DNA of 64,000 bases, from assembly GCA_003707065.3 (NCBI GenBank), contig PPXM03000001.1, positions 806,001-870,000 on the forward strand, given 5' to 3'. Both the position numbers and the translations under genes were made by a program. Shown one piece after another: positions 1 to 64,000 of this stretch (the first letter of the stretch is position 1; every line of letters begins with the position of its first letter). Origin of the DNA: Trigonopsis variabilis. Lineage: Eukaryota; Ascomycota; Trigonopsidomycetes; Trigonopsidales; Trigonopsidaceae. Below the pieces are notes generated by a model, which had not been told where the DNA came from, did no database searches, and saw nothing but the letters and a program-made list of their open reading frames with translations.

Positions 1-802
1 ATCAGAAACGCAAGTAACAGTCTTTTGAAAATTACTCAATTCTTGAATAAGCTTACCAGCAACTAAATCCCAGACACAGAGTTTCGGTCCTCCAGCACTC
101 ACAACCACCGTAGGCGAAACAGCAAAGACAGCTTCTACCGGAGCATCTTGAGTGAACGAGGAAGCCAAGCCTGCCCGAGGATCAAAAAGCCGGACGATGC
201 CATCATAACACCCCGAAATCATGAACTGAGAGGCAGAATCAACGAACGTTGCGGCTCGAACGTAGTCTTTGTGATCGTCGAACGTCACTATCGGAGAAGG
301 ATTTGTGATATCCCATAGCCTGAGACATTTATCATCTGAGGCTGACAGGATAGTTGTCCTTTCGGAAGGGTGAAACTGTGTTACGTGAGTGGGAAGTTGT
401 GATGCCGATAGAGAAGCTAAGACCGACCGTGAATGTGTGTCAAAGACTTGAACCAATCCAGAAGCATCTCCAGCAATAATCAACTTGCCATCAGGGCGAA
501 ATTGAGCGCAATATGCAGTATCTTTAAACCGAGTGATGGCTCGCACGGCCTGCCGAGTCTTGCCAGAAAAAATCTGCACCCTTGATCCAGATGTTACTGC
601 AAAATCATACGGCGGAACCGGGCAAAAATTCAAATGTGTGACCGCGGTGTGCTCTTTGACAATAAGAGGGTTCTATAGAGTTAGCACACACAAAGGTTTT
701 CATCCATACTTGAAACGCCCGCCAATAGCGCTGTTCAGGAGTAGTTGATCCTGGAAGAACAGGATTCTTTTCGGGCTGAGGTCGCTGTCGGGGTGCAGCC
801 AT
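1..802 (-). CDS. UTP15: UTP15, U3 snoRNP WD40 protein (3' end outside window)
   Basis: Small-subunit processome component that acts in the nucleolus in early 18S rRNA processing (t-UTP/UtpA complex in yeasts). Exon 1 is 710-802 (ATG at 800-802) and exon 2 is 1-672; the intron 673-709 is 37 nt (GTATGG...GCTAACTCTATAG). Joined, the start reads RYWRAFQ-NPLIVKEHTAVTHLNF, then PYDFAVTSGSRVQIFSGKTR, which matches the family's conserved opening, and WD40 blades follow (ILSASDDKCLRLWD, ISGCYDGIVRLFD). The C-terminal UTP15 domain lies beyond base 1, so the gene is partial. It is divergent from NCE101, with 112 bp between the two starts. Assignment is from recalled family motifs. Confidence 0.88.
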
Positions 803-914
803 CGTGTAGAGAGTAGGGCAGCAGAAAAATTTGGACTGTACCTCCCAGGTAACGATGAAGACGCGCTCACAGACCCGCACTTAGCAACGGCTATCTATCA
901 ACGACCATTGAATC

Positions 915-1114
915 ATGGCTCCTGCTCACTTTCCATATCTAATCTCGAAGTAATGATACAAACACGCATCTTCGCTAACTTCAGATGGTTAGATCCCTTA
1001 TTTGCTACTGGTGTCGGTGTGGCAGCCTTTTGGCTCTATGAAAAGCGAGTCTCACGGGAAGATGGCGAGCGACTATTAGATCTGGTAAAAGATCGATATT
1101 TCCCAAAGAAATGA
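915..1114 (+). CDS. NCE101: NCE101-family small membrane protein
   Basis: Two exons, 915-949 and 985-1114, separated by a 35-nt intron (GTAATG...GCTAACTTCAG). The product is 54 residues. It opens MAPAHFPYLISKWLDPLFA and continues through a hydrophobic segment (TGVGVAAFWLYEKR) to a short charged tail. The ISK-LDPLFA-VG-YLYE pattern and the length are those of the fungal NCE101 family (non-classical export protein 1). Without splicing, the N-terminal ISK is lost, which supports the intron. It ends only 11 bp from the convergent GCP3 gene. The cellular role of the family is poorly defined. Confidence 0.85.
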
Positions 1115-1125
1115 TTGTAAAATAA

Positions 1126-3424
1126 TCAAGAGACGACTGCTGTATTTTCCCTTCGTTGATGTCGACGGTTGACGGCATAAAACTCGTTATAGTTGAACCG
1201 TATGCCGAGAAACCTCATTTCGACATCCTTAGCATAAGCAAGATCACCTAATAACTGATCCATCTGTTTATGAAATCTATGTGCAAGAGATTTGAGGTTA
1301 GTGCGCAGCTGATCAGCGACTAAGTCATTAGGGATTCCGGATTTATCAGCCAATTGATCGACTGAAACTCGATACAAGCTTTCAAGACATTGACAAAACG
1401 CCAACATCTGGTCCAAGAGTTGGCGAAGCTGCTCGAGAAGACTCTCACCGGATGTCGTCTTATAGGTCCCTAGAAGGCCCCTTTTCGATATTCGAGCCAA
1501 GTAATCTTCATGAGCTTTTATAATCTCATCTAAATCGGTATCTGATCGTCCTAGATCCTGGGTCAACTGAGACCATGATGATTCGATAACCTCGTAAACC
1601 ATATAACACTGTAACTCAGAGATAAAGTGGATCATTTCATGGCACAACCCTCGTGAAAGTCTCCAATCAGCTGTAAGAGGACCCCTGAGGAAACGAAGAA
1701 GAGTACGATAGCCTGTAGTGCATCGCCGCCACGCCTGGTTAAGATAATATTCGACTCGCTTTAAATGCCAGAGAAAATTGAAAATCTTGAGGTACTCCCG
1801 AGAGGCATGAGCATTGATTACGACATCTAAGGGATGTCCGACCTTGTATTCTAGGGTGAAGATTTCCCATCCGAGTTCGCCATGTGACAACTCCAGCATT
1901 CTTGCATCGAGACTACTGAGGACACTAGGAGAGTCATACTGTGCATTAGAGGTCCTGATAGCAGTCTCTAGGGCGGCTGTAAGAGTATGACGATATAGAT
2001 TCGCAGCAGGCCTATCCAGTAAAGAAGCCAAAGAATCGACTAGCTGCGATATGAAATCGCCTCGCCCAAGGAAAAGATAGTCTTTGAGTGCTTGAAGGTG
2101 AAGAGGCAATTCAAACTCTGACATGAGTAGATAGTGAAGATGGGTGGTCGTGACTTTATAGGCGTCATTAATGATTCTTTGAAAAGTCTCGGATTCGCTA
2201 TAAGATAGCGATCGATCTTCTCCATCTAATTTCAGATCTCTACCAGTACTCTTAATGAAACGAAGACCTTGTCCGATATGGAAGATCTTATTAGCAAGAT
2301 CCCGATCAAAGAAAGAGGGAATCATGTCATCAATAAGAATAAATTTTCCCTCCCAGATAGCATCTGAATCGCCTAATCGAACAAAGAACTCCTGGTGAGA
2401 ATCCATTAACTCACCGCGGAAGACCCATTGTTCTAGGATATCCATGAAAGGTTGACAAGAAGAGTTCAGAACACGATAGCATAATTGGTGAACATATCCA
2501 TTACCATGTTTTGATAAAGAATCCAATTGAGAGAGTAATAGTCCACCATATTTCTCCTGAATCCGTTCAGTCATTAGTTTCAGCACGCGTAAACCAAGAA
2601 TGGCATCTTGCAGCCAGATTAGTGATCTCCTTAACGTGATTGGATTCATCTTGGAGGGATTGGATATTCCATTTTTTATTTCTTCCTCTAATGTTGTGAC
2701 TAGTATCAGATAATTTTGAAGTTCATCATCCAAAGCACTTTTAAAAGCCTGCTGAATCAATCCTTTCCCACTGGAATGAGTGCTGCAGTAGTTTTTAAGG
2801 AATTTATAAAGCAAAGAAGCTTCGCTTATATCAGTCAAGACACAGACGGTTGAAGAGAAAATAGAATGAGGTAGGTTGACAGAGTTAGAGCCGCTGAGCG
2901 GAAACTCTTTTGACTGAAGGCCCTGAAGCAAGTAAGGAAGATCCATTAGGAGAGCGTCTTCCCTGGATTGTGCTGGCTTGAAGTATTCATCTATAATCTC
3001 TTGAACTGTCAATCGAGAGGGATCAAGATTGACGACCTCTTCCTTGGCATTATTATCTTCCACCCCCGCGAGTCCACTCAGAATTGACAATCCTAGAAGA
3101 AGTTCCGTTTGGTTGTGAATATCAGCTTGGGAATTTAAGCGCGAAGCTAAATTAGAGAACCGTAGAGCTCTATCAGACTGTCCCTGTCTTAACACTGTCA
3201 TTAGATTATCTTAAAAAAACCTGGTTTCCTCACACTGCAGTGTAATCGATCTTTGAATCGTCGAAAAGTCTTCAGTAGTCGATGATTTTCTAGACGGTCA
3301 GCGAGCCTCAAAGAAGTCCCCACTCGATAATTGAGATTAACTTCTCTTTTATTGATAATATTTCATCCTGTGATGCATCTGGAGCAATTAGTAACCGGAT
3401 TAAGGCATCCAGGATTTCATCCAT
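1126..3424 (-). CDS. alp6: gamma-tubulin complex component 3 (GCP3/Alp6/Spc98)
   Basis: Subunit of the gamma-tubulin small complex that nucleates microtubules at spindle pole bodies. Exons on the minus strand are 3324-3424, 3234-3289 and 1126-3194; introns are 34 nt (GTGGGG...CTGACCGTCTAG) and 39 nt (GTGAGG...CTAATGACAG). The product is about 741 residues. The two small 5' exons supply an N-terminus (MDEILDALIRLLIAP, then TTEDFSTIQRSITLQLLRQG) that aligns with the start of animal GCP3, so the ATG at 3424 is preferred over the in-frame ATG at 3201. Diagnostic blocks are RGELMDSHQEFFVRL, MIPSFFDRDLANKIFHIGQGLRFI and the C-terminal MRFLGIRFNYNEFYA, which favour GCP3 over GCP2. Confidence 0.85.
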
Positions 3425-4322
3425 AGTCTGCTGCGAGGTTGTCGGTCACCTTTACGTGACATGCGACGCGACCGAGTTGAGTGTTCAGACCAAAGACTAC
3501 TTGACGCGCAGCGCCTAAATTGAAATTGTTGCTAAGTTTATTTGGTCTTTTCTTAGATGGCTGTAAATGAATTGTTGTTCGTTACGATTTTGCAGTCTAT
3601 GTGTCCAAGAAAGGCTCCATTTTCGATGTCTCAGTTTTGAATCTCCATAGGACGAAGTGATCACATCCGTTAAAGACGTTCGTTGACCAGCAATGTTCAT
3701 ACATTAATCTTATCGACTTCCTCCTGTTCACCATCTGCATGCAGGATCATCAAATCGCGGCAGCAATGGCTACGACCAGAGGAAAGCTCCTAGAAGATTG
3801 GATTAGTTTGGCGATTCAATACTCAATTACGCGTTCTTCACTTCGGTCATATCGCAAGGTGTAAATGTGTGTGCTCCTAAAAGATTTCTTAATCAAGTAT
3901 GCTGAGCTAGACAGGTATTTTCTCAAGCGAAATGCCCTCCAGACTATTCCAATTCCTAGCTTAGTATGAGCGCAATTTAAATAGCGTGAATATTTTTATG
4001 CACCGCATCCCCACGGTAGCAAGTGGCTTTCGTGAGAAGGGTCGTTGCTTATAGTGAGACGGCAACGCGAAAGAATAATATCAAGTAGTTCGGATCACCA
4101 CAATTATCTTCCTAAAAATGCATCTTACAACTAATCATTTGCCTGGTCATACGTAGACTGGGTCCAGTGTTTCTCGGTAAATATAGCTTCACCAAAGAAG
4201 CTAGTCTTCTTCGAGAAGTGAAACAGGTAGATCAGCATCGATACGAATTATAGACAAAGGGCTTACGATTCCAACTCTATCTTCGCAAACTGTTGGTTAT
4301 CTGGGTCCCTGAAAAGTAAGAA

Positions 4323-4330
4323 TGACGTCA
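4323..4330. promoter_or_regulatory. CRE palindrome TGACGTCA
   Basis: Perfect eight-base ATF/CREB site about 820 bp upstream of the atf1 start codon. Atf1-type bZIP proteins bind this sequence, so autoregulation is possible. One such palindrome is expected by chance in about 65 kb of random sequence, so position is the only support. Confidence 0.35.
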
Positions 4331-4989
4331 CCTGCTGTCTCGCTCTTCATGCTTTAGGTTGGTCTTTAGAGGGAACATAATCAAACATAAATGGGCAAAT
4401 CAACATGTGATTGAATATTCGAAATCATTAAGTCTTCATGATTCTCCCTGGATATTTTACAATAGCCAACCTTGTGATCGCTAGGGGTCGGTCAGTGAGT
4501 CGACTCGATCTAATGTGATTGGCGCTGCTATTGATGCAATTGGCCAGCTAAAGGGCAAAAAAAACTGATTGAATCTAAACAAGACCATTGTGAAGAGAGT
4601 AGAGGTGATTTCAAGGCTACTGAGCCCTCATTCGAGCTTGGATGCAATCGGTCACCATACCGATCTGTTGCCTTTAATATCTAGCGAGAATGGTTGAAAG
4701 GAATCATACGATTGAAAACGTTACCGATTGCCCGAATGTTGTGTTATGATTATAATCTTAAGCAAACTAATCTAGAACATGTGTTGATCGTTGCAGACCA
4801 CCAATTAGGTCATCCTTCGTCGAACACTTACGAAATTATGCTTTTGTCCTGTCTTTGATTATCTCGAAAACTGGCATGGTTAAGCAGCTAAGGTAAATTA
4901 GAAAAGCCATCTGCGAGGGATAGGATTCACTTATCCCCTTGTCCCGTCACGAGCATCAGAACCTTGTATCACATATCTCCGCGGGGTTA

Positions 4990-5142
4990 ATGGGTACGAT
5001 GGCAAAACGTAACATCACTTATGCCACAACTAGATGCTCCTGTTATCCTCCTTCACTCCTCTACGTCATCCACTTTTCCATCGCCGGGATCTATTATAAC
5101 CATTTTCTGCGGCTCTCGTTGGCTCTAGTGTACGCCGTCTAA
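4990..5142 (+). promoter_or_regulatory. possible upstream ORF in the atf1 leader
   Basis: An ATG-initiated 50-codon frame (MGTMAKRNITYATTRC...) that ends three bases before the atf1 start codon. If the leader is transcribed this far it would be a close-spaced uORF. Nothing shows that it is translated. Confidence 0.25.
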
Positions 5143-5145
5143 AAG

Positions 5146-6569
5146 ATGTCTTCTGTTTCAAAGAGTGCACAACCTCAAGGTAGAGAAAGAAACACAAAGA
5201 CTGTTGACTAACATTCTAGATCCTAAAGTACCATCTGCGACACCACCAATCCTACCTACTCCAGATTTCTTGAGTCGGAATTCGGTAACTTAGATGGCCA
5301 CTGCTCATCTAACTCTAGGCAAATTCAAATTCGCGTTCATTCGATATGGAACCCAATCCTTTCGAGCAATCCTTTGCCAAGAATGCTGGAGATTCAAATA
5401 AGAAAGTCCTACCTCCGGTTTCTTCTATAACCTCACCTGCGCCAAATGTAGGGACTCCCGGCTTTTCATGGGCCTCAGGGTTCCGCGGAGGGCCCCTTTC
5501 CCCTGCTTTACTCGTGGGTCCTGAAGCTCAAGCTGCTCTAAGTCTGGATGGTTTAAGGACTGGTCTCACGCCAAACGAGTCTGGTATACGCACAGGCCTG
5601 ACTCCCGGCGGAAGTGGATCCATGTTCCCTGCTCCTAGTCCTACCACGGCTGCTTTATTTGGCTTAGGTGAAGGGCCTGGAATGATTCCTTCTCCATCTC
5701 TGTTTCTCTCGCCTCGTAATCAAACAAGTTCTCAGAATCAGAGCTATCCGCGTCAAGATACCTTTTCGGAACAAAGCGCAGCTGCAAATGGACTATTCAT
5801 GCTCAGTCAAGGACAACCATCATACCAACAACAAGTCCCTCGATCCCATCCGATGTCGCAAGTTCCGGATGCATCCCGGCAACAAAATGATCTTCAACAG
5901 CAGAAGGTGGGAATCAAAAGAGAGAGTCCACTGGACGAACAGCAACGACCTACGAGAAAAAGTACAAGGACAAGCCGCAGCAGGGCAAATTTTAGCCAAT
6001 ACGATGAAAAAGAGGAGGAGACTTCACTCTCCGGAGAGTCCATCGAAGAGCAACGAGAGGAGGGTCAAGAACGACGCCAGACTAGAACTGCCGGCAAGCG
6101 GCGGAGTAAGGTGCCCTCTCCTGATCCCCCGAGTGCCACAAAGAGACGTCGGAATGGCAAGTCGGCGAGAGAGAGTGAGGAGCCTGAGAAAGATGACAAA
6201 AGGAACAAGACGGATAATAAAAAGCTTAGTGAAGAAGAAAAAAGGCGCAATTTCCTTGAGCGGAATCGTATTGCTGCATTGAAATGCCGTCAGCGCAAGA
6301 AGCAGTGGCTCGCGAACCTACAAAACCGAATTGAATTTCTTACCAATGAGAATGAGTCACTGGGCGCTCAGATTCAAAGTCTCCAAGAACAAATGGTAGC
6401 TCTAAGATCTTTGTTGACAATGCATAAGGATTGCTCCATGAGCCAGATTGCTCCTATTCCTCTTGATTTGTTAAACGGTGAAGTTAATAACTATCAGGCA
6501 ATGTCTCAGCAGGGTCCTGATGACTCAATGGCTGATGTTCCTGCAGTATCAGTTACATCTGTCGGATAA
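5146..6569 (+). CDS. atf1: Atf1/AtfA stress-response bZIP transcription factor
   Basis: Nuclear bZIP activator, the usual target of the Sty1/Hog1 stress MAPK. Exons are 5146-5179, 5220-5284 and 5319-6569; introns of 40 and 34 nt each have a clear TAAC branch. The product is 449 residues. The spliced N-terminus has PPILPTPDFLSRNS, then DMEPNPFEQSF and PPVSSITSPAP, the conserved Aft1 N-terminal (osmotic-stress) region, followed by SGIRTGLTPGGSGSMFPAPSP, the HRA-type region. The bZIP is near residues 335-405: basic region ERNRIAALKCRQRKKQW, then heptad leucines. The middle is Gln-rich and acidic, with a Lys/Arg-rich stretch. Starting at the later ATG (5346) would cut off the conserved PTPD segment. 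Confidence 0.92.
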
Positions 6570-7145
6570 GAACCGAAGATAAAATGTACATATGTGGTGA
6601 GCAGTGCAGGACTTGCTCGCAGGTGATAGATTGTATGAGGTCGGTTATTATCTTTGCCGGAATGTATATTGGTTTTATTAAACAGGAATAGCAGCTTATT
6701 ATCTCACTATTGCCAGTTACGCTTCTCACAATTGGAACAAGACCACATGTTAACGAACGCGGAACTGTTACCTTCCCCGTAATGGGTAAGACTACATTAC
6801 TGGGAATAGTTCAAAACGTAAAGATTTTCAAATTTTTGACTGTCTATACCGACCGTATGTCATACTGCTGTTCACAGCCAACATGAAAGTATCGTTCAGT
6901 ATGAATCGTTAGGGTAGTGGCACCAGGCCGCGTCAGGATATTCGCACCTAATAGTAGAAAGTAACAATAAGGTACCTCTAAAGCAAATTAGCTATAGAAA
7001 TATGTCTCTTCTCGTTGAAAGGATGGAAGGCATTGCTCTCGCGTTAGAAGACTTCACACCTATAGTTGCTCCATTAGGATCGCTTACCCGGACGTTGCTT
7101 GCACGTTTGAACGACTCGGTAGCTTTCAGTGGGGAATCACTCGGA
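6570..7145. other. intergenic, atf1 to MSF1
   Basis: About 575 bp covering the atf1 3' flank and the MSF1 promoter. An in-frame ATG at 7002 could lengthen MSF1 (see that entry). No other gene or motif is evident. Confidence 0.5.
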
Positions 7146-8444
7146 ATGCGGATCAAAATCCCTCGACAGTTTATAAGGTGTAAATCCACTCTTCGTCTTC
7201 TGGGGGTAGACTATGAACGCGACGAGATTACCAATGTCCCAGAATCGATTGCTTCGCTTGTTGAGCGTCAAGGTTTACATCGTCAACCTGGACATCCTCT
7301 TCAAATTCTCCGAGATCTAATTACTCAAACAATGGATAAAAGATTTCCAGGCCAGTATATGTCGTATCCGGATATTCCCCCCGTTGTCACGACTGGACAA
7401 AATTTCGATGGACTATGCTTTCCTCCTGATCATCCTGGAAGAAGCCCCGTGGACACCTACTACGTGAATAAAAGCACAGTTTTGCGGACTCATACTTCTG
7501 CTCATCAAGTAGAGACATTTAATCTTAATGCGTCTCCTGGGTATCTTGTGTTTGCAGACGTATACAGACGCGATACAATTGATAGATCTCACTTCCCGGT
7601 CTTCCATCAGCTAGAGGGCGCCTATGCATGGGACAGAAACAGATTTGAATCTAGTGAGGCAATGATTGGTTCCATTAAGGCTGAAACTGATCGCATTGTC
7701 TTACCAAAAGAAGTCACCTTTAGTGATCCTTACCCTAGTGCCACAGAATCGAATCCTTTACAACCTGAGCATACATCAAAAGAGAGCCAAGTAGTTGGTA
7801 ACCATTTAAAGAGGACGTTGGAAGCCTTGGTTTCGGATTTATTCCTTACCTTTTCTAGAGCTCGTGGAGAGAAAGAGCCTCTAGAAGTTCGATGGGTTGA
7901 GGCTTATTTTCCTTTCACTTCCCCTTCGTGGGAGATGGAGGTTTACTGGCAAGGCGAATGGCTCGAGATTCTGGGGTCAGGTGTCGTGCGACACAATGTC
8001 ATGGTGAACGCAGGGCGACCAAATGCAATTGGTTGGGCATTCGGTGTAGGATTGGAGCGATTGGCAATGGTTCTATTCGGAATTCCCGATATCAGATTGT
8101 TTTGGACTCTGGATCCTCGATTCTTAAAACAGTTTGCTCCCGGGAAATTCACTAGGTTTGAGCCATATTCCAAATACCCCTCATCTTCAAGAGACGTTGC
8201 ATTCTGGCTGCCTGATACTGGCTTTGAGGAAAACGACCTCATGGCGATCATCCGAGATATAGCCCGTGATCTTGTTCAAGGAGTAGAGTTAGTGGATCAA
8301 TTTGAAAAGAAAGGGAGAAAATCGCATTGCTATCGAATCACTTATCAATCTATGGATCGGTCGTTGGTGAATGACGAGATAAATGAACTGCAAACGAAAA
8401 TCAATAAGACTCTAGCTCAGGAAATGAAGGTGGTGATTAGGTGA
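7146..8444 (+). CDS. MSF1: mitochondrial phenylalanyl-tRNA synthetase, monomeric
   Basis: Charges mitochondrial tRNA-Phe. It is a class II synthetase with a C-terminal anticodon-binding (FDX-ACB) domain. Visible motifs are HPLQILRDLI, the motif-2 region STVLRTHTSAHQ and VFADVYRRDTIDRSHFPVFHQLEG, motif 3 GWAFGVGLERLAMVLFGIPDIRLFW, and a tail with KYPSSSRDVAFWLP and GRKSHCYRITYQSMDRSL. I chose the ATG at 7146 because it gives MRIKIPRQFIRCKSTLRLLG, a basic presequence without acidic residues, followed directly by the conserved start GVDYERDEITNVPESI. The product is 432 residues. An in-frame ATG at 7002 would add 48 residues that do not resemble a targeting peptide. No introns are needed. Confidence 0.9.
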   Translation: MRIKIPRQFIRCKSTLRLLGVDYERDEITNVPESIASLVERQGLHRQPGHPLQILRDLITQTMDKRFPGQYMSYPDIPPVVTTGQNFDGLCFPPDHPGRSPVDTYYVNKSTVLRTHTSAHQVETFNLNASPGYLVFADVYRRDTIDRSHFPVFHQLEGAYAWDRNRFESSEAMIGSIKAETDRIVLPKEVTFSDPYPSATESNPLQPEHTSKESQVVGNHLKRTLEALVSDLFLTFSRARGEKEPLEVRWVEAYFPFTSPSWEMEVYWQGEWLEILGSGVVRHNVMVNAGRPNAIGWAFGVGLERLAMVLFGIPDIRLFWTLDPRFLKQFAPGKFTRFEPYSKYPSSSRDVAFWLPDTGFEENDLMAIIRDIARDLVQGVELVDQFEKKGRKSHCYRITYQSMDRSLVNDEINELQTKINKTLAQEMKVVIR

Positions 8445-8561
8445 AGACAAGGAAAATCCTCCTTCTACATTTATACAGTTGTAAATAGGTTAAGCATCAC
8501 ACGCACAGTGTCATAGATATCATCAAGTGGTGGCATTAAATATGTACATTTGAACTTATAT

Positions 8562-9284
8562 TCATTTCTCTCCTGCCTTGACAACGCCAACCTTAGCAGC
8601 TCGTAAGACCCTGTCTTTAAGCTTGAACCCATTCTGTTGCACAAAAAACACGGTTCCGGGTTCCTTGTCCGGTTGGGCAATTTCAAAGGTCGCTTCATGG
8701 CTATGGGGATCAAATTTTTCACCAATAGGATCAAATTTGACAAGCCCGTGTTTAGCCAAAGTCTTCTCAAAAATGTTCTGAGTCATTTTGATTCCATCAT
8801 AAAGATCTCTCAAGACTTTGTGTTTTTCGTCGTTGGATTCGCGCATATCTTCTGGAACGGCCCCGAGCGCACGGTCGAAATTGTCAACCGAGTCCACCAG
8901 ATCCTTAGCAAATTGAGCTATGGCATATTCCTTCGCTGCTGTGGACTCCCGTTTGGTCACACTTTGAAGGTTCCGGAAATCCGCTACCTGTCGCAGATAT
9001 TTATCTTGCAATTCAGCAATCGCTTTATCCTTAGCATCAAGCGCCTCCTTCAATTTTTCCAGCTCAGTCTTTTCCCCAGTTTGTTGCACTTCTGCGTTTT
9101 CACTTTCTCCTTGCTCGCTGGATCCAGTACCAGTCGACGTCTGGTTCTTCGCCTCTGATGATTGATGACGAACGTATCTAGCCAAATCTGACGGACGAGC
9201 CATCCTCATAATAGGATTGATCATTAATCCATTTCTAGGGATAGTCCGACGACCCATAGCTCTAAAAAGTCCTGTTCTCAACAT
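8562..9284 (-). CDS. mge1: mitochondrial GrpE, nucleotide-exchange factor of Hsp70
   Basis: Mge1 releases ADP from mitochondrial Hsp70 (Ssc1) during import and folding. The 240-residue product starts with an Arg-rich presequence (MLRTGLFRAMGRRTIPRNG), then a low-complexity spacer, a coiled coil (residues 72-110) and the GrpE core. Core motifs are DKYLRQVADFRNLQSVTKRE, FAKDLVDSVDNFDRAL, FDPIGEKFDPHSHEA and the terminal signature LKDRVLRAAKVGVVK. It is a single exon with length typical of fungal Mge1. It converges with MSF1 (117 bp apart) and diverges from the small gene at 9484. Confidence 0.95.
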   Translation of the reverse strand: MLRTGLFRAMGRRTIPRNGLMINPIMRMARPSDLARYVRHQSSEAKNQTSTGTGSSEQGESENAEVQQTGEKTELEKLKEALDAKDKAIAELQDKYLRQVADFRNLQSVTKRESTAAKEYAIAQFAKDLVDSVDNFDRALGAVPEDMRESNDEKHKVLRDLYDGIKMTQNIFEKTLAKHGLVKFDPIGEKFDPHSHEATFEIAQPDKEPGTVFFVQQNGFKLKDRVLRAAKVGVVKAGEK

Positions 9285-9483
9285 TTTGTAGTCTGTATAG
9301 AAAATTTCGTTACCAAGCTCGAGGAAATTCTAATAGTGCGCGGGGCCGTTACTACATCGGCTGTGGCCCATCGGTGACAACGGCAGTCCATCTATTGCTC
9401 AGTCAGCCGACTCACACCAGGACCTCCTCCTCCTCCTCGGTAATAAGATTCTCTTGTCCTGAAATGCTCTCTTGTTGATCACT

Positions 9484-9804
9484 ATGGAACAACCTTTATC
9501 CTCGTACATTGCCCATTTGGAACAAATAATCGTTAATGATGCTGATGTAATGGCAAAAGATATAGATAACTGTGCTAGTCGCAACATTGCTCTTTCTCAG
9601 CATGTGGACGGCAAACTTTCAGAATTAGACAAGTTAGACGATGTGATTCTAAAGGATGGCCTGATTAATGACGAAATCAAGGAATATGGCCGTCAAGTTG
9701 AAGAAGTCTTGGCTAAGCTCGATCAACTGGATAGGCTTGTTGGCGAGATTGATGAATGGACTCAGGAACTCTACATCAAATTGAGGCACCTTAGAACTAA
9801 TTGA
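9484..9804 (+). CDS. small coiled-coil protein, BLOC-1 subunit 2-like
   Basis: A 106-residue, largely helical protein (MEQPLSSYIAHLEQIIVNDA...). The heptad pattern and the end LDQLDRLVGEIDEWTQELYIKLRHL resemble the C-terminal helix of BLOC1S2-type subunits, which take part in endosomal BLOC-1/BORC complexes. The ATG at 9484 is the only ATG opening the frame. There is no intron. The gene ends 40 bp from the convergent RFC1 stop. It could instead be another short coiled-coil subunit (for example a kinetochore or DASH component), so the family is tentative while the coding status is good. Confidence 0.6.
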   Translation: MEQPLSSYIAHLEQIIVNDADVMAKDIDNCASRNIALSQHVDGKLSELDKLDDVILKDGLINDEIKEYGRQVEEVLAKLDQLDRLVGEIDEWTQELYIKLRHLRTN

Positions 9805-9844
9805 CTATAACTATTTGTATGATCGATCCTTAAGATTGTCCATG

Positions 9845-12410
9845 CTATTCCTTCTTCACCCTTTTTCTTGGTTTCGACGTCCCTGCTTTAGCTTTGGACT
9901 TTGCTTTGGGTCGCATGATATTCCGATCTTTCGAAATATCATCGACGGCTGCTTCGGCTGGTTCCTCGTCATCAGGTTGGTCATCTTCTATTATCACATC
10001 TTCACTATCCGGTACAGCTTCTCTCGTCGTCTTCGTTTGTGCTGGCAGCGATCCCTTGACATAGGCCATCGGATGAGAGCTGGCATTATATTTCCTGGTA
10101 AAGGCAGTCTTCACTGAAGTTGGGATTTTTGTTAGCAAGGTATCACCCTTCCCTTTAAGAGACAGTGATACTATGGAATCCCAGTCGTCTCGTGTAAGAT
10201 AATAGTAATCCATGAAATCGATTATCTGGGGAATTGACTCGGTTCCTTCATCAATTAACGGTCGAACCAGCCGCTCTAGGAGAATTGGCTCATAAAATAG
10301 TCTGAGCTCTCTGCCCGATGTCTCTGTCCGTAGTCTCATATGTGATTGCACTTCCTGAAGAAGTCGGATGAACTTACCAAGGGAAGATACATTGCCCAAG
10401 AGTTTCGTGAAACCAATACGTCCTGACATCCGTCCATGAACAAAATAGCTAGGCCGCACTGTCGACATGACTGCGTGAAAAGGAAGCAGGCCCCACTGTT
10501 GGTTTGCTCCTCGAATTTGTCGGTCTACTAGCTCCGAGTCGGAGATCGAGTCGGCAGCTTTCGATAACAATTCAAACCTTTCTAGATGGTTGGAAGCTTG
10601 GCTTGGAGACGTTGAAATATAATTTTCTTGGATCATCAAGGGAACGAAATCAATATCATTGAAATAAAGTTCCATCTGATCCGATAGCGTCTTTCCACTA
10701 CCCCTGAAAACAGAGCCCCCAAGAAATTGACCACAGATATCGAATGGCTTCAATGTAATTTCCTTTTCAGCTTCCTTTGTTAATTTTTTGGACGATTCAA
10801 AGTCCAAAGAAGAACCTGTCCGAGCAAAGGATGATAAAAGGTTGATAATTTGCCTAATATCAGAATGGGTACTTTCCACCATTTGGTCTATGACCGAGGC
10901 TGAAAGTTTGATCCCTTCGCGGTACGCTATCATCATGATCCTCGAGCGGATCATGTTGGCGTCTGGGCGACGAAATGGAAGATCATAAACCACTCGGTCA
11001 AAAGGACGCATTTTCGGAAGAGACCGTTCGTTACATATAAGAATGATAGGAATATGAGTAATTCGGCATAGAGCAGCCATCTGTCCAACTCCTCCTCGGT
11101 CTCCGGCCAACATACCATCAACTTCATCCATGATTAACACAATCTTGCGTTTGCTCGATTCAACTTTTCCCGAGTGAGTTGAAAAGTAGCCCATTAGAGA
11201 TTTATTCGTAAGTAATGGGATTATATGCTGCTGTAGTAGAGATTTGCTTCTAGTGTCGCTAGCGTTGGACTCGATTACGTCGAACCCTTCTAAATTTGCG
11301 ACCAAATGCGCTGCGGTTGTCTTACCAATACCAGGCGCGCCAGAGATTAGAACTGCTCGGTAAAGTCCCATTCCATCTTTGCCAGGTCTCTTGAATCCGG
11401 TATGATAATTATCTTGCCAGCTGTGTAGCCAGTCTTGAAGCTTTTGTACCTGTCCTTTGTTGCCACATATATCTTTAGTAGCTGTCGGTGCATATTTAGA
11501 TGTCCAAAGCTCATTAATTTGTCCCGGCCCTTTTTCAGCGGGCGACATATGCGATTGTGCTTCCTTGGCAGCTTTGGCTGCAGCTGCTTCATCTTTTTCT
11601 AGTTGCTTCTTTGCCTGGTTGCTGTTCCCTCCATTAGCAGGAAGCCTTTCAAGAAGTTCGAACAAGCCACGTTCATTTATCACCTTAATCCCCAGATCTT
11701 TCACCTTTTTAATCTTTGCTGGCCCTGCATCTTTGCCAGCGACAACAAATGATGTATTTCTTGAGGGAGCAGTCATTACTTTGCCACCATATTTCTTGAT
11801 GAGGTCTTTCGCTTCATCGCGAGTCAGCCGAGCCAGAATACCTGTGATAACAAACGTTAGACCGGCTAAGCAATTGGGCTCGCCCACAGGAATAGGAGTA
11901 TTTGCAGTGATTCCTCCCTCAGAGTCAACAGTCTGAGGTTCATTGTTGCGGCTTGCGCGTTGAAAGAAAGCTTTCTTAGAGGAATCCACGTCCATCGTCT
12001 CCACCTGATCAGCATCAATTGATGATATGTTGGCCAGAATCTCATTCGCGGAGACTGGCTTATTAGATTTGTCCTTCACCGTATTGTTACTGGCTTTCTG
12101 ATCTTTGACTGCTGTCTTTACTGGTACTGCACTACCACTCGGCCGCCCTGTCGATTTTGAAAAATATGACGAGACACTGACCTCTTTTGTTTGGCTCGGT
12201 ACGGATTTCATTGTTTTGGCAGTCATTATTCTTCTGTTAGCTTGCTTATCATATTATATTCACTTTTTAGGAGCACCAAGCTCATCTTCGGAGTCAGACT
12301 CTTACTGTTAACGCTGCAAGTCCTCTTTATATACCATCAATCACGCGTTTCCTTGAAGCCCGCTTAGAGTCAGACTGTCGTTAATAGTTGGAACCTTGTC
12401 TGCTCACCAT
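9845..12410 (-). CDS. RFC1: replication factor C large subunit
   Basis: Large subunit of the PCNA clamp loader. The last exon is 9845-12230. Three tiny 5' exons are inferred: 12264-12300, 12335-12374 and a lone ATG at 12408-12410, with introns of 33, 34 and 33 nt. They give M-SDSKRASRKRVIDESDSEDELGAPKK, the acidic/basic N-terminus usual for Rfc1. The product is about 821 residues. Domains are a PIP-like SSYF segment, a BRCT domain near residues 145-225 (LAGLTFVITG..., SFVVAGKDAGPAKIKK), the AAA+ module with Walker A GAPGIGKTT near 327 and Walker B LIMDEVDGM near 394, and the RFC1 C-terminal domain with a basic tail (KPRKRVKKE). The one-codon first exon is the weakest part of the model. Confidence 0.9.
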
Positions 12411-12511
12411 CTCCTGCCTTTTTGCGCGTCTCTTGAACTTGGTGTCGTGTTCCTCAAGCGCTACAACGACATTACTGTTTCCTCATCTATGTCTTCAATC
12501 AATCAGCGCAG

Positions 12512-12700
12512 ATGACCTCAATGACCGTATACGGTAGTGTTCCTTGGCTTTGTGATATTCTCTGGAAATATCAGAGAAGGAAGTCAAGTGTATTTCCTCC
12601 AAATAAAGAAAATATAACACCATCCAGTCATCTTGCCGCCACGCCACAGATTACGAAATATGAAGCACGTAGAGAATTTGTTCTAAATTTTATTACATGA
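12512..12700 (+). CDS. doubtful small ORF, 62 codons
   Basis: ATG-started frame (MTSMTVYGSVPWLCDILWKY...) between the RFC1 start and the gene at 12745. I tried to splice it into the downstream frame and found no donor/acceptor pair with the right phase. It may be a leader ORF of the next gene or a chance frame; no family is recognised. Confidence 0.2.
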   Translation: MTSMTVYGSVPWLCDILWKYQRRKSSVFPPNKENITPSSHLAATPQITKYEARREFVLNFIT

Positions 12701-12744
12701 ATAAGTGACAGCACTGCAATCAAAGTCCTCGTGGTTCCATCCAT

Positions 12745-14181
12745 ATGGAACTCGAGCCCAAAGCTGTGACTGTGGGTTCCGTTTTGACCCCGCTTTCATA
12801 TGACGAGCATACACACAGCAAGCTTTCTCGTCTTTCTTCTTTCAAGTCCAAATGGTTTTTTCGAAAGACTTTTTCTGCTTTGAAAGCTAAAATACGTTCT
12901 AAAAAACAGTCGTTGCTCAATAAAATCGAATCCTTGCGCCATAAGACTGAAAATAAAGCATCCTGCCTAACTCAGAGGAAGGTGTTAACCACGTTTTCCT
13001 CCGAATTAGGTGCATCAGCATATATAGATACCTCCGAGTCCAGTCCTTTGTTTTTAGAGCTAGAACAACTCTATAGTGGTGAGTTCGAGGGATATCCGAC
13101 CCTTCCTCAACATGTTCTCCTGGATATGCTTTACCCTGATGGCATGAAAGCTGGGCAGAGTAATTGTACTCTTGCTAGAGTTATCAGACCTTCTTTCAAC
13201 TTCGGCGACGATGATTTACCTTCCCTAACTAACTTCGACATGAGTATTTATTCCGCTAATCCGAATGGCAATACTCAAGAGCATATTATTACCCATCTTC
13301 TTCCTACCTATTACCTTGCATTTCGTCCATGGAATCTTCCAACTTCTACAACGATAATTTACCCTTCTCCTATGCTGCTTCGTTCAAAAGATCCGATACT
13401 GGGATTTCTTTCGCTAATCCCAGTGACGATAATCAAGAGCATAATATTACCAACCCTTCTTCATGCTTCTTACCTTTCATTTCTTTCATGGAGTCTTTCA
13501 AACTCTTTTGGAGATATTGATAGAGATATGTCTATCAATGCCGGAAAAGAGTTAGCCCCTTATGACCTGATCTTAGCTTATTTGGACTGTTATACCATGC
13601 CTCAAAATTATGATATCGCTATCGTCACGTCATGTTTAGATCCATGTTCTGAGCTTGTCCCTTTTGTGCCCCCTTCAATCAATGACAAGGCCACTCCAGG
13701 CTCTACCAGTCTGAACCACATTTTCTTTTCAATGCTGCCGAAAGCCCCAGAAGAAATTCTGCAGGATCATATTCGTCTTGAAAATGTGGCCCTTTCGGCC
13801 CCAATCCAATATCCCGCGAGCAGTTTGGTTCTCGAGCAACAATCAGGTATTGACTCCCCAGGTCAGTGCAACGAGGAAGGATCCTTCAAAGCTGGTGAAG
13901 CCTACGAGGAAGCTGCGGCGATCGACAGAAAAGGGCGGAGACCGCAAAAGACCTGTCACGTATCTTTTGGCTCTGAATTAAATATTTCCTCCATTGAATT
14001 TCACCCGAAAGATCCACCTTGCCTCATTATGATGCCGAGATCTTTCAACATTCATATTGGAACTAAAAAGAGGATTGTCAACAAGATTAACTACCAGACT
14101 CAGTCTAGTCTCTTGAAAAGAAGACCGAAGGCTCTACGACCTGACAGGAAACCGGAGAACCGCCGACCGGCGTGGTGCTAG
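12745..14181 (+). CDS. unrecognised protein with internal duplication
   Basis: A 478-codon frame with no family that I recognise. The N-terminal 75 residues are basic and helical (SKLSRLSSFKSKWFFRKTFSALKAK), the middle is hydrophobic and irregular, and the C-terminal quarter is charged. A segment near residue 408, TCHVSFGSELNISSIEFHP, has the spacing of a PP1-docking VxF motif, an inference only. Bases 13191-13500 hold two imperfect copies of one segment. The second copy keeps coding similarity to the first only when read two bases out of phase with the main frame, so the model probably has a missed frame change, or the gene is decaying or overprinted. Confidence 0.5.
   Translation: MELEPKAVTVGSVLTPLSYDEHTHSKLSRLSSFKSKWFFRKTFSALKAKIRSKKQSLLNKIESLRHKTENKASCLTQRKVLTTFSSELGASAYIDTSESSPLFLELEQLYSGEFEGYPTLPQHVLLDMLYPDGMKAGQSNCTLARVIRPSFNFGDDDLPSLTNFDMSIYSANPNGNTQEHIITHLLPTYYLAFRPWNLPTSTTIIYPSPMLLRSKDPILGFLSLIPVTIIKSIILPTLLHASYLSFLSWSLSNSFGDIDRDMSINAGKELAPYDLILAYLDCYTMPQNYDIAIVTSCLDPCSELVPFVPPSINDKATPGSTSLNHIFFSMLPKAPEEILQDHIRLENVALSAPIQYPASSLVLEQQSGIDSPGQCNEEGSFKAGEAYEEAAAIDRKGRRPQKTCHVSFGSELNISSIEFHPKDPPCLIMMPRSFNIHIGTKKRIVNKINYQTQSSLLKRRPKALRPDRKPENRRPAWC
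13191..13500 (+). repeat. imperfect direct duplication, two copies about 150 bp apart
   Basis: Copy 1 begins near 13191 and copy 2 near 13334. Matching landmarks are AACTTC at 13198 and 13341 (143 bp apart), and GCTAATCC at 13255 and 13413, then CAAGAGCAT in both (158 bp apart). The 15-bp change in spacing is a five-codon indel, and both spacings leave the same frame offset of two. Confidence 0.7.
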
Positions 14182-15133
14182 AAGAGCTTTCAATGAACAG
14201 ATAAGTGAACTGCAAGAATAAATTTCTAACATTCTCTATAGTATGCCCAAAAACGAACAGCGGATTGCATGATTGAAGGCCTTCTTGTTTTCAATATAGT
14301 TGTTTTTTTTGCTTTTCTCCCATGCCTGATGATATCAGCCTATGAAGCTTTTTGTACTTTTGTGGCCTCTTGCATCATTTATGGGGTACCGTGGATCTTT
14401 CGGATGGAAAAAAAGCTGGTTTCTGGCCACTTTATATGTTGGCTGTCCTGTTGGCTGAAGCCTTTATCTGGAGTGAGCTGCAGGTTCCCGACTGGCTTTT
14501 CGCCGGCCGAGGGGGTGAGTTCCTCTGTTGCACTGATATATGGGGAAACCCTTTGTGGCGATTCACTGTCCCTTGAGAACTCGTGAAAATTCTGGTGGGA
14601 CGAATAAATGGGGCCAGAGCCTGAAAGATTCTTTGCATATCTCCATTTCTCCTTGGGCCTGGCCTCCATTTCCATTGAGAATGGACATCTATATGAAATA
14701 TATATTTTTCGTAATGTATTATCTTGTGAGCGTAGTATCGGGTCTCTAGATTATTTTAGAGTCATTTTGTTTTACATCGTCTGCTTACGCTGGATTTTCT
14801 TTGGAGTCAACATATGTGAAAGCACTCCCACAGGGCTGAAATGTTCTCCTACCGTAATCGAGTCGATCATGTGAATATCGGCAATTACATATAGCTGTTC
14901 ACGGTCATCTGATCCAATTCAGAGTTTCACGCTAGCTTGCGCTTTGTTTCGAGTCTGCTATCACTGAAGAGAAGTCATTGTTGATCTCGAAAATATGATC
15001 ATAGCAGCTCATTACTGTAGCTTTTTTCTGTACCGCGACAGAAAAATTGTGGCCCTAGTAAATAAAGTACATATAGTGAATAAATAAATATACGAGAAAA
15101 GCATTATTGGAAAAAATCGATAAAAAATATATT
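14182..15133. other. intergenic with short hydrophobic frames
   Basis: Several overlapping plus-strand frames of 70-105 codons occur at 14269-14874, one with two hydrophobic stretches. None shows a family motif and no splicing joins them sensibly. I see no supportable gene. Confidence 0.4.
15122..15127 (-). terminator. Pol III terminator of tRNA-Leu
   Basis: On the minus strand a run of six T follows the tRNA 3' end after six bases, the usual Pol III stop signal. Confidence 0.7.
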
Positions 15134-15247
15134 TGGTCGGGACGAGATTCGAACTCGCGCCTCCGAAGAGACCAGAAACCACCTTGTGAGGCAACTAAGC
15201 TTTGACAACTTGAGTCTGGCACCTTAGACCAACTCGGTCACCCGACC
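15134..15247 (-). tRNA. tRNA-Leu (anticodon CAA) with intron
   Basis: Acceptor arms GGTCGGG and CCCGACC pair perfectly, with discriminator A at 15134. The D arm, A box (TGACCGAGTTGGTCTAAGG), long variable arm and B box (GGTTCGAATC-like, GAGTTCGAATC) are all present. The anticodon stem is CCAGA/TCTGG and the loop reads C-T-CAA-G before an intron of about 31 nt that begins TTG, complementary to the anticodon. A long variable arm and an intron at this site are typical of fungal tRNA-Leu(CAA). Confidence 0.95.
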
Positions 15248-16087
15248 TCGGTGAAATACTAAAGCAATAATACATCCATGGACACTCTAGATTATATAAT
15301 AAGAACGAGACTTCATCTGAAAAACATTAAAAAAGTTAAATAATAGAGTTTTTCAGATCAGTTTATTAATTTCTCTTAAGTGGTTGCATAAATAAATACG
15401 AAGTTTGAAATAGGAAAAAAATTACAAAAAATCATAAAATGAATTCATCAAAAGAGATGAAATAGACCGAGAGTGAGTTGAAATGAGTTAGAAAAATCCA
15501 AACGGTTTTTATATTACAGATTAAGGTACTAGAATTCGTTACTTGTAAGATGGAACAAGACAGCTACCAAACTCATTGTTATTTCACACCTTTTTCCAGC
15601 ATTATAGCATTCCTCTTTTAACATAATTGAGTTCAGAGGGCTGGTTATGCTATGGGAACACCATTTCCCGAGTTTCAAAGGCTGGGCCCTTCTTTCTAAC
15701 TATCACTTTGAACATAATGCTTGCTTACATCGATCTAGATAATGAAACTTCTGTCTTGATAATGTACGGCAGCATTCACTGTCGGTAAGCTTTACCGAGG
15801 AATAAAATATGCTCTCTAGGTTATCTCTTTGATCTTGAACTTCCTATTATGGACGTCTCAGACCTGAGGGAGAGACTTATGCTGGCTAATCTCAACGACA
15901 ATACCGCTTCTGGCGTGGTTATGACAGACCGTTAATGTCTTTTCCCTTTTTTTTGACAGCTTCATATATCTCACAGATAGAAAAGCTGAATAACTTGATT
16001 ACTGCGTCCTGAGAGCACTACAGTCAATTTAAACATAGGTAAAAGAATGTCATTTTAGGAAGGAAAGCACCTTATGTATTAACTAGC
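15248..16087. other. AT-rich intergenic region
   Basis: Covers the tRNA 5' flank and the 3' flank of the HAD gene. A 28-codon frame at 15850-15936 (MDVSDLRERLMLANLNDN...) looks amphipathic but is too short to support. No mobile-element ends were recognised. Confidence 0.4.
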
Positions 16088-16834
16088 TCAATTTGGACTA
16101 TCTTGTAAGATAACGTCCTTTTTTTGACTCAGCGCTTTTACAATAGCAGCAACCAAATTGAAGTCCTGTAGTTCAAAAGCATTGGCAGCTAACCTGTTAT
16201 TGCGGTGAGCATTCCTATTGATCAATATACCATAATCCCAACCCGCATTCAACGCTCCGTCTACATCCAAATTCATGTCATCGCCCACATGGATCTTCAT
16301 TATATTATTCCAGCCTCTGGCTTTGAAAGCTTTTTGCGTATCGTCGTAGAGAGCGGGCTTTTCATGCCCGTATTTAGTGGCCGTGAAGATGTTAGTCTGA
16401 GGAAAGAATTGAGAGAGATGAAAATTCTTCACCAGATCGCTGGTCCGCTCGTCTAGATTAGTTAAGATACATTGGTGAAATGAAGCAAGTTCTGCGATAG
16501 CCCTTCTAGCATCATCGTATAGTTCATAAACAGGCGGACCTGTGAACTGCCGATAAATATCATCAATCACGACACCAAAGGCCTTCGAGATGTTTGGATT
16601 GTTCTTTTCCAAGCCCAGGGCGTAAGAGATTGTCTCTTTCCACCACCTTTCGCCCTTGACTGTCCCTACGGGTGTTTGTTGAAATCGATTCTTGAACCTT
16701 GAAGCAAAACCATTCAAGTGACAGGACGTCTCGTTAAACCCATGCATTCGTATGATATCCAGGTAAATATCTTTTACTGGTCGTGAAAGTCTGAGCAGGG
16801 TACCAAAAACATCATATGTTATTACTGCTGACAT
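16088..16834 (-). CDS. HAD-superfamily hydrolase, HDHD3/REG-2-like
   Basis: The 248-residue product has the four haloacid-dehalogenase motifs in order: I, TYDVFGTLL (nucleophile Asp8); II, CILTNLDE; III, a Lys in KYGHEKPALYD; IV, IHVGDDMNLDVDGALNAGWDYGILI. Length and motif wording match the HDHD3 (REG-2-like) branch found in fungi and animals, a cytosolic phosphatase group of unknown substrate. It is a single exon, starting at the first ATG directly before motif I. A conserved neighbour that would suggest a substrate is absent. Confidence 0.85.
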   Translation of the reverse strand: MSAVITYDVFGTLLRLSRPVKDIYLDIIRMHGFNETSCHLNGFASRFKNRFQQTPVGTVKGERWWKETISYALGLEKNNPNISKAFGVVIDDIYRQFTGPPVYELYDDARRAIAELASFHQCILTNLDERTSDLVKNFHLSQFFPQTNIFTATKYGHEKPALYDDTQKAFKARGWNNIMKIHVGDDMNLDVDGALNAGWDYGILINRNAHRNNRLAANAFELQDFNLVAAIVKALSQKKDVILQDSPN

Positions 16835-18971
16835 CTAACGCTTCATCCGAGCGTTGAAAAGAAGAATATCCCACGAATTCAGTGCAACGTCCTGTATCAG
16901 TATCTTCGACGTCAGGACCGGAAGATCTTGCGAGTCGTCAGCTGATGAGGGTAGTGATGATGATGAAACGAGACTATGCTACCAGAACACTAGTGGACCT
17001 CCCTGTTCTTCATGTTTTCTTCTCGATTTCAAGATACCTCCTTGTAGGAGAAACACCTCAAAACCCAATTTTGCGCAAATTGTGCACAATTGCGCGGTTC
17101 TTTTCTCGCAATGAAAGTCATTCCTTTTGTAGCCCTTGAAATTTCCCCTAGATAAATGGCTACGTCAGATTAAAAGAGATACAGGATTTCTGCGAACTTG
17201 AAAGTTATTTCTATTTCTTAATTGATTATTGTACGCCGGTTTCGTAATAACTACGAGGTTGACAAGAAAGCCGTGGTTGGTCACAAGATCCCAAGAAAAG
17301 CCAATTGACACTTACACTAGGTATAAGTCAATCAGCCGATCTTACTTATTGATGTATTTTAACTGTTATCCAAGTCTCGTAGTCAACGCTCTTCCTACAG
17401 GAATGTTAGATGCCAAAGACATGATACTTTACAGATACGGTTACACTCCGCTGGTGCCCAATATATATCTCTTGTGAGAGAGACTTCTGTCTATCCACGA
17501 GTACGTCACCATACCAATTCTAAGAGAATCATCGTAACTGTGCGCTCATCCTGTAAGCCTAACGTAGCTGTCTAAAGGCCCTACAATTATCATGTCGCCT
17601 ACCGTACGATCAATCGCTACAAAGATGATCTAGATCAAGATGCGGGAGACCCCGATCGCCTACAGAAATCTAAAAGATGAAGCGCACATCCCGTCAGTTA
17701 TCAAGTTTATGGACGACCTGTGAGTCATCTCGAGAGTCGGTTTGCAAAGCGGTCCAGCTAAAGACCGGCCTTATTGTGGCCATCGGGAGAATCCTCTTCA
17801 CCAGCATAATCGCTCACAGAGTGACCATTAACTCCTCACAGTGACTATCTTTCCACTTTAGAACGGGCTTCGAAAAAAAATCTCTCGTCAGAGAATAGTA
17901 TTCGGAAGGTTTAAGTTCTCTTTAGTACCCTAAAGAGAACTTCGTAGGGCCCATTAATGAAACGAAGATTCTATCGTTTTGTTCAATACTGCGAATAAAA
18001 AAGCGCTGATCATTACCTTAATAGGTATACATTCCAACTCTCTTGAGCTCTGGAACTTAAAAGGTATTATATCTCGTGATCAAGAAAAATATCAAAAAGG
18101 AACATTGTTGGCAAATGTCCTTTGTATAGATGAAGTAGCGAAGGTGAACAACCATCTGTATCACAAAAAACAGCCAGCCCTATGCAGGGTTACCTGAGAG
18201 TAATATTACTTTTAAGTGTAACTAATAAACCCGGGCGTCTTTTTCTCCAAGTTCTTTTTCAAAGAAAACAATGAGCTCTTCTATGTTGGTCAATCTTCCA
18301 TGAGACATAACCTAACGCCAATAATGATGCCAGGGCACAGGATGAAACAAGATTTAACAGCCTGGGGTTTATTTATGTCTTCAGTTCCTAGGCTTGTAAG
18401 AAAAACTAGACACTAAACTAGACACTTTTGTGATTTCTCGTGTCTATATTCACTACTTTTCACAAAGATACGGATAGGTCCGAGTTTAGTATTTACTGTC
18501 AACTTCAAGTAATCGGAGTCAGGTGGAGATATACGGTTTCTTTTAATGAAAATGTAGAACAGCTAACGTACCCAGTTTGGGCTCGTTTGAGAGTCCGGAA
18601 CTGGAGATGAATCACACAGAGATAGTATAGACTGTCGCGCACCTTAATTAAACTGAAGTTAAGGGCAGCCGGCTAGCCAGAAATCATTCCTACTCATACC
18701 GCTCGCCATCAGGATATTATAAAGACCGCGTAAGTGAATCTCGTCCTCGTCCATTCTATTGTCCACATTAGAATTATTTACGCCATAATAGCGAGAGTAT
18801 GATGTTATTACGAAGTACAATGAATGAAGAGAGTAAAATCGATAGGCTGAAAGGATCTTGAACTGTGACAATACGGATATCAGATATCAGATCATCTAGA
18901 ACTATGTAGCTTTACTTTCAGATACAGATAAGGCAACATGATCCTTTATAGGCCCTGTTTGACAATGGCAG
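16835..18971. other. gene-poor stretch with hairpin and coding-like fragments
   Basis: About 2.1 kb without a supportable gene. Frames at 16854-17139 and 17583-17850 have coding-like composition (for example YNYHVAYRTINRYKDD near 17593) but are broken by stops in every frame and match nothing I recognise. They may be relics of a lost gene. A perfect 13-bp stem hairpin lies at 17913-17942. Confidence 0.45.
17913..17942. repeat. perfect inverted repeat, 13-bp stem, 4-nt loop
   Basis: AAGTTCTCTTTAG, then TACC, then the exact complement CTAAAGAGAACTT. It lies in gene-poor DNA with no T-run beside it. Confidence 0.9.
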
Positions 18972-20228
18972 CTAGATAGTGAAACATAGAGTAGAAACGA
19001 GCAACGTCAGTAACAAGATGGGGCTGAAAGACATGACTGGGGCAATAGAGGTAGAAGTTACTGTCGCTAAGGTATCTGTCAAGACTTCAGAGGGGCTCGT
19101 GATTTCATTGTTAATCCAATCTAGGACGGTAGAAGCAGTCAGGTTTGTATCGAATGTCGTCGAATTGGATAAGAAAATCGATATGGTACCATCTGAATCA
19201 AGAATAGCACCGCCTTTCATTGTAGCATTAGGAGTTCGTAGCAAATAGCCGTATGCTGGGATACCAGTCGATATATACTCTATGCCCTGAAAGTCGTGGA
19301 TAGTTGAAAACATGTGCGAAGACAATGTATCATTCATGACTTCAAAAATATCCAACTCACCGCAGCCACTTTCCCAGCATGAACAGTTAGTGTTTGTGGG
19401 ATACTGAGATGTTCTGGAAATCCTGCCATTGAGCAACCATATAGCGGGCATGTTATATCCTGAAATAGAATCAGAATAAGTTTGGTTTTCAGTAGGCATC
19501 TCGAATTCAAACAAAAACATCTTTGTTTTACCATAATAACCATAATAAGCAGGAATGCCGTCCCGATAGACACCACATCCTTTCTTAAGACTCGAGCTAG
19601 GACATTCTTCTGCAGAGTAGATATAGTATTCTTGGCCAGAAGAAATATAGTTATCCGCTTCCAAAATAGTGGATTCAGTGCTCGCCTCAATACCATTGGT
19701 ACTCGCATAGGTCATGCCAAGGCCTAACCAGGTAAGATTCTCTCCCGCATTGGTTAAAAATGTCACATTATCAGCAGTTTGAGATTCCGCATCATAATAA
19801 GCTAGTCTTGACCATGATTCTCCGGTACTATTAGCCACAGAGAAAGATTCACTAGTCCAGACACCAAATTGGCTTAAATGAAGAGGACCTCTAAAATGAA
19901 CAGAGAGCTCTTCATCTAATGGAGCATTAGTGCCACTAAATGTCTTTCGCTTGGAGTTTGGCTCACAGACACCATCTCCTATCTTTTTAACCTCGAGATA
20001 GCTACCAGAAAACCCAACGTTGGAAAATTCGATAACGTTATACTGGGGCCCAGATGCTCCACCGCTGCTCTGAGCTCTTGCAACTATTACTGGTTGACTA
20101 TCCGGACTTGCCTCATGTAGATTTCCTTGGATCGCATCGACGGTATCATCCCACTCACCAAAGAGATTGGCGAAGGTCGATGGAGTAAACAGCAGAGTAC
20201 TAGCGAGAGTTGAAGATAGGAATCGCAT
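18972..20228 (-). CDS. TOS1: TOS1/YJL171C-like GPI cell-wall glucan-active protein
   Basis: A 418-residue secreted protein. It has a signal peptide (MRFLSSTLASTLLFTPSTFA), then the DUF2403 block (YNVIEFSNVGFSGSYLEVKKI, FSGTNAPLDEELSVHFRGPL). This is followed by the DUF2401/GH16-like domain with MPAIWLLNGRISRTSQYPT and CSCWESGCGELDIFEVMN, where the ELDIFE glutamates are the likely catalytic pair. The end is Ser/Thr-rich with a hydrophobic tail (SFSPILLLTLLVSTLCFTI) suited to a GPI anchor. Tos1-type proteins act on beta-1,3-glucan in the wall. Single exon. An ATCACGTGAT palindrome lies about 355 bp upstream. Confidence 0.85.
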   Translation of the reverse strand: MRFLSSTLASTLLFTPSTFANLFGEWDDTVDAIQGNLHEASPDSQPVIVARAQSSGGASGPQYNVIEFSNVGFSGSYLEVKKIGDGVCEPNSKRKTFSGTNAPLDEELSVHFRGPLHLSQFGVWTSESFSVANSTGESWSRLAYYDAESQTADNVTFLTNAGENLTWLGLGMTYASTNGIEASTESTILEADNYISSGQEYYIYSAEECPSSSLKKGCGVYRDGIPAYYGYYGKTKMFLFEFEMPTENQTYSDSISGYNMPAIWLLNGRISRTSQYPTNTNCSCWESGCGELDIFEVMNDTLSSHMFSTIHDFQGIEYISTGIPAYGYLLRTPNATMKGGAILDSDGTISIFLSNSTTFDTNLTASTVLDWINNEITSPSEVLTDTLATVTSTSIAPVMSFSPILLLTLLVSTLCFTI

Positions 20229-20582
20229 TCACTTAAATTCTCGAAAATGAAAGAATAAAGAAAAAAACAAAAGATGAGGTGAATCCTACAATTTCAATTC
20301 GTCAGTAGCAACGAGGGAGCGACCGTGACGTTCCTTTTCCGGAAAATCCTTATGTCCTTGTCAATGTGATCGACAAGATTAATCCAAGATTGAAAGCCTA
20401 AGCTTAATTAGCGCGTAATAATATAATTAGGCACATCAATGAGTTTTTTCGAATATGCTACTTTCTCATTACGGCACCACGATTCAGCCCAGTGACAATA
20501 GGCAAGTCTAAATAAATGTGCCATATGGGATGCCCGGAATAACATGTGTCTCCTTATCGAACGAAGACTTTGAGATGGATAA

Positions 20583-20592
20583 ATCACGTGAT
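20583..20592. promoter_or_regulatory. ATCACGTGAT E-box palindrome
   Basis: Ten-base palindrome with the TCACGTGA core bound by Cbf1-type bHLH proteins, about 355 bp upstream of the TOS1-like start. Function is inferred from the motif only. Confidence 0.3.
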
Positions 20593-20892
20593 ACATACTG
20601 CGCCTTCGCTGCTATTTATATCACAAATGGCTAGTAATTGTGCAATTAAATTGTCTTGACTCGTATCTGACAAATCTTCAATACTCAGCTTAGAGGCAAG
20701 GGAGCGAAGAACTTTCTCTCGCCCTGTAAGCTAGATCCAGTTTCTTAGAATCAAGTCAGGAGCAAAGGGAATACGCAGACACACGGCAGGCTGGGCGAAA
20801 TATGAGTTAGCCGATCAGTGTCACGAAAATTGGGCTGAGCAAAGGGGCTTGTTAAAGATCGCTGTGGTCACAGCATATTAATTGTAGCCATG

Positions 20893-21072
20893 GCGCACAA
20901 GAAAATATGTGAACATCACCGAAGAAGCGTTGGTTAAGATTTGGCTTGCATAGCGCACAAGAAAACATGTGAACACCGAAGAAGCGTTGGTTAAGATTTG
21001 GCTTGCATAGCGCACAAGAAAACATGTGAACAACACCGAAGAAGTCGTTGGTTAAGATTTGGCTTGCATAGC
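20893..21072. repeat. three tandem direct repeats of about 60 bp
   Basis: Units start with GCGCACAAGAAAA at 20893, 20953 and 21010 and end in GGTTAAGATTTGGCTTGCATA. Unit lengths are 60, 57 and about 62, differing by small indels after GTGAACA. A partial GCGC follows the last copy. Confidence 0.9.
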
Positions 21073-21903
21073 GCGACTGAATGGGTTCTCGCAAAACTCG
21101 GTCGTGTAAATTAGCTAATTCCGCGAATCTAAATGCCTTCCGTCCTGCGCCATCTAATGATTCACGAGCATTCTATAAAAGAAGTGAACGCGGTTCTCTT
21201 TGCTGGAAGGATAGTTATCGTCACAAATTAAAGGTACACAGGAAGGAACTACGTGTATTATTGGACCCATAGCTCGAAGAAAGAAAGTACTCTACCAAAC
21301 TCTACCAAAACCACAACACCCGCTTAAGTGGACACCTTGGCAAAATTTGAAGCATCATCATCTATCAGCAGATGCTCATCCAAAGGTACTGCTGCAGTAA
21401 GGGCTGTAGGCTGTTGATGTTCGATCCTTTCTTCGACAGTTTAGAACATATAGGAAAAGAGGCTTTCAGAGCAGAGATAAAATTTTGGACATACTCCTCG
21501 TTTGGAGGGAAGTTTTCGCTGACACCGACAGCATTCGTCTGCGAGGAGGCGTTGCGTTGGGAGCTTTGAGAAGGCCCTCAAATGACAGATACTGATCAGG
21601 GTGACCTTTATTTTAGCCCGAGAGACACTAGTGTCCATACTCCCAGATTTTATACGATTTTTACAATCAGGATTGTGTCGTGTGTCTGTATAAATACAAG
21701 CGAAGATAGCTTCTCACTTTGCATTAAAATAACGAAGTGCCTCGACCGATGAATACGTCAAAGACCTGGTAGAATTGCGCAATCTATCTCCCTGTCTTTA
21801 TCAAAACGTCGCCGTAAGCTGCCTGGGTCCAACAAGCCGAGAAAGATAACACAACACAGATCAATCATAGCAATCCCAGCATCCTAAAAAATATTCTGGA
21901 AAA

Positions 21904-22841
21904 ATGAGTCTATCTGTTTCGAGCTTGTTTGATGTCAAAGGACTTGTGGTCGGCGTCACAGGCGGAGCTACTGGTATTGGATTGATGATTGCAGCTGGTA
22001 GGCTCACTGGTGATATGTTTACTGACCAGTAGCATTGGAGGAGAATGGAGCAATTGTATACATTGGCGGCCGGCGTTTAGACGCTTTGCAGCGAGCAGCA
22101 AATGCTCGATCGGTTAGTGGGCGTTAACAAATGAACTAATATCAGAAACATGGAAACCTGATACCTGTGCAAGTCGACGTAACTGATAAAGATAGCATTA
22201 AGGCTTTTGCAGATAAGATCAAGCAAGAACATGGCTATGTGAATATCTTGATTAATAACGCTGGCATGATGACCGCCCGACATGTTGGCCTAGGTGAGGT
22301 GAGCGATATTGATAAGGTGCAAGAAATCCTATGGAAGCAAGATCCTAATGAATGGCAGCAAACTTTCTTGCTTAATGAGACATCAGTGTTCTTCGTCAGT
22401 GTCGCCTTTCTTGATTTATTGGCTGCAGGAAATAAGAAATCCAAAATCCCATATGTCTCTCAGATCATCAACATCACAAGTATTGCTGCCTACATTCGTG
22501 AGGCACCAAGCAGTATGTGCTACAACACATCTAAAGCCGGTGCCAATCATTTGACCAAGATGCTGTCGACTTTCTTGAGCAAATTCGATATACGTGTCAA
22601 CGCTATCGCGCCCGGTTTTTTCCCTTCGGAGCTCACTGCTCAGTCGGCTGCTGATGATAATGGTCGAAATAATGATCTTGGCGCGTTTCCCCGCTCGGCA
22701 ATTCCCCTGGGTCGTGCAGGATCTGAGGAAGAAATGGCATCCTCAGTTCTCTACCTTGCGTCGAGGGGTGGTTCTTACAACGAAGGAAATATCTTGGTTG
22801 TCGATGGAGGTAGAACGGGCGCCTTGCCTTCAACTTACTAG
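21904..22841 (+). CDS. short-chain dehydrogenase/reductase
   Basis: Classical SDR of 290 residues, NAD(P)-dependent. Exons are 21904-21997, 22030-22112 and 22146-22841, with introns of 32 and 33 nt. Joined, the N-terminus gives FDVKGLVVGVTGGATGIGLMIAA (cofactor TGxxxGxG, residues 19-26) and VYIGGRRLDAL. Later motifs are the NNAG of ILINNAG, the catalytic Ser in INITSIA, YNTSK (YxxxK) and IRVNAIAPGFFPSEL, with the terminal VVDGGRTG. It resembles the gluconate 5-dehydrogenase/RhlG-like fungal SDRs; the substrate cannot be told. It is the first gene of a possible metabolic block running to 33.6 kb. Confidence 0.9.
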
Positions 22842-23974
22842 AATCGAATGCAACTGACTTGACATAATTGTCTGCACTTCTTGATATTGCACTGTACCTT
22901 TTCCGAGTAGCCTGCAGCCCTCAAGCATCCTTCAGCTTGACTACCAGACAAACTGCAACTAGAGAGAACATTAAATATTTCACAAGAAGCACGTAGATAC
23001 AAAGTCTCGGAAGTATTTCTGAGAATCCATTCACCTTCGACAACGTGAGCCGTCGAGGGACAAGGCCATTATTATACGACCAAAAGATCTTATCACACTC
23101 GGAGTCCAGGTTATCGTAGGTGTTATCCAACTACATCTAGCCAATATCATGGATATGAAATTCACTTATCCTGGGTAGTAATGGAGTACTACACTGCCGT
23201 TGCCCGAAATATCAATTAAATTTGGCAGCCAAAGAAAGGATATTTCGATAGTCCTAGCGCACAATCTCTTCCCACCGTATTTCCTCCGAATATTATGTCA
23301 TCCTGTAGTTTTCTCACCTTCGAAACGTCTTTGAGAAGTGATTTTGAGGAGATTAGTAGAGACATAGCAGGAGTATTGGCAGATATCATGGTCGCGTCAA
23401 TACTTAGCGGGCACTCATTCGACGATATTGATTACCGAACATAGATATATTACCGATTCTTGTTCCAAAATCGGACGATCCTCGCTCGCGGGCTCCTGTG
23501 ATTGGCTATTGATATAGAACTAAAGCAACCCCCACTCCACCCGTGCTGGTCCAGATCCGATGACACGATCACTTGGGTGGAGAAGAACTCGCTGAAGGAT
23601 ATCGGGGACTTCCACGAATGAAGTTCGATATTACAGCTGTGAACAATAATTAAATATGAAAAACACTTATTGTGGAATTAAAAATTCACATTTCTTATTG
23701 ATAACTCCTGAGTGACATATGTAAGGGTGTGGGACCTTTCCGAAGAAACAGAATGCCTATTTTCCTCCCCCCCTCCCCCATTATCTCCACAAATGTGTGG
23801 GGAAGACGACGGATAAGGCCATGTCAAGTCTTTGGATCTTTTGGGTGATACTCCCAACGGAAGATCATTGACATCGTCTACCCCGCGTGAAATGCGGAGG
23901 TGAGCTGACCATAGAAGAAAGTTTCTCCTATAAAGACTGAAGGATTCTCCTTATCTGTTCAGAGACGGTTCGCC
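22842..23974. other. intergenic, promoter of the permease
   Basis: About 1.1 kb with no gene. The last 220 bp contain three GATA-factor cores (TTATCT at 23781-23786, GATAAG at 23812-23817, TTATCT at 23951-23956), a C-rich tract and a TATAAAG box at 23929-23935, about 45 bp before the permease ATG. Confidence 0.5.
23781..23956 (+). promoter_or_regulatory. GATA-core cluster with TATA box
   Basis: Three HGATAR-type cores and a TATAAAG element just upstream of an allantoate-type permease. In yeasts such permeases (DAL5) are under nitrogen catabolite repression through GATA factors, so nitrogen control is a reasonable inference. Short motifs of this kind also occur by chance. Confidence 0.35.
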
Positions 23975-25546
23975 ATGCCCTCATCGATATTTGAAGCTCC
24001 CGAGAAACACGAGGATGTCTTGGATTCTACTCCTGTTTGCACAAACGACGACGCGGGTCCAGACTTCTCAAATATTGACCACAAAAAATTAATGAGAAAG
24101 CTTGATCTGAAGATTATTCCCATGCTCAGTATTCTCTACTTGTTGAGTTTTCTCGATCGAGGAAATATCGGAAATGCCAAGATTGAGGGTCTGACTGAGG
24201 ATCTTCATATGACAGGTCAGCAATATAACCTCTGTTTGACCGTGTTCTTTTTGACTTATGCCTTCTTTGAAGTTCCGAGTAATATGATGTTGAAGCAACT
24301 CCGTCCTTCTCGATGGCTGCCGTTCATTATGGTTCTGTGGGGTATTTGCACCACTTGTCTTGGTGTGGTCAATAATTACCACCAGCTTTTGGTAGTCCGA
24401 ATTTTGCTTGGTATCACCGAAGCAGGTCTTTTCCCTGGTGTCGCCTTCTATCTTACTCAATGGTACTGTAAAGGTGAACTTCAGTTTCGGCAAGCTATGT
24501 TCTTCTCAGCCGCTTCAGTAGCAGGTGCCTTTTCAGGTCTGCTCGCTTGGGGTATTGCTCATATGGATGGTGTTGGTAATTATGCCGGATGGCGATGGAT
24601 CTTTATTCTCGAAGGTCTAGCAACCGTGCTCATTGCTTGCTTGGCATTTTTCTTTGTTCATGATTTCCCAGACACGGCAAGATTCTTAACTGAAGAAGAG
24701 AGGGCCTATATTCTCTATCGAGTCTCTCATGACCACAATACTGTTTCTGCAAAGAAGCAAATGGATATGACCGACAAAGAAATGGAGGCTCAAGCTGGGG
24801 CCAGAAAGATGGCTTTTGAAGAGAGCCCTGATATTGAAAAGAAAGAGAAAAAGAAGTGGTTCTTCGCAGTTTTCAAGGACTGGCAAGTTTATCTTCATTT
24901 GCTCGTATACTATGGTATTGTCTGTCCCCTTTACGGAATCTCCTTGTTCCTTCCTACGATTGTTAAGAATCTCGGTTATACAAGTTCCAAGGCACAATTG
25001 ATGACTGTCCCCATTTATATAATCGCAGCTATTGGCGCTGTCGGCCAGGCTTTCCTCTCGGATCATTTCGGGAAGCGTGCATATTTCTTGATCTTTAATT
25101 ATGTCTGCATGATAACAGGCTTCATAGTCGCTATTTCTATCGATCCTACAGTCAACCCTGCAGGCGTTTACGTGGGCATCTATTTTGCGACGTTTGGAAT
25201 TTATGGTGGTTTCCCTTGCCTAATCACATGGCTCAGTAACAATCTTTCGCCTTCTTATAAGCGAGCTGTTGGAATGGCTTTCCAAATCGGTATTGGCAAC
25301 TTAGGTGGCGCATTCGCATCCAACTTTTATAGAGCCCAGGATTCCCCTCGGTTTATTCTTGGACATGCTTTAGAGTTGGGATTCGCTACAATGGGCTTGT
25401 CTGGTACATTCCTCCTCATATATATCTATACTAGGATTAACAGGAATCGTGAAGCTGCTTGTCAACGGGGTGACTATGATGGATACACAGACCAACAGCT
25501 TTCCAGCATGGGCGATAAGAATCCCCATTTCCGTTACAGGATTTAA
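23975..25546 (+). CDS. MFS permease, anion:cation symporter (Dal5/Tna1-like)
   Basis: A 523-residue, 12-helix plasma-membrane transporter of the ACS family, whose fungal members import allantoate, nicotinate, pantothenate and similar organic anions. Motifs include LDLKIIPMLSILYLLSFLDRGNIGNAK before and in helix 1, EVPSNMMLKQLRPSRWLP after helix 2, and GITEAGLFPGVAFYLTQWY in helix 4. Also present are WRWIFILEGL and PDTARFLTEEER leading to the central loop, and the late LSDHFGKR and NLGGAFASNFYR. The central loop is unusually acidic and lysine-rich (around KKQMDMTDKEMEAQAG). Single exon with a good start context. The exact substrate is unknown. Confidence 0.93.
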   Translation: MPSSIFEAPEKHEDVLDSTPVCTNDDAGPDFSNIDHKKLMRKLDLKIIPMLSILYLLSFLDRGNIGNAKIEGLTEDLHMTGQQYNLCLTVFFLTYAFFEVPSNMMLKQLRPSRWLPFIMVLWGICTTCLGVVNNYHQLLVVRILLGITEAGLFPGVAFYLTQWYCKGELQFRQAMFFSAASVAGAFSGLLAWGIAHMDGVGNYAGWRWIFILEGLATVLIACLAFFFVHDFPDTARFLTEEERAYILYRVSHDHNTVSAKKQMDMTDKEMEAQAGARKMAFEESPDIEKKEKKKWFFAVFKDWQVYLHLLVYYGIVCPLYGISLFLPTIVKNLGYTSSKAQLMTVPIYIIAAIGAVGQAFLSDHFGKRAYFLIFNYVCMITGFIVAISIDPTVNPAGVYVGIYFATFGIYGGFPCLITWLSNNLSPSYKRAVGMAFQIGIGNLGGAFASNFYRAQDSPRFILGHALELGFATMGLSGTFLLIYIYTRINRNREAACQRGDYDGYTDQQLSSMGDKNPHFRYRI

Positions 25547-26508
25547 TTTTAAGCCTTAGTGTCAATATTTTTCGTGTGTTATGACTAATGGAATTTTATG
25601 AGAGTCAAGGATGTCTTCTTTTATCCACGCACCATGTAAATCTTTCTAATGTTGGAATGACATCATTTAAAGTGCGAACATTTTACGACAAAACACATTT
25701 TAGTAAATTAACGTAAAAGGAAATGCTAATGTGGTTTCTTTCTAATTTTAGCTTTCGTCTTTCGTCTTCATCAAGCAATTCTCCGAACCAAGTTCTGATT
25801 TAGCAGTGAAAGACGCCTTTATGAATTGCTAGTGTGGAATTCTTTCTGATAATTGCCTTTTTCTTTATGACTAATTCCCACAGCGACGACAAAAGTTCAT
25901 AAATGATTTCACGAGGACAGCCTCATCGCAATGCTGGCGACTTCTTTATAGTCCTGGCAGGAACCGAAAAACATCTGATTCGTCTTTACTTTGGATTGAT
26001 ATAGCCTACTAGCTGCTAGGACCAATATAATTCCCACTGACCAATGTGCTTGACTATTTCACTTCTCTTGAGCGTTCAATGACACATTTTTTTGTCCTAC
26101 TCTGGAAGATAGTTATCTGTCAGTAACGAAGAGACATAGATCGGCTTTGGGAATTCCGTTACTGTTGCCCTTCGACCGGTCTTTGTCCCTTTTAGACAAA
26201 ACAAGGTCGCCGCGTACCAGGATCAATCTGATCAGACGGGAATTCACCGGAGGACAGGATATACAGAAACTAGAAACTAAGATGGTTAGTGGAAAAGACT
26301 AATGAAAAGGAAGGAAGCAGCAAAATCTGTGGATCTCCAGTCCTTTGATTTGCACATGGGATAATTTTTGGAACCAAGCGATGGCGCTCCAGCTGCTGAA
26401 AATGCGGGGCTGCTATCTGGAAACAAGGAGACGGATGGGCTGCCCCTCATTAGTTGCGGCCCCTCTTAAGCTATTTAAACAGTTCACGTCTAGTCTAAAT
26501 GCAGAATA
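25547..26508. other. intergenic, permease to serine hydrolase
   Basis: About 960 bp of mixed 3' flank and promoter. I see no gene, tRNA or clear regulatory motif. Confidence 0.5.
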
Positions 26509-27714
26509 ATGACCAAATCACTTAAAGACTCTAGTTCAACTTTTGATAATCTTTTGAAATCGGTTGTGGAGGGTCCAGGGAGGATCCCTGGAGTAGCCGC
26601 GGGTCTTGTTGGTAAAGATGGGGTTTTGTATCAAGGAAGCTTTGGCGAGCTCCAGATTGACTCGGACGATAAGGTAACAGATGATACTGTTTTTGCTTTG
26701 TATTCCACTACAAAGTTATACACCGTCACTGCCGCTATGCAATGTGTCGAGGAAGGATTACTGACTTTGGATGAGCCGGTCAAGAAATATGTCCCTTATC
26801 TGGGCGAAGCTAAGGTCATCCAAGGCTTTGCACCATCAGGCGAACCAGTTCTTGAAAAGAACGATGAAGACATCACTCTTCGTATGCTTCTCCAACACAC
26901 AGCCGGGTTTGGATATGCTTTCTTCAACCACACTTACCGACAATTGCAGGAGCATGGGCTCATTCTTGATCCTTTCATAGAATCATCTAGGAAGTCAATC
27001 GAAACACCGTTATTGTTTGAACCTGGAACTTTATGGGAGTATGGCACCAATATTGATTGGGCTGGAGCCGTTATCGAGGCTGTAAGAGGAAAGAGACTCG
27101 AGCAAGTTTTTGAGGACCATATATTCTCGAAATTGGGAATAACTAATACCAAGTTCATTATGACACCTGGAATGGCTAAGCGAAGAGCTGTAATACATCA
27201 GCGCCAAGACGGCGGTGAATTAATTCCTCAGACTAAACTAATCCTCAATCAAGATCCTGCGCAATTTATGGGAGGTCACGGTCTCTACGGAACCGTTGGT
27301 GATTATCTACAATTTATTAAGATGTTTCTCAACGACGGAACATCATCGAATGGTGCACAGGTCCTCTCGAAAGAATCGGTTGATCTGATATTCGAGACGA
27401 CGTTGCCGTCGGGGGTTTCTGTCCACCTTCTTCCTGGTGCGATTCCTTCTCTGAGCCATGATGCCGAGTTATTTGTCGGTCAACCCAAGACTTGGAGCTT
27501 AGGCTTTTGCGTAAACCAGACGGATGCTCCTAACGGTCTCCCAGCAGGATCTGGATCGTGGGCAGGCTTACCCAATTTATATTATTGGATTGATCGCACC
27601 AACAAGATCGGAGGGTTTTGGGCTACCCAGATCTTCCCCTTTGTCGATGCACGTTCCATTGGAGGCTACGCACAACTCCAGACGCTTACCTACCAGATCT
27701 TGAACGGATCTTAA
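26509..27714 (+). CDS. beta-lactamase-fold serine hydrolase (class C / EstB-LovD type)
   Basis: A 401-residue protein of the serine beta-lactamase-like superfamily. It has the SxxK motif STTK at residues 66-69, a YGTN segment (YxN, near 178) in LFEPGTLWEYGTNIDWAG, and LTLDEPVKKYVPYLG and LRMLLQHTAGFGY around the active site. Late features are GGHGLYGTVGDYLQFIKMFLNDG and AGLPNLYYWIDRTNKIGG, the position of the usual KTG/HxG triad element. There is no signal peptide, so it is probably cytosolic. Fungal members are esterases or acyltransferases, often in secondary-metabolite loci. Single exon. It sits between an anion permease and a Zn2Cys6 regulator on the same strand. Confidence 0.9.
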   Translation: MTKSLKDSSSTFDNLLKSVVEGPGRIPGVAAGLVGKDGVLYQGSFGELQIDSDDKVTDDTVFALYSTTKLYTVTAAMQCVEEGLLTLDEPVKKYVPYLGEAKVIQGFAPSGEPVLEKNDEDITLRMLLQHTAGFGYAFFNHTYRQLQEHGLILDPFIESSRKSIETPLLFEPGTLWEYGTNIDWAGAVIEAVRGKRLEQVFEDHIFSKLGITNTKFIMTPGMAKRRAVIHQRQDGGELIPQTKLILNQDPAQFMGGHGLYGTVGDYLQFIKMFLNDGTSSNGAQVLSKESVDLIFETTLPSGVSVHLLPGAIPSLSHDAELFVGQPKTWSLGFCVNQTDAPNGLPAGSGSWAGLPNLYYWIDRTNKIGGFWATQIFPFVDARSIGGYAQLQTLTYQILNGS

Positions 27715-28177
27715 AGTCGGGCACATGTACGCATAATATCAACTAACTGTATTACTCCACTTACTGGTGCTTAGAGACTGCTTCTTTCTTTTCAATCGAG
27801 CAAGACGCGTAGAGTCCTTTCATATAACGCCTCTAGTTTAGATGGCATGCTCGAATTAAAGTTAAAGCTACATAAACAGGAAGAATTGATCAGTTAGGTG
27901 GCATAGAAGATTGTGATTAGCGTCACTGAACTCAAATGCTGAATAATTTTGAATCTCAAAAATCATTTTAGGCAAGCTGCATAACCAAAAAAAGCTCATA
28001 GTAGAAGGCTTTTATGAGGACATAAAGCTGGCAAGCAATTACAACCATAGTTTTCTCAAGTCAAAGCGAGCAGGCACTTCTGGATTATATCACGTGACCG
28101 TAGAGTACAGCGACCAAATGTGCTGGACAAATACCCATCTTAGATATCTCGTATCTGGGACTTATTCGGGCTTATCA
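27715..28177. other. intergenic upstream of Zn2Cys6 regulator
   Basis: About 460 bp. A TCACGTGA E-box lies at 28090-28097, 81 bp before the regulator ATG. Nothing else is recognised. Confidence 0.45.
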
Positions 28178-30251
28178 ATGAGTCTGGCTACGAGGCCTAA
28201 ATCAGCGGGAAACGCTCGTGCGAAGAGGAAACGACCATATTGCCTGACATGCGTCAAATGTCGCCAACGTAAGGTAAGTTTGCGCCCGCTATGGACTGTG
28301 CTTACTCATCAGACGAAATGTGACGGGCGACAGCCAAGCTGCCGGACGTGTGAGATCTATAATGATGAATGTATATACGATAAACCTCCCCCGATGAGCC
28401 AGGTTCTTGCTATGGCTAATAGGTTAGCGGAAGCGGAGGAAACAATTCGAATGCTGAAGCAATCGCTTGACTCCAAGTCCAACTCAGTTGCAACTTCGTC
28501 TGATGCCAAATCTCCAGAAAATATCTCAGTCAAAGAGGAATCTAATATAGATGATGATAAATTTAATAAGCGACTGGCCGAGCTAAGCATCGATGAGACC
28601 GGCCAAGTCCATCATTACGGGTTCACCTCAGCTTATGTCCCTGATTCTTCTCTTGAAGACTCGGATTCTGAAATAGAGCCAGTCGTTCCTAAGGCCCCGC
28701 CCGCTCCTGCATCAAGAGAATGGGAAGATTTTGCTTATACTGTTGCTTCTCTCAGATTAAACCTTCCGCGAGATGCCGTGATCAAACTATTCAATGTTAT
28801 ATGGACTTGGATTCATCCCACTTTTATGTGGGTCTATAGACCTGCTTTTATGAGGGATCTAGCTATTAACGGCAAGTATTCCAACGAGTTTCTCCTCTGT
28901 GTGGTATGCATGCATGCGTCCCGATTCGAACTTCAACACCTCAAGCCGGCATTATTGATTAGATCAAAACTTTTACTGGCTGAAGAATTATCGAAACCTG
29001 CTAGCATTCCGACAATACAAGCTTTGTTAGAATTTTCAGGCAACGAGCTCGGGTCTGGACGAAATTCTCAAGCGTGGTTGTACAGTGGTATGGCGTTTCG
29101 CATGTCCACAGATCTTGGTGTTCATCTAGACAACAATGTTTTGACGCGCTATGGTCTCAGTGGCGAGGATATTGAGGTCCGCAAACGGCTAGCTTGGACC
29201 TGCTTCATGTGGGATAAAGCCATGAGTCTCTATTTAGGCCGAAGCCCAGTCATCCCGTGCCCTCCACTGAATCCTCTGACTGAATGTGAGTACTGATCCT
29301 ATCTTATTTTTCTTTTCTTTGTTTCTAATAACAGCGGATGATCCAAGCGAAACTCAGCTCTGGTTCCCATATGATCCCAGAACTGAAACTGGATCACCGG
29401 GAACGGTAGATTATCCAGGAATGCAATCTCATAATATATCTAGCTTTTCAAACCTTGCCAAGTTAATGGTCATTATCAACGATATCCTTCTTCATCTTTA
29501 TACTCGCGTACATGTGTCTTCGTTCTCCGATGGGCCCAGAGCCAGCCCGCATGATATATGTATTAAGATTGACCAAAAATTAAAAAGCTGGAGAGAGAAT
29601 TCACCAGAAAGTTTGAAAATCGAGGACGATTGCAACATCTGTCCACCTTGTCATATAACCCACCAGAATCTCCTTTATCATGCTGCCGTCATCCTACTTC
29701 ATCGTCCTTTTCAGAAATCTTCATATCACTGGCAGCGCTGCATGGATGCTGCAAACAGTATTGAAAAGCTCATTTTGCTGATCGAAAGATATTTTGGGTA
29801 CGATCATATTACTTATTTGATGGTCTATACTATTTACCTTGCTGCTAGTATCGTTATCCATGATTGCAGGATCACGAACGATAGAAATATCGAAGACCGT
29901 GTCGTTGTTTTCCTGAATGCCCTACATAAAGGCAGTACTGGAGTATCTGGGTTTCAACGCTCGCTAGAAATCATTCGAAGAAGTCTAGAGCTAAGCCGCC
30001 AGCGGGTTCATGGAATGGAGATGAAGAGCGAGACGAACCCCTCTCGTGAAAGTTTCAGCAGGTCCTTTGAAAGTGATGCGGCTTTCACTGATTTGCCTAC
30101 TTTTTTCACTAACGTCCCTCTTGAGCGTCAACATGAAGGTTCTGGAGTACTTTTCGATACAATGATGGCTCAATCTGATACCCAATATTTGGATCCTTTT
30201 CCTCAGTTTGATGTTCACAGCCAAGAAGATTGGAGTTCTAATCTGCTATGA
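28178..30251 (+). CDS. Zn2Cys6 transcription factor
   Basis: Nuclear regulator of 661 residues. Exons are 28178-28273, 28313-29285 and 29335-30251; introns are 39 nt (GTAAGT...CATCAG) and 49 nt (GTGAGT...CTAATAACAG). The first intron splits the zinc cluster; joined it reads CVKCRQRK-TKCDGRQPSCRTCEIYNDEC, the exact C-x2-C-x6-C-x6-C-x2-C-x6-C spacing. A coiled linker follows (NRLAEAEETIRMLKQSL). The middle is a fungal-specific factor domain (ALLEFSGNELGSGRNSQAWLYSGMAFRMSTDLGVHLD, RKRLAWTCFMWDKAMSLYLGR). The ATG at 28178 is preferred; 28118 is an in-frame alternative. Confidence 0.9.
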
Positions 30252-31384
30252 GACAGTTTAAGTTAGATGAGTTTTGTGAACAACTTCGTTAAAAGTGACA
30301 TAGATGATTATCGAAACTCCCAATTTTTGGAGCGATATAGTATACGAAGATTTTCCTAGTGCAGCTTGCCTTTATTAAGACGTATGCACAAAAGACTGGA
30401 GTGAATGTTATTATTCCTTTTCTTTTTCTCATAGGCGGAGACGTTATCAGAGCATCCGGTGCTTTTGCCATTTTTGCTCGATGAGATAACGTAACGACTT
30501 CTTAACGTGATGAGATAGATAGAAAGCTTTGTTGATAACCAATATTCAGTTACTATTTGATGGCAATAGACTACCCGAAGCTCGTTTCTGATTCGCACCA
30601 ATGATTTTCTGTTCGACAGGTCCGGAAACATTCATTCCTTTATGTAAAAAATTATGTCATGTATTTATTGACTATTAATTCCAATTGTGAAGTTCAAAAG
30701 GGGAAGAGGCCGTAAAGTATGACTCACGGCCCTATTGAGAGCAGTAGTGAAAAAATGCACTTTAGAAAACCAACCTAACGCTTAGGTATCAACTTGCAAT
30801 GAAGGGTACACCATATCCATAGAGTAGATTTTAGTATTTACATTGTATATCTCCAACAATTGTAACTTGATCTCTAGATTTTAATCCAGTGTCCGCTTGA
30901 GAGACTCTTAGATTTAGTGGACGAGCTAAACAGGAGCCATTCCCTAATAATTTCCGCCATATAGCCTATTCGCCGACTGAAATGAACACATACTAAATGA
31001 AAAAATGAAAAAAATTAAATACGGGAGTATAATTAGGCTATATTCTCCGTGTCATCTCTATCAGATATGCAATTGGATTAGGTAGCCTCAATCATACAGA
31101 ATAACATGATTTGATGATATCTCTGAATAGTTCTCACTTGAATTTCTCTGCCAACCAATTCAACACAGTGGTATTCATGGTGAGAGAACAGAGCGACCAT
31201 CATCAGACATACGATCGATCTATTTTCAACTGACACGATTCTAGAAGCAATTTTGGACAGACAAACCCATTATCTTCAATTGTAAATATCAACTTCCGCA
31301 AAATTATCACCTGAACATCTGCCCCAAAGAATGCTTGTCTTCCTCCCTCACGTTTAAAGTGGCGAAGTGAAATAGCGAAGGCAA
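30252..31384. other. intergenic between two convergent regulators
   Basis: About 1.1 kb of AT-rich 3' flank shared by the two Zn2Cys6 genes. No gene or repeat is seen. Confidence 0.5.
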
Positions 31385-33612
31385 TCATTCGTAGCTGGCT
31401 CCTTGAGCGCAGTTGAGGCCCATTTGACTGAAGGGATCCAGAGAAAAGGAGTCAGTGTCATCAGTATTGTGGTCAATAAGATGAGTTAAAACATTATTCA
31501 GCCAATCAGCTCTCATGTCCATAGGTGAACAGATATCATTTATTGGGTCATTCTCAGACCCAATGACACGGTTGGACCCTTCATTCGACGTAGGGGTATG
31601 AATTAAATTCATTGGAATTGCTTGATCGACAGGAGCAGGTTGAGGAATTTCCGAAGGGTGATCGGGGTTCTGATTTGGAGGAGATTTGACGAGGGAACTA
31701 ATAAGGTCAAGGAATTTGTTCGCGATATGATTTTGGGGAGCCACGATGACAAGGACTTTCTTGGTAACCTCGATGTCTTCGAGCCATTTATTGACATCTT
31801 CTGACGACGGCTCAGAACAGAGACAGACTAGAGGGATTAAGGCCGCTTGAAATAAGAAGTAAAGACAGTACCAGATTGCCAGCACATTCGGCCGGGAGTT
31901 GAAAATGTATTCAGAAATAAGCGCAATGGTTTCATGGGAGTTTTTAATACACTCTTCGCGGCAAAGCTTCACTTCCTCGAGATCTTTGCCTTTAGCGTCA
32001 TCCGTAGAGAGAGCCATGTGCAAGACGAAAGGTCGATATGCGAGAATTTTCAGGTTTCTCCATCGCCAACCTAATCGAGATACAGTTAAAGAGATCCAGT
32101 CTGGTTCTGCTGGTTTCCTGCGTCGCTTTTCTTGAAAGAAAGGAGGGAGCGCAGCAACAAATTCATCGATGCAACTGGACCATTGGAGCGTTTCGTGAGA
32201 GTTGAGCAAAGGCTTTGCAAGCAGACGGTTATAAAAAGCATTAGTTTTCCGATGAAATTGACACTGATATATTAATCCAGAATATAGGGTCACCTCATTT
32301 CTTGAAGATGGCATGGAAACTGTATCAGTGGTGAGATCTGAGTCGTGTATGTTGGAAACTTCATTGACGTCAATGACCAGATTATCAGGCCAGAGAACAG
32401 GCCTTCCAAACGTGATAGCAGCACCTGAGTCGAAAATATATAAAGTCCAGAACACACGTCTTCGTATTTCCTGCTTTAGAGGGGAGCATTCAACACCTCG
32501 GATCTCACGATGGAGACCTAAGGCAGTAGCCATTCGAACAGCCCAACCTAGATAATTCCATCCTGAATTGGGCTTATCTCGTTTCTGAACATAGTTGCTT
32601 AGAAGAATAAGAGCCTGCAGCAGTGAAAGGTTTCCGACCTCGAGAATATCGCCAGAGAAGTTCAATTTGGCCATTTGGTAAAAATAAAGATCCGCTGCTT
32701 CATTTGGTGGCTGCAAGGAATTAGACGCTAAACAGTAAGCACCCAGAGCTAAAACAGCATTAAGCAACATGTCCCAACTGGCACTCGATGGGCCATTCTG
32801 GTTTCGAATGTAAGCTGAACGGAAAGTTGGTTCATGGACGAGGGGATAGGATGTATGATAGAACTTAAAATATGCGTCAATAAATGTATCAAGCCCCAAG
32901 AAGCTTTTAGGCTGAAGCACTAGCGGGGTAGATTTTTGCTCAATTTCATCACGCTTGCGTTTGTTAGACGGAGCTATCTGTAAAGCCCTCAACAAAACCG
33001 AGCTAGAAGCTACTCCAAAATAGCCATTACCTTTAGGATTTAAAGGTAAAGCGGCCATTCCGTCGTTGGTAGTCAAATCCTGCTCATTCCATTCGAACCC
33101 TTCAACACCTTTAGGAATCGTCGTTTCAATGGATGATAAAACAGGCGAGACTGGAACTGACGCCTTGGTACCACTTTCATCTATTTCGCTGGAAGACTCG
33201 TATTTGGAGTCTGATTTTGGGTTCGCGACATACTCTCCTATGCTGCTGCTAAGAAAGGGTGTCAATCGCCCTACTGTCTCTCCAAGAATATTTTCCAGCT
33301 GCTTGACACGATTCTCCAAGTAGGTGAGGTTCCTGATCTAGTCAGAAGATGCTTCTACAAGGTCGATCTTACTGTCGAGTCAATGGAGAGCGAACTTGAC
33401 GAGGCGAGTAAATACATTTAAGGCCATGCTTCACACAGTAGCGACAACTCGGAAGATCCTTCGAGCACTGCCACGTTAACACTCGTTATTCAGTCGTCGA
33501 CCCCCACCTTAAGCTTCCGTAGTCGGCAAAGGTCACACTAAATAAATTAGAAATGAAGATCACTAATTTCTGTTACAGCTTGACTCCTCAGAGAATTATG
33601 GTGACTCTCCAT
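31385..33612 (-). CDS. Zn2Cys6 transcription factor (XlnR/Gal4-type)
   Basis: Nuclear regulator of about 702 residues. Minus-strand exons are 33577-33612, 33508-33537, 33373-33467 and 31385-33332, with introns of 39, 40 and 40 nt. Joined, the cluster reads [32 protein letters not shown], a complete Zn2Cys6 domain spread over three exons. A leucine-containing linker follows (YLENRVKQLENILGETV). The fungal-specific domain (FIDAYFKFYHTSYPLVHEPTF, YLGWAVRMATALGLHRE, IRRRVFWTLYIFDSGAAITFGRP) is of the XlnR/Gal4 class. Without the 5' exons the DNA-binding domain would be missing. It faces the other regulator tail to tail. Confidence 0.9.
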
Positions 33613-34061
33613 GTCATCTGAGAACGGCTAATCAGATGCTCGCTTCAAAGCTGAGATCAACCCTCGGTTGTTGCGTAACGATCCGTGTAATTAATTTTTC
33701 CGGTTCTTGCACCGGCTGCTGGATTACAACTCAACAAGTTATCTGGTCTCTCTTTCTTAATCAGTGATTTCAAGAATGCCTATATAAAGGACGAATCAAT
33801 CCAACCGGATTTGCGGTTTAATAGAAGATTTAGCTATGACGTCGATGTCCATCGCTGTGAACTAACGTTCGCGAACTTGGACGCACCGCGCCTTTGAAAG
33901 TAAGAATAACTCATTGGTGATGGTTTTACTTTCTGTGGGAAGCACCTTCTGAGCAAAATAACTTCTATTTATATACGTGTTTTGAAAGAACGGCACGTTC
34001 ATTATAGAGAAACTACATCTCAATGTCATAAACCAAAACTTATTGTACACTAGCTCAAACA
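33613..34061. other. intergenic, regulator to RPA2
   Basis: About 450 bp holding the promoter of the Zn2Cys6 gene and the RPA2 3' flank. Nothing further is recognised. Confidence 0.5.
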
Positions 34062-37000
34062 TCATTGAGGTTCAACCTTATACTTGAGTCGAATTCCCAT
34101 AGCTGCCAGTTCACAGTCTAGATATTTGAGAACAAAAGGAATTGCGACCTCGGTAGTATTACCACCTCCCGAGAACTTTTGGCCAGTCGCATCTTCCCAA
34201 ACGTCAGCCACAGTTGATCTAGTCTTGTATCCAGATTTATCAGTAATCTTCTTGGCGCATCGACGACAACGAACTTGCGCCAACGTGCCGATACGAGGAA
34301 CAGTGGTCATTGTCGACATTAGAGAACCACATGACCGACAGATATGGGACTTAGTATAGTCGGAACAATTCAGCAATCGATCCTGAAGTAAAAATGCTGT
34401 TCCGTGCCCTATTAATGCATCACGTTCCATTTCGCCAACTCGGATACCACCAGCCCGCTTTCTTCCTTTAACAGGTTGCATCGTCAAGGGATTTACAGGG
34501 CCCGTGGATCGCACTTGGAACTTGTCATTTACCATATGACGGAGACGTTGATAATAAACAACACCCAAGTATATGTCAACATGGAATTCTTCACCAGTAA
34601 TTCCCGAATACATAGGCTCATTGCCGTGGTAGTTATAGCCAGCTTGCAAGAGCTGCTTACCAAAGTAGTCTGCAGCCGTATCATCTTCTGAGAACTTCCA
34701 AGGAGTAGCATCCTGCGCAATGCCATGAAGAGCACCAGATTTTCCCGCCAAACTTTCCACAAACATACCAATGGTCATGCGCGAAGGAAAGGCATGAGGG
34801 TTGATGATAATATCAGGCTGCATGCCGCTTTCACTAAATGGCATGTCGATAGTAGGCCATTTCTGGGAACAAACACCTTTCTGACCGTGACGAGAAGAAA
34901 ATTTGTCACCGATTACAGGCGACCGGTTAATCCGAAACTTGACCGACAAACTCTGAAACTCTTGGTCGCCATTATCATCGCCAAGTAACTTGACTTCATG
35001 GATATATGCAGGTTCACTTGATTTATATAAGAAAACCTTTGTCTTCCCGCTAGTATCATCGTAATAGGCGCAAACAGGATCACCCTCTTCTAGTCGTGTT
35101 CCTACTGCTGGAAGTCCATCCTGATCAAGTTTCTCGAGCCACTTTTCAGGCCAAGCATCCATTCCAAAGCCCCAATGCTGGCTGATGGGTTCTCCTCGGC
35201 GACGCTTGAGATTTAAATCGTATTTCTCAACTTTATACACAGTTCCGTGTCCAAATCCTCTCTCCAAGGCAGATTTATTGATAATCATAGCATCATCCAT
35301 ATCATACCCGGTATATGAAATTACAGCAACGATAGCATTGGCTCCATTAGGGAAGTTATCCATTCCATACTCATCGTACGCACCAGTTTTGACAATAGGC
35401 GTTTGTCCAGTCTGTAGCTGATAAAGTTTGTTATCCGACCTGTGAACCAAAGCAGTACCAGGAGTACCCATAGTTTGCTTGCCCATTTGACATTGGTACA
35501 TATTTCTAGGTGATTGATTGAAATCAGAAAAAGGAGTAAAGTTCGCCAGAATGGATAATATATTCGTGGGTTCATATTCCACATGGGTATGTAGTCCTTT
35601 TACAATTTCATCCGATGTGCAAGCGATATCCATATAGACTTGCTCAAATGGACCAACGACATCCTGTTTCCTAAGAGGAAGATACTTCACGGGTCGAAGC
35701 ATCCGTGCTTGCTGAGAAAACATGAACAAACCCGGGTATTGACCACGACTAACATTCGGCACGTAACCGATTTCAAAATCTAGAGGAATACTATTTTTCC
35801 CCTCAATTTTCCAAAGTCGCAATGAATCGGCGATAATTTTAGCTTCGTCATGGCCACACCACCCAATGATGCGACCGTCAAGCTGGACACAGCAATCTTG
35901 AGTGTCTGCACTAAGGCTAGTGGACGGCTTGACTCCTAGGTCATAAAGGACCTGAGGAAGATGGTCAACATTCAGAGGGGTAGTAGCAATAAAACACTTG
36001 TGAGCAAGATGATTCAATAACCCACAGGGAGAGCCATCAGGAGTATGGACAGGACACAAAAAGCCCCAGCTTTCAGGAAGGAGCTTACGGACGGTGGTTG
36101 TCTTCAGTTGGGCGAAGAAAGAACCTCTATGGACCATTCTAAAATGCGCTAAAAACCGGTAAAAATTGATTTTTTCGGCAACAACTGTATATCCCGAGAC
36201 TTGCTGAAGATCAAGACCCGATTGAGACACGAGGTTGCCGGTGGACAGGAAATATTGCAATTTCTGGCCAATATTTTCATTCATCTTGGAGAATATCCGC
36301 GATAGATACCTTCTGTCATCAAAATTCACACTGACATTTCCGCTATTGACGTCCATATTCACTTGAAGTCGGAAGTTTTGAAGATATTCATCGATCTTTT
36401 CTTTTATAATCATACCGTAGAGGAATCCTCCCAAGAGAATCTCCTGATGTTGAGCAGCGTCAGGGTTATCGGGAGTGCAATCTCCTGCAACTAGAGAGTA
36501 CAGCTTCCTAATCATGAACAGAAGCAGTCTAAATTTATCTTCATTAGAATCTAGGTGGACAAGGACAATCTTCCTTAGAAGTTCCTGGCCAATTTCAATA
36601 TCAGTAGCTTGAGGAGATGCATTCATCACAACTCTAAATTTCTGACCAAGATATCTCAGGGTCTCCTCTCGAGTATAGAGATCGTAAACTTTATAAGTTC
36701 TCAAAAGTAGTTCCAATCGATCGGTAAGGAACGAGTTACGATAATCTGATCCCACAATTCCATCAAAGATCTGTCGATCATTAGTATCAACAAGAGCTTT
36801 TAGGATCATAACAACAGGAATGAGGTACTCATTCTTTCTCCAGGAAAAACGGAATGTAATATTGCCGTCATTAAGATAATGCAAAACATTCGTTTGAGAT
36901 GTCTGGTCAGGCCGGACGGCCCTGATTTGGACGCCAAAATGAGAGTAGGTCGCACCCCTATTCGCAAACGAAGGGCGTATGATTGCGAGGACATGGTTTC

Positions 37001-37599
37001 TCCGTTGGACGATCAACATTCGAACCAATTTCTCAATACCATTGACAACGAAGTAGCCTCCCAATTCTTCAGCTTCTTCCTTTACTTCTACTAACTGTTT
37101 CGGATTCATCTTATCAAGATTACATCTATTAGTTCGAAGCATAATGGGGACCAAGCCAGCGTCGCGGAAGTCATGTTGAACAGGACCATCATTGACTTGC
37201 CAGCTAAATTTTAAGGTCATCTTGCCTCGGTAAGATGAATGTCTTTCTCGGCATTCACTAGGGTAGATCTTTCTATTTACCGTAGTTCTATCCTTTAGCG
37301 CAACAGTTGGCTTCGCCAATTGGACGCTCTCAACCCAGTCTAGATGTAAGTTTAGAGTTGAACGAAGCCAAAAACTTACAGGTAAGCTTATTTCCTATCC
37401 TGCTGCTGTCTTTGCTATCATAGACTGTATATTTGCCAATATCAGCTACTGCATGATCGAGAATCCCGTCTTCAGTCAAAGCATTAAACGAGCCTATGTG
37501 AGGCATGACGGCTTGCGCTAAAAAGGCCTTGAAGTTTGACTCATCTTCACTCAAATGCCTGAAATAGTTATAGGTCTTGAGAGTATCGAAAGACACCAT
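34062..37599 (-). CDS. RPA2: RNA polymerase I second-largest subunit (Rpa135)
   Basis: Core subunit of nucleolar RNA polymerase I, which makes the large rRNA precursor. Two exons, 37380-37599 and 34062-37339, with a 40-nt intron (GTAAGT...CATCTAG). The product is about 1,165 residues, close to yeast Rpa135. The junction restores GNKLT-YWVESVQLAKPTV. Landmarks are PSECRERHSSYRGKM, SWGFLCPVHTPDGSPCGLLNHLAHKC, GYDMDDAMIINKSALERGFGHG, GDKFSSRHGQKGVCSQKW, MFVESLAGKSGALHG and GGIRVGEMERDALIGHG. There is a C-terminal zinc site (HICRSCG ... VRCRRC). It is clearly the Pol I rather than the Pol II paralogue. Confidence 0.96.
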
Positions 37600-37960
37600 C
37601 GTGCCTCTGCGCTTGGAAATTGGACCGGTTCAAAAACTGTGCAGAAATTTTCTGCTTTGGGAGGTATCGGCAAGGTACGGTGACAAAAAGTTCTCGGTAG
37701 CGCTTTTCGACCTTGACCTCCCAGCGCAGGCTATTAGAGCTCTAAGGCTAGCTAACGTGCAAGATTCTCTTTCTGCTTATGCGGAATAAATTAATTTCTT
37801 GAATGGCTTATGCGTTTCATCTCTACTGTTCCTAGCAGAATATCAAAAGATGTCATTTTCAAAGATAGCAAAACCACCTAGTAGTTACCAAGATACGTGA
37901 TTTTTCTACTAGCCTTAACCGAGTGATCCAATTATAGTACAAAGTATAGCTGAGGGTGTG
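37600..37960. other. intergenic, RPA2 promoter
   Basis: About 360 bp between the RPA2 start and the PTC7 stop. No motif stands out. Confidence 0.5.
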
Positions 37961-39305
37961 CTAACGAATAACCACTACCAGGGCAGTAATATCGTCAGGT
38001 TTACCGCCTTTATAAAAATAGTTCAGGCTTTGGAGCTTTCTGGCAAAAGGGCCGTCAGCATGCTTGTCTAGGCTGGCCCGATGAGCCATTTTGCTTATTT
38101 TTTTTGCTAGATCATCTGCTCCAGCGATATTCGTGGACGGTGCGTAACCTTCTTTAGGATGGACAATCCAGCTTCCGTTATCAACCATATGTTCGCAAAC
38201 AAGACGGAGACATTGCTGTGCAGATAAGTTATCTGAAATACCATCTGTATAGAATAAAACCACATCTCCACCTTTCAACTCGAATGTGTACTGATCTGAG
38301 TCTGCTGGGAGGTCGTCAAAGTATTTTCCATTTCGACTAGAAATTTCTTCTCTCATTGATTGAGGAACTTTCACCAGTTGATAAGGCGCGTTCAAAGAAT
38401 GCGTCTGAGACACACTGGCCTCAACAACGCAGCCTTTGCGGAAGACGTAGAAGCCCGAGTCGCCAAGACTATGAAGTTAGCATTAATCGCCCAAGCCTAG
38501 CTCATACTTCGCTACGGTCAAGATCTTGTTCTCACAGATTGTAGCAACACAAGCAGTGCTTCCACCAGCCTCAATCGTCTTGTTCTTTTTAACAGCATCA
38601 TAAGACCTCTCCAACAGAGTTTGTGGTGTTAACACTTGATGCTCTTGAAAGTTCCAGCTTCTAGCAACTTCATCCATTACTTCACAGAGTCCTTGGCTAA
38701 AATAGGCAGGATCGAACCCTAACGCTGACCAGCCGCCCACGCCGTCTGCCTATGGTGTGTCAGAAACAGCGAGTAATCCTGATATGAATACTCACCACAG
38801 CTAGTGCAAGACCATTATTATCTTTCAATAGACGCACAAAAACTGCATCTTCACCTGAACCTTGAGCAGGAAGCCTGCTCTTATCATGAGCTCGAGCTTT
38901 CGGACAGAAAGCCACGCTTATCGAAAAGGCCAATTCCGGGTTAAGCAATTCTGGTTCTGAATCAGCGATGAGTTCCGGTTCCTTCGTTGTATGATAGAAA
39001 GTTCCTAGTTCGTAAGGGGTACAAGGTGGAGAGTGAAGGAAAGGTAAGCTCACACGATGAGCGCCTTCGTGTAGCAAAGAATGATGATCTAATGAGAACG
39101 AGCCGAGATTTCTCCTTGCCTGGGAACACTTATCCTGGTTAGAGACTCCATTGTATTTCAGAGTACTGAAACAGGGCGACGTTCTGCAGAATAATTTGGG
39201 AATCCTACTGCTTGTCCGGATAATCATATTGGAAACCACCGACACTGGTGAAAAAAAGCAATTCCTACCACGCGAGGAACTATGCAGTGAGTGAATAGGC
39301 GTCAT
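37961..39305 (-). CDS. PTC7: PTC7-like mitochondrial PP2C phosphatase
   Basis: Metal-dependent Ser/Thr phosphatase of the Ptc7/PPTC7 branch, which in yeast acts in mitochondria (coenzyme Q pathway). Exons are 38796-39305, 38508-38749 and 37961-38468, with introns of 46 and 39 nt. The product is about 419 residues. Joins give LALAV-ADGVGGWSALGFDPAYFSQGL and ILTVA-NLGDSGFYVFRKG. Metal ligands are visible in GSGEDAVFV, ADGVGGW, YTDGISDNL and KPDDITALVVV. An internal ATG (39227) begins a basic presequence (MIIRTSSRIPKLFCRTS), so translation may start there. Length and motif order are typical. Confidence 0.9.
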
Positions 39306-39788
39306 GATACAAGCAATATCCGGAGCACGGAAAGGTTCCGCCAGAAATAGGAGTTGGAAGCTGATTAGCGTCTTATGTCTTTTGGTCCCAACCTAATGAC
39401 AATGACGACCAAGCAGTGACAACGCGCAACATAAAGACGAATGCAATGAAACTCTGAATTAACTACAATACGAGCCAAATTTCACAATGCTTGAGTTTAC
39501 AGATTGTGATTAACATTATTCTATACTAAAGTACGACAAATCCGAGGCTCTTAAATTATCATCGTACTTTTTCCAAGAGGTAAATTAATTAAACTTGTAA
39601 GAAGGCCCACCAAATTTTTTGAATGCTAAAAGCTATCGAGTCGAAACTGTCTTGAAGTGCAAAATCTGATCATAAGTCGTGTCACCATACAATTAAACGG
39701 AGAAGGTGTGGAAAGGCGAGAACAGCCCATCATTATAAGGAGGAATGCAAAGGCTAGGAGAATTATAGGGAAGAGCCGTAGCAAAAGC
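39306..39788. other. intergenic, PTC7 to SYS1
   Basis: About 480 bp of PTC7 promoter and SYS1 3' flank. I see nothing else. Confidence 0.5.
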
Positions 39789-40307
39789 TCAGGACGATGC
39801 TGATTGTAGAGCAGACTCGGGCTGCGGGGCTTGTCCACGTTCCTCTAGTTCAATTGGATCCCGCGAAAATGAATATTCTGTTCGTAATTCATACCACTGA
39901 GTCAGCCAAATTCCTCCCCATGTCGAAATCGCCGCACAGATAAACTGAACGATCCACCACCAAATGTTTAAAGGGAAAGAATCGTAGAAGCACGTGAAAA
40001 GGAGATGAAGAAAATATAAGGTAAACACGAAGTCAGGGACAAGTTTGCTACTCCTTACAACCAATGTCAACCATATACATGATAACAAGGCTGTCAATAA
40101 CCAATCGACCGAGATTATCCATCCAAAAGCGTGTGCATTCGTCACGTAGAGCTGATCGAGTAAAATGCCAAGTTGAAAGGGTTCTCCAATCAAGATACAC
40201 GTGATCCATATCAAGCAGAGGGCAGTGAAATAGAATGAAAAGTCAAGGAGGAAGATCCGGGTCACCAGAGCGAGCGGTCTCTGCTCGCTCCCTCGCCCAG
40301 CGCTCAT
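39789..40307 (-). CDS. SYS1: SYS1, Golgi membrane protein
   Basis: Multispanning Golgi protein that recruits the Arl3 GTPase and so drives late Golgi/endosome traffic. The product is 172 residues with four hydrophobic segments, of which DFSFYFTALCLIWITCILIG and FGWIISVDWLLTALLSCIWL are the first two. The signature VPDFVFTLYFLHLLFTCFYDSFPLNIWWWIVQ is the Sys1 core, and a short hydrophilic C-terminal tail follows. The ATG at 40307 is the first in frame. Single exon. Divergent from the ATP synthase e gene, with 120 bp between starts. Confidence 0.9.
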   Translation of the reverse strand: MSAGRGSEQRPLALVTRIFLLDFSFYFTALCLIWITCILIGEPFQLGILLDQLYVTNAHAFGWIISVDWLLTALLSCIWLTLVVRSSKLVPDFVFTLYFLHLLFTCFYDSFPLNIWWWIVQFICAAISTWGGIWLTQWYELRTEYSFSRDPIELEERGQAPQPESALQSASS

Positions 40308-40427
40308 CACTGGTTTCGGTGTCGTTGGTTGCCGACCAACCAGCGTCCGCCAAAACTTTTCTCGAGTGACCCGTTACCACCCCTACTCTACTCTTCCTTG
40401 GTCTGATTGAAATACGCTCTTGGCACA

Positions 40428-40739
40428 ATGGTCTCCCAAGTGTTTAATGTATGTTTTCCAGCAACTGCAGCGGAGCGGTATGCTAATTGTTAGGTTTTCC
40501 GATGGACTGCTTTGCTCTCGGGAGTAGTCTATGGTGCTTACCATGCTCGTTCATTATCTGTGGCACACAGTGCCGAAGCTGCCGAAGCGAGCTACCATAA
40601 GAAGGAAGCTTTGATTGCCGAAGCCAAAAAGAAGTATGCTCTTCTTCATCCTCGAGCCGGCGGCCTTGTGACGGACCCTTCAGATCCCAATTTCGACATC
40701 GACAAGGTTGTTGCAAACTTGGATACTCTCTTGAAATAA
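40428..40739 (+). CDS. TIM11: mitochondrial ATP synthase subunit e
   Basis: Small inner-membrane subunit needed for ATP synthase dimers and crista shape. Exons are 40428-40448 and 40494-40739, joined across a 45-nt intron (GTATGT...CTAATTGTTAG). The 88-residue product opens MVSQVFNVFRWTALLSGVVYGAYH, with the GxxxG-like membrane segment. It continues with a charged helix (HKKEALIAEAKKKYALLHP) and ends DPNFDIDKVVANLDTLLK, all in the expected order for Atp21/Tim11. The first exon encodes only seven residues but is needed for the conserved NV-RW motif. Confidence 0.92.
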
Positions 40740-40940
40740 ATTAAGGGATCGGTCCCACTGGTACAGCAGTGAAATGTAGAGAGTGTGCATTAGAAGTCTC
40801 AGACCATCTTCTGGGTAGTTGTTCTTGGGCTCGGGAAATCGCTGCATTGATGCCTTTTAAGTCGTTTACCTTAGCTCCCAATCTAGCTCTGGATTATTCG
40901 CTCATCGTACCAAGTCATCTCTATCTTACATGTCTAATAT

Positions 40941-42497
40941 TTACAAGGATAAATCCTTCCCAGATTCTGGAGCCCACATTTTGATCGATCTATCCCAGCC
41001 ACTAGTTAAAATACATTTGTTATCTGAGGTTAGACTCTCCTCAACATGTCACTGATGCTCACCACCTGATATGTCAACACTCATAGGCTTATCAGTATTA
41101 AGCGTCTTGACTAGCTGCCAATTCGAGCAACTCCATATCTAAAAATGTCAGATTGAGATGATGCGCAGCATACTTTCATAGTGTTGTCGTATGAGGTTGA
41201 CGCCATATACGTTCCTTGGACCCAAGATTGAGATTTTTCAGCGCTTCCCTTATATATAGCTATGTCGGACGTAATATTTGTATGAGCAGGAATATTGTAG
41301 GTGCATTTTAATTGCCGTAAGTCCCAGACGCGAATTTGGCCATCCGCACTTCCAGTTACCACTTCATATCCATTCGGGTGAAAATCCAAAGCATAGATCT
41401 CTTTTATATGACCATCTAGCACCATGGTAGCTCGCCCAGTGCGGAGATCCCATATTCTTCCAATGGCATCCAGTCCCGCTGAACCTGCCAGGGAACCATC
41501 AGGATGGAAAGCTATACAATAGACTTCTTTAGAGTGACCTTCTTGAAGAAGAAGTTCTTGTTGAGTCGCTATATCCCATAATCTCCATGTCGTGTCAAAG
41601 GAAGCTGAACCCACGTACCTTCCTGTCGGATGAAAAGCAACACGACAAACTCGCCCTTCATGACCTTTCATCGTCGCTAAGGGGTCATCAAGATTGGTGT
41701 TCCATAGAATAACATCGCCTTCTCCTCCCCCAGAGACTAGTTCTACAGTCGACTCCCCGTTCATCAAAGGATTCCAAGCCAAGCCGCCTACTCTATCTGG
41801 ATGACCTCTCAATTGACGTTTCTGTTCGAGATCGGGAATCCTTAATAACGTGATCGAACCTGACCACGATCCAGCAGCAATGCAAGAGCTATTGGGAGAA
41901 ATTCTTGCTATGCCCATTGGCCTAGTAGAACCCACCTGGGACCCCAGAAGCTCATATCCTTTCAGATAACTATATAAGTTTTTTCGTCTCTTTATTTGGG
42001 TTGTTAAAGCTATTTTAGATTCATTTGAAAGATAATCCCTCCGTGTGCGCGCTTTGGTCAGAGAGTCTTCAGCTATGACCCTTCTAGCCTGGAGAAGCAG
42101 GTCCCCTCCGGGGGTGTAGAATTCTTCATCTTCGCCTTCCATGGCATGTCGGGTAGCATTTCTTGCACCTTCATTGGTGAATGGTATGTCTTTCTCGTTT
42201 CTAGACGCTAGAGCTCTTCTTAACCTTGCCCTCCTGTCCGCTTTGTCTTCGGCAAAGTACATCACAGGCTCTCCTAGTGCTCGTAACTGCTCTCTGACCT
42301 TATTATCATCAGTGGAAACATATATAGCTTTTTCTTCTTTTTGTCGCGCCAAGTTTTCCAAGATTTTTTGAACTTTTTGACTTGTTCCTTGGTGGTTCAC
42401 ATTATACTCCTCATCGACCTCTAAAAACGTGAGATTGATCTCCTTAAAAGTCCTTACTTAATTCATCAATACTAATCCTCCCATCGCTATCACTCAT
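40941..42497 (-). CDS. PRP4: PRP4, U4/U6 snRNP WD40 splicing factor
   Basis: Component of the U4/U6-U5 tri-snRNP needed for pre-mRNA splicing. Exons are 42458-42497, 41174-42420, 41066-41138 and 40941-41023, with introns of 37, 35 and 42 nt; the product is 480 residues. The small first exon gives MSDSDGRISIDELK-VDEEYNV. Next come the splicing-factor motif domain (IYVSTDDNKVREQLRALGEPVMYFAEDKADRRARLR) and seven WD repeats, including YVGSASFDTTWRLWD and LAGSAGLDAIGRIWDLRTGRA. The last exons complete the propeller (TMK-IWSCSNWQLVKTL, then LTSGWDRSIKMW). Stopping at the end of the second exon would truncate the last blade. Divergent from PMT4, 111 bp apart. Confidence 0.92.
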
Positions 42498-42608
42498 ACT
42501 CGATTATCGTTTCGCAAAATATATCTGAAACTCCTCGCACTCGTTACCTGCGTTACCCAGACACTCCCTTGCTTTCTCCTCCACGTCCCTGCGGATCATC
42601 ATTGGCAG

Positions 42609-45074
42609 ATGGGAAGAGAAAAGAAGTTGAAATCTAATCCCGGCTCCAAGAGCACCATTGTTGCAGAGTCGTCGACTTTACCACGATGTTATAAGATTGC
42701 TCTCGTCATTATTACAGTGGTCGCATTCGCGACACGATTTTATAAGTTGTCGCATCCTTCTGAAGTTGTGTAAGTGCTCTATCCATAGCCAATTGATCTC
42801 TTACATATACCTGCAATATTCTTGTTATTAATCAGATCTCAAAGATAACCTTTGGTACACTATCTTCCTGCAATTACTAGATGTCTTTCAGCTGAGCATC
42901 TAATAAAAAAATCTATTCTCTTGACGATTTTTTTTGATCTCTTGGACTCATTCTTTGAACGTTCTAACTGCAGGTTTGATGAAGTCCATTTTGGTAAATT
43001 CGCAAGCTACTATCTACGACGGACCTACTTTTTCGATGTTCATCCTCCTTTCGCCAAGCTTTTATTTGCTTTTGTGGGATACTTAGTTGGCTACGATGGC
43101 TCTTTCCTCTTTGAGGACATTGGAATGTCCTATAAGGATCATCACGTTCCTTACCTTGCGTATCGGTCTCTCCCTGCCTTCTTTGGATCTATCACAGTAC
43201 CGCTAGTGTTTCTGATAATGGCAGAGAGCGGGTATAGTCTTCCATCTTGCCTTGTCGCAGCTGCGATCGTTCTATTCGATAACGCTCATGTTTCGGAGGA
43301 TCGTCTCATTCTTCTCGATGCCACTTTGTCCTTATCTGTTGTTTGCTCTATTTATTTCTATATTCGATTTATGAAAGAGCGCCATTCCCCTTTCTCTCGA
43401 AAATGGTGGAAATGGCTGTTGAGCACGGGAATAGCGCTATCGTGCGTCATCTCTACCAAATATGTTGGTGTATTCACCTTTTTCACCATAGGGATCGCTG
43501 TTCTGAGTGACTTGTGGAGTCTATTGGATATAAACAGGGGACTATCTCTAAAAAAGTTATCACACCATTTCATTGCTCGATTACTTGCTCTTATATTTCT
43601 TCCCTATATGCTCTATCTTTTTTGGTTTCAGGTTCATTTTGACGTTCTTTCTCGATCAGGTCCTGGGGATGCCTTCATGTCACCGGAATTTCAGGAAACC
43701 CTCGCTGATAATCCTTTGGCACTAGAAGCACGGTCAGTACATTATCATGACATTATTACTATCAAACATAAAGATACGAGTGCATTCCTTCATTCACATT
43801 TAGCTCGATATCCTTTACGATATGATGATGGTAGGGTGTCCTCACAAGGTCAGCAGGTGACTGGTTATCATCATCCTGACATAAACAATAATTGGGAGAT
43901 ATTACCCCCCGTCGACTCTGAGATAGGAGATCGGTCCGATATTCCTGTGAAAGGTGGAGACATTGTGCGACTTCGCCATGTCGAAACTAATTCCTTTCTT
44001 CTCACTCACGATGTGGCATCTCCACTCTTCCCAACTAATGAAGAATTTACGACTGTTCCTCCTGAAGAAGCTAACGGTGGCCGATATCAAGATACGTTGT
44101 TCGAGCTTCGCCTCGTCTCAGGCAAGGACACTGAAGTCAAGACAAAATTGGGTGACTTTAGGCTGCTTCATGTTCCCACGCGTGTCATCATGATTACGCA
44201 AACTCAGCCACTTCCAGACTGGGGTTTTGGGCAGCAGGAGATCAATGGATTAAAGAACATAAATGCACGGGAAGGAATTTGGACGTTTGATGAGATTATT
44301 GGTCTCACTGATCCGACTCGATTAGTGGTTCCTAAAAGGCAACTGAAGCATCTACCGTTCTGGAAGAAGTATATTGAGCTCCAATTAGAGATGTTTTCTC
44401 AAAATAACAAGCTGACAAGCTCTCATCCTTATTCGTCTCATCCAGTCACTTGGCCCATATTACTGAAGGGTGTCTCATTCTGGACCAAGAATGATACTAA
44501 AGAACAGATCTACTTTATAGGTAATTATTTCGGATGGTGGCTAGAGGACCTTGCTATCTTAGTCTATCTATGTATTGTTTTGATTGATCTATTTGCCGCT
44601 CGCCGAGGAATTGGCTTGTTATCGGAGTCTCTGCGGAGACGGGTTCATCGGTCCGGTGGCTTTTTCTGTATAGCCTGGGCGTCGCACTATCTTCCATTCT
44701 ACGTGATGGGACGGCAACTTTTCTTGCATCATTATCTCCCTGCTCATATCTGTGCCGCTCTCCTCACTGGAGCAGTATTTGATTATTTACTTGGTGATAC
44801 GAACCCATCTCCAGTATATCGAAAGGCGGCAAAAGAGAATCCAGCAGTTCCAAAGAACAACTTGACCACTCAAGAAAAGCTAATACTCTGGGTCGGTGCA
44901 GCAACAATTGTTGCAATTTTATTCGGAGTATTCGTCTTCTTTGCTCCTGTGACATATGGATCACCCGGTCTCGATCCTGCACAGGTTCAAAGTCGACAGC
45001 TCTTAGAGAGTAGAATGCATTTTGTGAGTTTGATCTATTGGTTTATCATGATGCTAACTTTCTAGGCAAAATAG
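42609..45074 (+). CDS. PMT4: protein O-mannosyltransferase, PMT4 class
   Basis: ER membrane enzyme that transfers mannose from dolichol-P-mannose to Ser/Thr of secreted and GPI proteins. Exons are 42609-42769, 42974-45023 and a nine-base last exon, 45066-45074. The product is 739 residues. The first junction restores HPSEVV-FDEVHFGKFASYY, whose acidic pair is the conserved luminal DE; HPPFAKLL follows. A MIR domain spans about residues 308-500. The multi-helix C-terminus contains NYFGWWLEDLAIL and HYLPFYVMGRQLFLHHYLPA. The PMT4 class is suggested by these blocks. The first intron is 204 nt, several times longer than the others in the window. Confidence 0.92.
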
Positions 45075-46343
45075 ATTCTGACCGCTGATTGCAGTTGAGC
45101 TGCCCCAGCGTGAATATAAAATTACGATTACAATGGACTTCATCCGTTTGAGAGAGGCAGAGCGTTGAGTGAATCTTTGCGTAGACGATGGCGGCTTCTA
45201 CAGTCGGATTTTAGTTCCAGCATGAATGGCAAGGTGTAAAATTCTGAAAAACACATTCAGTCAGTATTACATATTTTCATGACGTCCTGATAATTTCAAT
45301 ATCCTGATTGGAACCCGAAGCTACTGCGGTAGCAGCCAGTAAATAGTGCTACAGTTTTGTTGAGCACCATCTCGCGAAATGAACTGACGCCGAAAAAATT
45401 TTGCCAAGTCTCGTCTTAACTCTCACCAAAGATACGTATCACTTACTGATACAAGTCCCGACGTCTTACGAGCAGTTATTTTGGCGACATTGTCATGACC
45501 TCGTGCCACCTCGTGTTTTGAAAGCGCACGCCAATATGTGGAGTCATACGCGAGGAGACATAATAACAGGCGACCAATAGGAGAGATTTCGTTTTTATCC
45601 CATTTTCGACCAATTGCGCCCTTCGTTTTTCTTTGCATTTTTTCCGTTGCACGTGGATTGGTGATCGTGCTATACCGCACGTGGGACCGCTGACAACCGC
45701 GAAGTTCGAAATTAGCTACTTGCTAGAATCATCAACGCAGGCGAATGATGTGAATTAAAATAGTGATATTATTGAAAAAGAAATAGGCCACAATTAATAA
45801 AGGATCTTCGGATACTTCCTTTGCCCGAGAAAGTCTATCGCTTCCCTCTGCTGTCCACGTTTCAATGGTACGGTTACCACATCCTCTTTGGGAAATTTCT
45901 GTTCCTTAATGCGGCATGAGCAAAGTTCTGAAATGACCCCAGCGACTAAAAGAGACCATAGAATTGAGAACTGCTAATGGATAATAAAAGAAAAATACGT
46001 TATAATGTCCGGTCGAAAGATGTTTAGTCTCTAGTTATGATTCCTGTTCAACAGCTTCATCTCATCTCACGGTAGGCGGAATCCCCAATAGCTCCTGGAT
46101 ACCAAACTACAAGAGACCATGATTGAAACTATTGGCCTCCAGGGGTTGGATATTTCTGTTATCAGTAAAAGTCACCGGCTTTAGCCTGCAATACCGAACC
46201 CTTTCTGTCTTAATCGAGAAAGCTTGGTTTCCTTTCTCGGCAGGAACATGTCTCGAGTCTTTCAACTGTTAAATATACTCAATGTGCCTCCTTATTGTTC
46301 ATACATCCGTTCTTTCGCTCTTTAAACTTCTAACTCTGTTCCC
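45075..46343. other. intergenic upstream of the phosphatase-oxidase gene
   Basis: About 1.27 kb. It carries two CACGTG-type sites (45650-45656 and 45678-45685). An 85-codon minus-strand frame at 45423-45680 covers the E-box area but has no family resemblance. No gene is supported. Confidence 0.5.
45650..45685 (+). promoter_or_regulatory. paired Pho4-like sites (CACGTGG and CACGTGGG)
   Basis: Two E-boxes 28 bp apart, start to start, about 660-690 bp before the phosphatase-oxidase ATG. The second equals the high-affinity Pho4 site of yeast PHO5. Phosphate control would fit the phosphatase domain, but this is inference from motif and position. Confidence 0.35.
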
Positions 46344-49300
46344 ATGGTCAGTTTAGCCGCGTTGGCTGCGAACCTCCTAGTCATAGGGACCTTTGTTGGA
46401 GCTGTCACGAACAGCTCTCAATATTTGTCAGATACGAATGACTGGACTTCCAACGTTGAGGGTAAAGCGTTCAACCGTTATATTCAAATTTGGCTCGAGA
46501 ATCAAGTAAGTTGCCGTCCTGACAAATCCTAACTTCTAGAACTACGACAAGGCTGTCGTCAATAGCGATTTGGAATGGCTATCTACCCAAGGTATTCTCC
46601 TGACCAACTATTTTGGTATTTCTCATCCTTCAGAGCCCAACTACGTTGCGGCTGTAGGTGGATCCAACTTTGGTATTGCAGATGATAATCTCTATAACAT
46701 CCCTTCTAATGTCTCTACTGTCGCTGATCTACTTGATGATTCTGATATTTCTTGGGCTGAGTACCAAGAAAGCATGCCCTATACTGGATACGTCGGCATG
46801 TCTTATCTTGATCCTGCTACCAATTACTATCTTTATCAGAGAAAGCACAATCCTTTGGTCATCTATGAAAGCGTAAATCAAGATAATGATCGTCTGAGGA
46901 ATCTCAAGAACTTGACCCTATTTGATTACGATTTGGAGAGACAAATGCTTCCTCAGTGGATGTTTATCACGCCTAACATGAAAAATGATGGACACGACAC
47001 TGGTCTAGCCTATGGAGCCAACTGGTCTCGAGCATTCTTGGAACCCTTGCTATCGAATGAATATTTCATGAAGGATACTCTCATCCTCTTGACCTACGAT
47101 GAGTCTGAAACCTACACCATTCAGAACCGTGTCTATGGTGTGTTGCTTGGAGGTGTTGTCCCTGATGAGCTCAAGGGCACAGAAGATGACACATTCTATG
47201 ACCACTTCTCGTCTATTTCGACTATTGAGAACAACTGGGGACTTTACAGTCTTGGACGAGGTGATATCGGTTCTAATGTGTTCCAGCTCGTCGCCAACAA
47301 GACTGGATACAGCAACAATAACTCTATCAATGTGGATGATATTTACCTTAACACTGCCATTGCAGGATGGGCATCTGGAGACGGCATTCCTTGTCCTGAC
47401 ATCGACGCTGTTGGAGCAGGAGGCAAGGCTGCCTTACCAGCTATCGCTTCTGTCTGGTCCACGTGTGGAACTTCGAGTCCTTCTTCCACTGCTGGTGCTT
47501 CCGTCTCTTCCGGTTCGGTTCAGTCTCACACTTCAGTTTCTTCAAGCGTTCCCAGTTCTTTTCTTGTGCAGTCCTCTCAAAAGGCCTCGTTCACCTCTAG
47601 TCCTTCTATTTCATTCTCTGCGTCAGCAAGTGCGTCTGCATCGAGTTCTTCGGCTCCCGCAAACATATCATATCCTTCATGGAAGCGAAATATCTCTGAC
47701 TACATCATTGATCCATCAACTTGGGACTATGATGCTGCTCCTCAGGAACGAACTTTCGAGTTCACCGTTACTGAAGGTGAAGCGTATCCCGATGGCTATA
47801 ACCGGCCAATGCTATTGTTCAATGGCCAATTTCCCGGCCCCCTGATCCAGGTCAACGAAGGAGACACTATTGTGGCTACGGTCCATAACAAGGCTTCGGT
47901 GTCCACAAGTGTTCACTGGCATGGTATTCTACAATTAAATTCTAATTTCATGGATGGTACTAATGGTATTACTCAATGCGGTATACCTCCTGGTGAATCG
48001 TTCACTTATCGCTTTACCGTTTCTGATCAGAGAGGCACATATTGGTACCACTCCCATACAGGAGTGCAATATTCTGATGGTCTTTTTGGGCCTTTAGTCA
48101 TTCATTCACAGGAGGACAAAGAGCTCTCTGCATCATATGACAAAGAATTTGTTGTCATGATCAATGACTGGTACCATGAGATGGCCAGCTCTCTTGTTCC
48201 TGACTATCTCAACGCTCTCGGTTCTGGAGCTGAACCAGTGCCCGATTCTGGTTTAGTTGATGGGTTCAACCAATTTGACTGCTCTAATGCAGGGTCTAAC
48301 GAATGTGTTGATGCTCCTCTTGCTACTTTCAATGTGGAGTCGGGGAATAAATATAGGTTCCGATTGATCAATACCGGAAGTTTTGCCGACTTTGAAGTAT
48401 CAGTTGATGGTCATTCACTCTCTCTCATTGAAGCTGACGGATGTTTATTGTCGCCCTTTGATGTTTCGAATATTCCTATCCATGTCGCTCAAAGATACTC
48501 TTTTATTTTGGATGCGAGCCAGACAGCTTCCGATAGCTACTGGTTCCGCGCAGAAATGAATTCAAATTGTTTCTATGCGAATAATCCGGTTTTGAACACG
48601 ACTGTTACTGCCATTATTGCCTACGATGGGTCGATTTCGACTCCAGCAACTACTGCAGAACAGTTCGAAATGCCTTCGGAATGCCAGGACTTCTCTCTGT
48701 CCCTCCTTCATCCTCTTACCTCTCTGGATGTGCCGGATGCTGATATTCTCATTTCTACGCATATCACTTATTCCGTGGATGGAACCACAAGACAGTGGAC
48801 ACTTGAAAGTGAAGCCTGGAGTCCTCTAAACGACACAACGACGCTTGCTATGGGCATGGCTTCAAATGACTCTTTTGACGTTCTCGGATACACCAACATC
48901 TATGGGTCAGATCAGCTTGTTTATTCTCTGAATGATTCTTATGTCGTTGATATTGCAGTGGAGAACAATTTTGCCCAAGCCCATCCCTTCCATCTTCATG
49001 GCCATGAATTTTTCATCCTCGCTTCCGGTTCTGGTTCCTTGTCTGATTCAACCTACAAATCCCTCGATATATCATCCATCAATCCTATCAAGAGAGATAC
49101 TTTTACTCTAGTTGACTATGGATGGACTCTAATCCGAGTTGTTTTTGACAATCCAGGAATGTGGGCATTCCACTGCCATATCGTGTGGCACATGGAAGCT
49201 GGCCTGCTAATGCAGTTTGCTGTCGAGCCTGAAAAGATGGCTGAACTTTCACCTCCATCTGATTGGTACGGTCTATGTTCTAACAACGGATCTATATCTG

Positions 49301-51301
49301 CATCTTCTAGTTTGTCTAGTCTTGCTCCTACAGCCTCTTCGTCTTATATTTATTCTTCTCCATCGTCAAGTGCGGTTGTACAATCTGCAAGGTATAGTCA
49401 TTATTGCATTTCACTCTGACTCTTTAGATCTTCGACTCCAGTCTCTTCTGCTAACGAAGGGTCTGCATCAAGCTATTCCAAGCCGAGATCGGCCACTGCC
49501 GTTGTGCATACCTCTGGGCTTGTATCCACTTCTGCCGTCGCTTCGTCCTCTCCTGCAGGAATCAGTCATGTAGCTTCTTCTGACCGAGTTTCATTAGCTT
49601 CATCAACTTCTGCCATACCAACTGCCAAGTAAGTAAGATACTGGATTTGAGACTGACCATAGATCTTCGGCTTATGTCTCGTCCACCAAAAGTTTATCCA
49701 CTGCTGCTTCATCTACTTCTAGTGAAGTATTTACTCTAGCTCCTTCGAGTTCAGCTTCTGTACCTTATGGTTCTTCAGCACAACTGAGCACGATTAAGAG
49801 TGCTGTTGCTTCGGGTAGTTCGCCTCAAGAAAGTTCTGGTGCTCTTTCTTCAGCTGGCTTGTCGCTTGAGAGTTCTAGTGCTGTCCCCTCCACTAGTGTA
49901 TCTTCAGCTAGCATAGCGTTGGATAGCTCTATTGCTCTCGTTTCTGCTACCTCAGCTATCTCAGCGGCCTCAGCAATCTCGTCTCCTTCTCGAGTGATCA
50001 CCTCGTCGTCAAGTCTACCTTCGTCTACTGGGGCAGAGTTCTACTTCTCTTTCTCAATCGCTGGAGCTACTATTGTTATAGAGATTGATAATGGTAAGAT
50101 TGAGTTAATAATCAGTGCCTCTCTGCATAAGAGAGCCGAAACGATTACCAACTGCTTCCAATTGGTTGATAGCTCTTTGATTCTGGATGGACAGTATTAT
50201 GTTTATCCTGATTCTACTGGCCAACTCTATGCTGTTGCTGTTCTTCCTGACGGTGTTCAAGCTGTCTGGGCTGCGCAAGATGGCATTTTGAGCGTCAACG
50301 GTTATTCACAATTCTATTACTGCAGCGATGGCGGTCTCTATGTCAAGATTTCGGACTATGTCTGCACATCTTATACTGTTGTCAGCGCTGGCCAGAATTC
50401 TAGATGTTCTATTCAATCTGTTAGCGTGTCACCTGTCGTCAGCTCAAGCTCCGTGCCATCTGCCAACTCTGTCTTATCAACTCCTAGCGCAAGTGCTTAC
50501 ACAACTCTATCGATGTACCAGTCTTCATCAGCTGCAGCTCCTGCAGGAAGTTCCGCAGGTGAAGTCAGCGTTAGCAGCTTTAATGAAGTCTCTGGCTCCA
50601 CTGTACCCGCTGGATCAATTTCAAATGTTGCTAGTGCCACTTATACTGTTGTCCCAGTTACTTCTACTGTCACCTCTCTCAAGGAATATACGATAACAAC
50701 TTGCTCCAATCACGGATGCCATGATGTTGTTGGCACATCTACGGTTACCGATTTCGTCACCTACGAGACTACTGTTCCTTGTGAGACCCGGTCCATAGAG
50801 ACTTCAATGACTACCAAAGTCTTGACTACCCAGTCTGTGGAAATTTATGAGACGGTTGTTATTCCTTGTCATAAGTGTGCTGAGACCACATCACAAGTTA
50901 CCACTACCATCTGGAACGTTTTTACCACTGTTGTGCCATGTGAAAGTGGCCTGTCCACCGAAGCCACTGGTGCTGCCGAAGCCACTGGTGCTGCCGAAGC
51001 CACTGGCGCTGCCGAAGCCACTGGTGCTGCCGAAGCCACTGGCGCTGCCGAAGCCACTGGTGCTGCCGAAGCTACTGGTGCCGCAGAGGGCACTCAAGCC
51101 ACATTAACCGAGAAACCTGCTGAAGCGACGGGAAGCGCCGGTGTCGCTGTAACCACTTTTGCTACTGAGGCTGCGGAAAGCTCTGCTGCAAATGAAGGCT
51201 CACCTTCCCCCTCAACATCATCCTTCAGCGCCGGCGAAAAATTAGTGTGGAACAAGTTCTTGTTTTCTTCTCTTCTCACTCTTGGTCTTTTCGTCCTTTA
51301 G
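46344..51301 (+). CDS. GPI-anchored acid phosphatase - multicopper oxidase fusion
   Basis: One gene, exons 46344-46505, 46540-49391, 49428-49628 and 49663-51301 (introns 34, 36 and 34 nt), about 1,617 residues. After a signal peptide, residues 30-330 are a fungal acid phosphatase of the phosphoesterase family (NRYIQIWLENQ, LTNYFGISHPSEPNYVAAVGG, LILLTYDESETY). A Ser-rich linker follows. Residues 430-965 are a complete laccase-type multicopper oxidase with all four copper motifs: HWHG near 512, YWYHSHTG near 554, HPFHLHGHEF near 867 and HCHIVWHMEAGLL near 931 (axial Leu). Both enzymes lie in the second exon in one uninterrupted frame. Then come a Ser/Thr stalk, a cysteine module (1195-1310) after a KR site, flocculin-like Cys repeats, seven EATGAA repeats and a GPI signal. 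Domain calls are firm; the fusion's role is unknown. Confidence 0.87.
50960..51085 (+). repeat. seven tandem 18-bp repeats encoding EATGAA
   Basis: Units of GAAGCCACTGGTGCTGCC-type sequence, mostly differing at one third-codon position (ggt/ggc); the seventh has three changes. They lie in frame near residues 1504-1546, just before the GPI region, and probably vary in number between strains. Confidence 0.95.
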
Positions 51302-52161
51302 AATGCCAATGTTGCGAGCTTAATAGAATAGATCTCGTATTTCTAGAAAATTGTGGAAGTGACGATATCGTAGCTGGATTTACCGTGTATCAAGTTGACA
51401 TGGCCATAAGGGTCTCATCTTCTTCTTGTTCACGGTCCACCTACACAAAGAAATAACAGTCAAACGCGATTACTCCTAAAATTAAAAAGTACGGGAATAG
51501 TCTCATGCGTCCAAGATTGTAGACTGGTACATTCAAAACAAACCTGCAGGTTGAAAGAGGTCTTTTCATTTGTCGTAGCTTTTCTTAGTATGTGGTGTCC
51601 AGTATTGCATTTCATTCTGCCATCGTTGTACCGATTGCTTCATTAGCAAGGCACTGGCTGGACCTATCTACAGAATAGACCTCCTTGAGGGCACATTTTA
51701 CAACAGACCACTCCGAGTGCTGACCTAGTATTCAGATACCTGAGATCAAAAATGTAAGTTATCCTGTAGAAAAGGTCTCCTGGAGCGCACATTAAGAGAT
51801 TTCCTCTTGCTTCTCAATTACATATCAATATCATATCATCAGAAGTTCTTTCGCTATTTGTAGGACAAAAGAAAGGAGCATTATATGCTTTTATTTTTCA
51901 CGGGATATCTGGTACCTCGCTCTCATTCTTGCATCTTCAAATGGAAATGAGCCTGACCATTCACTTTCGATATGCTCCACTCGTTGTTTAGAGGCGGTCT
52001 TGACACAACGGCTGAGAAAAAAGACTCAATCAATTACGTTCTAAGCTCCCATCTACTACTATAAACAGAAGGTATGCACCAGACCTTCAAGTTACGCATG
52101 AACGGAAATTGACGCAAGATCGAATAAATCTATTGCCACCTAAGCACAAACACCCGACGAT
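51302..52161. other. intergenic between convergent surface-protein genes
   Basis: About 860 bp of 3' flanks. I see no gene or repeat. Confidence 0.5.
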
Positions 52162-55100
52162 TTAGTGCACACACGTGGTACTATTCGAAGGGGCAAAGTA
52201 AACAAAATCGGAAACATCAGTAGTACTTGAACCGCTAGGCATCGTCATAGTCATCCACATTCGGTAAGTCTTCCTTTGGTTATAGTAGACAATCCTCAAT
52301 GGATAGAATGACCCAGCTGTCATATACATAGATGTCTCTAAGCTCGAAGGGTTGTTAGTTCCATCGTTGGTCTTGAGAATCATAACATCGTAGTTAGAAT
52401 CCGGGGACACATAGTCAGGATCGCAACAGGGGAAAGCGTCGTCCGATCCAATAAAGAAGATCAGGCCATCGTCAACAGTGAACGAGAACTGATAAGTACC
52501 GGTAACATTAGGACGGAAGTAACCCGTCATAGCAGCAGTGAAATTGGAAACCGTTAGATCTTCTCCAAACAGCTCTGCATTAACAACTCCAGCATCGTTA
52601 AGCACAACATCGAAAGAAGGCTCTGTGACATTATAGATGGTGTCGTAGATCACTCCAGTCGAATAGTAACCATATGAAAGATAGCTTTCAGACAAAGGCC
52701 AGTCGAGGTTGTATGTCGAGTTATAAATCTGCACACGCAATCCACTGCTTGGCTGACTTGAGAAGGCGCAAGCAAGAGATGGTGCAACAGTAGCCACAGC
52801 TGCTGCTGACGATGTCACTTGGGCTGATATACTGGCCGAAGCAACCGATGAAGACAAAGCTCGAGAAGAAACAGTGGACGTAGTAAATGATGAAGATAGC
52901 ACTCGAGTTGAGAGACTGGCCGAAGCAAGAGATGAAGTTACCACCTTGGATGAGAAACTGCGGGAAGCAGACGACGAAGACAAAGCTCGCGAAGATATAC
53001 TGGAAGTGGCACCCTTGAACGCAGAGCTAGAGGAGGTCGCATTATTGCCTGAACATCCCTGAGAAGATGTAGAAGAGAAGAAGACAAAGTCAGAAACATC
53101 GGTAGTACTTGAGCCACCAGGCCAAGTCACTGTCATCCACATTCGGTAAGTCTTTCTCTGGTTGTAGTAAACAATCCTCAATGGATAGAATGACCCAGCT
53201 GTCATATACATAGATGTCTCTAAGCTCGAAGGGTTGTTAGTTCCATCGTTGGTCTTGAGAATCATAACATCGTAGTTAGAATCCGGGGACACATAGTCAG
53301 GATCGCAACAGGGGAAAGCGTCGTCCGATCCAATAAAGAAGATCAGGCCATCGTCAACAGTGAACGAGAACTGATAAGTACCGGTAACATTAGGACGGAA
53401 GTAACCCGTCATAGCAGCAGTGAAATTGGAAACCGTTAGATCTTCTCCAAACAGCTCTGCATTAACAACTCCAGCATCGTTAAGCACAACATCGAAAGAA
53501 GGCTCTGTGACATTATAGATGGTGTCGTAGATCACTCCAGTCGAATAGTAACCATATGAAAGATAGCTTTCAGACAAAGGCCAGTCGAGGTTGTATGTCG
53601 AGTTATAAATCTGCACACGCAATCCACTGCTTGGCTGACTTGAGAAGGCNNNNNNNNNNNNNNNNNNNNNNNNNNNNNNNNNNNNNNNNNNNNNNNNNNN
53701 NNNNNNNNNNNNNNNNNNNNNNNNNNNNNNNNNNNNNNNNNNNNNNNNNNNNNNNNNNNNNNNNNNNNNNNNNNNNNNNNNNNNNNNNNNNNNNNNNNNN
53801 NNNNNNNNNNNNNNNNNNNNNNNNNNNNNNNNNNNNNNNNNNNNNNNNNNNNNNNNNNNNNNNNNNNNNNNNNNNNNNNNNNNNNNNNNNNNNNNNNNNN
53901 NNNNNNNNNNNNNNNNNNNNNNNNNNNNNNNNNNNNNNNNNNNNNNNNNNNNNNNNNNNNNNNNNNNNNNNNNNNNNNNNNNNNNNNNNNNNNNNNNNNN
54001 NNNNNNNNNNNNNNNNNNNNNNNNNNNNNNNNNNNNNNNNNNNNNNNNNNNNNNNNNNNNNNNNNNNNNNNNNNNNNNNNNNNNNNNNNNNNNNNNNNNN
54101 NNNNNNNNNNNNNNNNNNNNNNNNNNNNNNNNNNNNNNNNNNNNNNNNNNNNNNNNNNNNNNNNNNNNNNNNNNNNNNNNNNNNNNNNNNNNNNNNNNNN
54201 NNNNNNNNNNNNNNNNNNNNNNNNNNNNNNNNNNNNNNNNNNNNNNNNNNNNNNNNNNNNNNNNNNNNNNNNNNNNNNNNNNNNNNNNNNNNNNNNNNNN
54301 NNNNNNNNNNNNNNNNNNNNNNNNNNNNNNNNNNNNNNNNNNNNNNNNNNTGATAAGTACCGGTAACATTAGGACGGAAGTAACCCGTCATAGCAGCAGT
54401 GAAATTGGAAACCGTTAGATCTTCTCCAAACAGCTCTGCATTAACAACTCCAGCATCGTTAAGCACAACATCGAAAGAAGGCTCTGTGACATTATAGATG
54501 GTGTCGTAGATCACTCCAGTCGAATAGTAACCATATGAAAGATAGCTTTCAGACAAAGGCCAGTCGAGGTTGTATGTCGAGTTATAAATCTGTACGCGTA
54601 ATCCGCTACTTGGCTGACTCGAGAACTCACAAGCAAGGGATGGCGCAACGGTAGCCGTAGCTAATACCGTCTGGCTAGAGACACTAGCAGTGGCACTAGC
54701 AGAAATAGAGCTAGACGAAGTGACATTGTTGCTCGAGCATCCCTGAGAAGACGCTGAAGAGAAGTATACAAAATCAGAGACATCGGTAGTACTTGAACCA
54801 CTGGGTAATGTCACAGTCATCCACATTCGGTAAGTCTTCCTTTGGTTGTAGTAAACAATTCTCAATGGATAATATGCTCCAGCTGTCATGTACATAGATG
54901 TCTCTAAGCTCGAAGGGTTGTTAGTTCCATCGTTGGTCTTGAGAATCATAACATCGTAGTTAGAATCAGGGGACACATAGTCAGGATCGCAACAGGGGAA
55001 AGCGTCGTCCGATCCAATAAAGAAGATCAGGCCATCGTCAACAGTGAACGAGAATTGATAAGTACCGGTAACATTAGGACGGAAGTAACCCGTCATAGCA

Positions 55101-57818
55101 GCAGTGAAATTGGAAACCGTTAGATCTTCTCCAAACAGCTCTGCATTAACAACTCCAGCATCGTTAAGCACAACATCGAAAGAAGGCTCTGTGACATTAT
55201 AGATGGTGTCGTAGATCACTCCAGTCGAATAGTAACCATATGAAAGATAGCTTTCAGACAAAGGCCAGTCGAGGTTGTATGTCGAGTTATAAATCTGTAC
55301 GCGTAATCCGCTACTTGGCTGACTCGAGAACTCACAAGCAAGAGATGGCGCGATAGTTGCGGTCACCACGGGAGCAGTTGTGGATTGAGTGACACTTGAG
55401 AACGAAGAAGTTCTCTGAGAGTAAGGAGTTTCAGTAAATGTAGGAGTGGTACAACCAGAATTGGTCGCGACAGTTGATGTAGCCTGACCAGCTGAATAAG
55501 CACTAGATGTTGATGATGAAGCACTGTATGTCGGAGCTAATGAAGTAAATAGAGCACTTGTTGAAGCAATATTCGTTGCTGAAGGCCCACTAGAGCTTTC
55601 TTTGGACACTGGATTTGATGCACTCGCGGGAATAAGAGTAGATGACTTAGCCAATACCTGACTCGATGCACTAGCTCGAATAATACTAGAACTCTCGAAC
55701 GTCACCGAGCTCGATTCACTCAAGGGAATCACAGTGGAGCTCTTAGTCGAGGCAGAATTCGATTCACTCGTGGGAATAAGAGCTTGACTAGTCGCAGATA
55801 CTGGGAAGGAATTCTTGGAGAAGCTTGATGTGACTATACCCGAGTCGACTGTGGAAGAAACTAACTGAGATAACAGCTGCGATTTCGAGATACCAACGTT
55901 GGATGTAGGAGAACTAATGAAAGTATTTGAATGGCCAGCTGGACTTGAAAGAGTGCTGAGCTTTGAAAAAAGTGACGAAGAGCTGCTCCGCAAAGGCTCA
56001 TATCCAGAAGACGAGGCCGACTGTAAACCCGAAGATGGGGAAGTAGAACGACTGTAAGATTCATAAGGAGTCGAATCGACAGACACGCTTGCACCCCTTG
56101 AATATGAAAAATAAGAAGCCGATTTAGATGGAAAAACTTTCTGCGACAAAGTTGAGGCTGAGTTGGCAAAACTATCAATCCCTGTAGACGACCCCAAAGG
56201 AGCCGATGAAATTCCAATAGAAGATTGAGACCCAATCAAACAATTCAATGATACACTTGCGGTAATCTGGACAAATTCTGAGCAAGCATAGTCTGCAGAG
56301 AACTGAGCATAGAGATTACTGGTTGTTCCGGTGCAAATATAGAATCCCAGTGAGCTCTCTAAACTTAAAACGCCATTGACAAAGCTCCAGGTAGAGTGGA
56401 AGCCTGCTGGGACACTAGAAGCTGCATACACGATACCAGAGTCATCAGCATAGAGGTAGTAGTTATTGTTAAAAATCAAAGCGCTACCACGAAGCTCAAA
56501 ACAGTTAGAGACCAAATCCAAGTCACGTCTTGCTAAGTTTGATACAACTACCCTGCTAGTGTCTGTATCAATCATAATTTCGTAACCATTCAAATCGAAA
56601 GAAAGGAAAACAGAAGAAGCAGACGGAGAAGCTGCTGCTGACGATGATGTAGTAACAGAATATAAGCTCCTTGATGATGACGAATTTCCAGAGAAAGAAG
56701 CGACGCTTTTAGTTGAAGATAAGGATGACTTAGTGTCGATAGATGTTTCTGAGAGAGATATCACAGATGCACCTTCGGCTAATTGTTAGCATATACATAT
56801 CTTTCTGAAGCATACCTGAAGAAGTCTCTGATTGCGAGCTGCCAACAGAAGTAATAGAGGAAATCTCAGCCGATGTCACGGTTAGTCCTTCTCCTGATGT
56901 CAATATAACCATACTATTCCGTGACATACCTGAAGAGCTTCCGGATGGCAAGCTGCCGACAGAGGAAACTGCATGAGAGACTAGGCCAGTCGGACTCGAG
57001 TAAGAGGAGACAGAGGACACAGCTTGTGTAGGAGAGAGATTAACTGTTGATTGACCTTATATCAGTAAGTAGTAAGAAGTAAACTTACCAATTACAATCG
57101 TAGTACTTGAGACAGTAACGGTCACAGGAGAACAAACATATCCAGTAGAAAGAGATTCTGATGTGGCCAAAGACGTGAAAGTTTCGACCTCCGTCCAAGT
57201 TGAGCAGTCTCCGTTGTCATGATAAGAGCTTGTTTCATAGAAACCAGTGATTATTTCAGTCTGCACGCGGGTCACGGTTTCCACGACACAACTAGCAACG
57301 GGAGCTTCCGTGATAATAGGCAAGATTTCGACCTTTGTGCAAGATGTTTGGACACTAGCCGATCCAATTCGGTCTGTGAGCGTTTCAGTCACCCAGTGAG
57401 AAATCGTAGCAGTTCCTTCAATGGTAACTTCCATAAGCGTACTAGCAGGTTCCCAAACATAAGTTTTTGTAGACGACGATTCCAAGCCAGCCACTAAGGA
57501 TGTATAGGAAGTCCTGGTGGAACAGCCGATTGTTTCAGTGGTGGTAAAGTACTCGGTTATGGTGGACTCTCCACTGGGATAGAGATAAGTGGAAGTGAAT
57601 TCCTTAGTAAAAGACGGAGTTTCAGTAATGCAAGCAGCACATATACTGTAAACAGTTTGGACGGACGTTTCTGTGGCAGTCAGATCAGTGAACAAGGTTT
57701 TGGTCTGCGAACAGCTAGCATCCGGGACAGATACAGTCTCGGTAGTAGTCACGGTCTCTGCATTGACACAAAGAAGGTAGACCAAAAGGCCGACCAGTGT
57801 GGTAGAAAAAGAGCGCAT
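52162..57818 (-). CDS. giant secreted adhesin with PA14/GLEYA-like repeats (gap inside)
   Basis: Minus-strand exons are 57089-57818, 56930-57055, 56816-56893 and 52162-56778, with introns of 33, 36 and 37 nt; roughly 1,850 residues. It has a signal peptide (MRSFSTTLVGLLVYLLCVNA), then a Thr/Cys-rich flocculin-like region, a cysteine module near 56250-56610 after an RR site, and a long Ser-rich stalk. Four lectin-like domains follow (SSGLRVQIYNSTYNLDWPL, TGTYQFSFTVDDGLIFFIGSDDAFPCCDPDY, YYPLRIVYYNQRKTYRMWMT), the PA14/GLEYA fold of yeast adhesins. The N run at 53650-54350 shifts the frame: the summed length is not a multiple of three, so the true gap should be 3n+1 bases. No GPI tail is visible; the protein ends shortly after the last domain (NSTTCVH). 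Confidence 0.85.
52190..55352 (-). repeat. four near-identical PA14/GLEYA-like repeat units
   Basis: Units lie at about 54740-55352, 54351-54640 (cut by the gap), 53062-53649 and 52190-52770. Over some 450 bp they are almost base-for-base identical, while the Ser-rich linkers differ. Equivalent points are 705, 979 (across the gap) and 882 bp apart. Units 1 and 2 share one variant of the domain's first codons and units 3 and 4 share another. Confidence 0.9.
53650..54350. other. assembly gap (701 N)
   Basis: Run of N inside the adhesin repeats. It hides the second half of repeat 2 and the linker to repeat 3, and possibly further repeats. Confidence 1.
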
Positions 57819-58765
57819 CGCGAGATTATCGAGGATACTCTAATACTCGGGACCTAGGGAAGAAAGACAAAGGTTAAAGAAAAAAGAAGGCAGTAAACAG
57901 AAAAGCAGATGAAGCGAGTGAATCAAGCGAGTGTTGCAGAGGGACAAAGGCAGGTTGACCGAGCTTTATGAGTGGGTATACCCTCACAGACAGATATAAT
58001 ATCCCTGTTTTCGAAAATTAAATTGAATTCTGTTTTCGGAAACCAAACGGATCACGGTCATAAGCAGAACGTGCACTTCCATATTTTCGTGAGAATTAGG
58101 AAATTAGTAATAGACAAACTAGGCAATTGACAACCTGTCATCGAAAAAACTTATACCAAATAGGCGACATTGGATCTTCATGTACTATTTGGTTCTGCTG
58201 CACGTTCAGAATTGGGGGGTTTTGGGTTCCTCATCGGTCCTCCATCCACGTGGACCTCGAAGGCGTACCCAAAGAGTAAAGGGCCTGATAGCGATCGTAT
58301 TCTTCTTCCCCTTCAATAAAGAAAGATAAGAAGTCAGAAACAACGAAATTATCCTAGGAATTTGGTATCATCGGACTATATGCTTAAGCATATTAGTGAG
58401 TGAAGAAGATCTTGGGAGAAAACAAGCTACTGACCATAACACGCTGGACACTAGTGTTCGCCGACAGGTACCTTTCTCGCAAAAGAATCTCGAAACGGTT
58501 AACCCACCTATTCGGCTCCTGTTAAAGTGATCGGGAATTAAGTGGCCATGAACAGAATACCTATCTATGGAGACTAGCCAAATTGGGACTTTATCCCACG
58601 TGCGGGGTGCGCTGTCTCGTATATTGTATGACCATAGTCGTCCTTTTTCTTGATCTGTGTTCTCTCTTTTTTTCCTCAGTCTCTCTTTCCTCTAACTGGA
58701 GATATTCATCTTTCTATCGTTAATTTCATTTGAATTCCCAGTTAGGTATTTTCTTTCGTTTGTCA
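57819..58765. other. divergent promoter, adhesin / GH92
   Basis: About 950 bp. It contains the CCACGTGG palindrome at 58246-58253 and CCCACGTG at 58595-58602, and a pyrimidine-rich stretch before the GH92 start. No gene is seen. Confidence 0.5.
58246..58602. promoter_or_regulatory. two CACGTG-type sites (CCACGTGG, CCCACGTG)
   Basis: E-boxes with the G/C flanks preferred by Pho4-like bHLH factors. The second is the reverse complement of the site upstream of the phosphatase-oxidase gene (45678-45685). Function is inferred. Confidence 0.35.
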
Positions 58766-61109
58766 ATGTTGTTCATTTTATTTATCTGGGCCTCGCTCTC
58801 GCTTGGACTGTCAGGTATTGACTATGTGAACGTATTGTAAGTACAATCTCTGGCAGCAGCTGATACATTCAAGTATGGGAACAGAAGGAGGAGGCCATGT
58901 ATTCCCTGGCCCTTGTCTTCCTCATGGGATGGTGAAAATGGGTGTCGATATAACGGGAGCTAGTTCTGGCGATGCTTACTCGGGCTATGCTCCTGATGGA
59001 GTTATCCAAGGTATATCAATGATGCACGAAAGTGGCACTGGTGGTGCTCCAGAGTATGGTGTTGTATCTCAGATGGCCTCGACTGGCAAGTTTGATGCGA
59101 GCACATCCTGGGGATCAGGAAGGGTTAGTTTAATCTCAAAACAGCGTGCTAATATCTAGCGAGAGAGCGATTTAGCTTTTGTTGGCTACTATAAAGTCTT
59201 TCTGCAAAATAATGCTGATGTCGAATTCGCTCCTACTGCTCACGCCGGTGTCTATCACTATACATTTCCTTCTACTGAGACGGCAAACATCATTGTTGAT
59301 GTTGCTCATCACCTTAACACAGTATCGCGACCTTATTGGACCCAATATTTTGTCAATGGTTCGATATCGGTTTCAGAAGATCTTCTGTCATATTCTGGAC
59401 AAACAACTATCACAGGCGGTTGGGGCGAGCAATCTGCGTGGACAATCTATTTCTATGGGGAGTTTGACACGAAGCCTGAGTCTGTCACTGCTTTTGTGGG
59501 CACCAGCATGTCTGCTGGTTCTCTGACTGCATCTTCGACAACTCAGGATCAACAAAATGGTATCGCGTTCACTTTCCCCTCTGGTACTACTGATGTGCGC
59601 TCGCACGTTGGTATCTCTTTCATTTCGATTGATAAAGCTAAATCTAACTTGGTATCGGAACTTTGTCACTTCGATGTTGACTCGGTCACGCAAGCTGCCC
59701 GAGATGCTTGGAATACAGAGATATTTGATCGCGTCGATGTAGACACTTCTAATTCGGAAATCGCTCGGATGGTCTACTCTTCTCTATATGCTGGAAATCT
59801 GCTTCCATCGGATAGAACAGGAGAAAATCCCAACTGGGAATCTACTGAACCCTATTATGATGATTGGTTCACAATTTGGGACATCTTCAGATGTCTTACT
59901 CCTCTATTTAACGTCCTAATTCCTTCCCGTTCTGCCGATATGGTGCGCTCTTTGATTGATATATACCGCTATGACGGCTGGATGCCCGATGGACGATCCG
60001 CCAATCAGAACGGAAGAACTCAAGGTGGATCAAATGCAGACATAGTCTTGGCCGATGCTTATATTAAAAATATAGGCCAAGGCTCTATCAACTGGGAAGA
60101 CGGCTACGCCGCTATGGTTAAGGATGCGGAAGTTCAACCTCCTAATAACAATGATTCATTTGCTTCTGACTCTTCTACTAAGGAGGGGCGCGGTGCTTTG
60201 CCTGACTGGCTTGCATTAGGATGGGTTACTCGTAATTATACACGATCTGTCACCCGAACGATGGAGTATGCTTACGATGATTTTGGTTTGGCTGTTGTCG
60301 CCCAAGGATTGGGTAAGACGGATGATTACGAGAAATATCTCAAGCGATCGGGTAACTGGCGAAACATATTCAATCCAGATGCCACCGCTTCTGGATACTC
60401 TTATACAGGCTTCATCCAACCTCGCAATGCTGATGGTGAATTCAATTATGATAATTATAATCCTATGAGCTGCGGAAGTTGTTATTGGGCCGATGATGAG
60501 TATGAAGGGAAGCCAGTCGAATATATGTTCACTGTCCCTCAAGATGTCGAGACTTTGATCGAATACTGCGGTGGGAATGAGACCTTTGTTCAACGAATTG
60601 ATGACCTCTTTGGTAACCTCGGCGAGACAAGTATGCTGGCTGATGTTGGCAATGAACCTTCTTTCTTGACCCCTTTCATGTACAACTATGTCAACATGAA
60701 CTACAAGACTGTTGCAGTGACTCGCTATATCATGAACAAGTCCTATAATGACGGCGTTTCAGGTATTCCTGGCAACTCTGATGCCGGTGCGATGCAGGGT
60801 TGGGAACTTTGGAATATCATGGGACTTTACCCTGTGACTGGAACTACTACCTATCTACTAGCTGCCCCTTTTGTTTCCTATTTCACGCTTACTCTGGAGA
60901 ATGGATCACAGGTCAAGATCACGGCAGATAACCTTGGTGATTCTTCTTATTATATCCAGTCCGTCCTTCTAAACGGAGAGTCTTACGATAAGAACTGGAT
61001 TGCTCATGATGATCTTTTCGCCAACGGTGGTACCCTTCATTTCGTTTTGGGATCTAATCCCATAGTCTGGGAAACTGGAAGTGTGCCCCCGAGCCCCGGT
61101 CATTATTAA
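58766..61109 (+). CDS. secreted GH92 alpha-1,2-mannosidase-type glycosidase
   Basis: Calcium-dependent exo-alpha-mannosidase family. Exons are 58766-58836, 58874-59123 and 59160-61109, with introns of 37 and 36 nt; 756 residues. It has a signal peptide (MLLFILFIWASLSLGLSG). The first junction gives IDYVNV-FMGTEGGGHVFPGPCLPHGMVKMGVD, the GH92 opening, and the second SWGSGR-RESDLAFVGYYKVFL. Catalytic-domain blocks include YYDDWFTIWDIFRCLTPLFN, YDGWMPDGRSANQNG, QGGSNADIVLADAYIK, LADVGNEPSFLTPFMYNYV and GIPGNSDAGAMQGWELWNIMGLYPVTG. These contain the Glu/Asp residues that act as acid and base in this family. It probably acts outside the cell or in the secretory path; no GPI tail. Divergent from the adhesin. 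Confidence 0.93.
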
Positions 61110-61725
61110 ACGCTTCTTTTTTTGAGCCGATAACTTTCAGTAGCCTTGGATATAGACAAATGAGAATTCTTTTAATTTTCCTTTTGTAGTTTTTGTTTAG
61201 TTTACTTGCAATTTACGTAGATTCATCCACTCAACTTTATTAATATCAAACTAGTACTTTCCTTTTGGAATGCCTAGCCCTGACCATATGCATACCGTCG
61301 AGATTGTCCTATCCTTTCCATTCTTTACTGCTCTTGCTTCCTTTTGCCGTTCATTTGCACCTTATTGGAAGTTGTTTTGTAGGCGGGACAACTACAGTAA
61401 GACCGGATGAGTGGGGGGTTCCCGCACGAGGGCACTGACCAGCTAGTTGTCAAGCAGATGTCTATCCTTCGGGTTTGTCGCTAATCGCTAAATATCGAAT
61501 TCAATATTTGGATGATTCTTCTGTATAGAATACATTTAGTGTAGATCTTTTCTACTCTTAAGTCGACTTTCTGTAGCTATGCGAGGTGCTCTAATGCGTT
61601 AACCCTAAGGCGTTGCCTTAGCATACTAGGGTATGCGGACCTTTGGCTTCTTCTTTACCATAAATTCTCCATACCTCCTGCTTATACCTTAGTTATAACC
61701 CTCTATTTTTATTGCCTGAGCTGAA
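61110..61725. other. intergenic, GH92 to unrecognised gene
   Basis: About 615 bp. A small inverted repeat CTAAGGC-GTT-GCCTTAG lies at 61605-61621. Nothing else is recognised. Confidence 0.45.
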
Positions 61726-62618
61726 ATGGTCTTTATCGTTATTACTGATCCAAACTATTTCTTTCCTGGCCCTATTCCTAATCCAGGTGACTATCCTTTA
61801 CCTCAACCTGTCCTACGGGCTAGAGCGAGGTCAAGGGCTGTCACACTTCCAAATTTCGAGGAAGCTTCGGTATCGGAGTGTTCGGGTGATTCGTCAGACG
61901 ATGATGCTTTGGGCACTTGGCGGGAGACTCCGGTTATCTCTTCACCTGACATCAAGGACGACGGAGATGTCTTTAGCAAAGGTCTATACGTGGATGCTAT
62001 AGAATATATGAGCAAGGAGGAATACTGTCTTATGCAAATACCTCAAAACCTCCAAGATGTCAGATGTCTTGAATTTTGCCCTCAAGGTGTCTACGAGGAT
62101 GATCGTCGAGCCCTCGATGACAAAGTCGCAAGCGGGCTTCGTACCTTGGAAGTTCGTGACGGCGAACTTTCTATCTGTGTGCATGAAGGCGGTAACATTA
62201 CAATGACGGACTCGCAGCGGGAAAATTCCTGCAGTGAGTCTGTCATTTTGGCCTCTGAAGATCGACTGACGGTTTTCAAGGACAAGATCCAAAACAATCT
62301 TTCTAATGATCGTTTATTTCAGACGCGCCATCATTGCAAAGATCGTCAGAAGCGACGGTCTCGACGGCGCCTTCGGCGCCGTCGTCGTATGTGTCGCCGG
62401 GGATAGTTACATTGATCCCCAGACTATATGAGACCAGCATTCTTATACCTATATTTTTACCTGATATATTTTTATTCTGTCTATTATCTAAACATATATG
62501 TATCCAACCTCTTGCAGACACGTATATCATGCTCCAATTAGATTTTAGAAAAAAAACTTCTTGTGAAGACATGCTTCGTGATAATAATGAAGTGATACTT
62601 CTACTCCAGCACATTTAA
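61726..62618 (+). CDS. unrecognised acidic protein, probably spliced
   Basis: No family recognised. The frame opens MVFIVITDPNYFFPGPIPNPGDYPLP and runs through an acidic middle (SECSGDSSDDDALGTW). A canonical donor GTGAGT at 62234 and acceptor TTTCAG at 62322 (89 nt, with a CTAAT branch) join 61726-62233 to 62323-62618, giving 267 residues. After the splice it reads NAPSLQRSSEATVSTAPSAPSSYVSPG, then a hydrophobic stretch. Unspliced, the frame ends at 62406 in an Arg-only tail (226 residues) that is read from a GC-rich hairpin and looks artificial. The spliced model is my preference; neither is proven. Confidence 0.4.
62362..62384. repeat. GC-rich inverted repeat, 10-bp stem, 3-nt loop
   Basis: CGACGGCGCC-TTC-GGCGCCGTCG, with two nested GGCGCC palindromes, inside the preceding gene. 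Confidence 0.9.
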
Positions 62619-63767
62619 AATAAAAGTTAGTCTAAAAGCCTTTTGACGCAGAAGATTCATGAGAGGTAACGTGGAGCCCAACAGGAAACATTTAAATTGG
62701 ATGCTACAAAGTTACTACTGCGAGAAGACAAGTTGAGATCTTAGAATTCCATATTCACCGCTTTATGCTGTCCGCCTTATATAAGAGCTGGGGCCGTGGT
62801 AGTCTTAGGCGGGAAATAACAAGGGATTTGAGTAGTCCTGAAGCATATGTGACCATTATGTATTCCTCGTACATATTAAGGAATATGTTCAGGAGTTAAT
62901 TGTTCATAAGAAGGCAAAAGAACGTGCCAAAAATCTACGGGTCATAGGTCCTTTCTGATCTGTTACCTTGCGATCATTATACTATAGTTTGAGTTTCTTC
63001 GTGGTTTAAATTATATAATTCATTACTTGTGGTCAGTCTTATAATCTGTTGTTGAGTTATTTCAGTCAAAGGGAATTAGCGCATTATTTGCACCGAGCTA
63101 AAAGAATCACAGGCGGGTGTCTTTTTGTATGGCGAGGAAGAAAAATTACCAATCAACCCTGACAAAAAGGAAATACTGACACGAAGTGACCGCAGGACCG
63201 CCAGCAATAACACGGCACGCTTAATAGCTCTTGAAAAAAATTCGGTGTAAATGCACTGTCTGATGCCGTGAAGAAGACGCTAGAGGTCGGTCTCAATGAT
63301 TACACCACAGTTCGGGACCAGTTCACCATTCAATTGACGCACAGAGGGGTGCAAAAATGCAGGAATCAAGGAGAGGAAAGAGAAGCCACACGTGAGCCAC
63401 AGGTGTTTACCTATTATACCTTCCGCAGCCATGCAACTCATGAAACCAACTTCAAAAAAGCTTGATGAACCTTGAGCAGCATCAGCTGGCCATTGCTAGT
63501 AAGAACATAAGTGCTTTCATATTTTTCTATGAATGTTACGTTCATCAAATAGCGTTCTACAGGGGAGACGATCGGAAAGCCCCAAAAAAATGGTGAAGAT
63601 CGACCCAAGAAAACAACTTTACTGACTAAATCATTGGAGCTATATTTTTCAATTATAATGAAAAAACGGCTTCGCACTGTGGTTTAGAGATTTTCAGATT
63701 ACATAAGCACAAAGCATTGTATAGAACAAATCATGTCGGTCGCATGTAACAGCTATTATAGCTTCCA
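62619..63767. other. AT-rich intergenic region before tRNA-Thr
   Basis: About 1.15 kb. Frames at 63268-63465 and 63438-63677 are short and lack family motifs. I see no gene or element ends. Confidence 0.45.
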
Positions 63768-63841
63768 AGCCTTGATGGCCAAGCTGGTAAGGCGCGACAC
63801 TAGTAATGTCGAGATCGTCGGTTCGAGTCCGGCTCGAGGCA
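63768..63841 (+). tRNA. tRNA-Thr (anticodon AGT)
   Basis: 74 nt without intron. Acceptor GCCTTGA pairs with TCGAGGC (one G-T), discriminator A. The A box is TGGCCAAGCTGGTAAGG, the anticodon stem is CGACA/TGTCG with loop CT-AGT-AA, and the B box is GGTTCGAGTCC. Wobble A34 would be read as inosine. Confidence 0.95.
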
Positions 63842-63842
63842 A

Positions 63843-63850
63843 TTTTTTTT
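63843..63850 (+). terminator. Pol III terminator of tRNA-Thr
   Basis: Run of eight T immediately after the tRNA 3' end. Confidence 0.85.
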
Positions 63851-64000
63851 CATCCCCCACACGTACGTACCGTACGTTTGAGTCATTTTCTTGGCTTGTG
63901 CAGATCAGCAAGCAAACTCTTCTCGCTTTGATGGCAACCTAAGAGTATGGCTTAGTGAATATTAGCTGAATATAGAGTAAGTGCTGCGTCGAAATATCAA

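Follow-up and report, generated by a model that had tools for sequence, protein, structure and literature searches.

In the yeast Trigonopsis variabilis, a phosphatase and a laccase-type multicopper oxidase appear to be encoded together in one protein of 1617 residues, which is predicted to be secreted and anchored at the cell surface. Each half alone is an ordinary enzyme. Most likely, one precursor brings two enzymes to the cell wall, whether it is subsequently cut or not. The reading favored here, to which a probability of roughly 0.55 is assigned, is that a single secretory precursor supplies both enzymes in equal numbers at the cell surface, that it is cut by Kex2 after Arg437, and that the advantage of the fusion lies in joint expression and dosage.

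The gene lies in a window of 64,000 nucleotides (assembly GCA_003707065.3, contig PPXM03000001.1, positions 806,001–870,000 of the forward strand), and all coordinates below are positions within this window. A Pol I subunit encoded in the window scores higher against PDB 4c2m (RPA135, 1879.5 bits), of budding yeast, than against 7aoc (RPA2, 1701.9 bits), of fission yeast, which makes a kinship with budding yeasts likely. The earlier note on this DNA had regarded the pair of domains as undescribed; this agrees with the open-licence literature, covered mostly by titles and the beginnings of abstracts, where no description of a phosphatase-laccase fusion was found.

Gene model and continuity of the reading frame

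The four exons (46344–46505, 46540–49391, 49428–49628 and 49663–51301) join into a single open frame, which begins with the ATG at 46344 on the plus strand and contains only the terminal stop codon, ending at 51301. All three introns have GT..AG ends and a CTAAC/CTGAC box near the acceptor, and retention of any one of them leads to an early stop. Exon 1 codes for residues 1–54, comprising the signal-like sequence, of which residues 1–22 would form the signal peptide, and the Glu52-Asn53 pair. Both enzyme domains are coded in exon 2, within a frame that is open over 46540–49419, so that the uninterrupted frame claimed earlier is indeed present and its coordinates are correct.

Table 1. Features of the fusion gene and of its GLEYA neighbor (positions in the window)
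Feature	Position	Strand	Basis
Exon 1: signal-like N-terminus and first phosphatase residues, among them the predicted metal ligands E52-N53	46344..46505	+	gene model, alignment
Intron 1, 34 nt	46506..46539	+	GT..AG, gene model
Remaining PF04185 phosphatase region, residues 55–365, with S85, D204, H206, D241-E242, H276	46540..47472	+	Pfam, alignment, model
Ser-rich linker, residues 366–432	47473..47673	+	composition; exon arithmetic
Three-cupredoxin multicopper oxidase, residues 433–968	47674..49281	+	Pfam, motifs, PDB matches, alignment
Candidate Kex2 site Lys436-Arg437 at the phosphatase-oxidase junction	47683..47688	+	motif; exon arithmetic
First stalk, rich in Ser/Thr (residues 969 to about 1195), broken by introns 2 and 3	49282..50032	+	composition
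Intron 2, 36 nt	49392..49427	+	GT..AG, gene model
Intron 3, 34 nt	49629..49662	+	GT..AG, gene model
Cysteine module, residues 1199–1320, common to the GLEYA neighbor; holds Lys1228-Arg1229	50042..50407	+	sequence comparison
Second stalk, cysteine-bearing repeats and C-terminal hydrophobic GPI-type signal	50408..51301	+	gene model, composition
Cysteine module of the neighboring GLEYA adhesin (second copy)	56240..56608	-	30% identity

The low-complexity, Ser-rich linker between the enzymes is the easiest place for a misassembly, and two loci could have been misjoined there; alternatively, the locus could hold two genes, with a transcript ending or starting in the linker. Such an artefact of the assembly or the gene model is, however, very unlikely. 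The frame runs through the linker free of stops, and there is no N within 47301–47800, the sole N run of the window being that at 53650–54350. The interval 47301–47800 contains two donor-like GT sites and no combination of branch box and acceptor of the type used by this gene. The GC3 values on the two sides of the linker are similar (0.46 and 0.41). The oxidase lacks a separate start: the sole in-frame Met in residues 332–500 is M478, which already belongs to the first cupredoxin domain. Nor is a hydrophobic, signal-like stretch visible in the linker.

The two enzyme domains

A Pfam search with the spliced protein places PF04185 and the Cu-oxidase domains together in one 1617-residue chain, all four domains scoring far above their cut-offs. 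The phosphoesterase domain PF04185 covers residues 68–289 (E=3.6e-31, 109.1 bits against a gathering score of 23). In an alignment of 33 rows, query included, Glu52 and Asn53 are kept in 31 rows, the remaining two being gapped, while Asp241 is found in all 33 and Glu242 in 32. Ser85 is also present in 33 of 33 rows, a count that is biased, since this residue sits within the pattern used to collect the loci. The Glu-Asn and Asp-Glu pairs are presumably metal-binding, and the serine is taken to be the candidate nucleophile. Judged by this alignment, the phosphatase retains the expected catalytic residues.

A single-sequence search of the PDB with the phosphatase half gave merely two matches, both at chance level, so that a profile search was needed. 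The predicted structure of this half has a mean pLDDT of 87.2, and its top fold matches are a fungal phospholipase C and an acid phosphatase. The model shares the fold of the acid phosphatase AcpA and the phospholipases C (2d1g, 8k3g); identity among the nine best structural matches is 12–17%, with TM-scores (query) of 0.62–0.67. The NCBIfam models for acid phosphatase (TIGR03397, 23.3 bits, cut-off 362.75) and PC-PLC (TIGR03396, 30.7 bits, cut-off 580.25) both stay below their cut-offs. Together, the PF04185 score, the predicted active-site residues and the fold matches are consistent with the phosphoesterase-family acid phosphatase that had been proposed.

The second half contains Cu-oxidase_3 (residues 464–579, E=2.1e-46), Cu-oxidase (590–752, E=5.3e-39) and Cu-oxidase_2 (834–952, E=3.6e-38), and all four copper motifs are present: HWHG at 513, HSH at 558, HPFHLHG at 869 and HCHIVWHMEAGLLM at 932. 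The earlier identification as a three-cupredoxin oxidase with four copper motifs is therefore borne out. Its closest solved relatives are the laccases 9gly (E=4.3e-89) and 3sqr (E=1.8e-86). Asp623 aligns with Glu of 3sqr, Asp of 9gly and Gln of Fet3, at the position of the acidic substrate residue of laccases. By these comparisons the oxidase is laccase-like. The ascorbate oxidase 1aoz is a strong PDB match as well (E=3.5e-72), and the NCBIfam ascorbate oxidase model TIGR03388 outscores the laccase equivalog (300.9 against 239.3 bits), yet both are below their cut-offs (614.8 and 558.9, correspondingly), as is every listed NCBIfam oxidase and phosphatase model.

The oxidase could alternatively serve metals, as a wall-anchored ferroxidase or cuprous oxidase working beside a phosphatase that would free both phosphate and iron from complexes, for example ferric phytate. 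Fet3 (1zpu) is a clear relative (E=5.8e-56), standing above some chains named as laccases, such as 8r7i and 6klg, and Glu619 aligns with Fet3 Glu185. The ferroxidase residues of Fet3 are Glu185, Tyr354 and Asp409. The Tyr354 position is, however, occupied by Arg805 and that of Asp409 by a gap in the four-row alignment with Fet3 and laccases, which is poor around Tyr354, and the best laccase scores 302.7 bits in the PDB search against 193.3 for Fet3. The axial position Leu943 is not discriminating, since Leu is found in Fet3 and in both compared laccases. With only one of the three Fet3 residues aligned, a Fet3-type ferroxidase was set aside because the other two are missing, and the metal-serving role in general is considered unlikely.

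The same pair was searched for in other collections. An oxidase match was found in none of the best 80 of at least 572 bacterial and archaeal loci with PF04185 relatives (E<=1e-5; stop-to-stop open reading frames of at least 80 residues), nor beside the phosphatase in any of 20 viral-contig loci (E<=1e-3), in 18 of which the phosphatase itself was re-found. The oxidase alone as a query had no match in the viral_contigs collection. These bacterial, archaeal and viral collections say little about fungi.

Linker, stalk and anchor

The Ser-rich linker that the earlier note placed between the enzymes is confirmed, with 51% Ser+Thr and no Cys in residues 366–432. The stretch around Lys436-Arg437 is probably accessible in the secretory pathway, as its composition suggests. 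Alignment with laccases starts at residue 441 for 3sqr and at residue 465 for 9gly. Because the dibasic pair thus lies directly ahead of the laccase-alignable stretch, the precursor may be split by Kex2 into two proteins, a possibility that the earlier note had not raised. The protein contains three Lys-Arg pairs where 0.5 would be expected from composition, and the chance of any such pair within residues 364–442 is about 0.025 by shuffling, which is weak support for a protease site.

According to PMC2515848, Kex2 processes Pir and other wall proteins, its cut sites favor acidic or small residues at P1', P2' and P4', and some high-scoring sites remain uncut. Here these positions are Asn, Ile and Asp, so that P4' alone clearly fits the preference as described there. 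A protein that stays whole is the less likely case, with odds well below even. It would be a two-enzyme wall molecule, in which a phenol freed from an aryl phosphate is then oxidized by the laccase, or in which the enzymes merely sit side by side. The single frame, the Ser-rich linker and the expected active-site residues in each half suit such a molecule, the shuffling value leaves Lys436-Arg437 as a possible chance occurrence, and P1' and P2' are not of the favored kind. Against it stand the position of the Lys-Arg, immediately ahead of the oxidase in linker sequence that is probably exposed, and the lack of any pointer to aryl phosphates as substrates.

Behind the oxidase, the first stalk leads to a cysteine module of about 120 residues, followed by a second stalk with an 18-bp repeat array at 50958–51081. 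The module matches DUF7908 at 16.9 bits, below the Pfam gathering score of 27; no mention of DUF7908 was found in the open-licence literature. The copy in the neighboring adhesin reaches 16.6 bits for PIR1-like_C (gathering score 27.6), and its best weak match is Fascin with 17.3 bits (gathering score 23.1). As Fascin slightly outscores PIR1-like_C in the same copy, the likeness to PIR proteins is a lead only; the weak matches to Fascin, Nse4_C and APC were taken as chance. Structure prediction of the module from the two sequences gave a mean pLDDT of 40.7.

Another Lys-Arg pair, Lys1228-Arg1229, is located in this module, and a cut there would release the oxidase from the anchored part, unless the fragments remained associated. 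The hydrophobic C-terminus (residues 1604–1617) and the residues preceding it suggest a GPI-type ending, as proposed earlier, and the composition of the Ser/Thr stalk fits this as well. The open reading frame at 57057–57839 shows merely marginal similarity to the tail of the fusion protein.

Proposed function and comparison with known systems

In the favored reading, with Kex2 cleavage after Arg437, a single gene would give a single secretory precursor and, from it, two extracellular enzymes in equal numbers at the cell surface. The N-terminal part would be a metal-dependent phosphatase that belongs, within the alkaline phosphatase superfamily, to the AcpA/phospholipase C branch. The second part would be a multicopper oxidase of laccase type, carried by a stalk rich in Ser/Thr that ends in a GPI-type tail. 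After cleavage in the Golgi, the oxidase would stay on its stalk, while the phosphatase would move freely in the wall space or be retained there through contact. The phosphatase would release phosphate from organic esters, like known fungal wall acid phosphatases, and the oxidase, at the same surface, would oxidize phenols or comparable donors. The benefit of the fusion would lie in joint expression and dosage rather than in channelling. The oxidase probably once had a signal and propeptide of its own, and the Lys-Arg may be a remnant of its maturation site.

The earlier note had also offered, as speculation, a coupling of the two activities or a protection of the phosphatase from metals. The one frame, the expected active-site residues and the GPI-like end are supported. 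Joint action, be it within one molecule or in a coupled pathway, is not supported, nor is direct coupling of the two reactions, and the sequence gives no pointer to protection from metals. It is decidedly doubtful that the protein is a natural wall device in which the phosphatase unmasks phosphorylated phenols and the tethered laccase immediately couples or polymerizes them on the cell surface, with Kex2 able to set whether the two stay joined.

If expressed as predicted, the protein would be a natural case of two unrelated extracellular enzymes in a single GPI-type precursor, one likely for phosphate gain and the other for copper-dependent oxidation. Since the stalk module is common to the adjoining adhesin, the fusion also hints at how secreted enzymes come to be built into a wall scaffold of adhesin type. 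Engineers of enzymes would have in it a natural system that already displays a phosphatase together with a laccase.

The fungal laccases 9gly, 3sqr and 3v9e share with the oxidase the cupredoxin domains, the copper ligands and an acidic residue at the substrate position, but their chains comprise 496–580 residues, whereas the oxidase here sits between a phosphatase and a stalk that carries a GPI-type tail. Ascorbate oxidase (1aoz, TIGR03388) is likewise a strong sequence match, with a score under the NCBIfam cut-off. Fet3, which has a membrane span, is a clear sequence relative with the Glu185 position kept, but its Tyr354 and Asp409 positions are not.

The wall protein Ywp1 of Candida albicans resembles the fusion in that a dibasic site of Kex2 type follows its N-terminal piece; as described in PMC6258133, it is anti-adhesive, its cleavage is demonstrated and the N-terminal piece remains on the wall protein, while cleavage of the fusion is only predicted. 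PhoAp of Aspergillus fumigatus is a GPI-anchored cell-wall acid phosphatase (Bernard et al. 2002, via PMC3958851 and PMC12963243) that is repressed by phosphate (PMC12963243, PMC3958851), and Pho610 of Kluyveromyces marxianus is a GPI-type acid phosphatase (cited in PMC3958851). Although no oxidase is described for either in the parts of these sources available, and the likeness is one of description, both resemble the fusion in placing an acid phosphatase at the fungal wall by means of a GPI anchor, which is predicted here.

The fusion gene and its two halves

The spliced gene model (see table) translates into a predicted precursor of 1617 residues. Its three short introns (34, 36 and 34 nt) carry CTAAC/CTGAC boxes close to the acceptor, and all three are needed for the frame, as retention of any single one leads to an early stop; exon 2 lies inside a frame that is open over 959 codons (46540-49419). 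The earlier note described an acid phosphatase and a multicopper oxidase in one frame and proposed a domain search. The Pfam search of the spliced protein bears this description out, with PF04185 at residues 68-289 and three Cu-oxidase domains at 464-579, 590-752 and 834-952, all well above cut-off, to which the gene model adds two more exons downstream.

In the phosphatase half, residues E52, N53, S85, D204, H206, D241, E242 and H276 are invariant in a first alignment with five plasmid-borne bacterial relatives. A second alignment comprises the query and 32 of the best 80 of at least 572 bacterial and archaeal PF04185-relative loci, gathered by two patterns, around HPSxPNY and around PNxxDxH. 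Of its 33 rows, 31 retain E52 and N53 and two are gapped there; D241 is found in all 33, E242 and H276 in 32 each, and D204 in 27. The patterns bias the conservation counts of S85, D204 and H206, whereas those of the E-N and D-E pairs are free of this bias. Searched against the PDB, a profile built from the first alignment picks out phospholipases C and the acid phosphatase 2d1g (E=2.3e-8), neither of which came up in the single-sequence search. The structure model of residues 55-328 (mean pLDDT 87.2) is closest in fold to the fungal phospholipase C 8k3g (E=4.4e-10), followed by 2d1g (1.9e-8); identity to these two is 16-17%. Over the top nine matches the query-based TM-scores are 0.62-0.67, and sulfatases come next. 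For this putative phosphatase, the NCBIfam models of acid phosphatase and of phospholipase C both match only below cut-off.

The oxidase half contains four copper motifs, and its top solved relatives are the laccases 9gly (302.7 bits) and 3sqr (294), ahead of ascorbate oxidase 1aoz (246.8) and Fet3 1zpu (193.3); some laccase-named chains rank under Fet3. In a four-row alignment D623, at the position of the laccase substrate acid, corresponds to Glu in 3sqr, Asp in 9gly and Gln in Fet3. Of the three Fet3 ferroxidase residues, E185 is matched by E619, whereas Y354 aligns with R805 and D409 with a gap. The NCBIfam ascorbate oxidase model scores above the laccase model, both under cut-off. The predicted oxidase is therefore read as laccase-like, and oxidation of ascorbate or metal appears less likely.

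The junction and a candidate Kex2 site

The linker (residues 366-432) is 51% Ser+Thr and has no Cys. No branch box plus acceptor of the gene's own type was found in 47301-47800, and the sole Met of residues 332-500, M478, lies within the first cupredoxin domain. As the gene stands, the oxidase is predicted to be secreted solely as part of the precursor. Between the halves, K436-R437 (PSWKRNISD) precedes the start of the alignments with 3sqr (D441) and 9gly (residue 465). The whole protein has three KR pairs against 0.5 predicted from composition, and shuffling puts the probability of at least one KR within residues 364-442 at about 0.025. Of the three, the pair at 905-906 belongs to the core of the oxidase; Fet3, 3sqr and 9gly each carry RR there. 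The residues past K436-R437 (Asn, Ile, Ser, Asp) agree only partly with the published Kex2 preference (PMC2515848), and PMC6258133 and PMC2515848 offer Kex2 precedents on fungal wall proteins. Kex2 cleavage at K436-R437 is a lead, short of proof.

The stalk and the neighbouring genes

Residues 1199-1320 of the stalk match the GLEYA adhesin encoded on the opposite strand (30% identity, E=4e-18), and all four cysteines of this module align. KR 1228-1229 faces RR in the adhesin with an offset of one residue. Likeness of the copies to Pfam families is sub-threshold throughout, one weakly resembling DUF7908 and the other Fascin and the PIR1-like C-terminal domain. The module may act in wall binding or linking, and the fusion may have been assembled upon an adhesin-type anchor. 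The copy number of the 18-bp repeat in the stalk may differ among strains.

The run of N in the adhesin is perhaps an unassembled repeat. The 57057-57839 reading frame has no Pfam match and may represent the exon that codes for the N-terminus of the adhesin. It resembles the fusion tail by eye; the match is marginal in a two-sequence comparison (E=0.014), and a separate comparison gave none at E<=0.01. The tRNA probably has an intron because of its length.

Features of the window discussed in the text
Feature	Position	Strand	Remarks
Fusion gene	46344-51301	+	ATG to end of stop codon
Four-cysteine module, fusion stalk	50042-50407	+	about 120 residues
Four-cysteine module, GLEYA adhesin	56240-56608	-	about 120 residues
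18-bp tandem repeat	50958-51081	+	6.9 copies; codes EATGAA units ahead of GPI-type tail
GLEYA/PA14 adhesin	52162-56785	-	repeated domains, near-identical by eye
Run of 701 N	53650-54350		breaks the adhesin
Open reading frame	57057-57839	-	signal-like start; cysteine-bearing T/V-rich sequence
Tos1/YJL171C-family protein	18972-20228	-	wall/glycan gene
GH92 protein	59160-61109	+	wall/glycan gene; alpha-mannosidase family
tRNA	15134-15247	-	114 nt; Rfam match, missed by ARAGORN

Proposed role and known systems

A single precursor probably carries both predicted enzymes to the wall in 1:1 number; Kex2 may then split it, with the laccase staying on the stalk. The simplest roles would be phosphate scavenging for the first half and oxidation of phenolic compounds at the cell surface for the second, and the two reactions may be coupled, a possibility that the earlier note raised as speculation. 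Among the open-licence papers listed on the pair, on fungal PF04185 and on GPI-anchored laccases, titles and abstract beginnings describe no phosphatase-oxidase fusion. The passages of PMC12508864 on bifunctional enzymes mention an engineered glucanase-laccase fusion and name no phosphatase pair.

The 9gly and 3sqr laccases share with the oxidase half an acidic residue at the D623 position. GPI-anchored wall acid phosphatases are known, and PhoAp, according to excerpts of PMC3958851 and PMC12963243, is one that is repressed by phosphate; the first half of the fusion is likewise a predicted phosphatase on a GPI-type precursor.
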